Positions 1-64,000 of a DNA stretch of 64,000 nucleotides are shown one piece after another. Each line of letters opens with the position of its first letter. The stretch's first letter is position 1. Source of the stretch: Psychrobacter aestuarii. GTDB taxonomy: Bacteria > Pseudomonadota > Gammaproteobacteria > Pseudomonadales > Moraxellaceae. Under the pieces are notes generated by a model. The model did not search any database. It was not told the origin of the DNA and saw only the letters and a program-made list of their open reading frames with translations. Position numbers and translations under genes: made by a program. The stretch is taken from NCBI RefSeq assembly GCF_904846035.1, contig NZ_CAJGYT010000001.1, positions 124,001 to 188,000 on the forward strand. The letters run 5' to 3'.

Positions 1-26
1 TTATAAAGAGTAAATGTAAAGGTTGA

Positions 27-75
27 ATACCTGCCACCGACTATAAAACAGCGCTTATAAATGAGTGGCAGGTAT
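27..75. other. Inverted repeat downstream of the ornithine-cyclodeaminase-like gene
   Basis: Two perfect 11-base arms, ATACCTGCCAC at 27-37 and GTGGCAGGTAT at 65-75, are separated by 27 bases. The repeat lies just past the stop codon of the leftward gene at 102-1250. There is no clear T-run on either side, so it may be a factor-independent terminator of poor quality, an RNA 3' end structure or a protein site for a gene outside the window. Confidence 0.45.
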
Positions 76-101
76 CAATGTCAATGCAGATGGCAACAAG
101 G

Positions 102-1250
102 TTAGCGCAGCGCTGGCGTGTCCCATAAGTTCAGCTTGGTGCCGATACCGCGCTCAAGCGCATTGCGATAGACCACCGTGCCCCACGCCACATCTTCGAC
201 AGGCATACCGCCAACCGACATGACGATGATTTCTTCGTCATTTTGACGAGCGGGGGTGACACCTGAGACGATTTCACCGAGGTCTTCTAGCTCATCCATG
301 GTCATTGAGCCTTCTTCAATCATGTCCATAAAGCGCATGCCGACCAGTGGAATGTGATTGTGCGCAGGCTTAGGCACTTCTTCATACCACGCGGTGTACA
401 GACCGATACTGTCCATGACTTTGCGCACATCTTTGCCACTCATGGCATCATCCAAGCGGCAAGACGCTGGCATGGCTAAGAATGCACCCGCCTTGACCCA
501 TTCGCGCTTGACGATGGGATAGGTGGAGGGGTCGCCAGTTGCGCCTGAGTTGCAATAGGTGACCAAATCAGAGTCGCGCACCACATCTTCAACGCTATCG
601 ACGATATGGACATTGGTGATTTGTGGATAGGTTTCAGCGAGCCACGCGGTAAAGCTGTCTAGGCTGGCTTGCCCGCGGGCTTTGATTTTGATGGTATCTA
701 CGTCTGGGCACGCTGCCATAAATGCGGCAACGGTCGTTTTACCCATCACCCCTGGTCCGAGTAGACCAATGACTTTAGAATCTTTACGCGCCAAATGACG
801 TGCGCCAACGCCTGGAACGGCGCCAGTACGATAGGCGGATAATAGGTTTGCCGACATATAGGCCAGCGGCGCTGAGGTCACCACATCCGTCAAGGTAAAC
901 ATCAAGATAGAGCGCGGCAAGCCAATCTCGCGGTTGGCGACATTTGAGCCGTACCATTTGACCCCGCAGGTTTGAAAGTCGCCGCCCAGATAGGCAGGCA
1001 TCGCCATCAGACGACGATCGGCGGTGGGCTTGGGCATGGTTGGAAAGGGAGATTCTTCAGGGAAAGTAATCATCGCGCCGTGCGAGTCGCTGTTGGGTCC
1101 TGCCATGCGATAGTCGCCACTGTGTAGCAGCTTGAACATATCTTCCATGGTATCGACACACTGTGCCATATCGGTGACGCCAGCGGCGATCATGTCTGAT
1201 TCTGACAGATAGATAAAATCAATATGCGTATTGGGGGTTTCCGTAGTCAT
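102..1250 (-). CDS. Ornithine cyclodeaminase / mu-crystallin family protein
   Basis: The 382-residue protein has the family's Rossmann dinucleotide site, GLLGPGVMGKTTVAAF near residues 162-177, and the preceding family stretch SAYRTGAVPGVGARHLA. Members are NAD(P)-dependent and act on amino or imino acids: ornithine cyclodeaminase, ketimine reductases, or alanine and related dehydrogenases. The start ATG at 1250 is preceded by AAGGATG. Nearby are an AraC regulator, an aldehyde dehydrogenase and an APC permease, which suggests amine or amino-acid breakdown. I recall similar longer family members annotated as a tyramine oxidase subunit B, but this cannot be confirmed here. The family is secure. 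The substrate is not, and true ornithine cyclodeaminase activity should not be assumed. Confidence 0.85.
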   Translation of the reverse strand: MTTETPNTHIDFIYLSESDMIAAGVTDMAQCVDTMEDMFKLLHSGDYRMAGPNSDSHGAMITFPEESPFPTMPKPTADRRLMAMPAYLGGDFQTCGVKWYGSNVANREIGLPRSILMFTLTDVVTSAPLAYMSANLLSAYRTGAVPGVGARHLARKDSKVIGLLGPGVMGKTTVAAFMAACPDVDTIKIKARGQASLDSFTAWLAETYPQITNVHIVDSVEDVVRDSDLVTYCNSGATGDPSTYPIVKREWVKAGAFLAMPASCRLDDAMSGKDVRKVMDSIGLYTAWYEEVPKPAHNHIPLVGMRFMDMIEEGSMTMDELEDLGEIVSGVTPARQNDEEIIVMSVGGMPVEDVAWGTVVYRNALERGIGTKLNLWDTPALR

Positions 1251-1404
1251 GATGGCTTCACATCCTTATGAGTTGGTGGTACGGGTGACCATTTCATAGT
1301 TGCATATTCTAAAAATCAGAAATAGAACAAATCGGCAATGCCTAATAAGCGTGATAAATAAAAAATCAGTACAGCGCCCAACAGGACGGGATAATGACAA
1401 GGCA

Positions 1405-1453
1405 ATAAAAAAGCCATTGGTAACAACGGGTTAATCGTCATTACCAATGGCTT
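1405..1453 (-). terminator. Rho-independent terminator after the AraC gene
   Basis: A perfect 13-bp stem is formed by AAGCCATTGGTAA at 1411-1423 and TTACCAATGGCTT at 1441-1453. Read leftward it is followed by a T-run (CTTTTTTATT). It sits 30 bases beyond the stop of the leftward AraC gene, so that gene is probably transcribed apart from the downstream 102-1250 gene. Confidence 0.85.
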
Positions 1454-1483
1454 GGCGCACTTGTGACACTGTGATGCGCGAGG

Positions 1484-2284
1484 CTACGCCTTGTAGTGGT
1501 ATTGCTTAAGGATGTTTTGAAACTCTCTTGGCGCTTGACCATTGTAGCGTTTAAATTGGCGGCAAAAATGCGACTGGTCGGCATAGCCCATATCGGTCGC
1601 AAGGTCGGTCAAACGCTCACCGTTACTTTGCATCAGCTGGTCTAAGACTTGCTGATATTTTAAAATCAGACTAAAGGTCTTGGGCGACAAGCCGTAGTAG
1701 TTGTTAAAGACATTGTTGATGGTGCGTGCTGAGTAGCCGCTGTGTTTGCTCAGCTCTGCCACACTGATATTGCCGCGATGAGCAATCATCAGCGCGACCA
1801 GTATTTGCGACAGCTCCGAGCGCTCGACCACGCCTTTACGCGCGCCGCAAATACGCCAAAAGGTAGCGATATACGCTTCAAAATTGTCACACTGGGATAG
1901 GCTGGCAAGTAGCGGCTCGCTCAGTATCGACAGCTCGTGCAGCGGTATGCTTTGCTCCACGACATCCTTTGGCTGAATGGACAAAAAATCTGGCGCAACG
2001 CCAATCTGATAACGCACGCCAAAATACGAGCAGCCTTTTTCAATCAAGGTACTGCGCGGTGCTTTTGAGCTGCCGCACACCCACGCCTCGGGATGGGTGT
2101 CGTGCAGCTTGATGATGATATCAATGCTGCCATCGGGCACGACATTCACATCCATCGCCGTATGCTCTAAGGTAAAGCAGTAAAAATGCGAGATGCCCTC
2201 ACGATTGATGTATTTTTTTTGATAGCTGCTTTGGGTATACAGCATAAAATAAGGCTGAAGTGGCTTAATGAGGTGTGCATTCAT
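1484..2284 (-). CDS. AraC-family transcriptional regulator
   Basis: The protein has about 266 residues. The C-terminal third carries the two helix-turn-helix motifs of AraC/XylS proteins: ISVAELSKHSGYSARTINNV, then LTDLATDMGYADQSHFCRQF, ending in the usual GQAPREF. The N-terminal part resembles an effector-binding domain with a PDGSIDIII stretch. The reading frame extends to a TTG at 2314, but ATG 2284 is preceded by AGGGACG and is the better start. It lies between the cyclodeaminase-like gene and the divergent aldehyde dehydrogenase and permease genes, and probably controls them. The inducer is unknown. Confidence 0.88.
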   Translation of the reverse strand: MNAHLIKPLQPYFMLYTQSSYQKKYINREGISHFYCFTLEHTAMDVNVVPDGSIDIIIKLHDTHPEAWVCGSSKAPRSTLIEKGCSYFGVRYQIGVAPDFLSIQPKDVVEQSIPLHELSILSEPLLASLSQCDNFEAYIATFWRICGARKGVVERSELSQILVALMIAHRGNISVAELSKHSGYSARTINNVFNNYYGLSPKTFSLILKYQQVLDQLMQSNGERLTDLATDMGYADQSHFCRQFKRYNGQAPREFQNILKQYHYKA

Positions 2285-3330
2285 GAGACGTCCCTGTCTA
2301 TAGTCATACCGCAATAAATATTAAAAAATCAGTAGTATCAAATAGTTAAAAATAAAAATCTCAAGCAGTCATCTTGTTCGCTACAGCCATTATGTGGGCT
2401 GCTCGCCTTAGCATTTACTATAATCAATTGCAGCACATACACCTAAGACAAAGCATGAACGCAGCATACATGCAGCGCCGTTCTGTCCCTATCTGCCTAT
2501 ATTCGCATCACTATCTCGCTGTTCGTATGCCAAAACAGACGGTCGAACGCGTGTCATTTTTGGCAAGTCATGCCCACATATCGGCACTGCTTTGCGCCAC
2601 AAGACGCATGCTTTGAAAATACAAGCCATCAGAAAAACGTGCAAAATAATTGAAAAAAATAATTGTTGAAAGTTCAACTATCTAGTATATTCATTATACA
2701 CATCGCTGATAAAAGATAAAGATATCTGCAAAAATCAAGTCTCAAACAGCGAAAATGTTTATAGATTTGTAAGACTATTGTCCATTATTTTGGTCAGCTA
2801 TTTACCACGCTAAAGCGTTATCGACCTGCTAATTGCAGTAAAAATGGATTGTCAATGGCGTGGTGCGACTGAATGTCCTGTGATTAAAAAATAGGATTTT
2901 ATAAGACAATAATCTGTTAAAAATCGCTTTGTTCTATCTTCAGACGACAAGGATGTTATCTATGAAACCCACCCGTTCCAGTGGCCATGGTGTAAAAATC
3001 CGCCTGAGCGCCCAGTACGCTATCCCAAATGTTCGCATAAGCGCCATTCCCAATTCGAACCAAAAAATATTGCCCATCCGCCAGAATATAAGGGATAGAA
3101 TCGGCGTGCGCCGTGATTATTCTCAAGTCAAGGACAGGGCATAGAAACAGCGTTTCGCACGTTTCATCATAGCGCCTATAATGCCTGAGATGCCATATGA
3201 CATTTCATTTGATATATCTGACTCAATCCTAGTATTGCTATTTTTTAAACAAAAGTTTTTTATTTTATCACCGTGACGTAGAGCCGTTACCTTTATCCTT
3301 CCCATCATTTTGCTTACAAGGACTCGTATC
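2285..3330. other. Long divergent intergenic region (about 1 kb)
   Basis: This stretch separates the leftward AraC gene from the rightward aldehyde dehydrogenase. It is AT-rich, especially at 2640-2760 and 3220-3300. I see no convincing gene. Open frames at 2374-2616, 2489-2677, 2929-3144 and 3123-3353 have no good ribosome site or recognisable product. It most likely holds the control region of the cluster, including the small palindrome at 2665-2678, and perhaps decayed sequence around 2940-3140. Confidence 0.6.
2665..2678. promoter_or_regulatory. Small palindrome, possible operator
   Basis: GTTGAA-AG-TTCAAC is a 6-bp dyad with a 2-base centre, followed by very AT-rich DNA with TATA-like hexamers (TATATTCATTATACA). 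It lies inside the long divergent region between the AraC gene and the aldehyde dehydrogenase. A regulator site or promoter here is plausible but rests only on symmetry and position. Confidence 0.3.
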
Positions 3331-4755
3331 ATGCAAGAATTTAGCCTCATCATCGATGGCGAAAAAGTCGCCGCCCATCAATATTTTGATGTCATCAACC
3401 CCGCTGACAAATCTGTCGTGGCGCGCTGCCCGCAAGCCAGTCTTGAGCAGCTTAATACCGCCATTGCCGCTGCCAAAGCTGCGTTTCCTGCGTGGTCAGC
3501 GCTGAGCTATGCCGAGCGCCGCGACCATTTGCTACAGCTCGCCGATGCGCTAGAAGCCAATCTTGAGCGCTTGACCACGCTACTGACCCAAGAGCAGGGC
3601 AAGCCAATACACGGCTTTGCCAATCTGGGTGCAGGGTTTGAGTTGAACATCGCCCTCGATTGGATACGCAAGACTGCCAGTATGACGCTGCCCCCTGAGG
3701 TCATCCAAGACAATGACGCCGCGCACATTGCCATTCATCGTAAGGCGCTGGGTGTGGTCGGCTCGATTACGCCGTGGAATTACCCGTTGCTCATTGGTAT
3801 TTGGCACATGATTCCTGCGCTGATTACAGGCAACACGGTGGTGATTAAGCCTTCAGAGATGACGCCGTTGACGACGCTGTATTTTGGTGCGCTTGCCAAT
3901 GATATTTTGCCAAAGGGCGTGTTAAACATCGTGCCGGGTGCGGCTGAGATTGGTGGTGCAATGTCGGCACACAAGGACATTGCCAAAATTATCTTTACAG
4001 GCTCGACACCCACAGGCAAAACCATCATGAAAAATGCAGCGGACAACCTCAAGCGCCTCACATTGGAGCTTGGCGGCAATGACGCAGGGATTGTGCTTGC
4101 GGATGCGGATATTGACGCGGTTGCGGGCAAGATTTTTGCGACAGCGTTTATTAATAACGGACAGACTTGCGCGGCGCTCAAAAGACTGTACGTCCATGAA
4201 GATGTGCATGACGCGCTGTGCGCTGCCATGACCAATATCGCAAACAGCATGAAAACAGGCAATGGGCTGGATGCCGATACCGACTTTGGTCCCTTACAAA
4301 ACGAAAAGCAGCTCAATATTGTCAAGGAACTTGCGCAAGATGCGAAAGACAACGGCGCAAACTTTTTGTGCGGCGGCGAGGTGCTCGATGAGACGGGCTA
4401 TTTTTATCCCATCACCTTGGTCAACAACATTCAAGACGGCGTGCGCTTGGTCGATGAAGAGCAGTTTGGACCGATTTTGCCGATTATTAAATTCACGGAC
4501 GTGGAGACAGCGATTGCCAGTGCCAACCGTTCGTCTGTTGGTCTTGGCGGCTCGGTGTGGTCGAGCGATATTGAAAATGCGCAGCGTATCGGTGCGCGCT
4601 TGGAGTGCGGCACGGTATGGATTAACAATCATGCCATGTTGCAGCCCGATGCGCCATTTGGCGGGGTAAAAGGTTCAGGCTTTGGCGTTGCTTTCGGCGA
4701 AGCTGGGTTAAAGGAATTCACATCCATACAAACGATGCAGACAGCAAAGTCTTAG
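3331..4755 (+). CDS. NAD(P)-dependent aldehyde dehydrogenase
   Basis: The 474-residue protein is a full-length member of the aldehyde dehydrogenase superfamily, oxidising an aldehyde to its acid. Visible marks are the Asn motif ITPWNYPLL, the cofactor site FTGSTPTGK, the Glu motif LELGGNDAGIVLADAD, and the catalytic cysteine in NNGQTCAALKRLYV. ATG 3331 has CAAGGAC upstream; an in-frame TTG at 3310 is less likely. The gene is followed 127 bases later by an APC permease on the same strand. The pairing with an amino-acid permease and a cyclodeaminase-like enzyme suggests oxidation of an amino aldehyde or semialdehyde, which is inference. Confidence 0.92.
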   Translation: MQEFSLIIDGEKVAAHQYFDVINPADKSVVARCPQASLEQLNTAIAAAKAAFPAWSALSYAERRDHLLQLADALEANLERLTTLLTQEQGKPIHGFANLGAGFELNIALDWIRKTASMTLPPEVIQDNDAAHIAIHRKALGVVGSITPWNYPLLIGIWHMIPALITGNTVVIKPSEMTPLTTLYFGALANDILPKGVLNIVPGAAEIGGAMSAHKDIAKIIFTGSTPTGKTIMKNAADNLKRLTLELGGNDAGIVLADADIDAVAGKIFATAFINNGQTCAALKRLYVHEDVHDALCAAMTNIANSMKTGNGLDADTDFGPLQNEKQLNIVKELAQDAKDNGANFLCGGEVLDETGYFYPITLVNNIQDGVRLVDEEQFGPILPIIKFTDVETAIASANRSSVGLGGSVWSSDIENAQRIGARLECGTVWINNHAMLQPDAPFGGVKGSGFGVAFGEAGLKEFTSIQTMQTAKS

Positions 4756-4882
4756 TAGACGCTAAGAGATGCGATAGATGTGCCTTGATTCATAAGTGGT
4801 TGATGTATGTGAAACGTAAGACACATCAGTAACGATATTTTCGTAATTAAAACAACCTGAATTTTACCCAAAGGCTTACATT

Positions 4883-6292
4883 ATGACAGACATAACCAAC
4901 ACCCGTGACGTGATCAGTGGCAGTACAGCCACACCTTATCTCAGCGCCGCCAAAAAAATCGGTCTGCTGTCCATGATTTCGATATGCATTGGCTTGGTCG
5001 TGGCGCAAGGCGCTATGATTTCAGGTCTACAAGGTATCGGTATCGGCGGCAGTGCGTTTATTGCCGCTATGGTAGCTGGGCTGATTATCGCGCATTTTAA
5101 TGCCATGAGTTTTTCTGAATTATCGCTGATGTTTCCAGAAGAGGGCACACTGGCAACCTACACCCAAAAAGCCATCGGTCATTTCCCAGCCATCATTTCT
5201 GTCTATGCAGGCTACATTTTGGTTGGCATATTGGGTATGACGGTCGAGCTGTTTTTGGTCGATGCCATACTCGAAGCGGTCTTTCCGGGGCTGATGCCGC
5301 CGAAGTTTCTTGCGCTTTTGATATTGCTGCTGCTGTGTATTACAAACCTATACGGCGCGAATATCTTTGCTAAGGTGCAAAACCTTATCGTCGTCGTGAT
5401 GGTAGGCGCTATCTTATTTATCGGTATCGTCGCCATTTTTGATTTGGCGCCGATTCCTGAAATCACGGGTCCACAGGTCAGCTTTGGTATGGAAGGCGTG
5501 ACCAATGGCAGCTTTATCAGCCTGATTGCGTTATCTATGTGGCTCTTCGTTGGTGCAGAGTTTATTTGTCCAATGATTAATGAGGTCAAAAACCCCACCA
5601 AAAACATTCCCGCCTCGATGCATATTGCCGTGACCTTTATCTTTGTGATGTACGTCATCTTTATCGTTGGTGCGACGCATTTCCTAAGCGCTGAGACGTT
5701 GGCGACTTCTGATGTACCGTATATCGACTATGCCATCGCTGTGTTTGGTCCAACGGGTATGATGGTTGCGGCGGTCATGGCGCTTGCCGCGACCTTTAGT
5801 AGTGCCAACACCATCTTGGCTGCCTTGCCACGTATGCTCTACGGTATGGCAGAACAAAATCAGTCGTTCCCTATTTTAAAGAAAGTCAACCGATTCGGTG
5901 CGCCATGGGTGGCGATATTATTAATGGCATTTTTAATCATGATTCCTTTCTTGGCGCTCAGCATTGATTATGTGATTGTACTCTTGATTGCTGCCACGCT
6001 CAGTTACCTGCTGGCTTACATCATTGCGCATATTGATGTGATCGTCTTGCGTCGCCGTGCACCGAACCGTGCGCGTCCTTATAAGACACCGTTTTATCCC
6101 ATACCACAAATCCTAGGCATCATTGCGATGATCTATGTCATCATCAACAGCTCACCAACCCCTGAAATGGCGTCGCAAATTTTCACCTTCTTTGGTGGTA
6201 TATTGGTGGTGATTGGTACGATAGCGGCTATTTGGGTCAAGCTATATATGAAAAAAGGCTTGTTTGAAGCAGATGAGATAGAAGCCAATTAA
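4883..6292 (+). CDS. APC-family amino acid/amine permease
   Basis: The 469-residue inner-membrane protein has about 12 hydrophobic segments typical of the amino acid-polyamine-organocation superfamily. The first helix has GLVVAQGAMISGLQGIGIGG, a helix-breaking glycine-rich stretch at the substrate site of this fold, and the mid-protein NEVKNPTKNIPASM is the usual APC loop. The RBS is poor (AAAGGCTT 8 bases upstream). It lies downstream of the aldehyde dehydrogenase and ends at a good terminator, so the two probably form an operon taking up and oxidising an amine or amino acid. The substrate cannot be read from the sequence. Confidence 0.9.
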   Translation: MTDITNTRDVISGSTATPYLSAAKKIGLLSMISICIGLVVAQGAMISGLQGIGIGGSAFIAAMVAGLIIAHFNAMSFSELSLMFPEEGTLATYTQKAIGHFPAIISVYAGYILVGILGMTVELFLVDAILEAVFPGLMPPKFLALLILLLLCITNLYGANIFAKVQNLIVVVMVGAILFIGIVAIFDLAPIPEITGPQVSFGMEGVTNGSFISLIALSMWLFVGAEFICPMINEVKNPTKNIPASMHIAVTFIFVMYVIFIVGATHFLSAETLATSDVPYIDYAIAVFGPTGMMVAAVMALAATFSSANTILAALPRMLYGMAEQNQSFPILKKVNRFGAPWVAILLMAFLIMIPFLALSIDYVIVLLIAATLSYLLAYIIAHIDVIVLRRRAPNRARPYKTPFYPIPQILGIIAMIYVIINSSPTPEMASQIFTFFGGILVVIGTIAAIWVKLYMKKGLFEADEIEAN

Positions 6293-6320
6293 AACCTAAG
6301 AAATCCTGATATCGCTCTAG

Positions 6321-6343
6321 CCCTGCACCCGCAGGGTTTTTTT
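6321..6343 (+). terminator. Rho-independent terminator after the APC permease
   Basis: The stem CCCTGC / GCAGGG with an ACCC loop is followed directly by seven T residues. It closes the aldehyde dehydrogenase-permease transcript. Confidence 0.9.
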
Positions 6344-6480
6344 ATTGTCAATCAATCATTGTTCATATCAATAAATAGTTGCTTGAAAAAGTTTGTTATT
6401 CATCTTACTGTAGGGACTGCAATCACTGTTACCACGGTAAATGTATCCCAAGGTAATTTTATTAAATATATATAAATCAT

Positions 6481-6496
6481 ATATTTAGTTAAATAT
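6481..6496. promoter_or_regulatory. AT-rich palindrome, possible operator
   Basis: ATATTTA-GT-TAAATAT is a perfect 7-bp dyad about 450 bases upstream of the biotin carrier gene. It could bind a regulator of the carboxylase/5-oxoprolinase operon. No regulator gene lies next to the operon, so this rests on symmetry only. Confidence 0.3.
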
Positions 6497-6653
6497 GATT
6501 AATATTGCGTCTATACTGCGATTGCTGATGTTTTTTTATTATGGATGATAAAGAAATACTGAAGTCTCAAGAAAATATTGTCCACAGCAGTATTACAAGG
6601 CGATACACACCATTTATCGCAACCCACATAAGTACTGATGCAAGGAAGCAGTC

Positions 6654-6809
6654 ATGTCACATGTCACACCGCGCTTAATACGCCGCACAAACTTGCCGCA
6701 GTCACCTTGTGTGAAGCACAGTGCGCCTAACGCCTACGCGCAAGCATCCTTTTGCAAAAACAATACTGATTTATTACCCATCAACCAGCATACCGAGTCT
6801 GGCGTATAG
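6654..6809 (+). CDS. Candidate 51-residue small protein
   Basis: An ATG with AAGGAAG five bases upstream opens a 51-codon frame ending in TAG at 6807-6809. The product begins MSHVTPRLIRRTNLPQ and is polar, with two cysteines, no membrane segment and no known domain. It lies in the leader of the carboxylase/5-oxoprolinase operon. It could be a real small protein or leader peptide, or a chance frame with a good ribosome site. Confidence 0.2.
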   Translation: MSHVTPRLIRRTNLPQSPCVKHSAPNAYAQASFCKNNTDLLPINQHTESGV

Positions 6810-6939
6810 CGTGCTGCCTAAAAAAGGCGCGCCATACAATCGCTTTATGCTTGTTCTGCTTTAAACCGTTGATGTTAAGAGTTTTAGATTAAGCCGCCAT
6901 AAAAGTAAAAACCGCAAAACTAATGGAATAGTAACGACT

Positions 6940-7449
6940 ATGAATATTGATTTTAACCACCTCGAGCAGCTGATAAAGATAGCCGAAAATGCGGACATTC
7001 ATGCCTTAGAAGTCACTGATGGTGCGATGCGCATCAACATCATCTGTCAGCCGAACCCCAACCTTGGCAACGCGTCAGTAGCGCCATCGAGCAGCGCAGC
7101 AGCGGCGAAAAGCGCAAGCACAGACACCACGAGCACACCCGATACGCTTGATGATAACGATAATGAAAATGCCGCACCAAGCGAGCCGAATGCGGCAGAC
7201 GCGCCCGCGAATGAGGTGCCTGCGCCCATGCTAGGTACGTTCTATCGCCGCTCAAACCCTGATGCTGAGGCGTTTGTTGAGGTAGGCGCAGCGGTTGAGG
7301 CAGGGCAGACGCTGTGCATCATCGAGGCCATGAAAATGATGCACGAGGTCAAGGCAGACTATGCAGGCAAGGTCACAGATATCTTGGTCGATGATGGCGA
7401 CATCGTAGAGTACGGGCAGCCGCTGCTCGTTATTGAGCCGAGCGCATAA
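6940..7449 (+). CDS. Biotin carboxyl carrier protein (AccB-like)
   Basis: The 169-residue protein has an AccB-like N-terminal domain (residues 1-36), an Ala/Ser/Asp-rich flexible linker (about 45-92), and a C-terminal biotinyl domain with the EAMKM motif, so Lys132 is the predicted biotin site. It shuttles carboxyl groups between a biotin carboxylase and a carboxyltransferase. The partner carboxylase gene follows, and pxpB/pxpC come next. The first gene of this operon may therefore serve a special carboxylase or 5-oxoprolinase complex rather than fatty-acid synthesis. A separate housekeeping accB would be expected elsewhere in the genome. Confidence 0.93.
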   Translation: MNIDFNHLEQLIKIAENADIHALEVTDGAMRINIICQPNPNLGNASVAPSSSAAAAKSASTDTTSTPDTLDDNDNENAAPSEPNAADAPANEVPAPMLGTFYRRSNPDAEAFVEVGAAVEAGQTLCIIEAMKMMHEVKADYAGKVTDILVDDGDIVEYGQPLLVIEPSA

Positions 7450-7535
7450 CGCGCTTGGTCTTGGTATAGCCGCTCGCCAATCACGCCACCCTACAAAAGG
7501 TGTTAGCAAACATGGATTGTTTAGGAAAGACACAT

Positions 7536-8882
7536 ATGTTCTCAAAAATACTCATCGCCAATCGCGGCGAAATCGCGCTGCGCATCATCCGCGCCTGCAA
7601 GCAGCTGGGCATCCAAACCGTCATCGTCTATTCAGAGGCGGACAAAGACTCCTTGCCTGTGCGCCTTGCCGATGAAAAGGTATGCATCGGTCCTGCCAAC
7701 GCAAGCAAAAGCTACCTAAACCATCGCGCCATCGTCTCAGCGGCGCGCCTGACGCAGGCGGACGCCATCCATCCAGGCTATGGCTTTTTGTCCGAAAACG
7801 CAGACTTTGCTGAGCTGGTTACCGAGTCGGGCATCTGCTTTATTGGACCGACGGCGGACAACATCCGCACGATGGGCGATAAGGTCGCCGCAAAAGTGCA
7901 AATGATGACAGCTCGCGTGCCGTGTGTGCCAGGCTCAGACGGTGCGCTGCCCAGCGATGACGATGAAGTATTGGCAATCGCCCGTCAAGTCGGTTATCCC
8001 GTGATTATCAAGGCAGCAAGCGGCGGCGGCGGTCGCGGCATGCGCGTCGTTGATAAAGAAGCCGACCTATTGTCCGCCATTGCTTTAACACAGACAGAAG
8101 CAAAAGCGAACTTTGGCAGCGCGGTCGTGTATATGGAAAAGTATCTACAGCATCCGCGCCATATCGAGATACAAGTCTTGTCCGACACGCACGGCAATGC
8201 TATTTATTTGGGCGAGCGGGATTGCTCCATGCAGCGCCGCCATCAAAAAGTCATTGAAGAAGCGCCCGCGCCAGGCATCACCGAGCAGCAGCGTCAGCAG
8301 ATTGGGCAGGCGTGTGTGACGGCGTGCCAAAAAATGCAGTATCGCGGGGCAGGGACGTTTGAGTTTTTGTTTGAAGATGGCGAGTTTTATTTTATTGAAA
8401 TGAATACCCGCGTACAGGTCGAGCACACCATCACTGAGATGGTGACAGGCATTGATATCGTACGTGAGCAAATACGCATCGCCGCAGGCTTACCGCTCGC
8501 GCACAGCCAAGCAGACGTGACGCTACAAGGACACGCCTTTGAGTGCCGCATCAATGCGGAAAATTCGCGCACCTTTTTGCCCAATGCGGGGCGTATTGAT
8601 TACTGCCACCTGCCTGCAGGTTGCGGCGTACGGGTCGATAGCCACATCGAGTCGGGTTATCTTGTGCCGCCTGCTTATGACAGCTTGATTGCCAAAATTT
8701 GTGTACACGACCAGTCGCGTGCCGCTGCCATCCAAAAGATGCAAGGGGTATTGGCAGAAGCGAGCATCACGGGCATCGATACCAATATTGAGCTGCATCA
8801 GCGCTTGTTTACGGACGCGGGCTTTTGTGACGGACAGATGAGCATTCATTATCTGTCTGAGTGGATACAAGACAACGTATAA
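7536..8882 (+). CDS. Biotin carboxylase (AccC-like)
   Basis: The protein has 448 residues, matching AccC's usual length. The N-terminal [19 protein letters not shown], the ATP-grasp glycine-rich loop [32 protein letters not shown] and the catalytic [16 protein letters not shown] are all present. It carboxylates biotin on the carrier protein using ATP and bicarbonate. ATG 7536 follows AGGAAAGACACAT and gives the family N-terminus; in-frame GTG 7500 and ATG 7512 are alternatives. It is placed between the carrier gene and pxpB. It is intact and presumably active. Confidence 0.94.
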
Positions 8883-8909
8883 CGGCGAACGATAACGGAG
8901 CAACACAGC

Positions 8910-9575
8910 ATGGCATTACAAACCTTACAGTGGCACATTGGCAGTGAACATAACTTGGTGTTGTTTTTTCCTGCGCCCATCACCTTGGACAAACAAAAAA
9001 AATGCTGGGCACTGGCGGACATCATCGAACCCTTTGACGATGTCAAAGAAGTCCTTATCGGTATGAATAGCCTAAGCGTATTTAGCAATGCACCGACATG
9101 GCGCGCGTTTCAAACGCTAAAAGAAACGCTCACCGCGCTGCTGGATGACATACCTGAAAAGCACATCGATGGCAAACATATCGAAATCCCCGTCCATTAC
9201 GGCGGCAAATACGGTCCTGACTTGTCCGCGCTTGCGCAGTCGCTTGGCATGAGCGTAGAAGACGTCGTCAAGCGCCACACCAGCGCCACTTATACTGTGT
9301 ACTTTATTGGCTTTCAGCCGGGGTTTCCGTATTTGGGCGGCTTGCCTGAAGACTTGTATTTCCCGCGCCACGCCACGCCCAGAACCCAAGTGCCCGCAGG
9401 CTCGGTCGGTATTGGCGGCGAGCAGACTGGGATTTATCCGTTTTCCTCACCAGGCGGCTGGCAGCTGCTCGGGCAGACCGATACCGCCTTGTTTGACTTG
9501 GCGGACAGCACGCCCACGCTGCTGAGTGCAGGCGATACCTTGTGTTTTCGGGCGATAGACATTTATGAAGCGTGA
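8910..9575 (+). CDS. pxpB: 5-oxoprolinase subunit PxpB (KipI-like)
   Basis: The 221-residue protein has the PxpB/KipI/allophanate-hydrolase-subunit-1 signature YFIGFQPGFPYLGGLPEDL and the following PRTQVPAGSVGIGGEQTGIY. With PxpC and PxpA it forms the ATP-dependent 5-oxoprolinase that opens 5-oxoproline (pyroglutamate) to glutamate. The same domain is one half of the carboxyltransferase part of urea carboxylase. It starts 27 bases after the biotin carboxylase stop, with GGAG upstream. Older databases name it allophanate hydrolase subunit 1. Confidence 0.93.
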   Translation: MALQTLQWHIGSEHNLVLFFPAPITLDKQKKCWALADIIEPFDDVKEVLIGMNSLSVFSNAPTWRAFQTLKETLTALLDDIPEKHIDGKHIEIPVHYGGKYGPDLSALAQSLGMSVEDVVKRHTSATYTVYFIGFQPGFPYLGGLPEDLYFPRHATPRTQVPAGSVGIGGEQTGIYPFSSPGGWQLLGQTDTALFDLADSTPTLLSAGDTLCFRAIDIYEA

Positions 9576-9624
9576 TCAGCACAACAGCTTTATACCAATA
9601 AATAAGACTCACTAGGCGGTATCC

Positions 9625-10548
9625 ATGAATATTTTAACCCTCAATGCACCGAGCAGTATTCAAGACTTAGGGCGCTTGGGCTATCGCAGTATGGGCGTAG
9701 GCAGTAGCGGCGCGATGGACGGCTGGGCGCTACAGGCGGGCAATGCCTTGATGAAAAACCCACCGAACACGCCAGCGCTGGAGCTGGCACTGGGCAGCAT
9801 GACGATAGCGATCACTGAGGACGTGAGCTTTTGTATCACAGGCGCGCTGTACGAAGCCTATCTCGATGACGAGCGCCTTGCAGGCTATTGGCGCATTAAC
9901 GCAAAAAAAGGGCAGACGCTCAAACTCCAGCGCCCGATAGACGGCATGTACAGCTATCTGTGCGTGCATGGCGGTTTTGCCGTCGCGCCGATATTGCAAT
10001 CGACCAGTACCAATCTGTCCGCAGGCTTTGGCGGTATTTATGGTCGCGCCCTGCAAGCGGGCGATAGCTTAGCCCTCAACACCGCTACCCATTTGCCCAG
10101 TATTGGCGTGGCGCGTCTTACCAGACCTGAGACGATTCGCATCATCAAAAGCAGCGAATACGAAAACTTCACCTCAGCGGCGCACACAGCACTGCTTGAG
10201 ACGGCGTGGCAATTACAAACCAGCAGCAACCGTATGGGCTATCGCTTGGCAGGGGCAGCGACGCTTGATTTGTCCGAGCCATTACAGATGCCCTCGCACG
10301 GCGTGGATAGAGGCATGATTCAAGTGCCGCCGCAAGGTCAGCCGATTGTCTTAATGGCAGACGCGCAGACCACAGGTGGCTATCCAAAGATTGCTGCCGT
10401 GATTGACGCCGATATTGGACTGATGGCGCAGATTGCCTTTGGTAAATCATGCCGCTTTGAACTTATTGATGCCGAACAGGCTTTTTTAGCACAACAACAC
10501 CGACAACGCTATATCCATGAAATACAGGAGTATGCCAATGAACATTGA
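9625..10548 (+). CDS. pxpC: 5-oxoprolinase subunit PxpC (KipA-like)
   Basis: The 307-residue protein belongs to the KipA/allophanate-hydrolase-subunit-2 family. It opens with LNAPSSIQDLGRLGYRSMGV and carries the SNRMGYRLAG and MPSHGVDRGMIQVPP stretches near the C-terminus. It pairs with PxpB to form the second half of the carboxyltransferase-like enzyme. It overlaps the start of pxpA by 11 bases, which indicates translational coupling. Confidence 0.93.
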   Translation: MNILTLNAPSSIQDLGRLGYRSMGVGSSGAMDGWALQAGNALMKNPPNTPALELALGSMTIAITEDVSFCITGALYEAYLDDERLAGYWRINAKKGQTLKLQRPIDGMYSYLCVHGGFAVAPILQSTSTNLSAGFGGIYGRALQAGDSLALNTATHLPSIGVARLTRPETIRIIKSSEYENFTSAAHTALLETAWQLQTSSNRMGYRLAGAATLDLSEPLQMPSHGVDRGMIQVPPQGQPIVLMADAQTTGGYPKIAAVIDADIGLMAQIAFGKSCRFELIDAEQAFLAQQHRQRYIHEIQEYANEH

Positions 10549-11281
10549 TTTAAATGCCGATGTCGCCGAAAACTGCGGACAAGACGAGGCACTGATGCGT
10601 ATCGTCAGCTCTGCCAATGTCTGCTGCGGACTGCACGCAGGCTCGTATGCCGAAATGCTGGCGACCTTGCAGCTTGCCAAAGAGCACGGCGTCCGCGTCG
10701 GCGCGCATCCAGGATTTTTTGATAGAGACAACTTTGGGCGCACCCAGCAAACGCTGGATGAAACAGGCTACCGCGCCTTACTTGCCTATCAGCTGGGTGC
10801 AACCAAAGCGCTGTGTGACTTGGTCGGCGTGTCTTTGGACTACGTCAAACCGCATGGCGCGCTGTATAACCAAGCGGCAGCGGATGAGACACTCTCCGAC
10901 ATTATCGTCAGCGAAATCAAGCGCTTTGACCCAAATCTAAAGGTCATGGGACTCTCAGGCGGACAGCTGGTCGCGGCAGCCAAGCGCCACGGTATGCACG
11001 CCATCTCCGAAGTCTTTGCCGACAGAAACTACGAAAAAGACGGCACCTTGGTGTCACGCACAAAAGACAATGCGCTTATCACCGATACCGATGCCGCCGT
11101 GCGCCATGTGCTACAGATGATTACCAAAGGCACGGTGACCAGTGTTTGCGGTAGCGAAGTGCCTGTCGAGGCGGACAGCATTTGCCTGCACGGCGACGGT
11201 GAGCACGCCATCGCCTTTGCGCAAGAGATTAAAAAACAACTGCAAGACAAAGGCATCACTATCGCAGCATCACACACTTAA
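10538..11281 (+). CDS. pxpA: 5-oxoprolinase subunit PxpA (LamB/YcsF family)
   Basis: The 247-residue product starts with the family's MNIDLNADVAE and has SANVCCGLHAG, VGAHPGFFDRDNFGR and DYVKPHGALYNQA, the conserved His/Asp motifs of the LamB/YcsF fold. It is the third subunit of the ATP-dependent 5-oxoprolinase. ATG 10538 has AGGAG seven bases upstream. The frame is open further back to ATG 10517, which lacks a site at the right distance. The start lies inside the end of pxpC. Confidence 0.94.
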   Translation: MNIDLNADVAENCGQDEALMRIVSSANVCCGLHAGSYAEMLATLQLAKEHGVRVGAHPGFFDRDNFGRTQQTLDETGYRALLAYQLGATKALCDLVGVSLDYVKPHGALYNQAAADETLSDIIVSEIKRFDPNLKVMGLSGGQLVAAAKRHGMHAISEVFADRNYEKDGTLVSRTKDNALITDTDAAVRHVLQMITKGTVTSVCGSEVPVEADSICLHGDGEHAIAFAQEIKKQLQDKGITIAASHT

Positions 11282-11314
11282 TGGGTTAATGGCATAGAAC
11301 AAGGACGTTTGTTT

Positions 11315-12502
11315 ATGAGTACTTTAAAAAAACACAATAGCGCCATCTTGGGTGCGGCATTCTTGATGGCGACTTCCGCCGTTGGACCAGGGTTTTTGAC
11401 CCAAACGGCGACCTTTACCGAAAGCTTGCTGGCGAGCTTTGGCTTTGTCATCTTGGTGTCTATCATCATGGATATCGGTGTACAGCTGAATGTTTGGCGC
11501 ATCGTGGCAGTTTCTAAAATGCGCGCGCAAGAGATTGCCAATAAGGTCTTTCCAGGCGTCGGCTATCTGCTTGCCTTTTTGATTATCGCAGGGGGGCTCG
11601 CGTTTAATATCGGTAATATCGGCGGCGCGGGTTTGGGCATGCAGTCAGTGTTTAATATCTCACCGATTACAGGCGCGCTCATCAGTGGTGTTATTGCGGT
11701 CGCCATCTTTTTGGGTCGTGAGACAGGACCGATTATGGACAAGTTTGCCCAGCTTATGGGCTTTGTGCTGATTGTCCTGATTATTTATGTGGTGTTCCAG
11801 TCTGATCCGCCACTTGCCGAGGCGGCAGTACGCACCATCGCCCCTGAAAAGATTGACGCGATGGCGATTGTGACCCTTGTTGGCGGTACGGTCGGCGGCT
11901 ACATTACTTTCTCAGGCGCACACCGCTTGTTAGAGGCGGGCGTGACGGGTGAAGAAAATCTAGATTCAGTGACGCGCAGCTCCATCACAGGCATCTTGGT
12001 CGCCTCCGTGATTCGCGTCTTTTTATTCCTTGCCGTGCTTGGCGTGGTCTCACAAGGCTTAACCTTAGACCCTGCCAACCCTGCAATGTCACCGTTTCAA
12101 CACATTTTAGGTAATGTGGGCAAGATTGTCTTTGGTATCGTGATTTGGGCAGCTTCGGTAACTTCAGTGATTGGCGCGGCATATACTTCCGTGTCTTTTA
12201 TGACCAACTTTCACCCGTTCATTGAGCAACACAAGCGCTACTTTATCATTGGCTTTATCGTCATCTCGACTTTGGTCTTTGCCACCATCGGCAAACCTGC
12301 GCAGGTCTTGGTATTGGTCGGTACGCTCAACGGCTTGGTCTTGCCGATTGCGATGGTGATTGTTTTGATTGCGGCGTATCGCAAAAACATCATTGGTAAC
12401 TATCGTCACCCGCTATGGATTGCCGCCTTTGGTTGGTTAATCGCCATCGCCATGAGTGTGCTCAGCGTCATGACCATCGCCAATTACTTGGGCATGAGCT
12501 AA
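11315..12502 (+). CDS. NRAMP-fold transporter of the 5-oxoprolinase operon
   Basis: This 395-residue inner-membrane protein has about 11 hydrophobic segments and resembles the NRAMP-type protein (YcsG) that accompanies pxpA in Bacillus. The helix-1 motif that binds metal in true NRAMPs (DPGN) reads GPGF here, and the helix-6 MPHN motif is replaced by a GGTVGGYI stretch. It is therefore unlikely to carry manganese or iron. Its place in the operon suggests uptake of 5-oxoproline or a related acid, which is inference. ATG 11315 has AAGGACG upstream; the TTG at 11309 is less likely. Confidence 0.85.
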   Translation: MSTLKKHNSAILGAAFLMATSAVGPGFLTQTATFTESLLASFGFVILVSIIMDIGVQLNVWRIVAVSKMRAQEIANKVFPGVGYLLAFLIIAGGLAFNIGNIGGAGLGMQSVFNISPITGALISGVIAVAIFLGRETGPIMDKFAQLMGFVLIVLIIYVVFQSDPPLAEAAVRTIAPEKIDAMAIVTLVGGTVGGYITFSGAHRLLEAGVTGEENLDSVTRSSITGILVASVIRVFLFLAVLGVVSQGLTLDPANPAMSPFQHILGNVGKIVFGIVIWAASVTSVIGAAYTSVSFMTNFHPFIEQHKRYFIIGFIVISTLVFATIGKPAQVLVLVGTLNGLVLPIAMVIVLIAAYRKNIIGNYRHPLWIAAFGWLIAIAMSVLSVMTIANYLGMS

Positions 12503-12549
12503 CTGCCAGCAGCCACACCATAGCGCAATCAATAATCAGGAGATGAATC

Positions 12550-12981
12550 ATGGACATAGAACAAATAAAACGCGTGATTGAAATGGTCGAGCGCAGCCAA
12601 CTGCATGAAGTGAGTGTCACCGATGGCGCGCAGTCTATCAAAGTGACCAATAAGACAGCGGCGGGCGCGACCGCACCTGCGGGCAAGCAAAAAGCAGCAC
12701 AGCCGCAAGCATCAGACAGCGGCGATGATGCGGTAAAAACAGTATCCGCGACACACGTCGGTATGCTTTATCTGAGCAAAGACGGTGCGACTGACGCGCT
12801 GGTGACCGTCGGCGCTGCTATAGAAAAAGGACAGACGGTCTGCTATATCGAAGAGCTGACCCGCCTGCTGCCTGTGGTCAGTGAGCATGATGGCATTGTC
12901 AGTGCGATATTGGCTGAGCATGGTCAAGGTGTGGAATACGGGCAAGAGATTTTTGAGGTTGAGGGGGGTAGGTGTTCATAG
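12550..12981 (+). CDS. Biotin-carrier-like protein lacking the biotin lysine
   Basis: The 143-residue protein has the same layout as the carrier at 6940-7449: an AccB-like N-terminus (residues 1-34), a short Ala/Gln-rich linker, and a lipoyl/biotinyl-fold domain (about 65-140). Where the carrier has EAMKM, this one reads EELTR, putting Thr104 in place of the modified lysine. It therefore cannot be biotinylated at the usual place. It is the last gene of the operon, has CAGGAGA upstream, and is intact. A structural or regulatory role in the complex is possible. The family assignment is good; the function is open. Confidence 0.85.
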   Translation: MDIEQIKRVIEMVERSQLHEVSVTDGAQSIKVTNKTAAGATAPAGKQKAAQPQASDSGDDAVKTVSATHVGMLYLSKDGATDALVTVGAAIEKGQTVCYIEELTRLLPVVSEHDGIVSAILAEHGQGVEYGQEIFEVEGGRCS

Positions 12982-13093
12982 CCGAGTAACCATTGATAGT
13001 TGACATCATACTACTTTGGCTAAATTTTGTTCATGTTTTTGCACTTCTCTATTCTAGCTATACCAATTTACGTGTTACTATATTGTTTCTTTA

Positions 13094-13135
13094 GGTTGCA
13101 AACTGCAAGTAGATATGCAGTTTGCAGCCTTTTTC
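13094..13135 (+). terminator. Strong terminator between the carboxylase operon and Zorya
   Basis: A 14-bp stem, GGTTGCAAACTGCA with TGCAGTTTGCAGCC (one G-T pair), closes an 8-base loop and is followed by TTTTT. It ends the carboxylase/5-oxoprolinase transcript and insulates zorA, so Zorya has its own promoter in the remaining 105 bases. Confidence 0.92.
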
Positions 13136-13240
13136 CCGTTTATAAGCGCCAAAACGCCAAGCAAACAATCGTTAAATGCTTTTAGTATGAATGGGTTATA
13201 TGAAACACTTAATGTTTACTTTACATATTAGGTAGCACTG

Positions 13241-15298
13241 ATGAATGCTTTAGAGACGGCACAATTCCTCCAAGATTATTTTGTTTTGCCTATATCCATG
13301 GGCGTCATTCTGGTTATTGCGCTTTCCTTCTTCACAGCAAAATATATACTTCCTGCGGTCAGATTAAATAAGAAAATGTCAGATGTCACAAAATATCTGA
13401 GTGATAATACTGAGCAAGGAAAAGATGTATTAGATGAAAAGTTTTCGCATCAAAACACTTTAAAACAAGCATGGGTAAATTACAAAAAGACCTTGCATAA
13501 TGAATATGAGGTAATAGATGGAGAAAGTGTTGTCAAAAATACGCTAGCCACGATGCCTAGTGACTATTTTTTCTCTGAGACTGTCATTGTTGACAATAAC
13601 TTGAATGTAGAGTTTTTCAAACACTTGCCAGGAATAATTACTGGTATTGGTATTATTGCGACTTTTCTGGGTTTGTTGGTTGGTGTGTGGGCATTTGATC
13701 CTGCAGGTAACCCTGAAAACGTGAATGACAGCTTGGGATTGTTATTAGGAGGTGTTGCTGAAGCATTCATGGCTTCTGGTTTAGCAATTGCAGCCGCTAT
13801 GGTTATAACATTCATTGAGAAATTCTTATTAAGAAGTTGTTATGCCTCCTTACATGAGTTAACTACAGCGATTGATAATACGTTTACGCCCGCAAAAAAT
13901 GGCGAGTATTACTTGGATGAGCTATTAAAATCTTCCCAAGCCAATGAAGCCAACGCTCGACAGCTAAAAGACAGCTTGGTAAATGATCTAAAAGCCATGA
14001 TGACTAATTTGGCGGCAGAAAACAGCAAGAGTCAGGCAGCGCTCGCCGCTAAGCTCAGCGAATCTTATGCCCAATCCAGCCAGTCTATGGCAGCACAGAT
14101 CGGAGACTCTATCAAAGACAGCTTTCAAGAGCCGTTAGATAAAATTGCCTCTAGTGTACAGCAGGTGAGTGGTGACCAAGGCTCAGCCGTTCAAGATTTG
14201 ATGACAGATGTGTTGACAGCATTTATGAGTAAGCTTGAGACCACATTCGGCAGTCAGATGACGGGCATGAGCGACATGATGACGCAGTCTGTAAGCGCCA
14301 TGCGTGAGATGCAGGTGGGGTTTTCGCAACTGATTGCTGATATGCAAACTAACAGTGAAGCCTCAACCAAAACCTTAGAAACGCAGATGGCTGCGATGAT
14401 TGAAGACATTCAGCAAAAGCAGCAAGCAATGGCAAGTCAAATGAATACCATGGTCGAGCAGTTATCGACAGGCGCGGCTAAGATGGGCGAGCAGAGCCTA
14501 CATGCGACTGAGCAGCTCAATCAAAAAGTAAGCGAGCTGGTCGGCAGTCTAGACGGCGCGATGTCAGGACTGCTCTCAAATATTGCCAATCAGCGTCTAG
14601 AGCAAGACCGTCAAATTGCAGACAATCAGCAGAAACTACACGAGCAGTCTTCGACACTTATTGATGACTTGGGTAGCGAGATACAGGCACTGATTACGCA
14701 AAGTCAAGAAACTACGCAGGCTTACAAAGACAACATCCAAAAGCTGTCACAAGTGACCACAGACAGTATCAGTGGTATGAATGCTGGTGCAGAAAAAATG
14801 CGTCAGGCGTCCGAATCCTTTAGCACGGCGGGTAACGGCTTAAGCACAGTCACAGACAAAACCACAGCCTTGATTAAAGAAGTCAATACCGCATCGACCA
14901 ACCTCACCAGCGCCAGTAGCAATCTTATTGAGCTGATTCGAGACTATAAAAACTCGCAAAATAGTGTCAATGTGGCAATCACGGCATTAGAGAATCTACT
15001 CAAGCAATCTCAATCTGAGGCAGGCATGAGTACTCAAATGCTCACTGATATGCAAAAAATGACCACGTCATTAAGCCAAGTTGGCTCAGAAATGCAGACA
15101 TATCTCAATCAAGTCAGCGATGTCTTGGTCAACAGCTTTGACAGCTTTGGTGAGTCAGTGGAAAAGAGCTTAAATCATTCATTGATGTCTTTTGACAACA
15201 CTTTAGATCAGGCGGTAAAACGTCTTGCCACAGGTGTGGAAGGGCTTGGCAATGTGGTTGAAGATCTTGAGGATCTTACACAAGCAACAAGACGCTAA
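13241..15298 (+). CDS. zorA: Zorya motor subunit ZorA (MotA/TolQ/ExbB-type proton channel)
   Basis: The 685-residue inner-membrane protein has three membrane segments at about 15-37, 131-151 and 168-191, with GIGIIATFLGLLVGVWAF and GGVAEAFMASGLAIAAAM forming the channel pair. Polar residues Thr141 and Ser179 sit where MotA-type channels have ion-path residues. From about residue 215 the protein is a very long Gln/Ser/Met-rich coiled coil, the cytoplasmic tail typical of ZorA. With ZorB it forms a proton-driven rotary motor that senses phage entry at the envelope. The first 700 bases are more AT-rich than the neighbours. AGGTAG precedes ATG 13241. Confidence 0.95.
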   Translation: MNALETAQFLQDYFVLPISMGVILVIALSFFTAKYILPAVRLNKKMSDVTKYLSDNTEQGKDVLDEKFSHQNTLKQAWVNYKKTLHNEYEVIDGESVVKNTLATMPSDYFFSETVIVDNNLNVEFFKHLPGIITGIGIIATFLGLLVGVWAFDPAGNPENVNDSLGLLLGGVAEAFMASGLAIAAAMVITFIEKFLLRSCYASLHELTTAIDNTFTPAKNGEYYLDELLKSSQANEANARQLKDSLVNDLKAMMTNLAAENSKSQAALAAKLSESYAQSSQSMAAQIGDSIKDSFQEPLDKIASSVQQVSGDQGSAVQDLMTDVLTAFMSKLETTFGSQMTGMSDMMTQSVSAMREMQVGFSQLIADMQTNSEASTKTLETQMAAMIEDIQQKQQAMASQMNTMVEQLSTGAAKMGEQSLHATEQLNQKVSELVGSLDGAMSGLLSNIANQRLEQDRQIADNQQKLHEQSSTLIDDLGSEIQALITQSQETTQAYKDNIQKLSQVTTDSISGMNAGAEKMRQASESFSTAGNGLSTVTDKTTALIKEVNTASTNLTSASSNLIELIRDYKNSQNSVNVAITALENLLKQSQSEAGMSTQMLTDMQKMTTSLSQVGSEMQTYLNQVSDVLVNSFDSFGESVEKSLNHSLMSFDNTLDQAVKRLATGVEGLGNVVEDLEDLTQATRR

Positions 15299-15315
15299 TT
15301 TTGGAGTAAATACCA

Positions 15316-16047
15316 ATGCTTGGTAACCGATATGCCAAAAAAGTGCGCCAAAAAGACGAAGGTGAAAAGCCCTTTTGGATTTCATTTGCAGATTTAATGA
15401 CCGCTCTCATGACCCTGTTTTTGGTGGTGATGGCGGTGTCGTTGATGGTAGTGACCAAAAAAATCAATGAAGCCACGCAGGCGGAAGAAGAACGTACATC
15501 AGAGATTTTGGACATTTGCACCAGTATGAAAACGGAGCTTGCCGCAAAAAATCCGCTGATTACTGTGGACTGTAAAGAAAACCGTATTAACTTTGGTGAA
15601 GCAGGGCGCTTTGGACATAATGATTATCGTCTGAACGAGGCAGGTATAGAGGCGCTCAGCACCCTAGTCCCTGTGGTTTTAAATGCTGCCAATAGTGACA
15701 ATGGTAAAAAATGGTTTAAGCAAATTGTGATAGAAGGGTTTACGGATACCGATGGCTCGTATCTGTACAACTTAAACCTCAGCTTACGCCGTTCTGAATG
15801 GGTGATGTGCAGCTTATTAGACCCTAATTTCAACCCAAACTTAACACTAACAGAGGCACAAAAAAACCAAATCAAACAGCTGTTTTTGGCAGGCGGTGTG
15901 TCCTTTAATGCCGCAAAGGACAGCAAAGAAGCCTCTCGCCGTGTTGAGCTGCGTATGCAATTTTACGGACTAAAAGACAAAGACACTGCCGAAGAGCAGC
16001 CAAATTTTGTGTCTGCACCTATTGAGATTTGTCAATTGCCACGGTGA
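15316..16047 (+). CDS. zorB: Zorya motor subunit ZorB (MotB/OmpA-type)
   Basis: The 243-residue protein has one membrane segment at about 22-47 that begins WISFADLMTALM. Asp26 is the predicted proton-carrying residue. The periplasmic part ends in an OmpA-like peptidoglycan-binding domain with GFTDTDGSYLYNLNLSLRRS at about 141-160. It anchors the ZorA/ZorB motor to the cell wall. It follows zorA by 17 bases with GGAG upstream, and its stop overlaps the spacing of zorC's start, so the genes are co-translated. Confidence 0.95.
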   Translation: MLGNRYAKKVRQKDEGEKPFWISFADLMTALMTLFLVVMAVSLMVVTKKINEATQAEEERTSEILDICTSMKTELAAKNPLITVDCKENRINFGEAGRFGHNDYRLNEAGIEALSTLVPVVLNAANSDNGKKWFKQIVIEGFTDTDGSYLYNLNLSLRRSEWVMCSLLDPNFNPNLTLTEAQKNQIKQLFLAGGVSFNAAKDSKEASRRVELRMQFYGLKDKDTAEEQPNFVSAPIEICQLPR

Positions 16048-16049
16048 TT

Positions 16050-17486
16050 ATGATGAGTATTACTGCCCTACAAGACAGACTGAATCGAAGTGTACGCAAG
16101 TTTGCTGATGACGACCGAGTCTTTGATAAGTTTGTCAAACCGCATCGACTGACAAAAACACTGCATCTGATTGAACGCAGATTCGATGAGATTGAAAATG
16201 CGCAGCCTGTTGAAGAAAAGCTGCTTAAGTCACTTGCAAAACTGGAGCAAAAAGGCGCAACCAATCTGAGCAAGCGTGACTGGAAGAATCTGTCTTGGGC
16301 ATTGAGTCAAAAACTGCTGAACTATGAGGAAAAAATACTATTTACCTTTGTAGGTACTCAGCTGGTCGAGCAGTTTAACCAAATGCATTTTGAGCGCATT
16401 AAGACAGTCTATTTTCCCTTACTCTATAGCTACTTTGCGGTAGAAAAAAGTGAGATAGACAAGCGTCCTAACAACTGGGTCGCGCTCAGAGCGATACTAA
16501 ACACACACCGTTCTACGCTATTTCAAAATACGCCACGTCCAAAGCAGTGGCTGACGACACTTAGCGACTATCCTGAGGTGCTGTCCAATGAGCCATCTAA
16601 GCGATTTATTCAAGACTTCTTGCACAGTGGCAATAATAGCGTCAGCACGCAGCTGGCGAGTTTAAATATCGCACCCAACAGCTGGTTTTGGCAAAGTCTG
16701 ATAGAAGCCTGTATAAAATCGATAAAAAATATGGCAGAAGATGATTTTATTGCCATGATTCCGCATTTTTTGCGACTACAACAACAAAATCAGCTGTATA
16801 CCACAGACATTTTAAAGGCACTGCTTGAGCGTTACGCATCTACCTCACAGCGTGGCTTGGTACATGAAGATTTAAAACAAGTCTGTTTGACGCATTGGGG
16901 CAATCCGCAGTATGACGCTGCCGCAGGCTGGAAAAACGTCAGCGAGTCAACCAAAAACATGGTCATTCAGTGGTTCGTTAGAGCGGACTTAGAAGCCTTC
17001 TTTAAATTGTTCAGTCACACCGCTGATGTGCATCGTTTCGATTACTGGATTAAATTTATCGATAAAATATCCTTTTCACAGATATTTTTAGGCTCGGCTG
17101 CTTGGAGCTCTAAAAACCCTGAGCACAAAGCTTTTAGAGAAAAGAACCGTGGTCGCCTAAAGGAGCTGGTCGGCTCATCGCCCAGCAATAACGCTTTTTT
17201 ATTAAAAATTGATAATGTCTATATTGTTGATTTTTCAGATACAGGCAACGCCTGTTATGGCTATAGCCAGTTGCCGTTTAATACAGAACGCAGGTCAACA
17301 TCGATATCAGATTTAAAAAATAAACAGCGCTCTGTCTTCAAAAATGACTATAACGAAGGTATAGGCTTGAGCCACGCTGGTAATTGGGAAAAACGCTTTG
17401 ATGAGCGACTTGCTGAGATTGGAATATTTGCCAATAAAGAAAGCAAGCCAACATCAAGATATGCGTATCAAAAAAGACGCTACTAA
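16050..17486 (+). CDS. zorC: Zorya protein ZorC (EH-signature domain)
   Basis: The 478-residue protein is mostly helical and soluble, with no membrane segment. Its C-terminal third contains the region expected for the EH-signature domain of type I ZorC (FLGSAAWSSKNPEHKAF, LKIDNVYIVDFSDTGNACYG, then GNWEKRFDERLAEIG). In the published model ZorC is a DNA-binding effector partner recruited on phage invasion. Two adjacent ATGs at 16050 and 16053 lie two bases after the zorB stop. The frame runs back to a TTG at 16029, which is unlikely. It was identified by its place between zorB and zorD as much as by motifs. Confidence 0.88.
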   Translation: MMSITALQDRLNRSVRKFADDDRVFDKFVKPHRLTKTLHLIERRFDEIENAQPVEEKLLKSLAKLEQKGATNLSKRDWKNLSWALSQKLLNYEEKILFTFVGTQLVEQFNQMHFERIKTVYFPLLYSYFAVEKSEIDKRPNNWVALRAILNTHRSTLFQNTPRPKQWLTTLSDYPEVLSNEPSKRFIQDFLHSGNNSVSTQLASLNIAPNSWFWQSLIEACIKSIKNMAEDDFIAMIPHFLRLQQQNQLYTTDILKALLERYASTSQRGLVHEDLKQVCLTHWGNPQYDAAAGWKNVSESTKNMVIQWFVRADLEAFFKLFSHTADVHRFDYWIKFIDKISFSQIFLGSAAWSSKNPEHKAFREKNRGRLKELVGSSPSNNAFLLKIDNVYIVDFSDTGNACYGYSQLPFNTERRSTSISDLKNKQRSVFKNDYNEGIGLSHAGNWEKRFDERLAEIGIFANKESKPTSRYAYQKRRY

Positions 17487-17495
17487 GAGACAATT

Positions 17496-20400
17496 ATGAA
17501 ATTGGCATTTTGGAAAAAAAACAAGCGTACAGAGCCTGAGACAAACCAACAGGCGGCTAACAGTCATGCGGCAGCCGTATTAAAGTACGACGATATCGGG
17601 TTACAGTATTCTGGCACTGCCGACACGTTTTCAGATACGCATAGCTACTGGGAGAGTCTGGTAGATGAAGACATCGCTTATAAGCTTGATGGTCATTATG
17701 TCCTCCCGTGGGAAACACTGTTTCAAATTCAGCAAGACCCTGAGCATCAAGGCGTTATTCATTTACTCGCGCTACCACCGACCAGTGATTTACGTCCACT
17801 GATTCGTAGTGAAAATGGGTTGAGCGACCCTGATTTTAAAATCATTCTAGATGGCTGGTTGGATAAGAACCATGTTAGATTAACAGATAACGTCAAGCGA
17901 ACAGGTGCGATTGTCACTATTGCAGGTAAGGAATATTTGCTCTCACAGGCGACGTGGTCGCTGCTAGAAAAAATTAAAGATTTTTATCGTTTAGCGCCTA
18001 AAGACGAGCACACAAACAAAAAATACTGGGCGCAAATACGCACTTTGGCAACGAAAAGTGGCGCCAATATGGACGAATTTTTAAAAGATACCATCGTCCT
18101 TGCGCCAGAAGTGCTGCAACTTAACTTACGTAAAAATTTGATTGATACCGAGTCTGTCGTAGAGATACAGCCCAGCTTTAATGACGCCCCTGAAAACTGG
18201 TTGCAAGCATTTGACAGTTACAACGAGGTGCAAAACCAGTATACCATCAGCTTGCCTGAAGGTGGCTTGGCGCATGTCATTATTGAGCCAAAGGTCAAGC
18301 ACGTCTTAAACGAAATCAAAAAAATGCCCAATCGCCGTGTATCTGGCGAACGTGCGCAAACCTTTTTGCACAATCCCTTTGCCCAGCTGGGTGAAGATGC
18401 CACACAGGTCATCTCTGAAGACAGCTTTACTGCATCTAAAGAAAAAGCAGAGATATTTACCTATAGTGCGCGTCTAGAAAAAAGCTATGACGACCTCGCG
18501 CATTTGGTTTCAGTGACCATAACATTGCATGAAAACTCTGAGCGTAACCAACCGACAAAAACTTTGGCACTTGTCAATCTTAGCCAAATCGGTCATTTTA
18601 TTGACACCTACGAAAAGCCTGCGCCCACTCTTATGTGGGCAGGATATACGATAGATAAAAACCGATATTTGGATAATGAGGTTGACGCATTAAAACATAA
18701 TTTGGCGCAGATTCAGCAGTATGACGACGACTTACAAGCCAAAACGGTACTCGACTTAACCAGATACAGTGATAGGGTTGTGGGTATTGGTGAGGCAGAG
18801 CCACTCAATACCAAAGCCATTCAAAAGGACAGTGGCGAGTCTGGATGGTTGCCTGAACATCTCGAGACAGAATCAGAAGGTGGTTTGGCAGCCACTACGG
18901 ACATGAATGCTGATACGGCGACTGATGCGGCAATGGCACTTGAGCAAAGTATTTTGCAGGCAGAGGCAGATGGTAATAGCGAGGTACGGCATCCTGACAC
19001 AGGTGCACCATTAAGCATCGCTGATGCGAAGCAGTTATTAGCTCGTTTACAGAATCCAGATACTGCAGAATCTGCTTCTACGACAGACGCGTCAAAGGAC
19101 AGTGAGAAAAAAAAGAAATCGACACTGCTTATCGCCAACAATATAGACGAAGCCGATTTTACAAAACAGCGTGCTGAAATCTTATTGTTTGATGACAGCA
19201 ATCGTCCTACAGCAAAAATACCCTCTAGCTTTAGAAATCAAGAATTTGCCTTAAAAAACCATCAAGAGTACGGGATTGCATGGCTACAGAATCTCTATCA
19301 ATACGCACCCAACCAAGTCGGTGGATGCTTATTAGCAGATGATATGGGGCTGGGTAAAACGCTGCAATTACTGAGCTTTATCGGTGAATATCTAGAAACA
19401 GCAGAACACAAAAAGCCTGTATTGGTGGTCGCGCCTGTGTCGCTGCTCGAAAACTGGGAGGCTGAGGCGAAGCGCTTTTTTAGTGCCAAATTCGGTACTA
19501 TCTTAAAGCTGTATGGTGATGGTCTAAAGCAACGAAAAATACCAAAACATGCCATTTCGGCTGAGCTAAAAAACAATTATGGCATCACAAACTTGCTAGA
19601 GGAAGACTGGCTAGGTAATGCTGATATCATATTGACGACCTACGAAACCATGCGCGACTTGGAGTTTTCTTTGGGTCGCGTTGATTGGAGCATTATGGTA
19701 TGCGATGAGGCACAGAAGATTAAAGTGCCAACCGCCATGGTGACCAAGGCAGCAAAAGCACAAAAGGCAGACTTTAAAATCGCTTGTACAGGGACACCAG
19801 TAGAAAATTCACTCGTTGACTTGTGGTGTTTGTTTGATTTTATTCAAGAAAATCTGCTTGGCTCGCTAAGCGAGTTCAATAAAAACTACAGGCGTCCGAT
19901 TGAGAAAAACGAAGACCAAGACAACCGTATCTTAGAGCATTTAAGAGCGCTTATTGCACCGCAAGTGCTTAGACGTATGAAGTATGACGTCGCTGACTTA
20001 CCACCAAAGCACGAAGTCAATGATTGTAAAAATATTAACATATCGCCACTACAGCTTGAGCAGTACAACCATGCCTATGGCGATTTTAAACACTCTTCCG
20101 AGCAAGGTAACAGGGGAAGCATGCTTGCTGTACTGCATAAAATACGCATGATTTGCGCGCACCCGCTAAAGTACCAACAGCATGCCCCACTACAAAGCTC
20201 GCCTAAAGCTGAATGGCTACTGTCTACGCTTGAGACTATCAAACAAAAAGAAGAAAAGGTGATTGTTTTTACTGAGTTAAGAGAGGTTCAGGTTTTTCTA
20301 AAAAGCTTGCTCATGCAAAGGTTTGGTTTGAATGTTGCCACAGTAAATGGCAGCTCCAATACCAACAGCAAACAAGGGCTAACGCGCCAAGACACCATTG

Positions 20401-20729
20401 ATAAATTTCAAAATACACGCGGTTTTAACGTTATTATTTTGTCCACTATTGCCGTAGGTTTTGGGGTCAATATTCAAAAGGCAAACCATGTCATCCACTA
20501 CACACGTAGCTGGAACCCTGCCAAAGAAGACCAAGCCACGGATAGAGCGTACCGTATCGGTCAAGAGAAAGCCGTTTACGTCTATTATCCCTCTATCGCC
20601 GCGCCAAACTTTGAGACGTTCGAGATTAAGCTAGATAAGCTGCTATCGAGCAAACGTAAACTTGCCGATGATATGCTAAAACCCAGTATAGAGCTGGAAA
20701 AAGAGCTATTGCAGTCTTTTCAGTCATAA
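17496..20729 (+). CDS. zorD: Zorya nuclease/helicase ZorD (SNF2-type)
   Basis: The 1077-residue protein has a long N-terminal region of unknown fold (1-590) that includes an acidic Ala/Thr/Asp-rich linker at about 440-550. A SNF2/Swi2 ATPase follows: DDMGLGKTLQLLSF (about 615), the DEAQ box in VCDEAQKIK (about 736), TGTPVENSL, and the C-lobe motifs VGFGVNIQKANHVIHY and DRAYRIGQ (about 1020). In type I Zorya it is the effector that degrades or blocks invading DNA. It starts 9 bases after zorC. All helicase motifs look intact. Confidence 0.94.
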   Translation: MKLAFWKKNKRTEPETNQQAANSHAAAVLKYDDIGLQYSGTADTFSDTHSYWESLVDEDIAYKLDGHYVLPWETLFQIQQDPEHQGVIHLLALPPTSDLRPLIRSENGLSDPDFKIILDGWLDKNHVRLTDNVKRTGAIVTIAGKEYLLSQATWSLLEKIKDFYRLAPKDEHTNKKYWAQIRTLATKSGANMDEFLKDTIVLAPEVLQLNLRKNLIDTESVVEIQPSFNDAPENWLQAFDSYNEVQNQYTISLPEGGLAHVIIEPKVKHVLNEIKKMPNRRVSGERAQTFLHNPFAQLGEDATQVISEDSFTASKEKAEIFTYSARLEKSYDDLAHLVSVTITLHENSERNQPTKTLALVNLSQIGHFIDTYEKPAPTLMWAGYTIDKNRYLDNEVDALKHNLAQIQQYDDDLQAKTVLDLTRYSDRVVGIGEAEPLNTKAIQKDSGESGWLPEHLETESEGGLAATTDMNADTATDAAMALEQSILQAEADGNSEVRHPDTGAPLSIADAKQLLARLQNPDTAESASTTDASKDSEKKKKSTLLIANNIDEADFTKQRAEILLFDDSNRPTAKIPSSFRNQEFALKNHQEYGIAWLQNLYQYAPNQVGGCLLADDMGLGKTLQLLSFIGEYLETAEHKKPVLVVAPVSLLENWEAEAKRFFSAKFGTILKLYGDGLKQRKIPKHAISAELKNNYGITNLLEEDWLGNADIILTTYETMRDLEFSLGRVDWSIMVCDEAQKIKVPTAMVTKAAKAQKADFKIACTGTPVENSLVDLWCLFDFIQENLLGSLSEFNKNYRRPIEKNEDQDNRILEHLRALIAPQVLRRMKYDVADLPPKHEVNDCKNINISPLQLEQYNHAYGDFKHSSEQGNRGSMLAVLHKIRMICAHPLKYQQHAPLQSSPKAEWLLSTLETIKQKEEKVIVFTELREVQVFLKSLLMQRFGLNVATVNGSSNTNSKQGLTRQDTIDKFQNTRGFNVIILSTIAVGFGVNIQKANHVIHYTRSWNPAKEDQATDRAYRIGQEKAVYVYYPSIAAPNFETFEIKLDKLLSSKRKLADDMLKPSIELEKELLQSFQS

Positions 20730-20821
20730 GGCATAGCAGTTGGTATAGATGACGATGCTCAGGACTAAGAATTAACCCTTGTCCTGCTAACAATATATTG
20801 GAAGGGCTGTCTTTGCTTATT

Positions 20822-20875
20822 CTAACCGCAGACTGACCGATCGTATCATGATAAATGGGATAGACTGCGGTTTAG
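20822..20875. terminator. Imperfect hairpin downstream of zorD
   Basis: CTAACCGCAG at 20822-20831 pairs with CTGCGGTTTAG at 20865-20875 with one bulged base, over a loop of about 33 bases. It lies between zorD and the convergent leftward gene at 20976. There is no T-run, so termination is uncertain. The right arm overlaps one copy of a 16-bp repeat found again at 23162. Confidence 0.4.
20855..20870 (+). repeat. 16-bp direct repeat, copy 1
   Basis: ATGGGATAGACTGCGG occurs here and, identically, at 23162-23177. The two copies flank the three leftward genes between zorD and recC. After the core both copies continue with similar sequence (TTTAGACAC and CTGTAAACAC). Confidence 0.7.
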
Positions 20876-20975
20876 ACACAGCACTACTAAATATCCAAAA
20901 CCCAAAGAAAGGCTCAGCATACTGCATTTGTCTTATATTCAAATAACTTGGATTCAAAGACAAACAACATCAGTA

Positions 20976-21266
20976 TCAGACCACCACAAATGCCATCACA
21001 AAAGCAATAATGAACGCCAAAACAAAACCCATGATGACGCACAGTTGCGGTACAGGGGTGTCTTTTTTTGAGAAGCCATATTCTATAAGGGACAGCACGA
21101 AAAATATCGCTATGGCGGGCAGAGCCACTGCATCTCTAGTGATACCATGATCCATCACCAAGCTCAAGGCAATAAAAACAATGATATAAGCCAAGCTGAC
21201 AGAGGTTGCAAACCCAATCGGCTTTAATACACCCCTGTTTTTTGCCGAGTTGTTATTCACTCTCAT
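20976..21266 (-). CDS. Small integral membrane protein, unknown function
   Basis: The 96-residue product has three hydrophobic segments (about 17-38, 48-63 and 72-96) after a basic N-terminus, MRVNNNSAKNR. No family is recognised. The stop TGA and start ATG are both clear, but the ribosome site is weak. The last helix ends in VVV directly at the stop. It is convergent with zorD and lies about 100 bases downstream of the binding-protein-like gene on the same strand. It could be a genome-specific membrane protein. Confidence 0.55.
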   Translation of the reverse strand: MRVNNNSAKNRGVLKPIGFATSVSLAYIIVFIALSLVMDHGITRDAVALPAIAIFFVLSLIEYGFSKKDTPVPQLCVIMGFVLAFIIAFVMAFVVV

Positions 21267-21362
21267 AAAAACGCTGTTTCATACTTTTAATGCTTTGGTA
21301 AATATTATTTGGAATTTGCCTCTACAGATTGCTGTCTCAAAAGTTTTGATGATTAAGTGTAG

Positions 21363-22214
21363 TTACTTTCCATCCTTTAACGCATCAGCCACATCGACGG
21401 TCGATTCTTTATTTTCTACTGTTGTAGGATTAAACAGCTCATCAATGCTCTTTTGATAGCCGTCGATATTGCCATAATCGTGACGGCTTAGCACATCTTG
21501 CCCTTCGCTTGAGAGGATATAATTGCGAAAGCTGATGGCAGCAGGGTTGTTGGTCAATATCATGCCCTCGACCGCTTGCTCACTGCTTGGGTGGATGGCG
21601 TAACTAAAGGCATTGAGCTGGCGTGATTCGCTGTTGTCGTGGGTCTTTGGCTCAGCCGTCGCGACAGCATCGTTATTGGTGTCCGTGTCGCTGTTTGTGT
21701 CGGTGTCAGAAGAGAGCATGTCCGCTGCGACCGATTCAGGCGTTTCTTCTGGGGCAGGGGTTTGCTCGGCGGCGGCATTGCGCTTTTCTTGAGCGCTATT
21801 AAGAATGTCTTGCAGACTTTTGATTTGCGCTTTTGCCAGCTTGGTATCGCTCATAATTACGTCGGTATCGACCATATATTTGCTACTGACATCTTTGTTG
21901 GCAGCGATATTGAACAGTGCGGCATTATCCACATAGTCCACAGCGATTTGGGTATTGGGATAGCGCGACTCAAAGCGTACAATCAGGTCGTCCAATACTT
22001 GCTGCAAGCGGGTATCGGCTTTGATGTTTACCGTAGCGGTATGAATCGACTCGCCGTCTGCCCCTTCTGTTTCGTTGGTGCGGGTGTCGGCGACGATAGG
22101 AACAGGATTGATATTCTTGCGGTTATGGCTCCACAGCCAAGCGAATATCAATACAAAGACAATAAGTGTCAGTAATAACGCGCCTGCCAGCAGTAACTTA
22201 TAGTCTTTTATCAT
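21363..22214 (-). CDS. Membrane-anchored protein with a ModA-like C-terminus
   Basis: The 283-residue protein has one N-terminal membrane anchor (about 8-28) followed by a periplasmic part. Residues 60-140 hold RLQQVLDDLIVRFESRYPNT, the opening typical of type-2 periplasmic binding proteins. A Glu/Thr/Asp-rich repeat (SDTDTNSDTDTNNDAV, about 170-185) interrupts it. The C-terminus (NPAAISFRNYILSSEGQDVL) looks like the end of molybdate-type binding proteins. No transport genes are nearby. It may be a binding-protein derivative adapted to another job. The middle ligand-binding segments are shorter than in a full binding protein. Confidence 0.7.
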   Translation of the reverse strand: MIKDYKLLLAGALLLTLIVFVLIFAWLWSHNRKNINPVPIVADTRTNETEGADGESIHTATVNIKADTRLQQVLDDLIVRFESRYPNTQIAVDYVDNAALFNIAANKDVSSKYMVDTDVIMSDTKLAKAQIKSLQDILNSAQEKRNAAAEQTPAPEETPESVAADMLSSDTDTNSDTDTNNDAVATAEPKTHDNSESRQLNAFSYAIHPSSEQAVEGMILTNNPAAISFRNYILSSEGQDVLSRHDYGNIDGYQKSIDELFNPTTVENKESTVDVADALKDGK

Positions 22215-22351
22215 GGCGTATCTGTCATCTCATCAAAGTAAAAACTGCCCATTATATAAGGTTAGGGCGCAATAAGGATACAGACAGCACGCGAGAATAA
22301 CCAAAACCATGGGCACAAAGCCATGAGCAATAGGCTTAGCAAGAATAAAGC

Positions 22352-22846
22352 TTAATGGAACAAGTCTTTTTTTAGCTCTTCTAACATATCCTCAAAGATA
22401 TCGATGGCATTATCGCTGGTATCCGCTGCTGTCGTATTTTGAGATGTTGCCATACTCTGAGGGCGGTCGGGGTTGCTTTTTGTAAGGACATCGCTGTCTC
22501 TATCTTCATGTACCGCCAGTGGTGACGCCCCTGCCAGTACCGTCTGTTTGCTCCATTCAAAGCCATGCGTCTCCCACCACAGCTCAAATCGTGATAGGGT
22601 GATGCCGCGTACGGCGGTGGGCAGATTGAGGGTGCGCAAACGGCGAACCAGCTGGGGGTCATGAATGCGCTGACTGCGACTTAAGTACAAAGACTTGGTA
22701 TTGCCTTTATAGGGTTTACGGCGTAGCCATGCGCTACTGTCGATTTTCATACGCGGTAATTGCCACAGTGCGCCGCGGTCATAGATGATATAGCAGCGCT
22801 GCTCAGGATGAACAAAAACGGCGTCAATGGGTCGGTAAGGCATCAT
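22352..22846 (-). CDS. Conserved hypothetical protein
   Basis: The 164-residue soluble protein has an N-terminal half rich in Arg, Tyr and Trp (AWLRRKPYKGNTKSLYLSRS) and a polar, probably disordered C-terminal third. A possible conserved core is SRFELWWETHGFEW. No domain is recognised. Two adjacent ATGs at 22846 and 22843 could start it. It lies 137 bases upstream of the ModA-like gene on the same strand, so the two may be co-transcribed. Confidence 0.6.
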   Translation of the reverse strand: MMPYRPIDAVFVHPEQRCYIIYDRGALWQLPRMKIDSSAWLRRKPYKGNTKSLYLSRSQRIHDPQLVRRLRTLNLPTAVRGITLSRFELWWETHGFEWSKQTVLAGASPLAVHEDRDSDVLTKSNPDRPQSMATSQNTTAADTSDNAIDIFEDMLEELKKDLFH

Positions 22847-23161
22847 ATCAGCTCACTGTGTTAAAGGGTTCATAGGACACCAAAGCCGCCGCGTGACAGA
22901 CAGGTCTTTGGTAGCGATGGTATACGACAACTGCTGTCGCGAATAGCGTCATACCGAACGGCTGCGCTAGCCAATTGAGGTAATCGGTGGCACACTAGCG
23001 GTGTGGGCATTCACGATATCGGCTCAATGATAAGACAGATGACGCATCCTCCATTAAGCAGGCTTACAATGACTGGTGTTTGATGGCTATCAAGGTCGAT
23101 ATCCCATTATAGCGCTACGGCTCATCAAAGGTGTATTTACCATGATGAGTGGTGCTGATTT

Positions 23162-23177
23162 ATGGGATAGACTGCGG
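23162..23177 (+). repeat. 16-bp direct repeat, copy 2
   Basis: ATGGGATAGACTGCGG is identical to the copy at 20855-20870, in the same orientation. It is followed by CTGTAAACACC, which resembles the sequence after copy 1. It sits in the intergenic region before recC. Confidence 0.7.
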
Positions 23178-23269
23178 CTGTAAACACCAAACCAAGTATA
23201 TTAACAGACTTTTGTTAATAAAAGAAAAATAAAATGAGATTTATTTACCTATTATTATGACAAAAACGG

Positions 23270-23298
23270 GTGCCAATTTCTCTAGAAATTTTAGGCAC
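23270..23298 (+). promoter_or_regulatory. Hairpin in the presumed recC leader
   Basis: GTGCC-AATTTCT and AGAAATT-TTA-GGCAC form a 12-bp stem with a 3-base bulge and a 2-base turn. A run of eight T residues follows at 23307-23314. No rightward gene lies upstream, so this hairpin is probably part of the recC leader RNA. It could act as an attenuator or affect RNA stability. The gap between stem and T-run is longer than in an ordinary terminator. Confidence 0.4.
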
Positions 23299-23368
23299 GG
23301 CAATAATTTTTTTTGTATAAATGGCAGCGGGTATTTTGTTGCGGCGGGCTACGGATTAAAGAGTTTTT

Positions 23369-26300
23369 ATGTTTACAATTGTGCAGTCTCATCGCACGGA
23401 GCGTTTGGTGGATGAGCTATTGACGGCGTATCAGTCAAAAACGCAGTCCATCTTTGATAAATTTGTGGTGATTGTGCCCTCCATGGTGCTTGGGGACTGG
23501 CTGGATAAGTCGATTGCCAGTCAGGCGGGCATCAGCACGCTACTCACAACGCAGTTTTGGGGACAGTATCAGTGGTCGCTGATGCAGCAGGTGCTTGGGC
23601 GCTATAACACGTGGCTGAGCAATACAGGACGCGAGTCAGAGATAATGGCAGTGCCCGAAGTCCCTGTACTGACGGGCGCGGTGATGCAGTGGCGCTTGTT
23701 CGGGTACTTTTCTTATTATCAGCAGCAGATTTTAGCCGATGATCAGCACCCTTTGTATGTGCTGTTGGCAGGGCTTATTGGCAATGATACCGACCGCAGT
23801 CAGCAAGACGCCCGTCTTTGGTCATTGGCGACCGATTTTGCGCGCGTGTTTTCGCGCTATTTGACGCACAGACAAGCGTGGCTCGTGCGTTGGGGCGAGG
23901 ATACGCCTGTCGATGTTGAGGCGATGATTGCCGAAAAAGACACGTTTAGCAAGCAGTTCGACCCCGAAGCGGGGGACACGCCTGACTGGCTCATCGCGCA
24001 CTATACCAGTCTTGAGCGTGCGCAGCGGCATTTGTGGCGATTGCTGTTTGCGGCGGTATACGAGCACCGCGCAGCGATTGAGACGCGCTTTTGGTCGGTG
24101 CTTGAGACCTATTGGCAAGACGATACGGCAGGACTGTCTCTGGCAAGCGCGCTGCCTGAAAAGCTGCATATTTTTACCATTCAGCAGCTGCCACAAGCGG
24201 AGCTGGATTTTTTGCAACGGCTTTCGCTGTACATGGATATTACGCTGCTGCATTACAACCCAAGCCAGCTGTTTTGGGCGGATATTGTCGATAAGCAGTG
24301 GCTACAGCGCCAGCAGGTGATTAACCCAAACAGCGTGTTTTTGCGTGATTACGGGCATACTTTGCTGTCGCGCCTTGGCAAGCAGTCGCGCGAGACCTTT
24401 GCCATGCTGGCGAGTCTGTCGGGCAATGCGTTTCAAAAGTCGTTTCAGCTAGAGTGGCAAGACCATTTTGAAGAGGCAGAGGACACGAACTTTGACACGT
24501 CCGCAGCGCCGCAGACCTTGCTCGGGCATTTGCAACAAGACATTTTAATGCTCGATGAAGCCTCGACCCAGCAGACCACACGCGGTCGCTTGAGTGCGGC
24601 ACTTGGCGAGCAGATGGCACTGGATTTGGCAACCGCAGACGATGCGTGGTACAGCAATTTAAGCAACAAACACTATGAGCAGGCGCGTCCGTGGCGGCTG
24701 TCGTATTATGACAATAGCCTAAGTATTCACTCTTGCCACAACCTTCAGCGCCAGCTAGAAGTACTGCGCGGCATGATTGGACATTGGCTAAACGATACCA
24801 ACCCCGATGGCAGCACGCGCCATCTGTCCGATATTGTGGTATTGCTGCCTGATGTCGAGCGCCATCATGATTTGATTAATTCGGTGTTTGTCGCGGGTGT
24901 GGGGCAAGATGGTCTGCATCTGCCTGCCAAGATTACGGGGGTGGTGGACAAGTCCATTCGCCAGCTGTGGGAGGCGATTCGCGGTTTTTATACGCTGCTT
25001 GATGGCAATGCGGCGCGCTTTGAGGCGGCGGCAGTGCTGGATTGGCTGATGTTGCCGCCACTATACGAGAGCTTAGGGCTAACGCACGAGCAGATGAGCC
25101 GTGGCTGTGAGCTATTAATCGGTGCAGGCTTTGTACGCGGGTTTGATGAGGCGCATTTGCAGGCGAGTCTGAGCGCACAGGATTATGATTACCGCTTTAG
25201 CTTTAGTTATACCTTAGATAAGCTGGTGCTGGGGTTGGTGATGCCTGATGCGCCGATTAGTGATTGCTTGTACCCAAGCGACTGGCAAGCAAACGTCCTA
25301 CCCGAAAAGACCGTGCCCGCGTCTGCCATCAGCCTTAGCGATGCACCGATTATCGAGGCGCTGTGCCGTATTCATAAAGGCTTAGAGACCTGCCGCCATA
25401 GCCACGAAGCGCGGCACAATGCCGAGACGTGGCTCAGAATGATTGAAGATGACATCATCCACCCGTATTTTGGTGAGCTGGATCAGACGCGCGCTATGCG
25501 GGCGATTTTTAATGCGATGAACAGCTTTAAAAGCAGCCTGCGTGCCAACCGCCATTATCAGCGTTACCACAGCCACGCGCCGCAGCAGGACAGTGCGGCA
25601 AGCGAAGTCGAAGCGCGTCTGTCACGGGTGAGCAATCTGCCGCTGAAGCTCAGCTTTATGCTCGACAGTATCGAGTCGGCGCTTGAGAGTCAGCAGGTCA
25701 GTGCCGAGCCGACAGGGGTGATTACCTTTGGGCGCTTTGGGGCGCTGAGAAACGTACCCTTTGGGCTGGTGGTGATGCTCAATATGGACTTGTCCGAGTT
25801 TCCCAATCGCGACCGTGACAACCGCTATGACTTGATGAAAGCGGGACTGGCGCAGCGTGGCGACCGCTTTAGCGAAGACGATGACAATGGCGCGTTTTTG
25901 GACGCGCTCTTGTGCGCGCGTAGTGCCTGCTGGATTTTTTATAATGGTCAACGCTTGACCGACACGCACGAGCACTTGCCTGCCAATCCTGTGAGCGAGC
26001 TGCTACAGTTTTTGCAAGGGGAGGTGCAGTGGCAATGGCAACCGCTTGCCGATGTCAAAGACCAACACGACACGGCGCTGCAAGTACAGCTCCAGCGGCA
26101 CATGCCAAAACTGATTGAAGCGTGGCTGGTGACGGAGCATCCTGCCTTGCCCTTTGATGAGCGCATCTTTATCGAGCAAGATACAGATGAGGTCAGCGAG
26201 GACACATTGCCGATGCTAGAGCATGCCATGCGCCGTGAAAAGCACGCGCAGCAGCGTACCTATGCGCCTGCTCCTGTGTGGCGCGATGTGTTCGACCGCT

Positions 26301-27475
26301 TGCACGGGTCGTCAAAAGACGCTTGGCAAAAAATCGACTTATTGACGCGCGTAGAGTATCAGCAGCTGGCGCAAGCATTGACGACGCCCGATGATGCAGC
26401 GTTGACGCATGAGACAGCGCATAGCCACGCGCCGACAGACATGAGCCACCTGTATCGCCAAGTGCGCCATCCGATGAAGCACTTTTTAAAGACGCAAAAT
26501 ATCCATATCGTCGAGTCTATTGCTGAAGGCGCGACCCAAGAGCATCTGTCGCTCTCGGCATTACACGCTTATCAAGTCAATCAGCAGCTGATGCTCACGC
26601 CTGCGGACGATACGGCAGACACAGCGGTTCAGCCGTTATTGTACGATGCCATTATGCCTGCGGGCGTGGCGCGCTATTCGAGCCTTGACTACCAGCAGCA
26701 GCGCATCCAGCGCCAGTGTCAAAGCTTTTATCAGCAGTTATCAGCGGCAGGCATTACCATACCTGCACAACAAAATAGCCTAAGCAAATCAAAACTACCG
26801 ACGTGGCTCACTCCTTGCGCTGAACAAATCATTACCCTAAAAGTTAAAGATACCCATACGCGAATCGCGCTAAAGGGGGAGGTTCCATTAGACGCCAGCG
26901 AAGATGACGCTTCTTATTCTCCCAAACTGTGGCTAAAAGTCTTGCCCAATACCGCACGCGCCCCGCATTTGCTGTGGTTTTGGCTGATGCACATCTATTG
27001 GCAAGTAGCGCGGCAAACCAGCACAGCAGAGGTGCAGGCAGGTGATGGAAAAAGCATCTGGTGCTTTCATAAAGGTACAGAAGAATTTGATAAGTTTAAA
27101 AAGGTCACCAGTTTTGTTCTGCCGCCCATCGCTTATGAAGAAGCCCGCGCGGAGCTGCTAAAATGGCTACACTTTGCGCAGCTGAGCGCCCACATGCCGA
27201 TAGTCTTGATGCCGCGTGATGCGCTGACTTATTTGGATAAATGCCAAAAAGACCGTGACTATCAGCCAAAGTCGTCCGACTTTAAAAAATGGCTGGGCAC
27301 AGACAGCTGGGGTAGTGACAGCAATCCTGCTGAGTATGAGGACTGTGCGCTGCATGCGCTATGGCAATATGTGCTGCAAGACGAGCCGCCATTTTATGCC
27401 TTAAAAGACGCGCTGACACCGTTGGCAGCGCCTTTATTTGCCCCCATGTATGCGACCTTACAGCCGTTGTCCTAA
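23369..27475 (+). CDS. recC: RecBCD exonuclease V subunit RecC (gamma)
   Basis: The 1368-residue protein opens with MFTIVQSHRTERLVDELL and has VVIVPSMVLGDWL, LHIFTIQQLPQAELDFLQ, SIHSCHNLQRQLEVL, DIVVLLPDV and ITFGRFGALRNVPF, the RecC pattern of an inactive SF1 helicase. It recognises Chi and splits the duplex in the RecBCD complex that repairs breaks and degrades foreign linear DNA. It is about 240 residues longer than E. coli RecC. Part of the excess is a Lys/Ser/Gln-rich stretch near residue 1135. It is first gene of recC-recB-recD, with 42 bases before recB. Confidence 0.96.
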   Translation: MFTIVQSHRTERLVDELLTAYQSKTQSIFDKFVVIVPSMVLGDWLDKSIASQAGISTLLTTQFWGQYQWSLMQQVLGRYNTWLSNTGRESEIMAVPEVPVLTGAVMQWRLFGYFSYYQQQILADDQHPLYVLLAGLIGNDTDRSQQDARLWSLATDFARVFSRYLTHRQAWLVRWGEDTPVDVEAMIAEKDTFSKQFDPEAGDTPDWLIAHYTSLERAQRHLWRLLFAAVYEHRAAIETRFWSVLETYWQDDTAGLSLASALPEKLHIFTIQQLPQAELDFLQRLSLYMDITLLHYNPSQLFWADIVDKQWLQRQQVINPNSVFLRDYGHTLLSRLGKQSRETFAMLASLSGNAFQKSFQLEWQDHFEEAEDTNFDTSAAPQTLLGHLQQDILMLDEASTQQTTRGRLSAALGEQMALDLATADDAWYSNLSNKHYEQARPWRLSYYDNSLSIHSCHNLQRQLEVLRGMIGHWLNDTNPDGSTRHLSDIVVLLPDVERHHDLINSVFVAGVGQDGLHLPAKITGVVDKSIRQLWEAIRGFYTLLDGNAARFEAAAVLDWLMLPPLYESLGLTHEQMSRGCELLIGAGFVRGFDEAHLQASLSAQDYDYRFSFSYTLDKLVLGLVMPDAPISDCLYPSDWQANVLPEKTVPASAISLSDAPIIEALCRIHKGLETCRHSHEARHNAETWLRMIEDDIIHPYFGELDQTRAMRAIFNAMNSFKSSLRANRHYQRYHSHAPQQDSAASEVEARLSRVSNLPLKLSFMLDSIESALESQQVSAEPTGVITFGRFGALRNVPFGLVVMLNMDLSEFPNRDRDNRYDLMKAGLAQRGDRFSEDDDNGAFLDALLCARSACWIFYNGQRLTDTHEHLPANPVSELLQFLQGEVQWQWQPLADVKDQHDTALQVQLQRHMPKLIEAWLVTEHPALPFDERIFIEQDTDEVSEDTLPMLEHAMRREKHAQQRTYAPAPVWRDVFDRLHGSSKDAWQKIDLLTRVEYQQLAQALTTPDDAALTHETAHSHAPTDMSHLYRQVRHPMKHFLKTQNIHIVESIAEGATQEHLSLSALHAYQVNQQLMLTPADDTADTAVQPLLYDAIMPAGVARYSSLDYQQQRIQRQCQSFYQQLSAAGITIPAQQNSLSKSKLPTWLTPCAEQIITLKVKDTHTRIALKGEVPLDASEDDASYSPKLWLKVLPNTARAPHLLWFWLMHIYWQVARQTSTAEVQAGDGKSIWCFHKGTEEFDKFKKVTSFVLPPIAYEEARAELLKWLHFAQLSAHMPIVLMPRDALTYLDKCQKDRDYQPKSSDFKKWLGTDSWGSDSNPAEYEDCALHALWQYVLQDEPPFYALKDALTPLAAPLFAPMYATLQPLS

Positions 27476-27517
27476 CTTTTTAATTTTTTCTTAACCTGTT
27501 AAAACAAGCGATGTGTT

Positions 27518-30500
27518 ATGCCCGATACTGTGACTGCCCAAGAGACGCCTGATGATGCGCTGCCACCTGCGCTGCGTGTGCCACTGCATGGGCGCTATCT
27601 GATTGAGGCATCGGCGGGGACGGGCAAGACATGGACGCTGACAGGCATTGTGCTGCGCCTGCTTATTGAAGCCAAGCGCGCGCCTGAGCACATTATCGCC
27701 ACTACTTTTACCCGTGCTGCGGCTGCCGAGATGCGCGAGCGTATTCATGGGCGCTTGGTGGATTTTTACCAACTGCTGCAATGGGTGCAAAAGCTCGCCG
27801 CCCAGCCCGAGCAGCGCGTGCAGATTTATCCGCAGTATGCTTCCGATGCTGCGCCTGAGCAGGCAAAAACGGCTAAAGATAATATTGATAATAAGAAAAG
27901 CAGCCCTGATACCGCATTGACCGATGCCATGCGCCAGCAGCGCCGAGACTGGCTACATCAGCAGGCTCACGGTCTTGGCATTGCAGACTTAATCAACGAC
28001 CCGATTAATGATTATCTGCTCGCGTACTTGCTTGACAGAACGGCAAGCTATCCACTGACCGAAGCCATTCGCCGCTGTGCGTTGGTATTGACCACACTGG
28101 ACAAATTATTCGTGAATACCTTAGACAGCCTTGCACAAAAGTGGCTGTCAGAATACAGCGCCGAGACAGGGCACCAAATCGGCATGGCAATCAGTGAGCG
28201 CGAAGGGGCGGTGATTGAGAGCATCATTCACGATGAGATACGCGCCTTTCAAAGTCAGCTGTACCACGATAACCGCACGGTATACGACCTATTGCAGCAC
28301 ACGCGCCAGCTGACCACCGTCGCCGACCATCTGAATGTTGCCAATAAAGCACTACAGCATTTGACCCTGCCCATTACCTCTGTGATGGACTTGCCTGATA
28401 TTGATTTTAAGGCGTATCAAGAGACGCTACAGGCATTTAAAACCTGCGACTTAACGGACGTTGAGCCTTACTTTGATAAGGATTACCGTAAGGCGCAAGG
28501 GCTCAATGCGGGTGCGACGCTTGGCAAAAAGATAGACACCATTTACGAGATTCAATCTGCCGTTGAAAAAGGCAATATCATCTTTTTTACGCTGCTAGAA
28601 GACGAAGCGCAAAAGTTTTTTGATGCGTTGCCGTTCGCGTTTTTGAGTAAAGAAGAGGGCGGTAAAGGTTTTAACAACAATAAAGAAACCGAGCGTCTGG
28701 CGTTTATTAGCATTGACGCCATTCGCCTGTTAAAAAAGCTGCACGACTATACCGAGCAGATTGACCAACACCTAAGAATCCTACTCGATACGCTTAACCG
28801 CAATATTGCGTTAAGCGTCCGCGCGCGCTTGCCAATGCTGCTTGAGGCGGCGGGCGAGACGACGTTTGGGTTACAGATGCTGCGTCTGAATCAAGCCTTA
28901 GCAGGCAATGAGGGCGCACGACTGGCGCGTTATATTCGCCATCATTACCCTGTGGCACTGATTGATGAGTCGCAGGACATCAATACCGAGCAGGCAAAGA
29001 TGATTGAGCGTATCTATATGCCTGACAGCGAATTGCCCGAGCATTTGGACGTGCAAGGCAGACGCAATTTTTTATTATTAGTTGGTGACCCAAAGCAGGC
29101 AATTTATGGCTTTCGTGGCGGCGATGTTGCCAACTATAACCAAATCAAAAGCAAATTTGCGCCCGCGCACCGCATGAGCCTCGATATCAACCGCCGCTCA
29201 AACGCGCAGATGATTGAATCGTTAAACCATTGGTTTGGTAAGCCAGATGAGCAAGAAACAGGGCAGAAGACCAGTGCGCCCAATATGCTCGCCGCCTTGG
29301 GTCAAAACATCGAATACCAATACATCACCGCTGCCAATCCTGAGAGCAATGCCTCTTGGCATAAGCCCAATACGGTCGTGCCTGAGCCGCTGCGTGGTAT
29401 GACCTCAACAGAGGCGGTGACTGTCTTACACTTGCCGCAAAATGATGATGACAGCGACAGCTACGATTATGCGAGCATGACTGCACATCATATCGCCGCG
29501 CTTTTGGCGAGCAATCAGCAGCTCAATGGGCGCGCTCTACGTCCCAGTGATATTGCCGTATTGGGACGCACCAAAAAGGATTTGCAAGCGGTCGAAAAGG
29601 TCTTGCATCAGCTCGGCGTGGCGGCGCTCGTCACCACCGAAGACAGTGTGTTTAGCACCGTCATTGCCGAAGACATTTTGGTGCTGCTCGAAGCCATCTT
29701 GCGCCCGCAGCGCCGCGACATTATCAATCGCTTGTTGACCAGCCAGTTTTATCAGCTGAGCCTACAGACTGCCCAGTCTTTGATTGACAGCAGTGACGAG
29801 ACTACCGCGACTGAGGACAGCGATTTAAAGGCGTACTATCAGCATTTGCAAAGTGATTTAAAGCGCGCCGCCGTCTATTGGCAGCACAGCGGCGTGTTGT
29901 CCGCACTGCACTATATTTTAGGTCGCAATGCGCTAATGCCACTGCAAGCACCCGACAGCCAAGCCAAAACGCTGTGGACGGCGCTGGCGGGTACGGTTGA
30001 GGGCACACGCCACCTAATGGACTTGCGCCATATCATGGACATACTGGCGCAATATGCGATGCATCTGGGCGAGTACGAGCTGTTAAATTGGTATAAAAAA
30101 CAAATGAGCCAAGGCAGCGTGCCTGAATGGGCAAAGCAGCAGCCGCTACCGACCGCCTCGGGCGTACAGCTGATGACCATGCACAAGTCTAAGGGCTTAG
30201 AGTTCCCTATCGTCTATGCGCTGGGACTGGACAGCAATATCTATCGCAATAATAAAAAAAATACGCACGCGCTGTATTTGTACGACCATGACATTAGCGT
30301 CAATCAGACGGACTATGAAGACCAGCCATACACTGAGCGCCGACTGTCGGCAAGCAAGCACAAGTACCAAGCCATCACAGGCAAGATGGGGCAAGAAAAC
30401 TACTTTTCGGACTTTGAAGCAAAAGAGGCAATGGATGAGCTGCGCCGTCTGACCTATGTCGCCATGACCCGCGCCAGCGAGCAGCTGTTCGTGGTTATCA

Positions 30501-31735
30501 CGGACGCGAAGAGCAAACGCGGGCTTGACGATAAGCCCTTACGCACATGGCTTGACTGCCCCGATACGCCTGAACATACGCTGCCTGAACGCTTAGCACC
30601 GTATATTGGCTGGCTCGGTCATGATGGGGTCAAGGACAATATCGAAGCCATTTTGCAAAGTAGCGATGCCATGAATGCAGCCGAGGGCACAGCGGACAGC
30701 ACGCAGACTCAGCCATCAAGCTATATCGACTACCGCGCCGCCGAAGCCCAGCGCCAGCAGCACCGTTTTTACGGCTGGGCAAAGACCAGCTTTACCGCGC
30801 TTGCCCGCCAATTAACTGAGCAAAGCCATGACCTTGCGGTCTTTGATGATGCGATTGAAGACGACTTAGTCAGCAGTCCCATGCGCGTGAGTGAATCTGC
30901 GCAGGTAGGCGCGGCAGAAGATATCCGCTTTAGCTTTGTTAAGGGCGCGAATGCAGGGACATTTTTGCATCAAGTGCTCGAAAAAATCGACTTTGAGCAG
31001 CCGCATACATGGTCGACAGTGATTGATCAAGGCATCCGCCAATACCAGCTGCCCAACCACTATCTGTCCACCACCCAAACTGCCAATCAAGGGACGGAGG
31101 ACACGCGCGCCGATGACGATATCGAGCTGCCGCCTCAGCACGTTGCGCTCAAGGACTGGCTGGCACGTATCCTTGCCACACCACTGCTGGCTTCCAACCA
31201 GCCGCTACATGCCATCGCCCCGCGTCAGCGTATGGCAGAGCTTGGGTTTAATATGGGCTTGGCGGCGCGCTTTAATCCCGAGACATTAAACGCGATTTTT
31301 CAGACACATTTGCCAATGGATACCGACAAGCACATTCATTTAAGCAGCGCACCGTTTGAGCATATTTACCGTTACTTGCGCGGCGAGATTGATTTGGTTT
31401 ACCAGCATGCGGGCAAGTATTACGTGGTCGATTACAAGAGTAACTATTTGGGCAGTAGTGACGCCAGCTATCATCCCGAGCAGCTCCAGCACGCTATGAG
31501 CCATGCAGGCTACTGGCTACAGGCTGCCATTTACCAAGTGGCGCTGCACCGCTTATTAAAGCTGCGTATTACAGATTATCGTGGTAACGAAGCGCAGTAT
31601 TTGGGCGCGGTGGAGTATGTGTTTTTGCGCGGTATCGGTGGGGATACCCAGCAAGGCTATGGACGCATCACGTGGGACATTCCGATTGCCTTGGTATTGG
31701 CGTTGGATGACTTTTTTGGCTTGCCCAGTCGATAA
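27518..31735 (+). CDS. recB: RecBCD exonuclease V subunit RecB (beta)
   Basis: The 1405-residue protein is an SF1A helicase fused to a nuclease. The Walker A motif is LIEASAGTGKTWTLT (28-42), followed by FTRAAAAEMRERI, DESQDINTEQ, VGDPKQAIYGFRGGD, MTMHKSKGLEFPIVYALG and YVAMTRASEQL. The C-terminal nuclease has GEIDLVYQ (about 1288) and VVDYKSNYLG (about 1303), including the Asp and Asp-Tyr-Lys metal and catalytic residues. It starts 42 bases after recC with a weak ribosome site. All motifs are intact. Confidence 0.97.
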   Translation: MPDTVTAQETPDDALPPALRVPLHGRYLIEASAGTGKTWTLTGIVLRLLIEAKRAPEHIIATTFTRAAAAEMRERIHGRLVDFYQLLQWVQKLAAQPEQRVQIYPQYASDAAPEQAKTAKDNIDNKKSSPDTALTDAMRQQRRDWLHQQAHGLGIADLINDPINDYLLAYLLDRTASYPLTEAIRRCALVLTTLDKLFVNTLDSLAQKWLSEYSAETGHQIGMAISEREGAVIESIIHDEIRAFQSQLYHDNRTVYDLLQHTRQLTTVADHLNVANKALQHLTLPITSVMDLPDIDFKAYQETLQAFKTCDLTDVEPYFDKDYRKAQGLNAGATLGKKIDTIYEIQSAVEKGNIIFFTLLEDEAQKFFDALPFAFLSKEEGGKGFNNNKETERLAFISIDAIRLLKKLHDYTEQIDQHLRILLDTLNRNIALSVRARLPMLLEAAGETTFGLQMLRLNQALAGNEGARLARYIRHHYPVALIDESQDINTEQAKMIERIYMPDSELPEHLDVQGRRNFLLLVGDPKQAIYGFRGGDVANYNQIKSKFAPAHRMSLDINRRSNAQMIESLNHWFGKPDEQETGQKTSAPNMLAALGQNIEYQYITAANPESNASWHKPNTVVPEPLRGMTSTEAVTVLHLPQNDDDSDSYDYASMTAHHIAALLASNQQLNGRALRPSDIAVLGRTKKDLQAVEKVLHQLGVAALVTTEDSVFSTVIAEDILVLLEAILRPQRRDIINRLLTSQFYQLSLQTAQSLIDSSDETTATEDSDLKAYYQHLQSDLKRAAVYWQHSGVLSALHYILGRNALMPLQAPDSQAKTLWTALAGTVEGTRHLMDLRHIMDILAQYAMHLGEYELLNWYKKQMSQGSVPEWAKQQPLPTASGVQLMTMHKSKGLEFPIVYALGLDSNIYRNNKKNTHALYLYDHDISVNQTDYEDQPYTERRLSASKHKYQAITGKMGQENYFSDFEAKEAMDELRRLTYVAMTRASEQLFVVITDAKSKRGLDDKPLRTWLDCPDTPEHTLPERLAPYIGWLGHDGVKDNIEAILQSSDAMNAAEGTADSTQTQPSSYIDYRAAEAQRQQHRFYGWAKTSFTALARQLTEQSHDLAVFDDAIEDDLVSSPMRVSESAQVGAAEDIRFSFVKGANAGTFLHQVLEKIDFEQPHTWSTVIDQGIRQYQLPNHYLSTTQTANQGTEDTRADDDIELPPQHVALKDWLARILATPLLASNQPLHAIAPRQRMAELGFNMGLAARFNPETLNAIFQTHLPMDTDKHIHLSSAPFEHIYRYLRGEIDLVYQHAGKYYVVDYKSNYLGSSDASYHPEQLQHAMSHAGYWLQAAIYQVALHRLLKLRITDYRGNEAQYLGAVEYVFLRGIGGDTQQGYGRITWDIPIALVLALDDFFGLPSR

Positions 31736-31787
31736 TGGTAAATATAAAGACACGCCCAGTTTTGGCGTTATTTTTTAAGGACAGATT

Positions 31788-33911
31788 ATGAGTACATCGC
31801 CCTTTGACATGGCAGTACGCACAGAGACCGCCGCCAGTAGCAACAAAAACGAAGGCAGCGGCTGGGCGATGACCGTCAGTGATTATCTGATGAGTCGCCG
31901 TATGCAAACGATGCATGCCTATCAGCGCCAGCGTACGGGAAGCGTTTCTACGACCGACACACTGTCCGATATCGCCAAAGCCGAGCAGGGCGTTTTTAGT
32001 GCGTTGTTTGCGCTACTCGTGCAGCGGTTAGAGGAAGGGCACACCGTATTGACCATAGCGGCGGGCAGTGCGTGGCAGCAGATGCTGCTAGAAGCCATGG
32101 TACGCCCGCTTATCGACTGTCTGCCGCCGATAGCGGATACGCCTGATAGTGACAATGTACCCTTGACGCTCGATGCGTTTTTGCGTGAAGACAAACACTG
32201 GCAAGCGGCATTGTGGCAACTCGCTATGCCAAGTTATCAAAAAGACACCTTAACTGCGCGCTATCACAGCAGTGCTGCGCTGTATCAAGTCTTTAAACAG
32301 ATTAACCAGAACAATAGTCATCAAAATAGCCTAAGTAATTTTTTAACTATAATTAAGAACAGCTCATTTATCCAAACAGATGAAGAAAAAGACAGTAGTG
32401 AAAACAGCCCTATCATTTATCGCTGGCAGGATAACCCACAAACACTAACCCTATGGCTACACCGCGCATGGCAAGCAGAGCATGACTTGGTGCAGCATAT
32501 CCTACGTATTAAGTCACAAAACGTACAACCCCTCGATATTCTGCCCAATACACTACTCAATACCGAGCAGCAAAGTGCCATTGATATGGCAAACCGCTCG
32601 GCGCTTAGCATCATCACAGGTGGACCAGGAACGGGGAAGACCTTTACCGTCGCACAGCTGGTGATGGCGTTACAAAGTGGGCAGTATGACGATAATACAC
32701 TTAGCAATACGCCCAATCTGGCACTGTCCGCCCCGACAGGGAAGGCGGCGCAGCGTATGCAAGAGTCGCTACAAGCGGCGATTGAGCAGGCGGGTATCGA
32801 TATGCAGCTGCCTGAGGCAAAGACCATTCATCGGCTGCTGGGTATCGGGCAGGGCGGTCGCGCGCGCTATAACCAAAGCAATCCACTGGGCGAAGACATC
32901 ATCATCGTAGATGAAGCCTCAATGCTTGGGGTAGAGCTGGCAAAAGACTTGGTCAGTGCGGTTAAGGCGGGCGCGCGTTTGATACTGCTCGGTGATGCCA
33001 ATCAGCTTGCAGCGGTTGATGCTGGGGCAGTACTTGCCGATTTGTGCCGCGTACCACAGCTACAAGATGTGCATCAGGCGCTCAGTATCAGTCGCCGCTT
33101 TGACGCGCAGTCAGGCGTTGGGCAGTTGGCGCGCTTTATTAATACGCCGCAAAAAGACAGTCAAGGCGTCTGGCAAATTATCGACCAGCATGACAGCCTT
33201 GAGTTTTATACCTTATATCAAGGTATTTATAATAAAAATAGCCTAAGCAAAATAAAATTCCTAAAGTTGATTTCGTCTAAGTATTCAAAATACTTTAAAA
33301 AAACGAAAAATATTAAACTAAAAAACTCAAGCACGAAATCCATACCAACATCAGAAGCATTTAACTTTGCCAGCCAGCTCATGAATGTCTTGAGTGAATA
33401 TAAAGTACTGACCGCAGGGCATCACGGTGTTTGCGGTGATCACAATATTAATCAATATCTGACCCAGCAGCACAAAGAGGTACTACAGCTGCCCTTATCA
33501 AAGTCTGAGTGGTATCACGGCAGACCAGTAATGGTGCTACAAAACAATTATGAGCTGGGTTTATTCAACGGTGACATCGGCGTATGTCTAGAAACAGAGC
33601 GCGGGCGTTTGCAGGTATTTTTTGAGGGGCGAGCGCAGGGTATTGCGGTTAATATGATGAGCGAAGATATGGTCACGACCGCTTATGCGATGACCATTCA
33701 TAAGTCGCAAGGCTCAGAGTTTGAGCATGTGGCGATTGCCTTTGATGACCAGCACACGCGTCTACTTAGCCAAGAGCTGATTTATACTGCTGTAACCCGC
33801 GCCAAAAAGCAGGTCTCGATATTCAGTACGCTATCGGCGTTTGAATACGCGCTTAGCACACCGACCATACGTCAAACAGGACTGTCTTTGCAGTTCCAAG
33901 GCGAAGGCTGA
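31788..33911 (+). CDS. recD: RecBCD exonuclease V subunit RecD (alpha)
   Basis: The 707-residue 5'-3' SF1B helicase has Walker A GGPGTGKTFTVAQLV (about 277), the DEASML motif IIVDEASMLGVELAKDL, LGDANQLAAVDAGAVLADLC and the C-terminal YAMTIHKSQGSEFEHV and YTAVTRAKKQV. It is about 100 residues longer than the E. coli protein. The extra material includes Asn/Ser/Lys-rich stretches at about residues 175-200 and 480-515 that both contain NSLS encoded by the repeated AATAGCCTAAG sequence. AAGGAC precedes the ATG, and a terminator follows. Confidence 0.96.
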   Translation: MSTSPFDMAVRTETAASSNKNEGSGWAMTVSDYLMSRRMQTMHAYQRQRTGSVSTTDTLSDIAKAEQGVFSALFALLVQRLEEGHTVLTIAAGSAWQQMLLEAMVRPLIDCLPPIADTPDSDNVPLTLDAFLREDKHWQAALWQLAMPSYQKDTLTARYHSSAALYQVFKQINQNNSHQNSLSNFLTIIKNSSFIQTDEEKDSSENSPIIYRWQDNPQTLTLWLHRAWQAEHDLVQHILRIKSQNVQPLDILPNTLLNTEQQSAIDMANRSALSIITGGPGTGKTFTVAQLVMALQSGQYDDNTLSNTPNLALSAPTGKAAQRMQESLQAAIEQAGIDMQLPEAKTIHRLLGIGQGGRARYNQSNPLGEDIIIVDEASMLGVELAKDLVSAVKAGARLILLGDANQLAAVDAGAVLADLCRVPQLQDVHQALSISRRFDAQSGVGQLARFINTPQKDSQGVWQIIDQHDSLEFYTLYQGIYNKNSLSKIKFLKLISSKYSKYFKKTKNIKLKNSSTKSIPTSEAFNFASQLMNVLSEYKVLTAGHHGVCGDHNINQYLTQQHKEVLQLPLSKSEWYHGRPVMVLQNNYELGLFNGDIGVCLETERGRLQVFFEGRAQGIAVNMMSEDMVTTAYAMTIHKSQGSEFEHVAIAFDDQHTRLLSQELIYTAVTRAKKQVSIFSTLSAFEYALSTPTIRQTGLSLQFQGEG

Positions 33912-33923
33912 TTTTACGGTATA

Positions 33924-33956
33924 AAAAAAGCATCCTAATTATCGGATGCTTTTTTA
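33924..33956. terminator. Bidirectional terminator between recD and hpt
   Basis: AAAAAAGCATCC and GGATGCTTTTTT form a 12-bp stem around an 8-base loop, with A and T runs on the two sides. It serves the rightward recBCD transcript and the convergent leftward phosphoribosyltransferase gene. Confidence 0.92.
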
Positions 33957-33990
33957 TTTGAACCATCTTTTTTATACCAACAGGCAGCTA

Positions 33991-34554
33991 TTACAATTTG
34001 TCTTCTTTAATCGCATAGATGCCAGGTAGGTGGCGCAAGTAACCGTGAAAATCCATACCACAGCCGTAGACATAGCGATCATCAACTTCGATACCAACAA
34101 AATCGACGTTAAAATCAGGCACTTTGCGGTCGTGGATTTTATTAAGCAGTACGCATGAGTTGATAGACAGCGGCTTTTCTTTGCTTAGCTCTTCAACGAC
34201 GGCTTTTAGCGTGATGCCTTCATCAAAAATATCATCAATCAATAGCACATGCTCGCCTTCAATGCTGACATCAGGCTTGAACTTCCAATTCAGCTCATTT
34301 GTGCCTTGATTGTCGCGGTAGCGCGAGGCATGGATGTAGTGCATGCGATGATAGAATGTCAGCTGTGTCAGTAGCTGACCTGCGGGAATCAATCCGCCAT
34401 TCATGACAACCATAACAATCGGGTTTAGACCAGCATAAGACAAGTTAAGCTGAGCAGCTAGGCGCTCGTAAGCGGCGGCAACTTCAATGCTGCTGATGAG
34501 GCATTCTGAGTTACGGAGAGTTTTTTCGATTTCTTGGTTGCTGATTTGGGTCAT
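33991..34554 (-). CDS. hpt: Hypoxanthine-guanine phosphoribosyltransferase family protein
   Basis: The 187-residue protein has the PRPP-binding motif VLLIDDIFDEGITL (about 104-117) and the flexible and C-terminal loops of purine phosphoribosyltransferases (VVMNGGLIPAGQLL, VDFVGIEVDDRYVYGCGMD). It joins PRPP and hypoxanthine or guanine to make nucleotides in purine salvage. It is convergent with recD and stands alone. AAAGG lies a little far upstream of ATG 34554. Exact base preference cannot be read from sequence. Confidence 0.88.
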   Translation of the reverse strand: MTQISNQEIEKTLRNSECLISSIEVAAAYERLAAQLNLSYAGLNPIVMVVMNGGLIPAGQLLTQLTFYHRMHYIHASRYRDNQGTNELNWKFKPDVSIEGEHVLLIDDIFDEGITLKAVVEELSKEKPLSINSCVLLNKIHDRKVPDFNVDFVGIEVDDRYVYGCGMDFHGYLRHLPGIYAIKEDKL

Positions 34555-34708
34555 AGGGTGCGCCTTTTATAAAAAGTGCTGCGTATTTTAGCAAGTTTTT
34601 TATGATTTGCCCAACGCTCTACAGCAATTTTCTACACAATGGGTGGACGTATAAGTCAGCCCGCAGCAGCGTTGAGGCGGTGCGGGCAGCTCTTCTGGGG
34701 TATTGCGG

Positions 34709-35383
34709 TCAGTCTTTGTTTGGCAGTTCGATAAAGTAGGGGCGATAAAACTGCGCCAAGCGATTGACGCCATCATCAGGCAGTTGGGGCAATAGTCGAT
34801 TCAGCGCAATGCCTGTGCCTTTGTCAATCGCCGCTTTGGTCACAGGAATGGCGCGGCGCTTAATCATGCCAAGCTTAAGCGTTTGCGTGAAGCGGGTCAT
34901 AAAATGGTACATGGCAGCATCGCTCATGGTGATCAGTCCCTGCTTAAACAATGCCAAGTCCACATGGTCTTCAGTGACCGCATCAAAGCCTTGATAAATC
35001 GTCTCTGTCTGAGCGTCGGTAAGCTTAAAACCCACGCGGCGCTTGCCCTCATTATCAATAAACATGGTCTCGTTTTCTAAAAAATAAAAGCTGGGCAAGA
35101 TATCTTCGTTGCTGTCTTTGCCGAGCAGTACCTTGAGCATGGATTCGGTCGAGCGCTCGATGGTGGTGGCGATTTTGCCCATTGCAGCCTTACGCTCAGG
35201 ATTGGGCGTGGTCTGTACCAAGCGCACTAGAAAATTGTCGTTCAGCTCGCGGGCGATTTGTTGTACCAAGGCATTGCGGTAGGGGTAATAATCTACGTCT
35301 GCTTTCGTATAGATAAGATGCTCAGCCTCATCAATCATGTCGGAGAGTTTTTGAGAAGGAATAAATCCAAAGTAGTGCGCCAT
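34709..35383 (-). CDS. Conserved hypothetical soluble protein
   Basis: The 224-residue protein starts MAHYFGFIPSQKLSDMIDEA. It is mostly helical, with no signal peptide, membrane segment or recognised domain. It has a moderately basic C-terminal half (LKLGMIKRRAIPVTKAAIDK). The RBS (AAGGCGG) is well placed. It lies 154 bases upstream of hpt in the same direction, with a small GCCCGCA/TGCGGGC inverted repeat between them at 34659-34687. Codon use is ordinary, so it is a real gene of unknown role. Confidence 0.7.
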   Translation of the reverse strand: MAHYFGFIPSQKLSDMIDEAEHLIYTKADVDYYPYRNALVQQIARELNDNFLVRLVQTTPNPERKAAMGKIATTIERSTESMLKVLLGKDSNEDILPSFYFLENETMFIDNEGKRRVGFKLTDAQTETIYQGFDAVTEDHVDLALFKQGLITMSDAAMYHFMTRFTQTLKLGMIKRRAIPVTKAAIDKGTGIALNRLLPQLPDDGVNRLAQFYRPYFIELPNKD

Positions 35384-35942
35384 TGTTCCGCCTTTATCAT
35401 TTTTTTACTTGAATGTGATTGGTGTCAGTGACGTATGCTGGCTATTGATAGACAATTTGCCGTTATTTTTATCGTCACTGTCAGGTATTACTGTATGGTT
35501 TGCTTTATTTTATAAGATGCGCTGTTTAATGTGTACTTGCCAGTAGAGAATTTTTGTCCACTTCTGGGCGTTACATTGTTAAGCAAATCAGATACACTGA
35601 AGCAGGCATATATCGATGTGCATCAGGTATGTGTTCGTAGCAGTTTTGATGCTGCTATGTTGACTGATTTTTTGCTTGTATTGTCGAGGGCGTCCACCTG
35701 TGTATGTGTCTTAAAAGGTGATACACCTCGTAGTTTTACCTCTATTTTTGCATCGCTATTCTAATGTAACACAATTGCTGTATTTTCATGGCTGGTATAC
35801 GCACAATCACGACAATAGGACATAAATCCAGTAGGGAAGCTATAGGTAGGCGGTCATGACCACCCATCCTGCGCTGATATAAAAAAATATAAAATAATAC
35901 GAGATAAGTCTTACATACTCGGCTTATCTAAGGAGAGATAAG
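35384..35942. other. Intergenic region upstream of cstA
   Basis: About 560 bases lie between the divergent hypothetical gene and the CstA gene. The AT-rich stretch around 35880-35900 is a likely promoter region, and the alternative hairpins at 35902-35942 cover the ribosome site. An open frame at 35531-35764 has no ribosome site or recognisable product and is not called. Confidence 0.6.
35902..35942 (+). promoter_or_regulatory. Two alternative hairpins over the cstA ribosome site; possible CsrA site
   Basis: CTTATCT at 35923-35929 can pair with AGATAAG at 35936-35942, putting AAGGAG (the ribosome site) in a 6-base loop directly before ATG 35943. The same CTTATCT can instead pair with AGATAAG at 35902-35908, extended by TC/GG to nine pairs. 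A GGA motif in a hairpin loop at the ribosome site is the classic CsrA target, and E. coli cstA is a known CsrA-repressed gene. The pairing is seen directly; CsrA control is inference. Confidence 0.6.
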
Positions 35943-37628
35943 ATGAACAGTGCCATTGTATTATTATTTGGCGTCGCTGCAATGCTTTGCGGCTATATTT
36001 TTTATTCAAAATTTATCGCGACCAAGATTTTGGCGCTAGACAACAGCCGTCCCACGCCAGCCCATACGATGAAGGACGGCATCGATTATGTGCCGACCAA
36101 TAAGTATGTGTTGTGGGGACATCACTTTACGTCAGTTGCGGGTGCTGCGCCGATTATTGGCCCTGCGATTGCGGTGATTTGGGGCTGGGTACCTGCCATT
36201 CTTTGGGTGGTATTCGGGACGATTTTTATGGCGGGCGTACATGATATGTCTGCCGTATGGGCGAGCATGCGTAACCGCGGGCAGTCGATTGGCTCTATCG
36301 CGGGGACGGTGATGGGCACGCGCGTGCGTAGCCTGATGATGGTGGTGATATTCTTGCTGCTACTCATGGTCAACGCAGTATTCGGCGTGGCGATTGCCAA
36401 TATGATGATTAAGACGCCATCGGCGGTGCTGCCTGTATGGGGCGCGCTGATTGTGGCATTTATTATCGGTCAGTGTATCTATCGCTATAAGATGAGCCTG
36501 CCTATCGTGTCTATCGTGGGTGTGGTGGCGCTATATACGCTGATTTATTTGGGTCCCATGTTCCCAATCGTATTGCCTGAGACGGTGATGGGGCTGCCTG
36601 ACAATGCGGTATGGATTATTATTTTGTTCGTCTATGCAGCGATTGCCTCATTACTGCCTGTATGGATGCTGCTCCAGCCACGTGACTATATCAACGGCTT
36701 GCAGCTGTTCGTGGGCTTGATTTTGTTATATGCGGCAATCTTTATTGCCACACCCGACATTGTCGCGCCAACCATCAATACCAACTTGCCAGCGGGCACG
36801 CCGCCCATCTTGCCGCTACTGTTCGTGACCATTGCCTGTGGTGCGATTTCAGGCTTTCATGGCTTGGTGGCGACGGGTACGACCTCAAAGCAGATTGATA
36901 AAGAAGAAGACGTGCGTTTTGTCGGTTACTTTGGTGCGCTTGGTGAAGGTCTGTTGGCACTCGGTGCTATCTTGGCCGCGACCGCAGGTTTTGCGACCTT
37001 TGGCGACTGGCAAGCGGTATATCAAAAGTTCGGTGACGGCTCTATCGGCGCGTTCATCGACGGCGGCGCAACCATCTTAAACCAAGGTGTGGGCATCGAG
37101 ATGGTACTGTCGCAAACCATGCTGACCGTGATGGCAGCGCTGTTTGCGGGTACGACGATGGATACAGGCGTACGTTTGCAGCGTTATATTTTCCAAGAAT
37201 TCGGTGAGTTTTATAACCTGCCTGCCTTGAAAAAAGGCGTGGTCGCAACCTTGCTTGCGGTGGGTACGTGTTTGCTACTTGCATTCGGTGCAGGCGGTAT
37301 CGATGGCTCAGGCGGTATGATTATCTGGCCACTCTTTGGTACGACCAACCAGCTGATGGCAGCACTGACCTTGATGATTGTCACTGTGATTTTGCTGCGT
37401 AAAGGCAAACCTGTGTGGTACACCTTAGCACCGTTGACGTTCCTGCTTATCATGACTGTATTTGCGCTGCTGTTACAGCTCAAAACTTTCTATACCGATG
37501 GCAACTGGCTACTCATCATCATGGACATCATCATCTTGATTGCGACTGTGTTGGTCACTTTTGAGAGTCTGTCTGTACTGCGCCGCGAATGGTCGGAGCA
37601 CAAAGGTAAAACCAACATCGAACCATAA
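35943..37628 (+). CDS. cstA: CstA-family carbon starvation transporter
   Basis: The 561-residue inner-membrane protein has about 16 hydrophobic segments. It carries the family stretches VPTNKYVLWGHHFTSVAGAA, IGPAIAVIWGWVPAILW, GVHDMSAVWASMRNRGQSIG and SGFHGLVATGTTSKQI. CstA-type proteins import peptides or pyruvate during carbon limitation. It is shorter than E. coli CstA, as in many short-form family members. A very strong ribosome site (AAGGAG) lies in the hairpin described at 35902-35942. It is a single gene ending at a terminator. Confidence 0.93.
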   Translation: MNSAIVLLFGVAAMLCGYIFYSKFIATKILALDNSRPTPAHTMKDGIDYVPTNKYVLWGHHFTSVAGAAPIIGPAIAVIWGWVPAILWVVFGTIFMAGVHDMSAVWASMRNRGQSIGSIAGTVMGTRVRSLMMVVIFLLLLMVNAVFGVAIANMMIKTPSAVLPVWGALIVAFIIGQCIYRYKMSLPIVSIVGVVALYTLIYLGPMFPIVLPETVMGLPDNAVWIIILFVYAAIASLLPVWMLLQPRDYINGLQLFVGLILLYAAIFIATPDIVAPTINTNLPAGTPPILPLLFVTIACGAISGFHGLVATGTTSKQIDKEEDVRFVGYFGALGEGLLALGAILAATAGFATFGDWQAVYQKFGDGSIGAFIDGGATILNQGVGIEMVLSQTMLTVMAALFAGTTMDTGVRLQRYIFQEFGEFYNLPALKKGVVATLLAVGTCLLLAFGAGGIDGSGGMIIWPLFGTTNQLMAALTLMIVTVILLRKGKPVWYTLAPLTFLLIMTVFALLLQLKTFYTDGNWLLIIMDIIILIATVLVTFESLSVLRREWSEHKGKTNIEP

Positions 37629-37650
37629 GCAAGAGTATCGTTATCTATAT

Positions 37651-37679
37651 AAAAACGCTGGCATCTGCTGGCGTTTTTT
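37651..37679 (+). terminator. Terminator after cstA
   Basis: AAAAACGC at 37651-37658 pairs with GCGTTTTT at 37671-37678 around a 12-base loop, with a T-run on the 3' side. It ends the cstA transcript. Confidence 0.8.
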
Positions 37680-37773
37680 ATGCGCTGCGTTATGATGGTT
37701 TGATAGTCCTATGATGTTAAGCTAAGAAAATTTTAGGTTAAGAAAAAATCAAATGATTAAAAAGGAATCCGCG

Positions 37774-38061
37774 ATGAACGAGCCAGCCGAGACAGACACC
37801 AATATACCGCCTTTGTGGCGACGATTTTTAGCGGGGCTAAACGAGTTTTATCACGCGCCGTACCGTCAGACGATGGCACGCGCAGCGCGTGATGAAGAAG
37901 ATTTTTTTATGCTGATGATGTTTGCTGAAAGCCTAGGTATTGATAATCCTGCGAGCTTTTATACCCTTGAGTTGCAGCCGTTATTTTTGGAAAACTTTCA
38001 CGATTGGCACACGCGTATGGGTATGGAAAAATGCCCCTTTGACCATGTGGGCTGCTGCTAG
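37774..38061 (+). CDS. Small protein ending in CC, partner of an ArsA-like ATPase
   Basis: The 95-residue protein has a conserved-looking core (WRRFLAGLNEFYHAPYRQ, then FMLMMFAESLGIDNPASFYTLELQP) and ends FDHVGCC directly before the stop. Short proteins that end in two cysteines and sit next to ArsA-like ATPases are known as a family (I recall the name cory-CC-star protein). ATG 37774 has AAGGAAT upstream; the ATG at 37753 does not. The ArsA-like gene starts 83 bases later. A metal or thiol role for the terminal cysteines is possible but unproven. Confidence 0.75.
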   Translation: MNEPAETDTNIPPLWRRFLAGLNEFYHAPYRQTMARAARDEEDFFMLMMFAESLGIDNPASFYTLELQPLFLENFHDWHTRMGMEKCPFDHVGCC

Positions 38062-38144
38062 CTGTTACTAAACTTGCTATACCTGAGTGAAGCCAATAAC
38101 AACCCAATAACGATAAGAACGACATATAAGCAGAGACAAAAATT

Positions 38145-39164
38145 ATGGCAATACAGCCTTTAAATGACCTTAAAAAAACCGTCAATCATAAACCCATCAT
38201 CTTTGTCGGTGGTAAAGGCGGCGTAGGCAAGACCACGACCGCCGCCGCACTCGCCAGCCAATTTGCGGCAGCGGGAAAAAAAACGCTGATTATCTCCACC
38301 GACCCTGCGCACAGTTTGGGTGATGTGTTAGAAACGCAGTTAAGTAATGAAAAAACGGCGATTACACCGCGTTTGGACGCGATTGAGCTCAATCCCGATT
38401 TGATTGTTGAGCAGCATTTTGCACAAGTTGAGCGTACCATCACCGCTTATACCAACCCTGACATGCTGCCCAAAATCCGCGAGCATTTGCGCTTGTCCAA
38501 ATCCGCACCAGGGGCGCAAGAAGCAGCGATGCTCGAATCCATGTGCCAGCACTTAGTGAGTGCCGCCGATGAAGGTTATGCACATATTATTTTTGACACC
38601 GCACCGACGGGGCACACGCTGCGGCTGCTGGTACTGCCTGAGATGATGGGCGCGTGGACGGATGGACTGCTCGCGCAGCAGCGCCGCCAAGCCAAACTGC
38701 GCTCGGTCAGTAATCATTTGCAAACCAGTAGTAGCAGGAAAGCAGAAAACTTTGGTAAAAATGCGCTGGACAATCCCTTTACCGCGCATAAGCCTGACCG
38801 CTGGGCGCAGGCGGTCGAGGTACTGGAAAAAAGAAAGCGGCTGTTTCGTCAGGCGGGGACGCTGCTGCATGATGACCAGCAAACCGCCATCGTGCTGGTC
38901 ATGACTGCTGATGTGCTGCCACTTGCCGAGACCAAGCGCGCCGTAAAGCAGCTTGAGGACAGCAAGCTGACGCCAACCGCAATCGTCGTTAATCAGCTGA
39001 TACGTGACCAGCAGCAAGATAGCTTTTGGCAAGAGCGCGCAAAACGGCAAGGCAAGCTATTAACAGAGATAGACCTCAGTTTTCAACAGTATCCTGTCTA
39101 TCCCATCTATCTACAGCAAAGCGATGTGCGCGGAATAGAAGCGCTTGGGTCTTTGTTGACGTAG
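38145..39164 (+). CDS. ArsA/TRC40-family ATPase
   Basis: The 339-residue protein has the deviant Walker A motif FVGGKGGVGKTTTAAALA (about 20-37), the switch I motif STDPAHSLGDVL, and FDTAPTGHTLRLLVLP, the ArsA/Get3 signature. These dimeric ATPases drive arsenite pumps or carry tail-anchored membrane proteins. No arsB, arsC or arsR gene is nearby, so arsenite export is unlikely. It is a single-domain form and follows the CC-ending protein, which is probably its partner. Confidence 0.9.
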   Translation: MAIQPLNDLKKTVNHKPIIFVGGKGGVGKTTTAAALASQFAAAGKKTLIISTDPAHSLGDVLETQLSNEKTAITPRLDAIELNPDLIVEQHFAQVERTITAYTNPDMLPKIREHLRLSKSAPGAQEAAMLESMCQHLVSAADEGYAHIIFDTAPTGHTLRLLVLPEMMGAWTDGLLAQQRRQAKLRSVSNHLQTSSSRKAENFGKNALDNPFTAHKPDRWAQAVEVLEKRKRLFRQAGTLLHDDQQTAIVLVMTADVLPLAETKRAVKQLEDSKLTPTAIVVNQLIRDQQQDSFWQERAKRQGKLLTEIDLSFQQYPVYPIYLQQSDVRGIEALGSLLT

Positions 39165-39216
39165 TTGTTTTTGTAGTTGTAATTATTAGCATAAATGTTT
39201 ACTGATTTAACCCGCA

Positions 39217-40878
39217 TTATTCCTGCATATAGACTGCATCATCATCACTTTTGCGCTCAAGGCGGCGCGACAGTGACCATGCGGCATCAAGACGCAGTTG
39301 CTTGGCTTGCTCGGACTTGCCACTATTAAACGATGACCATTGCGGCTTGCTGCGCGCTTTTTTTAGCTCGCTTGGTAGCTTTTGTGCTGACCATGGTGCA
39401 CTGGTAGTAACATCATCAGCGTCTACCTTATTTTGGTACAGCATTTGCGTACTGTCCGCTGCCGCGTGCCCGCGATGGCGCAGCGCGTATAACAAATCAA
39501 CCGCCCGCGTCGCCAGCAAAGTCAAAGTGGCAGGGTCAATATACAAGCGCTTGACGCCCGATATGCGGTCGCTGATACTGCTGGTATTCGACAGCAATCC
39601 ACCCGCGATACCGCCGATAGCCGCGCCCAAGCCTAAAGTCGTACCAAGCGCCGCTGCGTCAATACCCAATCCCAATAACGCGCCAGCCGCCGCCCCTGAG
39701 GTGGTGCGTATGCCATAGCTTTTGAGCAGTTCGGGGTCAAAGGGGTCTTGCTGATAGGCGGTCAGCTCAAGCGGCGTGTCAGCAACGTCATTGTCATAAA
39801 AGCGGTATAAATTTAATAACTCGTGCTGCATACCGCGTTCACTTTGGCGCACTGCATCTTGCATTTGTGTGAGTACGGGTAGCGGGTCGTCGTCCTCGTG
39901 TATCTCACGCTCAAAGGCGGCGACATCCAATAAAAAGTCGGCGATGATGATGTTGGCTTCGTCATACATCTGTAGCCACTCTTGGCGGCGCTGCTGGGTC
40001 AGGCGCGTCAGCATATCGCTGTGCGTGAGCATGGTGGCAAGGTTCTGCCAGAGGCGCATCTCGTCATTAAACTCAAACGCCACCGAGTCAAAGCGGGTAG
40101 AGATGTGCAAGCCGCGACGTGCCAGCATGGTCTGCCATTCGCCGATATTGCTGTCTTGACTGTCAATAAAGTTAAACACAGGCATCACGGGGATTGCCGA
40201 CCATGACAAAATAGTCAGCTCGTCTTTGTATTTGCCCAAAATCGGCTCACGCGCATCGACCACATACACTGCCATATCGCTGGCGAGCAGCTGGCGAATG
40301 ACTTTGGCTTCTTGGCTAAAGTCTTCATCACTGCCGCTATTGGCATCGGCGGCGGCAGACTGCAAAAAGTGTTGCAAACGCTCGATACCATCGCGGCGGC
40401 TGGCGGTGTGCGCCTCAAGCCAATCCATCACGCCCGAGGCATCTTCTAGACCTGGGGTATCGTATAGGGTCACCAGCGTGTCACCGCTTTGGCTATCGGT
40501 TAACTTTGCGCGCTCGACATGGCGTGTGGTGGCAGCGGCGTTTTTGACCTCACCAAAATACACATCACGCAACAAGGTGCGCAAAATCGAAGTCTTGCCC
40601 GTATTGGTGTGCCCAACGACCGCGAGCTTTAACGGCTCGTCTTGGGCGGTGGTTTTGCGTGGTTGGCTGGCTGCTTGATGGGCATCAAAATCGCTGTTTG
40701 ATTTTTCTAAATTGGGCGCGGTCGCCGTCATGTCCGTTTGCGCTGCGGGCACAGGCACGGCGTTAGCAGTTTGTGACTGGCTATTATGCGCGGTATTCGG
40801 CGTCTCGCTCGCAAAGGCCTTTTCTGCAAACAGGCTGCGGCTCGGCTTATTATGAGTGTCGTTATTATTTTCAGTCAT
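39217..40878 (-). CDS. GTPase with DUF3482 domain
   Basis: The 553-residue protein has a disordered N-terminus (1-85) rich in Asn, Thr and Ala, then a GTPase domain with G1 VVGHTNTGKTSILR (about 88-101) and G3 YDTPGLEDAS (about 140). A C-terminal region contains a glycine-rich hydrophobic stretch (GAAAGALLGLGIDAAALG, about 395-412) that may insert in a membrane. It is the DUF3482 family. It lies 82 bases downstream of a DUF2868 membrane protein, with which it is usually paired. The role of the pair is not known; a membrane-associated function is likely. Confidence 0.85.
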   Translation of the reverse strand: MTENNNDTHNKPSRSLFAEKAFASETPNTAHNSQSQTANAVPVPAAQTDMTATAPNLEKSNSDFDAHQAASQPRKTTAQDEPLKLAVVGHTNTGKTSILRTLLRDVYFGEVKNAAATTRHVERAKLTDSQSGDTLVTLYDTPGLEDASGVMDWLEAHTASRRDGIERLQHFLQSAAADANSGSDEDFSQEAKVIRQLLASDMAVYVVDAREPILGKYKDELTILSWSAIPVMPVFNFIDSQDSNIGEWQTMLARRGLHISTRFDSVAFEFNDEMRLWQNLATMLTHSDMLTRLTQQRRQEWLQMYDEANIIIADFLLDVAAFEREIHEDDDPLPVLTQMQDAVRQSERGMQHELLNLYRFYDNDVADTPLELTAYQQDPFDPELLKSYGIRTTSGAAAGALLGLGIDAAALGTTLGLGAAIGGIAGGLLSNTSSISDRISGVKRLYIDPATLTLLATRAVDLLYALRHRGHAAADSTQMLYQNKVDADDVTTSAPWSAQKLPSELKKARSKPQWSSFNSGKSEQAKQLRLDAAWSLSRRLERKSDDDAVYMQE

Positions 40879-40960
40879 GGCGTCTGTCTTTTGTCTTTGT
40901 AGTATTAAAGGGTATATTTCAAATTTAATTTAAAAGGTCTTTTTAGCATTTAGAAACCGC

Positions 40961-42307
40961 TTAGCTCACCGATTGCACCAGTCCAATACCGCGCTCTGCC
41001 AATGCCGCTTGCCATTGGTTAAGGCGCTCGGTATGACTCGGCGTCATCTCAACATCACCGAGCAGTTGCACGACCAGCCCATGTTTTGCCGCCGCTGCGA
41101 TGTTATCAAGCTTGCGCAATGTGCCACGGTCAGGCAGCGCTTGGCTATAGATGCCGAGCAGCACTTGTACAGGGTGCGTCTCTAAGTATTTATGTAAGCG
41201 CGCCATATCATCGCGGTCATTGACCTGCCCAAAGTTGTGGATATCGGCATCATTGTCATTCATCGCATCCAGACCCGCCAGCCACCATGTGTCCTCGGTA
41301 TGGTATTCAAACAATACCGCGAGCTTTTGCCCTTGGCTGGGCTGTGCCACAGGCGCGACAGGGGCGGGCGCTTCGGTAAAGTCATCAGCGTCCACGACGC
41401 GGCGCTGCCAAAACTTGAGGATTTTTTGATAATAGGGCTGATTGATATCCACGCGCATCTGTCTGCGGCGAAACATCAGCGCACAAAACGCCCATGCTAT
41501 CGCGCGCGGCACGATGCCATACATGAGCAAACTGCCAATCAATAGGCTTGCCCACGCGCGAGCGGCGGATAACGGCAGCTCAGTAACAAGGCGGCTTTGG
41601 CGAATCGTCTCGGCATCAGGCACATCAAAGCCCACAAGGCTTGGGAGCGCGCCGAGCCACTGCGTCAACACAATCAGTGCGTTATCGGAGAGCAGCGTCG
41701 ACTCCCAGCTAAAGCTATACTGACGCACAATCAGCAAAAAGATGATGGCAAACAGCATCCCCGTCAAGGTCGCGAGCCACAGCTGATGGCTAAAGCGTCC
41801 GATATACCAGCGCATGCCCTGATGCTCCAGCTGGCGCTCGTACAGCTCGGTCGCTGCCAGCGTCACATCATCGCGCCCACGCAACAGATAGCTTGGGTTA
41901 ATCAGTGCAGTAATGCCGACCGACTTGGCATCGCGGCGCTTAATCAGCGTCAACACCAGCCAGCCCACCAGCATTAAAGTATGAAAGCCGAGCAGACACA
42001 CCAGCACATAAAAAAAGTTGACCACATTGCTTTGCAGTAGCGCAAACAATCCCAAAAATCCAGACACGCACCACAGCGCACTCATGAGTAGCATCACGCC
42101 CTTGATGCGCGTATCAATCTTGGTCAGTATCCGCATCAGCGCGCCATCACTGTCGATGCGCGCCGCACGGCGTTGCAACTTATGCAGGGGCGTACCCGTC
42201 TCATCCTGCATCTGCTCGGTGACCAACAGCGGGTCGGTAGCAAACAGATGATTTTTGGCCTCGAGGCGGCGTACCAGTTCGGTCAGTTGGTCCTGAGCTG
42301 AGAGCAT
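40961..42307 (-). CDS. DUF2868 family membrane protein
   Basis: The 448-residue protein has four likely membrane segments (about 71-92, 98-120, 175-198 and 255-278) between a soluble N-terminus and a C-terminal cytosolic domain. The C-terminal domain includes KLAVLFEYHTEDTWWLAGLDAM and ends LAERGIGLVQSVS. It belongs to DUF2868. It is the first gene of a two-gene unit with the DUF3482 GTPase, and I infer that it forms the membrane base for that GTPase. Confidence 0.82.
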   Translation of the reverse strand: MLSAQDQLTELVRRLEAKNHLFATDPLLVTEQMQDETGTPLHKLQRRAARIDSDGALMRILTKIDTRIKGVMLLMSALWCVSGFLGLFALLQSNVVNFFYVLVCLLGFHTLMLVGWLVLTLIKRRDAKSVGITALINPSYLLRGRDDVTLAATELYERQLEHQGMRWYIGRFSHQLWLATLTGMLFAIIFLLIVRQYSFSWESTLLSDNALIVLTQWLGALPSLVGFDVPDAETIRQSRLVTELPLSAARAWASLLIGSLLMYGIVPRAIAWAFCALMFRRRQMRVDINQPYYQKILKFWQRRVVDADDFTEAPAPVAPVAQPSQGQKLAVLFEYHTEDTWWLAGLDAMNDNDADIHNFGQVNDRDDMARLHKYLETHPVQVLLGIYSQALPDRGTLRKLDNIAAAAKHGLVVQLLGDVEMTPSHTERLNQWQAALAERGIGLVQSVS

Positions 42308-42543
42308 GCGGCGTGTGTGTCCATAACAGTAAAGGAAAATTTAAGGATACCGAAAAATACGGCAAAAGCATAACGCACTATTGTAGCCAAATAGGGACGG
42401 CACTCAGGCGGCACAAGGCGGGTAACAATAAACCTCTGTAAGCCATCGGCGCAAGCTTTTATGCTAATTCCATCACGATGGATAAATTAATAACAAGTTA
42501 AGCAATAAAAATAAAAGCAAACAACACTATAAGGGCGCAAAGC
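42308..42543. other. Divergent promoter region between DUF2868 and the SDR
   Basis: The 236 bases separate two divergent genes and are AT-rich near 42470-42530. No symmetric site stands out. I infer only that both promoters lie here. Confidence 0.5.
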
Positions 42544-43314
42544 ATGGAGCAACAGACAAATAAGACGTATCTCATCATCGGCGGGACAGGCGGTATCGGG
42601 CAAGCAATGCTGCGCCAACTGGCAAGTCATCAGCATGGCAATGAGAAAAGCACAAATAGCGCCACACTTATCGCCACCTATCACAAACGCCCGCCGCCTG
42701 ATATGCCGCAGGTGACGTGGGTCAAGATGGATTTGACCGATGAAGACAGTATTAAAAATGCGGTAGAGACGATAAAAACAAAAACCACGCACATTGACTG
42801 GGTGATTAACTGTATTGGACTGCTGCACGATGGCAATCAGCAGCCTGAAAAGTCATTGCGCCAGCTCTCGCCTGAATTTTTTGTGCAAAACATGAAGGTC
42901 AACGCGCTCGCCAGCCTACTGCTCGCCAAACATATTAGACCACTATTACAAAAGGCGACGCGCACCGAGGACGCGCCCGCCATTTTTGCAGTGTTATCAG
43001 CGCGGGTCGGCAGCATCAGTGACAATCAGCTGGGCGGCTGGTACAGCTACCGTATGAGTAAGGCGGCGCTAAATATGGGCATGAAAAATGTCAGTATTGA
43101 ATGGGCGCGCTCCTTGCCCAATACCTGCGTGGTGGTCATGCAGCCAGGTACGGTGGACACCACGCTGTCCGAGCCGTTTCAAGGCAATGTCGCGGAGGAT
43201 AAGCTGTTTTCGCCAGACTATAGCGCTGAGCAGCTGCTCAATGTGCTCGCCACCATGCGGGCGGCGGACAGTGGCAGCTTTGTCGATTGGGCAGGGGAGA
43301 AGATTGCGTGGTGA
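42544..43314 (+). CDS. Short-chain dehydrogenase/reductase
   Basis: The 256-residue protein is a classical SDR. It has the cofactor motif YLIIGGTGGIGQAMLRQL (9-26), the INCIGLLHDG substrate-side motif, and the catalytic YRMSK (about 162-166), followed by QPGTVDTTLSEPF. It resembles the CsgA/C-factor type. It is divergent from the DUF2868 gene and has AAGGGCG upstream. Its substrate cannot be deduced. Confidence 0.9.
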   Translation: MEQQTNKTYLIIGGTGGIGQAMLRQLASHQHGNEKSTNSATLIATYHKRPPPDMPQVTWVKMDLTDEDSIKNAVETIKTKTTHIDWVINCIGLLHDGNQQPEKSLRQLSPEFFVQNMKVNALASLLLAKHIRPLLQKATRTEDAPAIFAVLSARVGSISDNQLGGWYSYRMSKAALNMGMKNVSIEWARSLPNTCVVVMQPGTVDTTLSEPFQGNVAEDKLFSPDYSAEQLLNVLATMRAADSGSFVDWAGEKIAW

Positions 43315-43357
43315 TGGGTAACACGCAAAAAGAAGAAAGATTAAGCTATTGCTGTCA

Positions 43358-43879
43358 TTAAATACCGCTACCACACGAGATGCTGTGCTCTTGTCTGTCA
43401 AAAATTAGTTCTGTATAGCCAACATCTTGTGTTAAGTAGCCTTTAAAGTTGTTGTTTAACACCTCTAGTAAGACGCCATCAGCGGTATAGCCTTTTTTAT
43501 CCGTAGCGGGCAGCTTAAACTGCGGGCGCAGCGTTAAAAATTTATTGTCCTTAAAAAATACCTTTTGATGTCCCCATTCATAGCCTTGAAAGTCTTCTAT
43601 CTTAACAATCGGGTAGCCAAAAGCAGTCGCGTCTTTAAAATAGTACGTCGTGGTTGTTGAGTTGCCATCGCTGTCTGTATAAGGGTACATAAACACCACT
43701 TCTTTACGAAGAAGCGCATCGCCTATGTCTGTAAACGCATCGTCATCATCAAAGGATAAATGTCCAGCACATCCCGCCATCATTGGCTGTAGATAAGTGC
43801 TTAAATCGATACTTGCCTGCGCGCTCAAGGTGTACGTGATGAACAACACACCCGCGCCAATCTTATAAAAACGGTTCAT
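43358..43879 (-). CDS. Exported protein of unknown function
   Basis: The 173-residue protein has an N-terminal signal peptide (MNRFYKIGAGVLFITYTLSA, probable cut after AQA at 23). The mature part is acidic, rich in Asp and aromatic residues, and has two cysteines (near 37 and near the C-terminus) that could form one disulfide bond. It resembles no family I know. It is convergent with the SDR. The start has AAGGGGC upstream. Confidence 0.7.
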   Translation of the reverse strand: MNRFYKIGAGVLFITYTLSAQASIDLSTYLQPMMAGCAGHLSFDDDDAFTDIGDALLRKEVVFMYPYTDSDGNSTTTTYYFKDATAFGYPIVKIEDFQGYEWGHQKVFFKDNKFLTLRPQFKLPATDKKGYTADGVLLEVLNNNFKGYLTQDVGYTELIFDRQEHSISCGSGI

Positions 43880-43960
43880 AAATGCCCCTTAAAAACGAAC
43901 TTAAGTCTAAATATTAAGCGTATTATAGTTATTTTTATCAAAAGGCGCAGTTTATAAACC

Positions 43961-44386
43961 TTACTTGGCGAACAGCTGACTCATATCTTTAAAGGCTTTA
44001 AATTCTAAGGCATTGCCACAAGGATCTAAAAAGAACATTGTCGCCTGTTCGCCAACCTCGCCTTTGAATCTAACATACGGCTCGATAACAAACGCTATGT
44101 CGTTGTCTTTTAATCTGTTTGCCAGATCTTCCCATTGTGCCCAAGGCAACACTACGCCAAAGTGCGGGGCAGGCACGTCATGTCCATCGACGACATTGGT
44201 ATGCGCGCTCTCTTGAGACGGCGTTTTAGGGTGCTCGTGTATGACGACCTGATGACCATAAAAGTCAAAATCGACCCATTGTGTGCTGGCGCGCCCTTCT
44301 TCTAGATTAAGCACATCCCGATAAAACGAGCGCGCCGCATCGATATCATAGACAGGTATGGCGAGGTGAAAAGGTGATAAGCTCAT
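43961..44386 (-). CDS. VOC-family (glyoxalase/dioxygenase-like) protein
   Basis: The 141-residue protein has the two beta-alpha-beta-beta-beta modules of the vicinal oxygen chelate family. It begins [20 protein letters not shown] and ends [15 protein letters not shown]. His9, the His of APHFGVVL and the Glu of NALEFKAF are the likely metal ligands. Members include glyoxalase I, ring-cleaving dioxygenases and drug-resistance proteins; the substrate is unknown. AGGACATT lies upstream. Confidence 0.88.
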
Positions 44387-44546
44387 AATGTCCTCTTAAT
44401 TTTTTGGAATCCGTGAAATTATGATAACGAAAGACCATGCACAAGAAAAACGCAATAAATCTATTCTCAGCCCTAATTATTTATGGTCTCGAAAGTAGGT
44501 GTCACGCTACGGTAGTTTTTATCAATCGTTTTTAAGGCTACTAGGA

Positions 44547-45410
44547 CTACAAGGCGAGTACTTCTTTTAAGGCGGCTATCTTTGGCTGCTCACGATCACT
44601 GTAACGATAAGCAAGTACGATATCCCTTTTTATATCCTCGCTGTTTAAATGCTGCACGGTGACTGAGGCCTCATGTTTAATCCAGAATCCAGCGTAAGGA
44701 ATGATGGCGATGCCGAGGTTGGATTCAACCATCGTGGCAATCGCATCGAGATCATCGAGCTCCATGAGCGTGTTGACATGCATCCCTTGCTGCTTAAGAA
44801 ATTTATTGATTTGCATACCTGCTGAGGACTTGAGGCTGTATTGTATAAACGGGTAGCTTTCGAGCATTTTTTGAAAGCTGTAGGACGCCCATTTTTTAGG
44901 ACTGATGAGCACGTAAGGCTCACTCATAACAAGGTCGATGCAGATCGTTTTTGGCAGCTCGAACGCTGGGCGCACGATTATGGCGGCATCAATCTCTTCT
45001 GCCTCTAGCTGAGCAATCAGCTCTATGGAGCGTCCCGGTATGACTTCTGTTTGCATGGAGGGCGCTAAAACTTGAATGGATTTCAAAATCTTAGGAAGAA
45101 TACCGACTTGTACAGAACCAATAGCGCCGATTTTAAGCTGACCATGATAGTTGGCAATATTGGTCTCCGACGGCAGTTGCATTGAGCTGTACAGCTTTAG
45201 AATTTCTTTAGCAATCGGCAATATGCGCTTGCCCTGTGCGTTTAGGCTGATGGTTCTGGCGTAGCGATTGAAAACGGGAAACCCTAAAGACTTCTCTAAG
45301 GTTTTAATCTGCGAGCTGATGGCTGATTGCGTCAGATTGGCTTTGCGCGCCGCAGCGGTGAAGCTGTCAAGCTCGCAGACCGCTACAAAGGTTTTGATTT
45401 CCTTAATCAT
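44547..45410 (-). CDS. LysR-family transcriptional regulator
   Basis: The 287-residue protein starts with the LysR winged helix: IKTFVAVCELDSFTAAARKA, LTQSAISSQIKTLEKSLG and FPVFNRYARTISLNAQGKR. A typical periplasmic-binding-like effector domain follows. There is no obvious partner in the flanks: the VOC protein downstream and the GNAT upstream are both on the same strand. Target genes are unknown. Confidence 0.92.
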   Translation of the reverse strand: MIKEIKTFVAVCELDSFTAAARKANLTQSAISSQIKTLEKSLGFPVFNRYARTISLNAQGKRILPIAKEILKLYSSMQLPSETNIANYHGQLKIGAIGSVQVGILPKILKSIQVLAPSMQTEVIPGRSIELIAQLEAEEIDAAIIVRPAFELPKTICIDLVMSEPYVLISPKKWASYSFQKMLESYPFIQYSLKSSAGMQINKFLKQQGMHVNTLMELDDLDAIATMVESNLGIAIIPYAGFWIKHEASVTVQHLNSEDIKRDIVLAYRYSDREQPKIAALKEVLAL

Positions 45411-45570
45411 TTGCTGTCCCTATTTGTTTAAAAGAGCATGATTTTATAGCAATGAATAACACTCCTTTTATGCGTTTATTGCTCCTTTTAGACAATAGCA
45501 AACATGGCTCAATTTATAGTGGCATCAATGACCGTCAGCGTTTAGCGCTCGGCTGTTAAGTGCATTTCAT

Positions 45571-46155
45571 TTACACTATTAAATACACCACGCCCGCCAA
45601 AAACAAGACACTCATGACCAGCAGCAGTATCTGCAAGATGACAGCACTTTTGGTGGTTTCGCCTTTGACCTTGGGCGGTTTTGGTTTTTTGAGGTGCAAT
45701 ATCATGATGATATGCTCGATATTGTCTTCTAAAAAGCGCTCGCCGACCGCCTCAAAGCCCAATGAGGTATAAAAATCCATCAAATAGGTCTGCGCGGCGA
45801 TGACAATCGGTTTTTTGCCGTACTTTTTGCGGCAGTGTTTGATGGCATGGTGCATAATCTGCTGGGCAATCGCCGCACCGCGATGCTGCGGCAGCACCAG
45901 CACGCGCCCGATGGCGGCTTTGGCAATGTCGTCATGGGTGTGCAGGGTATTGACCTTGGGCGGGATGATGCGGCAATAGCCGACCAGCGTGTCGTTTTGG
46001 TGCGCGACCAAATGCAGACAGTCAAAGTCCAGCTCGTCCATATCTTGGTACGGGCATTGCTGCTCGACCACGAACACTTGCGAGCGGGCTTTTAGGATAT
46101 GGTATACGTCGACGCCTGTAAGGTCGTCAAAGGTCTTGATAGAAAAGGTGGTCAT
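45571..46155 (-). CDS. ElaA-type GNAT acetyltransferase with C-terminal membrane tail
   Basis: The 194-residue protein has an N-terminal GNAT domain of ElaA type: SQVFVVEQQCPYQDMDELD, then GRVLVLPQHRGAAIAQQIM with the acetyl-CoA-binding loop, and FYTSLGFEAVGERFLED. After a basic linker (KKPKPPKVKGETTK, about 158-171) comes one hydrophobic helix (about 173-194) reaching the C-terminus. ElaA itself ends near residue 153, so this tail is extra and should anchor the enzyme to the membrane. The acceptor substrate is unknown. Confidence 0.85.
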   Translation of the reverse strand: MTTFSIKTFDDLTGVDVYHILKARSQVFVVEQQCPYQDMDELDFDCLHLVAHQNDTLVGYCRIIPPKVNTLHTHDDIAKAAIGRVLVLPQHRGAAIAQQIMHHAIKHCRKKYGKKPIVIAAQTYLMDFYTSLGFEAVGERFLEDNIEHIIMILHLKKPKPPKVKGETTKSAVILQILLLVMSVLFLAGVVYLIV

Positions 46156-46250
46156 ACGTCACTCAAAACTTTTGTCAATTAGGCAACAGCAAAGCCGATA
46201 AAACAAAGATAGCGGCTGTCAGCGGCGCATTATAACGCGTTTGCGGCGAT

Positions 46251-48131
46251 TTATCCTTGTAGCGTGCGGCTGATTTTGTCTAAGTTTAGGCTGTCCGACA
46301 TGGCAGAGAATATCTCAAAGTACTTGCCGCGCTTGGCATACAGCGCCTCGTGCGTGCCTGTCTCGACCACGCGCCCGTTTTCAATCACCACCAAGTCATC
46401 AGCATCAATAATCTGCGCGATATTGTGCGAGACAATGATGACAGTGCGGTCTTTTTTAATCAAATCAAGGCTCTTTTTGACTTGCTGGCTGGCGATGGCG
46501 TCAAGACTCGCGGTCGGCTCATCCAAAAACACGATGGGCGGGTCTTTTAAAAACATACGTGCCAGCGCAATCCGCTGCTGCTGTCCGCCCGATAGCGACT
46601 TGGCATCGCTGTCGTAACCATCGGGCAGGGCGATGATTTGCTCGTGTATCGAGGCTTTTTTGGCGGCGCTGACGATGGCGTCGGTGTCCGCGTCCATATT
46701 GCCGTAGCGGATGTTGTCATTAATCGTGCCTGAAAAGATATGATTGCTTTGCAGCACCAGCCCGATTTTTTGGCGCAGGGCTTGGGTGTCGTAATCCTCA
46801 AGCGCCAGACCATCTAAATAAATCGCGCCCGAATCTGGCTCATAAAACTTAACCAGCAAATTGATAATGGTACTTTTGCCCGCGCCGCTTAGACCGACAA
46901 GCGCGGTAATGCGGTTTGGTTTAATGCTAAAGCTGACGTCATTGAGCGCCTTGGTCCCGTTTGGATAAGTAAAGTTGACGTTTTTAAGCTCGATATCGCC
47001 ATGTAAATGGTCGCTTTTGATGCCGTCGGTGCGCTCAATTTGCGCATCATCCTCTAAAATATCAAAAAAGCCCTCAGCGTAGGTCAAAGCATTGTTGATT
47101 TGGTCATAGATGCGGTGCATCTGGCGAATGGGGGCGGCGACGTTTTGAAACAGCATGACATGAAACAAAATCATGCCAATAGTCATCTCACCTTGTAGCA
47201 CAAAATAGGCGGTGAGTAAGATAATCGCCACCACGCCAATTTGTTCAATAAAGGTTTTTACCGCGTCGTAAATAAAAGCAAGGCTGCGGATGCGTAGCTG
47301 ATTGTCGGTCATCTCCTTTTGAATCTCAAAGTGCTTTTGCGCCTCAATCGGCTCACGCACAAAGGATTTGACCACGGTAATGGCGTTGATTAAAGAAATC
47401 ACCAGCCCGCTTTTGGTCTCGCGAAAGCCGCGCATCTGCCTGCGGTAGCCTTGTAAGCGGTTGGCTTGTTTTTGGCTGATAAAAAAGTAAATCGGCACGA
47501 TAATTAGCCCAACCATACCCACCCAAAAGTTGGCGCTAAACATGATGATAAGCGACACGATGGCACTGGCAAACAGCGGCAACATATCAATAAAGAAATT
47601 TTGTACCAAGCTGGTCAGACTGCTGACGCCCAAATCAATGCGCGTTTGCAATTTGCCACTGTCGTTTTCACTGCTGGTATAAAACGCCATGCGATACGTC
47701 AAAATGCGCTCGACCACGCGCTGTGATAAATCGCGAGACAGGTTAATACGGATACGCTCGCCAAAGTAACGCTGCCCAAACGACACAAAAATCGCCAGCA
47801 CTTCTTTCACCAGCAAAATCGCACTGATAATACCAAGCATACGCACGCCTGCCTGCCACGGCTCGGCGAGGGTGGCAATCTCGGTCAAGGTATCGACGGT
47901 ATAACGCAGCACAAAGGCATTGACCTGCGCGGTGAATGAGCCAAGCACCGTCAGTATTAAGGTTAAGACAATCAGCCCTTTATACGGCGCGGCAAAGATG
48001 GCAAGCTTTTTTAGGATGTCCCACAAGAGCGCCCGCCGCTCTTTTTTGGGGACGGGCGGTTTTTTGGGGGTATTGTTTTTATTGTCTTGTTGTTTTTCTT
48101 TTTTTAGGATAACGGGGTCGGATATGGGCAT
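46251..48131 (-). CDS. ABC transporter, fused membrane and ATPase (exporter)
   Basis: The 626-residue protein is a half-size type IV ABC exporter. A short basic N-terminus (KKEKQQDNKNNTPKK) is followed by six membrane helices (about 45-345) and an ATPase with Walker A VGLSGAGKSTII, Q-loop, signature LSGGQQQRIALARM, Walker B PIVFLDEPTASLD and switch His in VIIVSHNI. Homologues export lipids, peptides or drugs as dimers. Its start is 75 bases past the stop of prpF on the same strand, so read-through from the prp operon is possible. Confidence 0.92.
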   Translation of the reverse strand: MPISDPVILKKEKQQDNKNNTPKKPPVPKKERRALLWDILKKLAIFAAPYKGLIVLTLILTVLGSFTAQVNAFVLRYTVDTLTEIATLAEPWQAGVRMLGIISAILLVKEVLAIFVSFGQRYFGERIRINLSRDLSQRVVERILTYRMAFYTSSENDSGKLQTRIDLGVSSLTSLVQNFFIDMLPLFASAIVSLIIMFSANFWVGMVGLIIVPIYFFISQKQANRLQGYRRQMRGFRETKSGLVISLINAITVVKSFVREPIEAQKHFEIQKEMTDNQLRIRSLAFIYDAVKTFIEQIGVVAIILLTAYFVLQGEMTIGMILFHVMLFQNVAAPIRQMHRIYDQINNALTYAEGFFDILEDDAQIERTDGIKSDHLHGDIELKNVNFTYPNGTKALNDVSFSIKPNRITALVGLSGAGKSTIINLLVKFYEPDSGAIYLDGLALEDYDTQALRQKIGLVLQSNHIFSGTINDNIRYGNMDADTDAIVSAAKKASIHEQIIALPDGYDSDAKSLSGGQQQRIALARMFLKDPPIVFLDEPTASLDAIASQQVKKSLDLIKKDRTVIIVSHNIAQIIDADDLVVIENGRVVETGTHEALYAKRGKYFEIFSAMSDSLNLDKISRTLQG

Positions 48132-48206
48132 AAGCGTTCAGTGGTAACAGGCGTGAGCCATTATGATAGCGTGTTTTATTGGCGGCGTTGGTTGCTGGCG
48201 CGTATC

Positions 48207-49394
48207 TTAAAAGCTGTCCGCAGGCACAAACACGTGCCCCACCATAATACGCCGTGCGCTGCGGCTCATGCTGACTTTGGCGACTTGCCAGCGCCCATCG
48301 ACTTGCTCGGTCTGACCGCCAACCAGCAGTGTGCCTGAGGGATGACCAAAGCGCACCTCAGACAAGCTGCCGCCGCCAGCAGCTTCGTTTACCAACGTGC
48401 CTGTGGTGGTCGCCGCCGCTGCGATGGCGACCGCTGCCGTGCCCATCATCGCGTGGTGTAGCTGCCCCATACTCATCGCCCGTACCAAGAGGTCGATGTC
48501 CTCGGTCGTGACCTGCTTGCCACTCGACGCGGTGTACGCCTTTGGCGCGGCGACCCAAGCCAGCTTAGGTGTATGCTGGCGCGTCTCGGCGTCACTTGGG
48601 TCGCTAAATAAGCCCATCGCCACCCCCGCATGGGCGCGGATGCGCTCAAGGCGTGTTAATAATGTGCTGTCGTTGTTCACGTCCGCCTGTAGCTCGGTGG
48701 CGGTTAAGCCCAAATCCTCGGCGCGCAAAAACACGGTCGGAATGCCCGCATTAATAAAGGTGACGGGAAAGCTGCCAATCTCAGGCACGCTCAAGGTATC
48801 GGTAAGATTGCCCGTCGGGAACATATCGCTGCCTTCAGGCGCGGGGCTGATAAAGTCCACTTGGATTCGGGCAGCGGGAAAGGGCGCGCCATCTAAGATA
48901 AAATCGCCTGTCTCTTGCACTTGTCCCGCCGCAATAGGCACGTGCGCAATCAAGGTCTTGCCGATGTTTTCTTGCCAGATACGCACCGTGCAGATACCGT
49001 CCGCTGGGATACGCTCGGGCGCGACCAGCCCCATGTGAATGGCGCACGCACCGACCGCCGCGCTTAGATTGCCACAATTACCACTCCAGTCAATCATGGG
49101 CTTGGTGATATTGACTTGCCCAAACAGATAATTGACATCGTGCGCACCGTCAGGGGCGGGGGATAGGATGACCGCCTTTGAGGTGCTGGAGCTGCCGTTG
49201 CCAAGACCGTCGATTTGCTTGCCATACGGATCAGGACTGCCGACCACACGCAGCAGCAGTTTGTCCCGCGCCGCGCCAGCGACTTGGCAACGCTTGGGCA
49301 GGTCAGCAAGGTTAAAAAACGTACCCTTTGACGTGCCGCCGCGCATATAAATGGCGGGGATAGATATTTGAGGGGCTGGCGTGGTTTGGGGCAT
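48207..49394 (-). CDS. prpF: 2-methylaconitate cis-trans isomerase PrpF
   Basis: The 395-residue protein has the PrpF signatures IYMRGGTSKGTFF (about 15-27), DGLGNGSSSTSKAVIL and WSGNCGNLSAAVGA, with the catalytic-type Lys and Cys. It isomerises 2-methylaconitate produced by AcnD so that the next aconitase step can proceed. Together AcnD and PrpF replace PrpD. It follows acnD by 144 bases and is the last prp gene. Confidence 0.95.
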   Translation of the reverse strand: MPQTTPAPQISIPAIYMRGGTSKGTFFNLADLPKRCQVAGAARDKLLLRVVGSPDPYGKQIDGLGNGSSSTSKAVILSPAPDGAHDVNYLFGQVNITKPMIDWSGNCGNLSAAVGACAIHMGLVAPERIPADGICTVRIWQENIGKTLIAHVPIAAGQVQETGDFILDGAPFPAARIQVDFISPAPEGSDMFPTGNLTDTLSVPEIGSFPVTFINAGIPTVFLRAEDLGLTATELQADVNNDSTLLTRLERIRAHAGVAMGLFSDPSDAETRQHTPKLAWVAAPKAYTASSGKQVTTEDIDLLVRAMSMGQLHHAMMGTAAVAIAAAATTTGTLVNEAAGGGSLSEVRFGHPSGTLLVGGQTEQVDGRWQVAKVSMSRSARRIMVGHVFVPADSF

Positions 49395-49538
49395 GGTAAA
49401 TTCCTTTTAATTGTTTTTATGATAAGACAATCGAGCGATTAGCGTTTCCGTTTCCATTTCTTTGGCAAAACATGAGCATCATGAATAAAGCACCGTCCAA
49501 CGCTCAACTTTTTATACCAACCATCCACAATCAACACC

Positions 49539-52196
49539 CTACGCCGCATCCGCCGCCTCAATAAACTCCTTAGCAAAACGCTGGAGCATGCCGCCCGCTT
49601 GGTACATTTTTAGCTCATCGGCGGTATCTAAGCGGCAAATGACAGGCGTTTTATCGACACTGCCGTCAAGACGATGAATAATGAGCGTCATCTCGCCGCC
49701 TGCTGAGACGTCCCCTTTAACATCAAACACTTCACTACCATCAAGCGCTAAGGTATGGCGGTTAACGCCTTCAACGAACTGCAAGGGCAATGCACCCATG
49801 CCCACGAGGTTTTGGCGGTGGATGCGCTCAAAGTCTTCGGCGACCACGCATTCCACACCCGCCAGCCGTACGCCTTTGGCTGCCCAATCACGGCTCGAGC
49901 CTTGCCCGTAGCCATCACCTGCGATGATAATCAGCGGCTGTCCGCGCTCTATATAGGTTTCTATTGCTTCCCACATGCGCATAATTTGCCCTTCGGGTTC
50001 GACGCGCGTATATGCGCCTTGTATGACCGTGCCGCGTGGGTCGCACGCCATCTCATTAATCAGCTTAGGATTGGCAAAGGTCGCACGGATGGCGGTCAGG
50101 TGGTCGCCGCGATGGGTGGCGTACGAGTTGTAATCTTCCTCGGGCAGTCCCATGCTGCGCAGATACTCGCCAGCGGCAGAGTCGGGCATGATGGCGTTAG
50201 AGGGTGATAGGTGGTCGGTGGTGATGTTGTCGCCCAAGATGGCTAACGGACGCATGCCTGTCAGGCGGTTTTGCCGCGCCATTTTGCCTTCCCAATAAGG
50301 CGGACGGCGGATATAGGTGCTTTGACTGCGCCACGGATACAGCGGGCTGACGCTCTTGTCATGGCTGTTTTTTTCGGCATCAAACATCGGGATGTACACG
50401 GCGTTAAACTGCTCAGGCTTGACCGCCTCATTCACGATGGCATCGACTTCGGCATCATCGAACCAAATGTCTTTAAGATAAATCGGCGCGCCTGTATCGT
50501 CATAGCCAAGAGCATCTTTTTCAATATCAAAACGGATAGTGCCCGCAATGGCGTAAGCGATGACTAAGGGCGGCGACGCCAAAAAGGCTTGCTTAGCAAA
50601 GGGGTGAATGCGCCCATCAAAGTTACGGTTGCCTGAGAGTACAGCGGTGGTAAATAAGTCGCGGCGGATGATTTGCTGCTCGATATCAGGGTCGAGCGCA
50701 CCACTCATGCCGTTACAGGTGGTACACGCAAAACCGACCACATCAAAGCCAAGCTTTTGTAACTCGGGCAATAGATTGGCATCTTCTAAGTACATTTTGA
50801 CAGTTTTTGAGCCAGGGGCGAGCGAGGTTTTAACCCACGGCTGACGCAGCAAGCCTTTTTGGTTGGCATTACGCGCCACCAAGCCTGCGGCAATCATATT
50901 GCGCGGGTTGGAGGTGTTGGTACAGCTGGTAATGGCAGCAATGATGACCGCGCCATCAGGCATGCTGGCAGGGTGAGTGTCGTCTCTATGCCCCTCAGTG
51001 ACGCTGTGCGCGATGCCTGTACTCACCAAATCGGTGGTCGAGACGCGAGCGTGAGGGCGCGAGGGTCCAGCGATGCTGCGCACCACTTGGGATAGGTCAA
51101 ACTGTAGCGTGCTCGTGTAAACCGCCTCGGTCATGGCATCCGCCCACAGTCCCGCCGCCTTCGCGTACTGCTCGACCAGCTGCACTTGCTCGCTGCTGCG
51201 TCCTGTCAGGCGCAGATAATCGAGCGTCTGCTCGTCAATATAGAACATCGCCGCGCTCGCGCCATATTCGGGCGTCATATTCGACACCGAAGCACGGTCG
51301 CCCACGCTCAGACTGCGCGCCCCTGCACCAAAAAATTCTAGATAGCTGCCGACCACGCCTTGCTCGCGTAAAAAGGCGGTTAAAGATAAGACCAAATCCG
51401 TACCCGTCACGCCTTTTTGCAGCTTTCCTGTCAGCTCGACGCCGATAATATCAGGCACGCGCATATAGGACGGATTGCCCAGCATGACGCTTTCGGCTTC
51501 TAGCCCACCCACACCGAGCGAAATCACGCCGAGCGCATCGACCATCGGCGTGTGACTGTCCGTACCGACCAAGGTGTCAGGAAAGGCAACGACATCGCCC
51601 GCGCTGTCTTTTGCTTGCTGCACTACAGGCGACATTTTTTCAAGGTTAATCTGGTGCATGATGCCGTTACCGGGCGGCACGACATTGACATTATCAAAGG
51701 CGTCTTGGCACCAATTGATAAAGTCAAAACGGTCTTGGTTGCGCCGCGCTTCGATGGCGCGGTTTTTTTCTAAGGCATTGTCCTCAAAGCCCGCGTGCTC
51801 GACCGCTAATGAATGATCAACTATCAGTTGGGTGGGCACAATGGGATTGACCTTGGCAGGGTCGCCGCCTTTTTCGGCAATCGCTTCGCGCAGTCCCGCC
51901 AAATCGACAAACGCTGTCTGCCCCAAAATATCATGACAGACCACGCGCGCAGGATACCACGGCCAGTCCATATCTTGCTGGCGGTTGATGTGCTGGGATA
52001 GGGCAGCGCTCAAGTCCTCAGGCGGGCAGCGGCGCACCAGATTTTCGCAAAACACCTTGGAGCAAAAAGGCAGCTTGGCATACGCGCCCGCCTCGATAGC
52101 GTCCACCGCCGCACGGGTGTCAAAGTAATATAGGTCGGTGTCTGGCAGCTGGGTTTTGTATTGATGGTTCATCGGTTGTACTGGGGTCTTGTCCAT
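49539..52196 (-). CDS. acnD: 2-methylcitrate dehydratase AcnD (Fe-S aconitase type)
   Basis: The 885-residue protein is a full-length aconitase. Cluster cysteines are visible in ITSCTNTSNPRNM and CTTCNGMSGALDP. The substrate and swivel-domain motifs LVGTDSHTPMVDALGV and GDGYGQGSSRDWAAKGVRLAGV are present. In the prp cluster it dehydrates 2-methylcitrate to 2-methylaconitate, with PrpF completing the step. The small lipoprotein gene lies between it and prpC. ACAGGTG precedes ATG 52196. An in-frame ATG eight codons later is a weaker choice. Confidence 0.94.
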   Translation of the reverse strand: MDKTPVQPMNHQYKTQLPDTDLYYFDTRAAVDAIEAGAYAKLPFCSKVFCENLVRRCPPEDLSAALSQHINRQQDMDWPWYPARVVCHDILGQTAFVDLAGLREAIAEKGGDPAKVNPIVPTQLIVDHSLAVEHAGFEDNALEKNRAIEARRNQDRFDFINWCQDAFDNVNVVPPGNGIMHQINLEKMSPVVQQAKDSAGDVVAFPDTLVGTDSHTPMVDALGVISLGVGGLEAESVMLGNPSYMRVPDIIGVELTGKLQKGVTGTDLVLSLTAFLREQGVVGSYLEFFGAGARSLSVGDRASVSNMTPEYGASAAMFYIDEQTLDYLRLTGRSSEQVQLVEQYAKAAGLWADAMTEAVYTSTLQFDLSQVVRSIAGPSRPHARVSTTDLVSTGIAHSVTEGHRDDTHPASMPDGAVIIAAITSCTNTSNPRNMIAAGLVARNANQKGLLRQPWVKTSLAPGSKTVKMYLEDANLLPELQKLGFDVVGFACTTCNGMSGALDPDIEQQIIRRDLFTTAVLSGNRNFDGRIHPFAKQAFLASPPLVIAYAIAGTIRFDIEKDALGYDDTGAPIYLKDIWFDDAEVDAIVNEAVKPEQFNAVYIPMFDAEKNSHDKSVSPLYPWRSQSTYIRRPPYWEGKMARQNRLTGMRPLAILGDNITTDHLSPSNAIMPDSAAGEYLRSMGLPEEDYNSYATHRGDHLTAIRATFANPKLINEMACDPRGTVIQGAYTRVEPEGQIMRMWEAIETYIERGQPLIIIAGDGYGQGSSRDWAAKGVRLAGVECVVAEDFERIHRQNLVGMGALPLQFVEGVNRHTLALDGSEVFDVKGDVSAGGEMTLIIHRLDGSVDKTPVICRLDTADELKMYQAGGMLQRFAKEFIEAADAA

Positions 52197-52260
52197 AAGT
52201 CACCTGTAGCGGTTGGCGGGTTGGCATGGGGGTGTTTTTAATTTACTAAAGACGTTTTTA

Positions 52261-52731
52261 TTATTTGATATTGCACTTAATTTTCGAATATATTTGCTCG
52301 GCTTCTTGATTAGAATTGAATCTACTAAGAATAAAGCTTGTGTTTATAGCAGCTTGGATTTGACTGACATTTACTATCCTATTATCTAAAACTAAAGCCA
52401 TATATTCAGAAATATGGCGTTGTGTTATCCCACTTAGCTTTATGCCTGTTTCAAAATCAATAGTAAAATAAATACTAAGCTGGTTATCTTCATCGGGGTA
52501 TAACTCGACGCTTTCGATGTCACCATATTTAACGAGTGGGTCACCCACAACAACGGCTGTATTCTCAGTTTGCTCATGTACGGTTGAGTCTATAAGATAA
52601 ATACCATCATTCGCTATTTCGTCATACGGACTAACATTTCTGCAATCAGTGCTCGCTTGTAGACTGTTAGCGCCTGTGCATGCTGTTAAAGCTAAAAAAC
52701 ACACTATAGTTAATGATATGGTTCTTTTCAT
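52261..52731 (-). CDS. Lipoprotein with SecD P1-head-like domain
   Basis: The 156-residue protein has a lipoprotein signal peptide with lipobox LTAC (acylated Cys18). Residues 85-150 resemble the head subdomain of the SecD periplasmic P1 domain: IYFTIDFETGIKLSGITQRH, then EYMALVLDNRIVNVSQIQAA and a final FNSNQEAEQIYSKI. No other SecDF part is present. It lies between prpC and acnD, 87 bases after the prpC stop, with no link to propionate chemistry. It has a more AT-rich composition than the prp genes around it, which suggests an insertion. Confidence 0.72.
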   Translation of the reverse strand: MKRTISLTIVCFLALTACTGANSLQASTDCRNVSPYDEIANDGIYLIDSTVHEQTENTAVVVGDPLVKYGDIESVELYPDEDNQLSIYFTIDFETGIKLSGITQRHISEYMALVLDNRIVNVSQIQAAINTSFILSRFNSNQEAEQIYSKIKCNIK

Positions 52732-52818
52732 AAGCTGAAATTCGCGAGATAGAAGCTGGACTCACCTCAATCCACTTTTAGTTTTGGCAAATTGAAGTGA
52801 GTGTGAAGTAATCTTAAC

Positions 52819-53946
52819 TTAACGCGCCCTAATCTCAGGCACGCTACGGGCGTCCTCGCCAATATAGTCCGCGCTTGGGCGAATGATGCGGTTGTCCGCA
52901 CGCTGCTCAAACACATGCGCCGCCCAGCCTGTCACCCGCGAACACACAAAAATTGGCGTAAACAGTTGGGTGGGAATGCCCATAAAGTGATAGGCGGACG
53001 CATGGAAAAAGTCGGCATTGGCGAACATTTTTTTCTCGCGCCACATGACGTCCTCAACGCGTACCGAGATGGGATACAGACTGTCATCATTCACCTCTGC
53101 TGCCAGCTTTTCTGCCCATTGTTTAATGACCACATTGCGCGGGTCGCTGTCGCGGTAGATGGCGTGACCAAAGCCCATGATTTTTTCTTTATTATCCAGC
53201 ATTGTGAGTAGTGAGTCTTCGGCATGCTCAGGACTGTCAAAGCGTTCAAGCATCGCCATTGCCGCCTCATTGGCGCCGCCGTGCAAGTGCCCGCGCAATG
53301 TGCCGATAGCGCCTGTGATGCACGAATGAATGTCCGATAAGGTCGAGGCGCACACCCGCGCGTTAAAGGTCGAGGCGTTAAACTCGTGCTCGGCATAGAG
53401 AATGAGTGAGACGTTCATCACTTTTTCGTGTAGGGCGCTGGGCGCTTTGCCATGTAATAAATGTAAGAAATGCCCACCAATGGTCGCCTCATCGGTCTGT
53501 GTATCAATACGCACGCCGTCTGTGCTGTAGCGATACCAATAGGTAATGATGGCGGGGAACAGCGCCAACATACGGTCGGTCTTGTCTTGCTGCTGGCTAA
53601 AGTCGGTCTCGGTCTCAAGGTTGCCCAGCATTGAGCAGCCTGTGCGCAGTACGTCCATGGGGTGCGCGTCCGCTGGTACGTTTTCGAGTACGGTTTTTAA
53701 GGCGTCGGGCAAGGCGCGCAGTCCGCGCAGCTTGTCTTGATAGGCAGCAAGCTCGCTTTGGGTGGGCAAATCGTCGTATAGCAGCAAATAAGCGACTTCT
53801 TCAAAGAGACACTTTTCAGCCAGCTCGCTGATGTCATAGCCGCGATAGGTCAGTCCTGAGCCTGATTTGCCCACGGTGGATAAGGCGGTCTTGCCAGCCA
53901 CTTGCCCACGCAGTCCTGCGCCTGAGAGTTGTTTTGTCGTTGTCAT
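52819..53946 (-). CDS. prpC: 2-methylcitrate synthase PrpC
   Basis: The 375-residue protein is a short-form citrate synthase. It has [15 protein letters not shown] near the N-terminus, catalytic-region motifs [30 protein letters not shown] and [15 protein letters not shown], and [16 protein letters not shown] near the end. It condenses propionyl-CoA and oxaloacetate to 2-methylcitrate. It lies 46 bases after prpB with AAGGACG upstream. Context separates it from the housekeeping citrate synthase. Confidence 0.95.
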
Positions 53947-53992
53947 GCATCACGTCCTTGTTCAATGCAAAAAAAGGGGTTTGATAAGAATT

Positions 53993-54895
53993 TTATTGGT
54001 CTTGGTTCGGTTTGTCTTTAAATAAGGTATCGAGCTTTTCTTCATACGCGTGATAACCCAAGAAGTCATACAGCGCCATCCGCGTCTGCATCGTATCGAC
54101 CACCGCCGCTTGCGAGCCGTCGGCTAAGATATGCTGATAGACATTGAGCGCCGCTTGGCTCATCGCACGAAATGCTGAGAGCGGATAAAGCACCATCTCG
54201 ACGCCGACATCAAACAGCGCCTCGGTGCTGTACAATTCGGTCTGCCCAAACTCGGTCATGTTGGCAAGCACGGGAATGTCCAAAACCTCGGTAAACTTGC
54301 GATACATCTCGATATCGGTCAGCGCTTCGGCAAATATCATATCCGCGCCCGCTTCAGCAAAGGCAACGGCACGCTCGACCGCCGCATCCAATCCTTCGAC
54401 CGCGAGCGCATCGGTACGCGCCATCACCACAAAGTCGGCGTCCGTGCGCGCATCCAGCGCTGCTTTTAAACGATCTGTCATCTCTGCAATGCTGACAATG
54501 GACTTGTTGGGGCGATGTCCGCAGCGTTTTTGTGCCACTTGGTCTTCAATGTGCACCGCCGCCACGCCTGCTTTTTCCATTTTCTTGATAGTTTGCGCAA
54601 TGTTGAACGCACCGCCAAATCCCGTGTCAATGTCTACAAGTAGCGGCGTGTCTACCGCGTCGGTAATACGGCGGGCGTCCTCTAACACATTGTCAAGGCT
54701 GGTCATACCCAAATCAGGCAAACCAAAGGACGCATTTGCCACGCCTGCACCCGACAGATACAGCGCCTGATGCCCGACTTGGCTCGCCAGCATGGCACTG
54801 TAGGCGTTAATCGCGCCGACAATCTGTAATGGCTTGCCAGCCTTGGTGTGCTCGGTGAGGGTATGATAAAAGCGTGCGCCTGCAGATGCGGTCAT
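53993..54895 (-). CDS. prpB: Methylisocitrate lyase PrpB
   Basis: The 300-residue protein belongs to the isocitrate lyase/PEP mutase superfamily. It has the metal-binding [12 protein letters not shown], the catalytic KRCGH motif (about 123-127) and [15 protein letters not shown]. It cleaves 2-methylisocitrate to pyruvate and succinate. It is the first gene of the leftward prpB-prpC-(lipoprotein)-acnD-prpF run, and AAGGACA lies upstream of its ATG. Confidence 0.95.
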
Positions 54896-55285
54896 GACAT
54901 GTCCTTATGCGATGTAATCAATAATCAATAACAATCAATAAATGTGCTGTTCGTCAAGCATACGCCCAAAATTCACGCAGTTCAAAGCCAGAAAACAGGC
55001 TAAAAATCCACATTTAGCCAATAACAAACGCTACTATTTGTTTTTTACATACTCTTATGTGCAGGCTAAGTATTTTTGCATTTACTATTCATATTTAAAA
55101 AATACCCAAAAAACTAGGCGGTACATCACTTACACTTTTTTACATTACTTTTGGCATTAATTTAAAAAAGGACAATTAACAAGGGCAGGGCATTTGCTGA
55201 TTAGCGTTATTTTTGGCAATAAAAAACCCGCTGGCAGGACGCTGGCGGGTTTTTATTTATAGGATAAGTCGTTACCGCGATGCGC
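54896..55285. other. Intergenic region upstream of prpB
   Basis: About 390 bases lie between prpB and the end of the second NRAMP-like gene. The stretch is strongly AT-rich at 55000-55180 and should contain the prp promoter. The only defined feature is the terminator at 55221-55254. No GntR or PrpR-type regulator gene is present here. Confidence 0.6.
55221..55254 (-). terminator. Terminator after the NRAMP-fold transporter
   Basis: AAAAACCCGC and GCGGGTTTTT form a 10-bp stem around a 13-base loop. On the leftward strand a T-run follows, just past the stop of the gene at 55286-56560. It separates that gene from prpB. Confidence 0.88.
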
Positions 55286-56560
55286 TTACGCAAGCAGTCC
55301 TGTCAAGTTGGCTAGGAACAGCAGCGCAAAACCTGCCAAGAAGATAAGACCTGCGATAGACAACGCGTTCATACCAAAGGACAGCTTTTGGCGGTTTTTG
55401 ACCAAGGAGTAGTTTAACCAACCAAAAATCGGCGCAGAAACGAATGCCGAAATCATAGCGAATTTAAGCATGGAACCCAGCTGACCTGTGAAGAAAGTAA
55501 TAATCACTAAGCCGCCACCGATAGCGTAGGTCGTCCAAAAGGCAATTTGTTTTTTATTAATCTCCTCTTGTCCGCGTATCAAGCGCCAGCATTCGGCATT
55601 GGCGCGACCGTAGCCGTCAGCACAAGTGATGGTCGTGCCGAACATACACATAAAGGCGATAAAGGCGACGAGCAGACGCGACCAATCGCCGATGGTATTG
55701 GTATACATACCAATCAGCTGCGCGATGTACGCCCCGCCAGCGGTCTCAATCGGCTGCCCCGAGCCGTACTGTACGAAGACGCCCAACGATAAGAAAAACA
55801 GCGCCAAAATGGCCGAAATCAAATAGCCAACATTAAAATCCAGCAAGCCTTGGCGGTGGTTGGTATGGTCGGCTTTCACCTTGGCTGACGTCCACATCGA
55901 GGTAATCGCGGCAAATTCTAGCGGCGCGGGCATCCAGCCCATCAGTGCTACGATAAAGCCTAGCGTCGCCAAGTTCCAAGGCGAAGCCGCCACAAAATCA
56001 GGCGTCATCACCGCAGGCTTGCCCGCCGCAATCATCACCGCAATCACGGTCGCGGCGGTGAGCGATATCATAATCCACTTGGTGACTTTATCCAGCAGGC
56101 GAAAGTGTCCGCCAATCAAAAACACCCAAGAGACCGCCGTCACGATAAAGGCGAGCGTCATCGTCGATAAGCCCAACGACTCAGGCAGCATAAAGCCGAG
56201 AATCACCGCCGCAATCAAGGACACTGCGCCCGTGCTGATGACCGCAGAGAGGATGGACAACACAAAATATACCCACAGATAAGCGGGTGAGCGCTTAGCG
56301 TAGCCTGCAATCAGACTTTCATTGGTGTCATAGACATAATCGGTGCCAAAGCGAAAAAACGGATACTTAAACAAATTGGCAAGGACAATCATAATCGCCA
56401 GCTGCCAGCCGTATAGCGCGCCCGCCTGCGTCGATGAAATCAGATGCGAGCCGCCAATCGCTGCTGTCGCCATTAGAATGCCTGGACCAAAGATACGCCA
56501 GCTAAAGCCCTGCGGCTGTGCGTTATCGGCTTGTGCCGTGTCGGGGTAGGATGTACTCAT
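55286..56560 (-). CDS. NRAMP-fold transporter without the metal motif
   Basis: The 424-residue inner-membrane protein has about 11 hydrophobic segments. In helix 1 the NRAMP metal motif DPGN is replaced by FGPGILMATAAIGGSHL, and helix 6 has MGWMPAPLEFAA in place of MPHN. It belongs to the NRAMP-related group whose substrates are not divalent metals or are unknown. It is divergent from nothing and monocistronic, with its own terminator. A LysR gene lies 268 bases upstream on the same strand and may regulate it. Confidence 0.85.
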   Translation of the reverse strand: MSTSYPDTAQADNAQPQGFSWRIFGPGILMATAAIGGSHLISSTQAGALYGWQLAIMIVLANLFKYPFFRFGTDYVYDTNESLIAGYAKRSPAYLWVYFVLSILSAVISTGAVSLIAAVILGFMLPESLGLSTMTLAFIVTAVSWVFLIGGHFRLLDKVTKWIMISLTAATVIAVMIAAGKPAVMTPDFVAASPWNLATLGFIVALMGWMPAPLEFAAITSMWTSAKVKADHTNHRQGLLDFNVGYLISAILALFFLSLGVFVQYGSGQPIETAGGAYIAQLIGMYTNTIGDWSRLLVAFIAFMCMFGTTITCADGYGRANAECWRLIRGQEEINKKQIAFWTTYAIGGGLVIITFFTGQLGSMLKFAMISAFVSAPIFGWLNYSLVKNRQKLSFGMNALSIAGLIFLAGFALLFLANLTGLLA

Positions 56561-56828
56561 AGAACCTCATTAGACTCTCTATCGTGTCGCCATACCAAAG
56601 ATAATAAACGCGCTGTCCGTGTTATCAATGACTGTCAGACGTGCCCCAGCTCAGTCACCATACCGCAAGCTATGATGACGTGAGACTCGGCGTCCATTAT
56701 CTTTGGCGAAAGAAAAGAGAAGACTGTAGCATAAAGTGCATAGAAAGTGAGCAAAAGCAGATGGGCGCGTGGGTCATTGGGTCGCCTGACAGCACCATTC
56801 ATCGGACCGCCCATCAGGCAGCTGGAGG

Positions 56829-57812
56829 CTAAACAGGCAGCACCGACTGCTTACGATAAGTGATGCCGCGCTGTTCATACACCTGATAGATGGCGGACAG
56901 CAAGTCAGGCACGCGCGGATGTGGGCGGTCTTTGAGCGTTTGTAAATAAATGGGCGAAGTCACATCCTCATGCCACAGCGGTCGATAGGCAATCTGCGCG
57001 CTGCGTACGCTCTGTAGGCTGGCGGGGACGAGCGTTATGCCTTCACCTGCGGCCACCAAACCGAGCGCCACCTGCAAATCGCTGACCTTGGTCGTGAGTA
57101 ATGGCGTTATCCCATATTGGGCAAAGATATGCAGCAAGGGCTCGGTCACAGGCGGCTCACTCACCAGACGCTCAGCATCCGCCTGCTGCGCCTCCGTGAC
57201 GATGGCCTGACGGGCAGGCAGGTGCGTATTGTGATACAAAATCAAGTGCTGCTGCGCCAAATCACTCAAGCGCTGATATGCCGCGTTTGCCGCAGGATGC
57301 GCCTTGGGTAGCGCCACCATATAGCGCTCATGCCGCAATAATACCTGCTGTGTCCATGCGTCTTGATAAAAAAAGCGCCCAAAGCCCACATCAATCTCGC
57401 CCGATTTGAGCGCCTTTAGCTGCTGATACGAGCTGATGTCACACAAGCGCACCTCAATATCGGCATGCGCTCGCTTGAGCGTGGCGATGACCTCGGGCAG
57501 CAGCCCATATAATACCGAGGGTACAAAACCAATACGCAGCTCAGGGCTGGGATTGGCAAGACGCTGGGTCATACTGGTGATGGTCTGCATCTCAATGAGC
57601 AGCGTGCGCATTTTTTTATAAAAAAACTCGCCCGCCTCGGTCAGTTGTAGCGGACGGTGCTGACGCTCAATGAGCAGCACCCCCATGGTCGTCTCAAGCT
57701 GTTTTAACAAGCGACTGAGGCTCGGCTGCGAGAGTTGTGTGCGCTCAGCGGCAAGGCTAAAGCTTTGCGCCTCAGCGATGGCCACAAACGCTTTGAGCTG
57801 TTTGATATCCAT
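56829..57812 (-). CDS. LysR-family transcriptional regulator
   Basis: The 327-residue protein has the LysR helix-turn-helix LKAFVAIAEAQSFSLAAERT, LSQPSLSRLLKQLETTMGV and an effector-binding domain that begins RIGFVPSVLYGLLPEVIATL. It is a CbbR/CatM-like member, a group often linked with aromatic or organic acid use. It lies upstream of the NRAMP-fold transporter in the same direction. The transporter and the prp operon are candidate targets. Confidence 0.92.
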   Translation of the reverse strand: MDIKQLKAFVAIAEAQSFSLAAERTQLSQPSLSRLLKQLETTMGVLLIERQHRPLQLTEAGEFFYKKMRTLLIEMQTITSMTQRLANPSPELRIGFVPSVLYGLLPEVIATLKRAHADIEVRLCDISSYQQLKALKSGEIDVGFGRFFYQDAWTQQVLLRHERYMVALPKAHPAANAAYQRLSDLAQQHLILYHNTHLPARQAIVTEAQQADAERLVSEPPVTEPLLHIFAQYGITPLLTTKVSDLQVALGLVAAGEGITLVPASLQSVRSAQIAYRPLWHEDVTSPIYLQTLKDRPHPRVPDLLSAIYQVYEQRGITYRKQSVLPV

Positions 57813-58069
57813 GATTGTCCATAGCGATAAGTTATCGAGCGATGCCGCAACAGTAGCAAAAAAGCAGCACTTGTTCGGTATCTTTTTGGCGTATTTTATG
57901 CAAGATTTATAAGGTAACCATAGGGGTTAAGATACCGTATATTGAAAGTCTATGACATACAGGTATCAAAGTATTTGCCCCATTTTTGCTAAAAGGGTGA
58001 CGCCTTTTGCAACAGATTGCCCCTATATCACAGGCTAAACATAGCACAGCGCATACGGCTCGGTACATT

Positions 58070-58861
58070 ATGAATAATAATAATGATGACGCTCAAAGAC
58101 ACCCTCCTGACTTGACGACTGACACAAATGGTCGACAAGGTGACATTTATGAGCGTTTTTTAGAAAGAATGCAACAAATTGAGGGGGGTAATGCCTCAAG
58201 CACACCGCAAGACAGCGTGCTGGATCACGACGCGTTTGAGCCGTTAAGTGATGAAGAATTACAAATGTTTGCTGAATTTAATGAGCAAACCGAAGTCATT
58301 GCCGCGCGTTATGATGCCGAGCATCCCGAAGAAGTCGCTGCCGAGCATCAGCCGCCGCCCACCTTTGATAGGGTAGAGGCTGGCGGGTTTGAGGACGAAA
58401 ACGCCGCACTGTCTTGCCCGCTGATGACCGTAGAGCCGCCAGAGCCTGCGCCGCACACCTTGCAAAAGAAAAAACCTGTAACCAAAACGTCAAAGCATGT
58501 ATTGCGTGGTCTGATGCTACTCATTATTGGTATTGTCAGCGGTGTCATTATCAGTGCTTTGGCTATCTTTGCGCTCGACCCTGATGTGCTGACTACGGTG
58601 ATGGGCGATGACAACGCAAATACCGACACGCCAGCAGTCATGACCACCGATAGCGCATCGACGCCTGCACCAGCCACTACCGCCACTCAAGCAGTAGCGC
58701 CTGAGAACACGACCACTGCCTCGGATACGGATGCAAGCACTACTGCCGCCAGTGACAATGCAGCAGCGCCAACACCTGTGACGGCGGACAACGCGCCCAT
58801 CACTTACGAAGACTTCCGCGAAGAAGCACAGACGACGTTGTATCGGGATACGTCGAAATAA
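58070..58861 (+). CDS. Single-pass membrane protein with acidic and Ala/Thr-rich tails
   Basis: The protein has about 263 residues. A Glu/Asp-rich cytosolic part (1-140) with PLSDEELQMFAEFNEQTE is followed by a basic stretch (KKKPVTKTSKHVLRG), one membrane helix (about 148-169) and a low-complexity Thr/Ala/Pro/Asp-rich periplasmic segment. A short C-terminal ITYEDFREEAQTTLYRD follows. ATG 58070 is preferred to TTG 58007, which lacks a ribosome site. The function is unknown; the layout resembles an envelope linker or scaffold protein. Confidence 0.65.
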   Translation: MNNNNDDAQRHPPDLTTDTNGRQGDIYERFLERMQQIEGGNASSTPQDSVLDHDAFEPLSDEELQMFAEFNEQTEVIAARYDAEHPEEVAAEHQPPPTFDRVEAGGFEDENAALSCPLMTVEPPEPAPHTLQKKKPVTKTSKHVLRGLMLLIIGIVSGVIISALAIFALDPDVLTTVMGDDNANTDTPAVMTTDSASTPAPATTATQAVAPENTTTASDTDASTTAASDNAAAPTPVTADNAPITYEDFREEAQTTLYRDTSK

Positions 58862-59052
58862 ACCTTGCCTGTCTTTTCTTTTCGATTCTTCAATTTAGTG
58901 GCTATTGGTTGTTCGCCAGATGCGTAACTATCTGCCAAAGATAAGCGGCTTGATGATAAACACGCCCGTCGCATAAGCCATTCTTTTTTACATTTGACCG
59001 TGCCGCGTCAGCACTTTATGCTAATACGTTTTTGGCACACAGCGGGCACATT

Positions 59053-59805
59053 ATGACATTACGTATTCACGCATTACTACACGTCGACTTTGAAGATTTG
59101 GGCATCATTGCCGATTGGGCGGACACGCAAGGGCATACCGTCAGCTACACGCGCTTTTATCAGGGCGATAGCTTGCCCGAGCAAGCGGATTTTGATTGGC
59201 TGATTGTCATGGGTGGTCCAATGAGTATCCATGATGAGAGCGAATACCCATGGCTCGTGCAAGAAAAGCCCTTTATTCAGCAAAGTATTGACGCGGGCAA
59301 GACCGTGTTGGGGATTTGCCTCGGCTCACAGCTTATCGCGCACGTGCTGGGCGGGCAGGTCGCGCCATCAGGGGTGAAAGAAATCGGCTGGCTGCCAATT
59401 ACCCTCACGCCAGCAGCTGCAGTACATCCGTTGTTAAACGGCTTACCCAGCGAGCCCTTTACCGTGTTTCACTGGCATGGTGATGGCTTTAGCGTACCAA
59501 AGGGCGCAATAGCGATTGCCGAATCAGATGCGTGGATGAATCAAGGCTTTATTTACCAAAGCAGCGCGCAGCAAGACGCGGGCGCATATACGCTGGCGTG
59601 GCAGTGTCATTTTGAAGTGACTACCGATAGTATGAATAACATGCTTGCGCACGGCGCAGCAGAAATCCAAAGCGAGCACGATAATTATCCTGATAGCGTA
59701 CAGTCTGTGGACGTGATTAAAACTGCTGCGCCTGCGCATATTAATGACAACAACGCATGGCTGATGACGATATTGAACAGGCTTGCTGGCAAGTGGGGCG
59801 TCTAA
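59053..59805 (+). CDS. Class I glutamine amidotransferase-like protein
   Basis: The 250-residue protein has the nucleophile elbow LGICLGSQLIAHVLGG (about 87-102), with the Cys in GICLGS. It also has VFHWHGDGFSVP and, near the C-terminus, WQCHFEVT, whose His and Glu complete the Cys-His-Glu triad. MGGPMSIHDE is the oxyanion-side motif. It resembles the guaA-like amidotransferases of the YfeJ type that act on free glutamine or gamma-glutamyl compounds. ATG 59053 is preferred over TTG 59032. No synthase partner is adjacent. Confidence 0.88.
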   Translation: MTLRIHALLHVDFEDLGIIADWADTQGHTVSYTRFYQGDSLPEQADFDWLIVMGGPMSIHDESEYPWLVQEKPFIQQSIDAGKTVLGICLGSQLIAHVLGGQVAPSGVKEIGWLPITLTPAAAVHPLLNGLPSEPFTVFHWHGDGFSVPKGAIAIAESDAWMNQGFIYQSSAQQDAGAYTLAWQCHFEVTTDSMNNMLAHGAAEIQSEHDNYPDSVQSVDVIKTAAPAHINDNNAWLMTILNRLAGKWGV

Positions 59806-59981
59806 TGATATCGCTGCTTCCATGTTTAAGATGGCAAGCTGTCCAATAAGCCTTTAACGCGTGGTATCTATTTTTATCGCGATTCACTATGATGGTCGCC
59901 CGTTATCTTTATACACCAACACCTTTATACATAAACGCTTGCTTATTGCTGATGAGCAGCAGTAACGCAGGGGAGTCTGCC

Positions 59982-60407
59982 ATGATTAATACCAAAATAT
60001 ATAAGTCCATCTATAGTTTGGCGGAAGAGCTATTGGATGCCGATAGACGCGGTGACCAAGCGGCTTTTGATGCCCATTACGCTGTATTGCAGACCATCTG
60101 CACCGCTAACGAAGATACGGACAAAGACCATCCAGAGCAGTGGGAGACATTAGCCGACTTTACAGAATCGCGTGAAGACGCCCTCGCGCTCTATGAAAAA
60201 GCGCTTAGCAAAGCGGTCGCTATCAATGCAAAAGACCATATGGCCTCTATTGCGTTTTCGATGGCGATGCTACAGCTTGAGCTGGGACAGAATGAGGCGG
60301 CGATTGTGAACCTACAAAATGCCAAAGCCAGCGCCAATAAGAGTGATGACAAAGTACTCAAAGCAGAAATAGAGGAACAGCTTGCTCAGCAGTTGGCTGC
60401 TCGTTAA
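59982..60407 (+). CDS. TPR-like helical protein
   Basis: The 141-residue protein is all helical. It contains one or two tetratricopeptide-like units, WETLADFTESREDALALYEK and SIAFSMAMLQLELGQNEAAI (about 50-110), and is a likely protein-interaction module. ATG 59982 has GGGGAG seven bases upstream. An in-frame extension to 59889 would add a hydrophobic start without a ribosome site and is rejected. The partner is unknown. Confidence 0.75.
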   Translation: MINTKIYKSIYSLAEELLDADRRGDQAAFDAHYAVLQTICTANEDTDKDHPEQWETLADFTESREDALALYEKALSKAVAINAKDHMASIAFSMAMLQLELGQNEAAIVNLQNAKASANKSDDKVLKAEIEEQLAQQLAAR

Positions 60408-60413
60408 TGCTGG

Positions 60414-60446
60414 CTGCCTGTTGATGAACTGACAACCGACAGGCAG
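60414..60446 (+). terminator. Possible terminator after the TPR-like gene
   Basis: CTGCCTGT at 60414-60421 pairs with ACAGGCAG at 60439-60446 around a 17-base loop. The following T content (GTTGTTTGGG) is poor. It lies between the convergent genes at 59982-60407 and 60468-61772. Confidence 0.45.
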
Positions 60447-60467
60447 GTTGTTTGGGTATTGAGCGCG

Positions 60468-61772
60468 TTATAAGGGGGCAGGACTGGCGAGATTTACCTC
60501 AACTGTGCGGTTATCGCTTTTATCAGCCGCTTGATAACGATGATAATGTCTTTGAATATCGATATATTCCGCGATGCGTTTGGCATCGTGCCACACGCCC
60601 CAAATAAAGCTTGAGCCTTTACCCGACAAATACGGCAGACCGACAAAATAAATGCCTGGCTCACTGGTGACACCACGGTTGTGTATCGGTGCGCCATTGT
60701 CCGCAAAGATATCAAAATCCAGCCAATGATAATCGTAGCCAAAACCTGATGCCCAAATGACACTGGTGATGTTGTCTTTGTCAAAATCTAAAGACAAGGT
60801 CGGCGCGTTCAGACACTCAGGCATGTCCATAAAGACTTTGGCTTCAGGCTCTTCGGGCAAGTCCAAGCCATTGTCCTCGATATACTTATCCATCTCATCC
60901 AGACTGGTTAGATAGTTTTTCTCGGCACTCAGTACATTGTCCACCAAGTCGTCATTAAACGTCACCGCGCTGTCAGTAAAGGCTTTGGTCATGCCGACCA
61001 GCGTGATGCCATCATGTCCCAGTTTGCGAAAATCAACGCTTTGTCCGCCGTTCATACCGCTGACCGCAAAGCCTTTAATTGGGCGCTGTGGCGGTGTGCT
61101 TTCATGCCACGTTCCCAGCACCCCGAGCCACCAGACATTATCGCGACCGCGATAGCTGCGTGGTGGGCGCTCATGTGGACCGACGGAGAGATAAACTTTT
61201 TTGCCTGCGTTATTGAGCTCGGTGGCAATTTGTACGCCTGATGAGCCTGCACCCACCACCAGTACTGCGCCCTCTGGCAACTGCTCAGGGTTTTTGTATT
61301 GGTCAGAATGGATTTGATAAAAGCTTGGGTTTTGTGGCGCGATAGCAGGAATGATGGGCTGCTGAAATGGCCCTGTGGCGACAACGATATTATTCGCGGA
61401 CAGCGTTCCTTGACTGGTGGTGACGCTAAAGCCTTTTTGGCGCTTATTTTTGACAATCTTTTGTACCTCAACACCTGTCTCAATAGGCGCAGCAATCATT
61501 TTGGCATAATCTTCAAAATACTGCGCCACCTCATTGTGCGGCACAAAGCTGTCTGGGTCATGCGGGAAGTCCATGCTCGGAAACTTGTCGTGCCAGCAAG
61601 GACCATTAGCGACCAATGAGTCCCAGCGGCGCGTGCGCCATGCTTCGGCGATTCTGTCTTTTTCTAAGACCAAATGCTCAATGCCCAACTGACTTAAATG
61701 CTCGCTCATCGCGATACCCGCTTGACCTGAACCCACCACCAGCGTATCCACGTTTTTGTTATCGATTGACAT
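60468..61772 (-). CDS. Flavin-containing monooxygenase-like oxidoreductase
   Basis: The 434-residue protein has an FAD site, LVVGSGQAGIAMSEHLSQLG (near the N-terminus), and a second Rossmann site for NAD(P)H, VVGAGSSGVQIATELN (about 170-185). IIWASGFGYDYHWLD-like sequence near the C-terminus is the usual FMO/FAD-oxidoreductase tail motif. It oxidises an organic substrate with NADPH and O2, or related chemistry. ATG 61772 has AGAGAGAA upstream; a further 19 codons are open. It is divergent from the RidA/DUF1028 genes. Confidence 0.88.
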   Translation of the reverse strand: MSIDNKNVDTLVVGSGQAGIAMSEHLSQLGIEHLVLEKDRIAEAWRTRRWDSLVANGPCWHDKFPSMDFPHDPDSFVPHNEVAQYFEDYAKMIAAPIETGVEVQKIVKNKRQKGFSVTTSQGTLSANNIVVATGPFQQPIIPAIAPQNPSFYQIHSDQYKNPEQLPEGAVLVVGAGSSGVQIATELNNAGKKVYLSVGPHERPPRSYRGRDNVWWLGVLGTWHESTPPQRPIKGFAVSGMNGGQSVDFRKLGHDGITLVGMTKAFTDSAVTFNDDLVDNVLSAEKNYLTSLDEMDKYIEDNGLDLPEEPEAKVFMDMPECLNAPTLSLDFDKDNITSVIWASGFGYDYHWLDFDIFADNGAPIHNRGVTSEPGIYFVGLPYLSGKGSSFIWGVWHDAKRIAEYIDIQRHYHRYQAADKSDNRTVEVNLASPAPL

Positions 61773-62072
61773 AGACTTATTCTCTCTACAGAAGTTAAGG
61801 TGTTCACTCACGACCATGACCTTCATCATAGTTTTTCTTTATTTTTAATGACAATCGTATGTCCTGAAGACCTGCCTCAAAAAAACCGAATCACTCTGAT
61901 ACGGATAAGCCTAATCACTGGAAAGGAATTCTTAATTTGCCTTGGTTTTGAATTCCGACATACTGAATGTAAGGCGCAAAACCACGCTTTGGGCATTAAG
62001 AATAAAGCACTCCTACTTTGTCTCGCGCCTACTACTTCACATTTATCATCCGTCTTTAGCAAGAGGCAGTCT
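61773..62072. promoter_or_regulatory. Divergent control region with a GGAATTC/GAATTCC inverted repeat
   Basis: This 300-base stretch lies between the leftward monooxygenase and the rightward RidA gene. GGAATTC at 61925-61931 is inverted as GAATTCC at 61950-61956, a spacing of 25 bases centre to centre (about 2.4 helical turns). It is a reasonable operator for the LysR-type regulator encoded at 63279. The open frame here continues into RidA, but no family sequence or ribosome site supports an upstream start. Confidence 0.45.
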
Positions 62073-62480
62073 ATGAAACACACCCGTATCCGACCGTTTA
62101 ACACCAAAGACACGTACCCTGAACAAAACATCGATAACGACTTGTGCCAAGCCGTCGTTGCCAAAGGCAGCACTGTGTTTTTGCGCGGACAGATTGGTCA
62201 AGATTTGGACACCAGCGAAAGCGTTTGTATCGGTAATGTCAAAGGTCAAGCCGAACAGGCAATGCACAATATCAATATGCTGCTGGCTGAGGCGGGCGGT
62301 GAGCTTGCCGATATCTGCAAAATTACCATCTACATCATCGACCCGCGCTACCGCGAAGAGGTGTACCGCGTGGTCGGGCGCTGGCTCAAAGGCGTACACC
62401 CTGTATCGACAGGTATTGTGGTATCAGCGCTGGCACGTCCTGAATGGTTGGTCGAAATCGACGCCATTGCGGTGATTTAG
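62073..62480 (+). CDS. RidA-family enamine/imine deaminase-like protein
   Basis: The 135-residue protein is a YjgF/RidA-family member. VFLRGQIGQDL and GNVKGQAEQAMHNINMLLAE are typical, and ALARPEWLVEIDAIAVI is the usual C-terminal strand-helix. RidA proteins hydrolyse reactive enamines and imines or act as deaminases in catabolic pathways. ATG 62073 has AAGAGGCAG upstream. The DUF1028 gene follows 98 bases later. Confidence 0.92.
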   Translation: MKHTRIRPFNTKDTYPEQNIDNDLCQAVVAKGSTVFLRGQIGQDLDTSESVCIGNVKGQAEQAMHNINMLLAEAGGELADICKITIYIIDPRYREEVYRVVGRWLKGVHPVSTGIVVSALARPEWLVEIDAIAVI

Positions 62481-62578
62481 GCCGCAGGCTTAGCGTTATG
62501 TTTGCTTTAACGCCAACAACGCCAATCCAAACAAGTACACGGTATTGATACTTTTATAACTAAGAATAAGGACAAACG

Positions 62579-63250
62579 ATGACATTTTCTATTATCGCGC
62601 GCTGTGAAAAGACAGGTCAGTTAGGGGCTGCCATCAGCTCGTCGTCACCCGCAGTCGCCTCGCGTTGTATCCGCGCTAAAGCAGGCGTTGGCGTAGTCGC
62701 CAGTCAAAACATCACCGACCCCAATTTATCGCAAGTGCTTATTGAGATGATGCAATACAATCTCACGCCGACCGATGCAGGTCATGAGCTGGTTAAGAGC
62801 ACGGAGTTTATTGAATACCGTCAGCTGATGGCATTGAACGCGACCAATCAGCCCTTTGTGTTTAGTGGCGCGCATACCCTCGGCACCTTTGCGACCGCCG
62901 AAGGCAAGTATGCCGCCTGCGCAGGTAATTTGCTGGACAATCCTTCTGTACCTGCCGCGATGCTTGAAACCTTTGAAAAAAGCAAAGGCGCGCTTGCCAG
63001 CCGCTTGCTTGCAAGCTTAGTATCGGGCTACCACGCAGGCGGCGAAGCGGGTGACGTGCATTCTGCGGGGCTACTCGTGGTGGACAAAGCCGCATGGCCG
63101 ATTGTGGATTTGCGAGTCGATTGGTCAGATACGCCCATCGAAGACTTGCAGCAGCTCTGGGGTATTTACGAACCACAGCTAGAAGACTATATCGTCAGGG
63201 CAATCAATCCCACCATCTCACCGAGTTACGGGGTGCCTGGGGACTTGTAA
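62579..63250 (+). CDS. DUF1028 family protein (Ntn-hydrolase-like)
   Basis: The 223-residue protein begins TFSIIARCEKTGQLGAAISS. Residues 24 onward, ASRCIRAKAGVGVVASQN, are the conserved DUF1028 core. The family has an N-terminal-nucleophile hydrolase-like fold and often lies next to amino-acid, nitrogen or peptide catabolism genes. AAGGAC lies upstream. It sits between RidA and a LysR gene on the same strand. No precise activity is known. Confidence 0.9.
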   Translation: MTFSIIARCEKTGQLGAAISSSSPAVASRCIRAKAGVGVVASQNITDPNLSQVLIEMMQYNLTPTDAGHELVKSTEFIEYRQLMALNATNQPFVFSGAHTLGTFATAEGKYAACAGNLLDNPSVPAAMLETFEKSKGALASRLLASLVSGYHAGGEAGDVHSAGLLVVDKAAWPIVDLRVDWSDTPIEDLQQLWGIYEPQLEDYIVRAINPTISPSYGVPGDL

Positions 63251-63278
63251 TTACAGACAAACAAACAAAGGATCTATC

Positions 63279-64000
63279 GTGTTAAGTCGCATTACTTTAC
63301 GTCAAATGGAATATTTTGTCACAACGGCAGAGAGCGGTAGCATCATTATTGCCGCTGAAAAAATCCATATCTCATCGCCGTCTATATCGGCCGCCATCGC
63401 GCATATGGAAGAAGAGCTGCATGTTCAGCTGTTCATTCGTCAACATGCCAAGGGATTGCTATTAACTGAGATTGGCGAGCAGGTAAAAGAGGCGTGTAAA
63501 GTGATTTTGGCGCAGTCTTCTGATTTGTATTCGATGTCAGCCGACTTTACAGGCGTCATGCGCGGCAAGCTAAAAGTAGGCTGTTTTTCAGCGTTTGCTC
63601 CGCATATCTATGCCGACATCATTCACGGGTTTTCAAGCCTGTATAAACAAGTCGATTTAGAAGCGGTGATAGACGACCATCACAACCTATTACAAGGGCT
63701 GATGAACAACACCTTGGATTTGGCACTTTTGTATGACCTGCATATTGATGAAAACTTAATTAACTTCACACCCCTTGCTGACTTACCGCCGTATGTATTG
63801 CTCGCTGAGACGCATCCACTCGCCAAAAGCAAGGCGATAACACTCGAGGAGCTGACCGAGTACCCGATGATATTGCTCGATATGCCATACAGCAATGAAT
63901 ACTTTTTGTCCTTATTTAGAAATAAAAACCTACAACCAAACATCATCGACACCTGCAAATATGTGGACGTCATCCGCTCGATGGTCGGCAACAATATCGG
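63279..64000 (+). CDS. LysR-family regulator, truncated by the window edge
   Basis: The first 240 codons are present and the gene runs off the right end. GTG 63279 is the start, with AAAGGA upstream. The N-terminus LRQMEYFVTTAESGSIIIAA and SSPSISAAIAHMEEELHVQL form the LysR winged helix. The effector domain follows (LKVGCFSAFAPHIYADIIHG). It probably controls the monooxygenase, RidA and DUF1028 genes, perhaps through the inverted repeat at 61925-61956. Confidence 0.93.
   Translation, partial: MLSRITLRQMEYFVTTAESGSIIIAAEKIHISSPSISAAIAHMEEELHVQLFIRQHAKGLLLTEIGEQVKEACKVILAQSSDLYSMSADFTGVMRGKLKVGCFSAFAPHIYADIIHGFSSLYKQVDLEAVIDDHHNLLQGLMNNTLDLALLYDLHIDENLINFTPLADLPPYVLLAETHPLAKSKAITLEELTEYPMILLDMPYSNEYFLSLFRNKNLQPNIIDTCKYVDVIRSMVGNNI

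Follow-up and report, generated by a model that had tools for sequence, protein, structure and literature searches.

A probably intact chromosomal type I Zorya locus of a Moraxellaceae-type sub-lineage in Psychrobacter aestuarii, with a short ZorA rod and a ZorC that lacks the C-terminal domain

Introduction

A set of Zorya genes in a Psychrobacter chromosome raises the question of which type of Zorya system it represents, whether that system is intact and how far its motor and its effectors follow those of the E. coli system. According to one study (PMC11890865), deletion of any one component of the Serratia type I system abolished protection, the cytoplasmic extension of ZorA and the peptidoglycan-binding domain of ZorB were both required, and intact ion flux was held necessary by the authors. 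The same study reports damage to host DNA alongside damage to phage DNA.

The window analysed here is the whole stretch of 64,000 nucleotides from Psychrobacter aestuarii (assembly GCF_904846035.1, contig NZ_CAJGYT010000001.1), within which a preliminary description had placed a complete type I Zorya system with intact motor and helicase motifs. Judged by its genes, the locus is very probably an intact chromosomal type I Zorya of a Moraxellaceae-type sub-lineage, a motor-driven defence in which ZorC is without its C-terminal domain and the ZorA rod is one block shorter. The kind of system is already known, and PADLOC has models for this sub-lineage.

Results

Organisation and class of the locus

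The genes zorABCD form four intact frames that lie adjacent to each other on the same strand of the chromosome, between 13241 and 20729 (Table 1). The preliminary description had them adjacent and unbroken, and the frames do open at or near the positions first read. The top PADLOC model of each of the four proteins is a type I Zorya model. ZorA scores 779 bits with ZorA1 (PDLC00598, E 1e-234) against 57 with ZorA2, and ZorB scores 347 bits with ZorB1 (PDLC00611, 1.9e-104) against 68 with ZorB2. Similarly, ZorC scores 722 bits with ZorC1 (PDLC00614) and ZorD 1395 bits with ZorD1 (PDLC00632, E 0), the next model of another family being DpdE at 844 bits. The top solved-structure matches are also type I Zorya proteins, aligned along the greater part of their length or the whole of it: ZorA is matched to PDB 8qyd (E 4.9e-114), ZorB to 8qyd_F (9.2e-89) and ZorD, through residues 49–1064, to 8qy7 (3.5e-241), while the predicted fold of ZorC matches 8r68. 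We take 8qyd, 8r68 and 8qy7 to be E. coli type I Zorya proteins, with 8qy7 representing ZorD. The best models and the structural alignments agree on the complete type I system that was originally proposed. At the level of NCBIfam equivalogs only ZorB1 reaches its cut-off (427.2 against 400), and ZorA1 (537.3 against 750), ZorC (259 against 490) and ZorD (1124 against 1500) stay below theirs, a shortfall that we read as the sign of a diverged sub-lineage. The ZorA_3 subfamily model NF033916 scores above its cut-off (563.7 against 250).

Table 1. Positions of the Zorya genes and associated features within the window.
Feature	Position	Strand	Description
Stretch absent from genome G130	12964..21363		blastn alignment halts at 12963 and restarts at 21364
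Terminator hairpin followed by U's	13093..13130	+	between the accB-like gene and zorA
zorA	13241..15298	+	685 aa; channel subunit resembling MotA/TolQ/ExbB and bearing a long coiled-coil rod on the cytoplasmic side
Site of the absent 40-residue rod block	codon 434 of zorA, 14540..14542	+	gap relative to L071
zorB	15316..16047	+	243 aa; MotB-like, Asp26, OmpA-type peptidoglycan-binding domain
zorC	16050..17486	+	478 aa from the most likely start, ATG 16050; EH-signature protein without the C-terminal domain
zorD	17496..20729	+	1077 aa; SNF2-type helicase effector

Motor and helicase motifs

The hydrophobic profile of ZorA displays two windows, at residues 9–42 and 128–198, the second of which is long enough to span two helices, in agreement with the three-helix channel described beforehand. 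Thr-141 and Ser-179 align with the Thr and Ser that we take to be the polar ring of the E. coli protein. ZorB contains one hydrophobic stretch, formed by residues 19–51 and including Asp-26, and both Pfam MotB_plug and OmpA score above their cut-offs; the placement of Asp-26 in a single helix and the presence of an OmpA-type domain were thus borne out. In ZorD, for which Pfam SNF2-rel_dom and Helicase_C exceed their cut-offs, the sequences ADDMGLGKT (from residue 614), DEAQ (737), GTPVEN (766), STIAVGFGVN (983) and DRAYRIGQ (1016) were all located. These are presumably the SNF2 motifs that the preliminary description had attributed to the protein, the Walker motifs of the helicase among them.

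Insertion site and upstream terminator

Upstream of the island, an accB-like gene closes a carboxylase-type cluster that also includes an Nramp-like transporter, and downstream lie a PBP-like gene (below the Pfam cut-off) and then recC. Genome G130, whose recC is 86% identical and the closest of 99 other genomes, has 230 bp between the same accB-like and PBP-like neighbours. The extra stretch of ~8.4 kb comprises the Zorya genes and, on the opposite strand, a frame of 96 aa; given this empty site in G130, it is most simply explained as an insertion. At the island ends the longest direct word has 11 bases and no inverted word of at least 10 bases was found; no integration mechanism was recognised, and no tRNA gene is present within the window. 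Examination of 10 neighbouring proteins with PADLOC for a wider defence island matched only two helicases after recC. These two helicases beyond recC are taken, by their position, as recB and recD.

The 15-bp hairpin that precedes zorA has a folding energy of -24.6 kcal/mol (z -6.3), and 0 of 200 shuffles were as stable. This terminator marks the end of the upstream operon, from which it separates the island. The preliminary description had named a strong terminator at this place and had read it as proof of a promoter belonging to the island: the first part stands, and the second was not matched by a scan of 12900–13400, in which the + strand held no sigma-70-like site and the - strand held two, with 1.8 expected by chance. 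A promoter of the island's own is nevertheless likely. The consensus terminator scanner did not report the hairpin.

Relatives and selection

Loci were fetched from GTDB species genomes by ZorB alignment, taking the best 80 of 345 stretches that encode a relative, and three plasmid loci were added to give 83 loci, the reading frames of which were taken mechanically. All four genes are full length in 62 of the 83. ZorC of at least 440 aa was usable in 77 of the loci and in the window, and ZorA of at least 600 aa in 76 and in the window; the dropped rows had no detectable gene, or one that was too short, broken or truncated at a contig end. Trees were built from a selection of the loci, with 46 rows for ZorA, 46 for ZorC and 40 for ZorD, and in each of them a 100/100 branch separates the Moraxellaceae-type rows from the others. 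The four type I PADLOC models given above, which include a short ZorC model, and the loci L042–L053 (n = 12) belong to the same sub-lineage as the window. Identity to the window ranges from 46 to 88%, depending on the gene, for L042, L044 and L053, and from 65 to 71% for ZorA, ZorC and ZorD of L042. To judge from these comparisons the locus is a complete type I Zorya set of the Moraxellaceae-type sub-lineage.

For each of the four genes, and with each of the five relatives used, differences are far fewer at codon position 2 than at codon position 3 (0.18 and 0.54, respectively, for ZorC against L042). Selection against protein change is therefore acting on all four genes, and because of this constraint at the codon positions the copy in the window is most likely functional. 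The idea of a degenerate copy or pseudogene was ruled out here by the open frames together with the same constraint.

Within the genus, ZorC with at least 55% identity is encoded by 12 of 72 genomes, including the window's own and one in which it is a contig-end fragment; a thirteenth genome (G066) has a weak ZorC piece with stops. The 11 other Psychrobacter loci occupy insertion sites different from that of the window. The flanking genes of the window are absent from the 5–20 kb fetched around them, and recC is found 0.2–0.43 Mb away on the same contig in five and on another contig in six. The set therefore moves between sites, as would be expected if it had been gained horizontally more than once. 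Two of the Psychrobacter copies seem to be broken and, unless these are assembly errors, Zorya is sometimes lost in the genus. A pattern-led scan of viral contigs confirmed no ZorB relative, and among plasmids no DNA closely matching the operon was found. At the protein level 24 plasmid records encode ZorB, with a best identity of about 60%, and none of this sub-lineage was found among them; systems of the type do therefore occur on plasmids.

ZorC and its missing C-terminal domain

The mechanical zorC frame begins at a TTG (16029), which makes it overlap zorB. The start of the frame in the Psychrobacter relatives (11 of 11) corresponds to 16044 (GTG) or 16050 (ATG), and for this reason the ATG is the most likely start; in the Acinetobacter loci L046, L051 and L052 the mechanical frames start further upstream, within zorB. 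Open frames of about 1560 aa in four relatives, which would correspond to a ZorC–ZorD fusion, were rejected on account of a TAG stop in all four DNAs.

The alignment of ZorC with EH-signature proteins had been proposed beforehand as a test of the type I assignment, and the protein aligns with Pfam PF15611 (EH signature) at 114 bits, the cut-off being 27.5. The signature Glu position, which corresponds to Glu-400 in the 8r68 sequence, is occupied by Asp-394 (nt 17229). This replacement is found in 11 of the 12 full-length ZorCs of the clade; P. urativorans L043 retains Glu, so that Asp is not fixed within the clade. The signature His, which is His-442 in the window (nt 17373), is kept in all 78 of 78 ZorC rows.

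In contrast to the E. coli protein, ZorC is without the conserved C-terminal domain of ~80 residues that comprises residues 479–560 of the 8r68 sequence. The domain is absent from 12/12 full-length ZorCs of the clade, which span Psychrobacter, Acinetobacter and one Pseudomonadaceae MAG, whereas in the other ZorCs one Asp, two Gly and one Phe of this domain are invariant (22 of 22 aligned). Short ends also occur in L054, L111 and L119, and PDLC00614, the type I model in PADLOC, is no longer than 465 positions; hence we do not take the domain as defining for type I. The end of the clade ZorCs is short and mostly basic: the final 15 residues carry a net charge of +3 or +4 in nine of the 12 members, the exceptions being L043 (net 0), L051 (+1) and L052 (+2). 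In the model of the window protein residues 465–478 have a pLDDT under 50 and are poorly ordered.

The loss of a domain that is so well conserved elsewhere, combined with that of the signature Glu, could mark a weakened effector in a type I Zorya that is decaying or weak, and the two apparently broken Psychrobacter copies would fit such a history. We consider this improbable, as the two traits extend through the clade and are not those of one strain, the codon positions indicate selection against protein change in the four genes, the Asp preserves the charge of the Glu and the His is kept without exception. A different interpretation holds that the sub-lineage retains the motor and uses ZorC in another way, with recruitment or DNA binding through another surface, such as the short basic end, and with a different phage range. 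The replacement of the domain by a mostly basic and poorly ordered end points in this direction, as does the fact that the ZorA rod and ZorC are both changed in the same clade. However, the basic end is missing in L043 and weak in L051 and L052, and Formivibrio L054 lacks the domain yet has a 536-residue rod, so that the two changes are not tied; this interpretation appears possible but doubtful.

Length and phase of the ZorA rod

Rod length was counted from ZorA residue 191, used as the anchor, to the C-terminal end. The window protein has 495 uninterrupted residues in this portion, in line with the tail of over 400 residues that had been described. The same 495 residues are found in 12/12 measurable members of the clade, which align without internal gaps although pairs are as little as 64% identical, while in the same clade there are 11 gap runs in ZorD and four in ZorC. 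The Moraxellaceae-type rod set follows the locus list, from which L047 was left out as its zorA is broken. The sister set, of the E. coli/Pseudomonas type, consists of 41 loci (L054–L092, L095 and L096) chosen by list and not by length. A usable ZorA is present in 39 of the 41, with a minimum pairwise identity of 40%, and 37 of these 39 have tails of 534–537 residues that are free of internal gaps. L088 (E. whittamii) and L089 (E. coli E69) have a tail of 654 residues with a single 120-residue insertion, and their tails are identical at 645 of the 654 residues. An earlier comparison with 37 sister tails picked at 530–540 residues was set aside, since such a choice favours constancy. The preliminary description had held that the tail length would be worth comparing; this comparison places it 40 residues below the E. 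coli/Pseudomonas type and makes it equal to that of all 12 measurable clade members.

Relative to the E. coli-type locus L071, the 40 residues are absent as a single block at window residue 434 in three MAFFT modes, and in the three alignment modes the window ZorA has one extra residue ahead of the rod. The hydrophobic repeat at this site is 3.63–3.635 residues, by which 40 residues correspond to 11.0 turns, and the hydrophobic phase is continuous over the junction, passing from 0.34 to 0.38 turn. Similarly, the 120-residue insert of L088 and L089 corresponds to 33.0 turns and looks like a duplication (21/40 identical at lag 120). Along the rod the repeat drifts from about 3.7 close to the membrane to 3.5 at the distal end. 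As there are two cases and, by chance, ~9% of lengths between 10 and 130 would deviate from a whole number of turns by no more than 0.04 turn, the whole-turn sizes of 40 and 120 are suggestive rather than proof. The block may have been lost by the clade or gained by the sister set.

The phase argument is confined to the 40- and 120-residue differences. Indels of 4, 7, 11, 15, 22 and 47 residues in ZorA tails of about 23–30% identity were not used as evidence of phase because the aligner favours phase-matched gaps. Low-identity tails also carry indels of, for example, 3, 5, 37, 55, 62, 73, 80, 107, 128 and 157 residues.

The constancy of the rod may also reflect a general intolerance of insertions in any long coiled coil, the length itself being immaterial. 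Such an explanation would accommodate the occurrence of 495, 534–537 and 654 residues from the anchor, by which no single absolute length is needed, and the whole-turn changes of 40 and 120 are what register alone permits. Register would also permit changes of 7, 11 and 18 residues, however, and the sole internal indel in 39 sister tails, that of L088 and L089, has 120. In addition, ZorD of the sister set is interrupted by 33 gap runs over 1076 columns and ZorC by 53 over 567, and the ZorD rate predicts ~16 gaps in 534 columns, although this is a rough yardstick and an imperfect control, ZorD being globular. General intolerance is thus a serious contender that falls somewhat short of probable.

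Discussion

The comparison of the locus with known systems points to a mechanism that, by homology, would operate as follows. Five ZorA and two ZorB would assemble in the inner membrane as a rotary motor powered by ion flow, in which ZorB, via its peptidoglycan-binding domain, would sense the disturbance of the cell wall caused by a phage. Ion flow past ZorB Asp-26 would then turn or reshape the ZorA rod, and the rod would pass the signal on, leading to the recruitment of ZorC and the ZorD helicase and to attack on the incoming phage DNA. In this clade ZorC would act in the absence of the C-terminal domain that the E. coli protein has, and with Asp replacing the signature Glu. The rod is shorter by a single block of 40 residues, and at this length the coiled coil stays in phase. 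For this host we infer assembly, sensing, recruitment, attack on DNA and defence alike from such homology.

The differences from the E. coli type I system lie in these two components: the rod of the E. coli-type L071 is longer by the one block of 40 residues, and E. coli ZorC (8r68) has the C-terminal domain, which is missing from the window protein, and the signature Glu, which is Asp in the window protein. The ZorAB of Shewanella sp. ANA-3 (PDB 8vvn), in which bound Na+ has been reported (PMC11890865), shares the type I architecture and the fold of the motor. It is more distant from the window proteins than the E. coli complex, with matches of 2.2e-08 for ZorA and 6e-09 for ZorB. In the literature on Zorya rod length, the EH signature and Psychrobacter we did not find the ZorC and rod features of the clade described, and the structural differences of the sub-lineage appear undescribed within that scope; the E. 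coli structure paper lay outside it and may describe them.

A more far-reaching proposal, which we put forward tentatively and regard as rather unlikely, is that the ZorA rod is a phase-locked drive shaft whose length changes only by whole-turn blocks, and that the Moraxellaceae type would form a type I subtype of its own, in which the rod is shorter by 11 turns and the handover to the effectors needs no C-terminal domain of ZorC.

The lineage bears on how a signal passes along the very long ZorA rod to ZorC and ZorD. It offers two natural experiments, a rod whose length is changed by exactly 40 residues, or 11 hydrophobic turns, while the other genes of the set are retained, and a ZorC without the C-terminal domain. 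The near-zero record of indels in the rod makes its dependence on phase sharply testable. If the lineage is active, Zorya in nature can dispense with 40 residues of the rod, with the C-terminal domain of ZorC and with the Glu side chain at the signature position.

Variation among Zorya loci and the zorC-zorD junction

In the ZorA proteins of Escherichia whittamii (locus L088) and E. coli E69 (L089), the long cytoplasmic coiled-coil rod carries an insertion of 120 residues, in phase with the hydrophobic repeat, which looks like a duplication. In P. immobilis a second ZorA/ZorB-like pair lies 3' of the type I set; its members display 33% (ZorA-like) and 23% (ZorB-like) identity, counted over the matched parts only, and possibly two Zorya systems adjoin here. 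Seven of the compared loci (L054, L098, L101, L102, L110, L111 and L112) encode ZorB and ZorC, together with ZorA where it is not cut off, and no ZorD relative was detected in them, with about 5 kb present 3' of zorC. In L098, zorC is followed by a 536-residue frame of no recognised kind.

Apparently interrupted copies were observed within Psychrobacter. In P. glacincola (L025, the same locus as L047) zorA is split over two frames and zorD into two pieces; either this copy is broken or the locus was misassembled. In another Psychrobacter locus, a frame judged by eye to be a putative insertion-sequence transposase separates zorC from the zorD start.

The inserted stretch of the window also contains a 96-residue frame, with a relative in one of the 99 other same-genus genomes (G062, 48%).

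Coordinates of features in the window and in the compared loci
Feature	Locus	Positions	Strand	Remark
zorC stop/zorD start junction	window	17484-17498		
96-aa frame	window	20976-21266	-	within inserted stretch
Split zorA and zorD	L025, P. glacincola	5176-7249 and 9435-12654		
Second ZorA/ZorB-like pair	L027, P. immobilis	14980-17207		
Putative transposase frame	L033, Psychrobacter	9363-10304		between zorC and zorD start; by eye

The zorD start is in frame with the zorC stop, with 9 nt between them, in 9 of the 11 loci compared, the window's own included. Read-through of the zorC stop would result in a ZorC-ZorD fusion.
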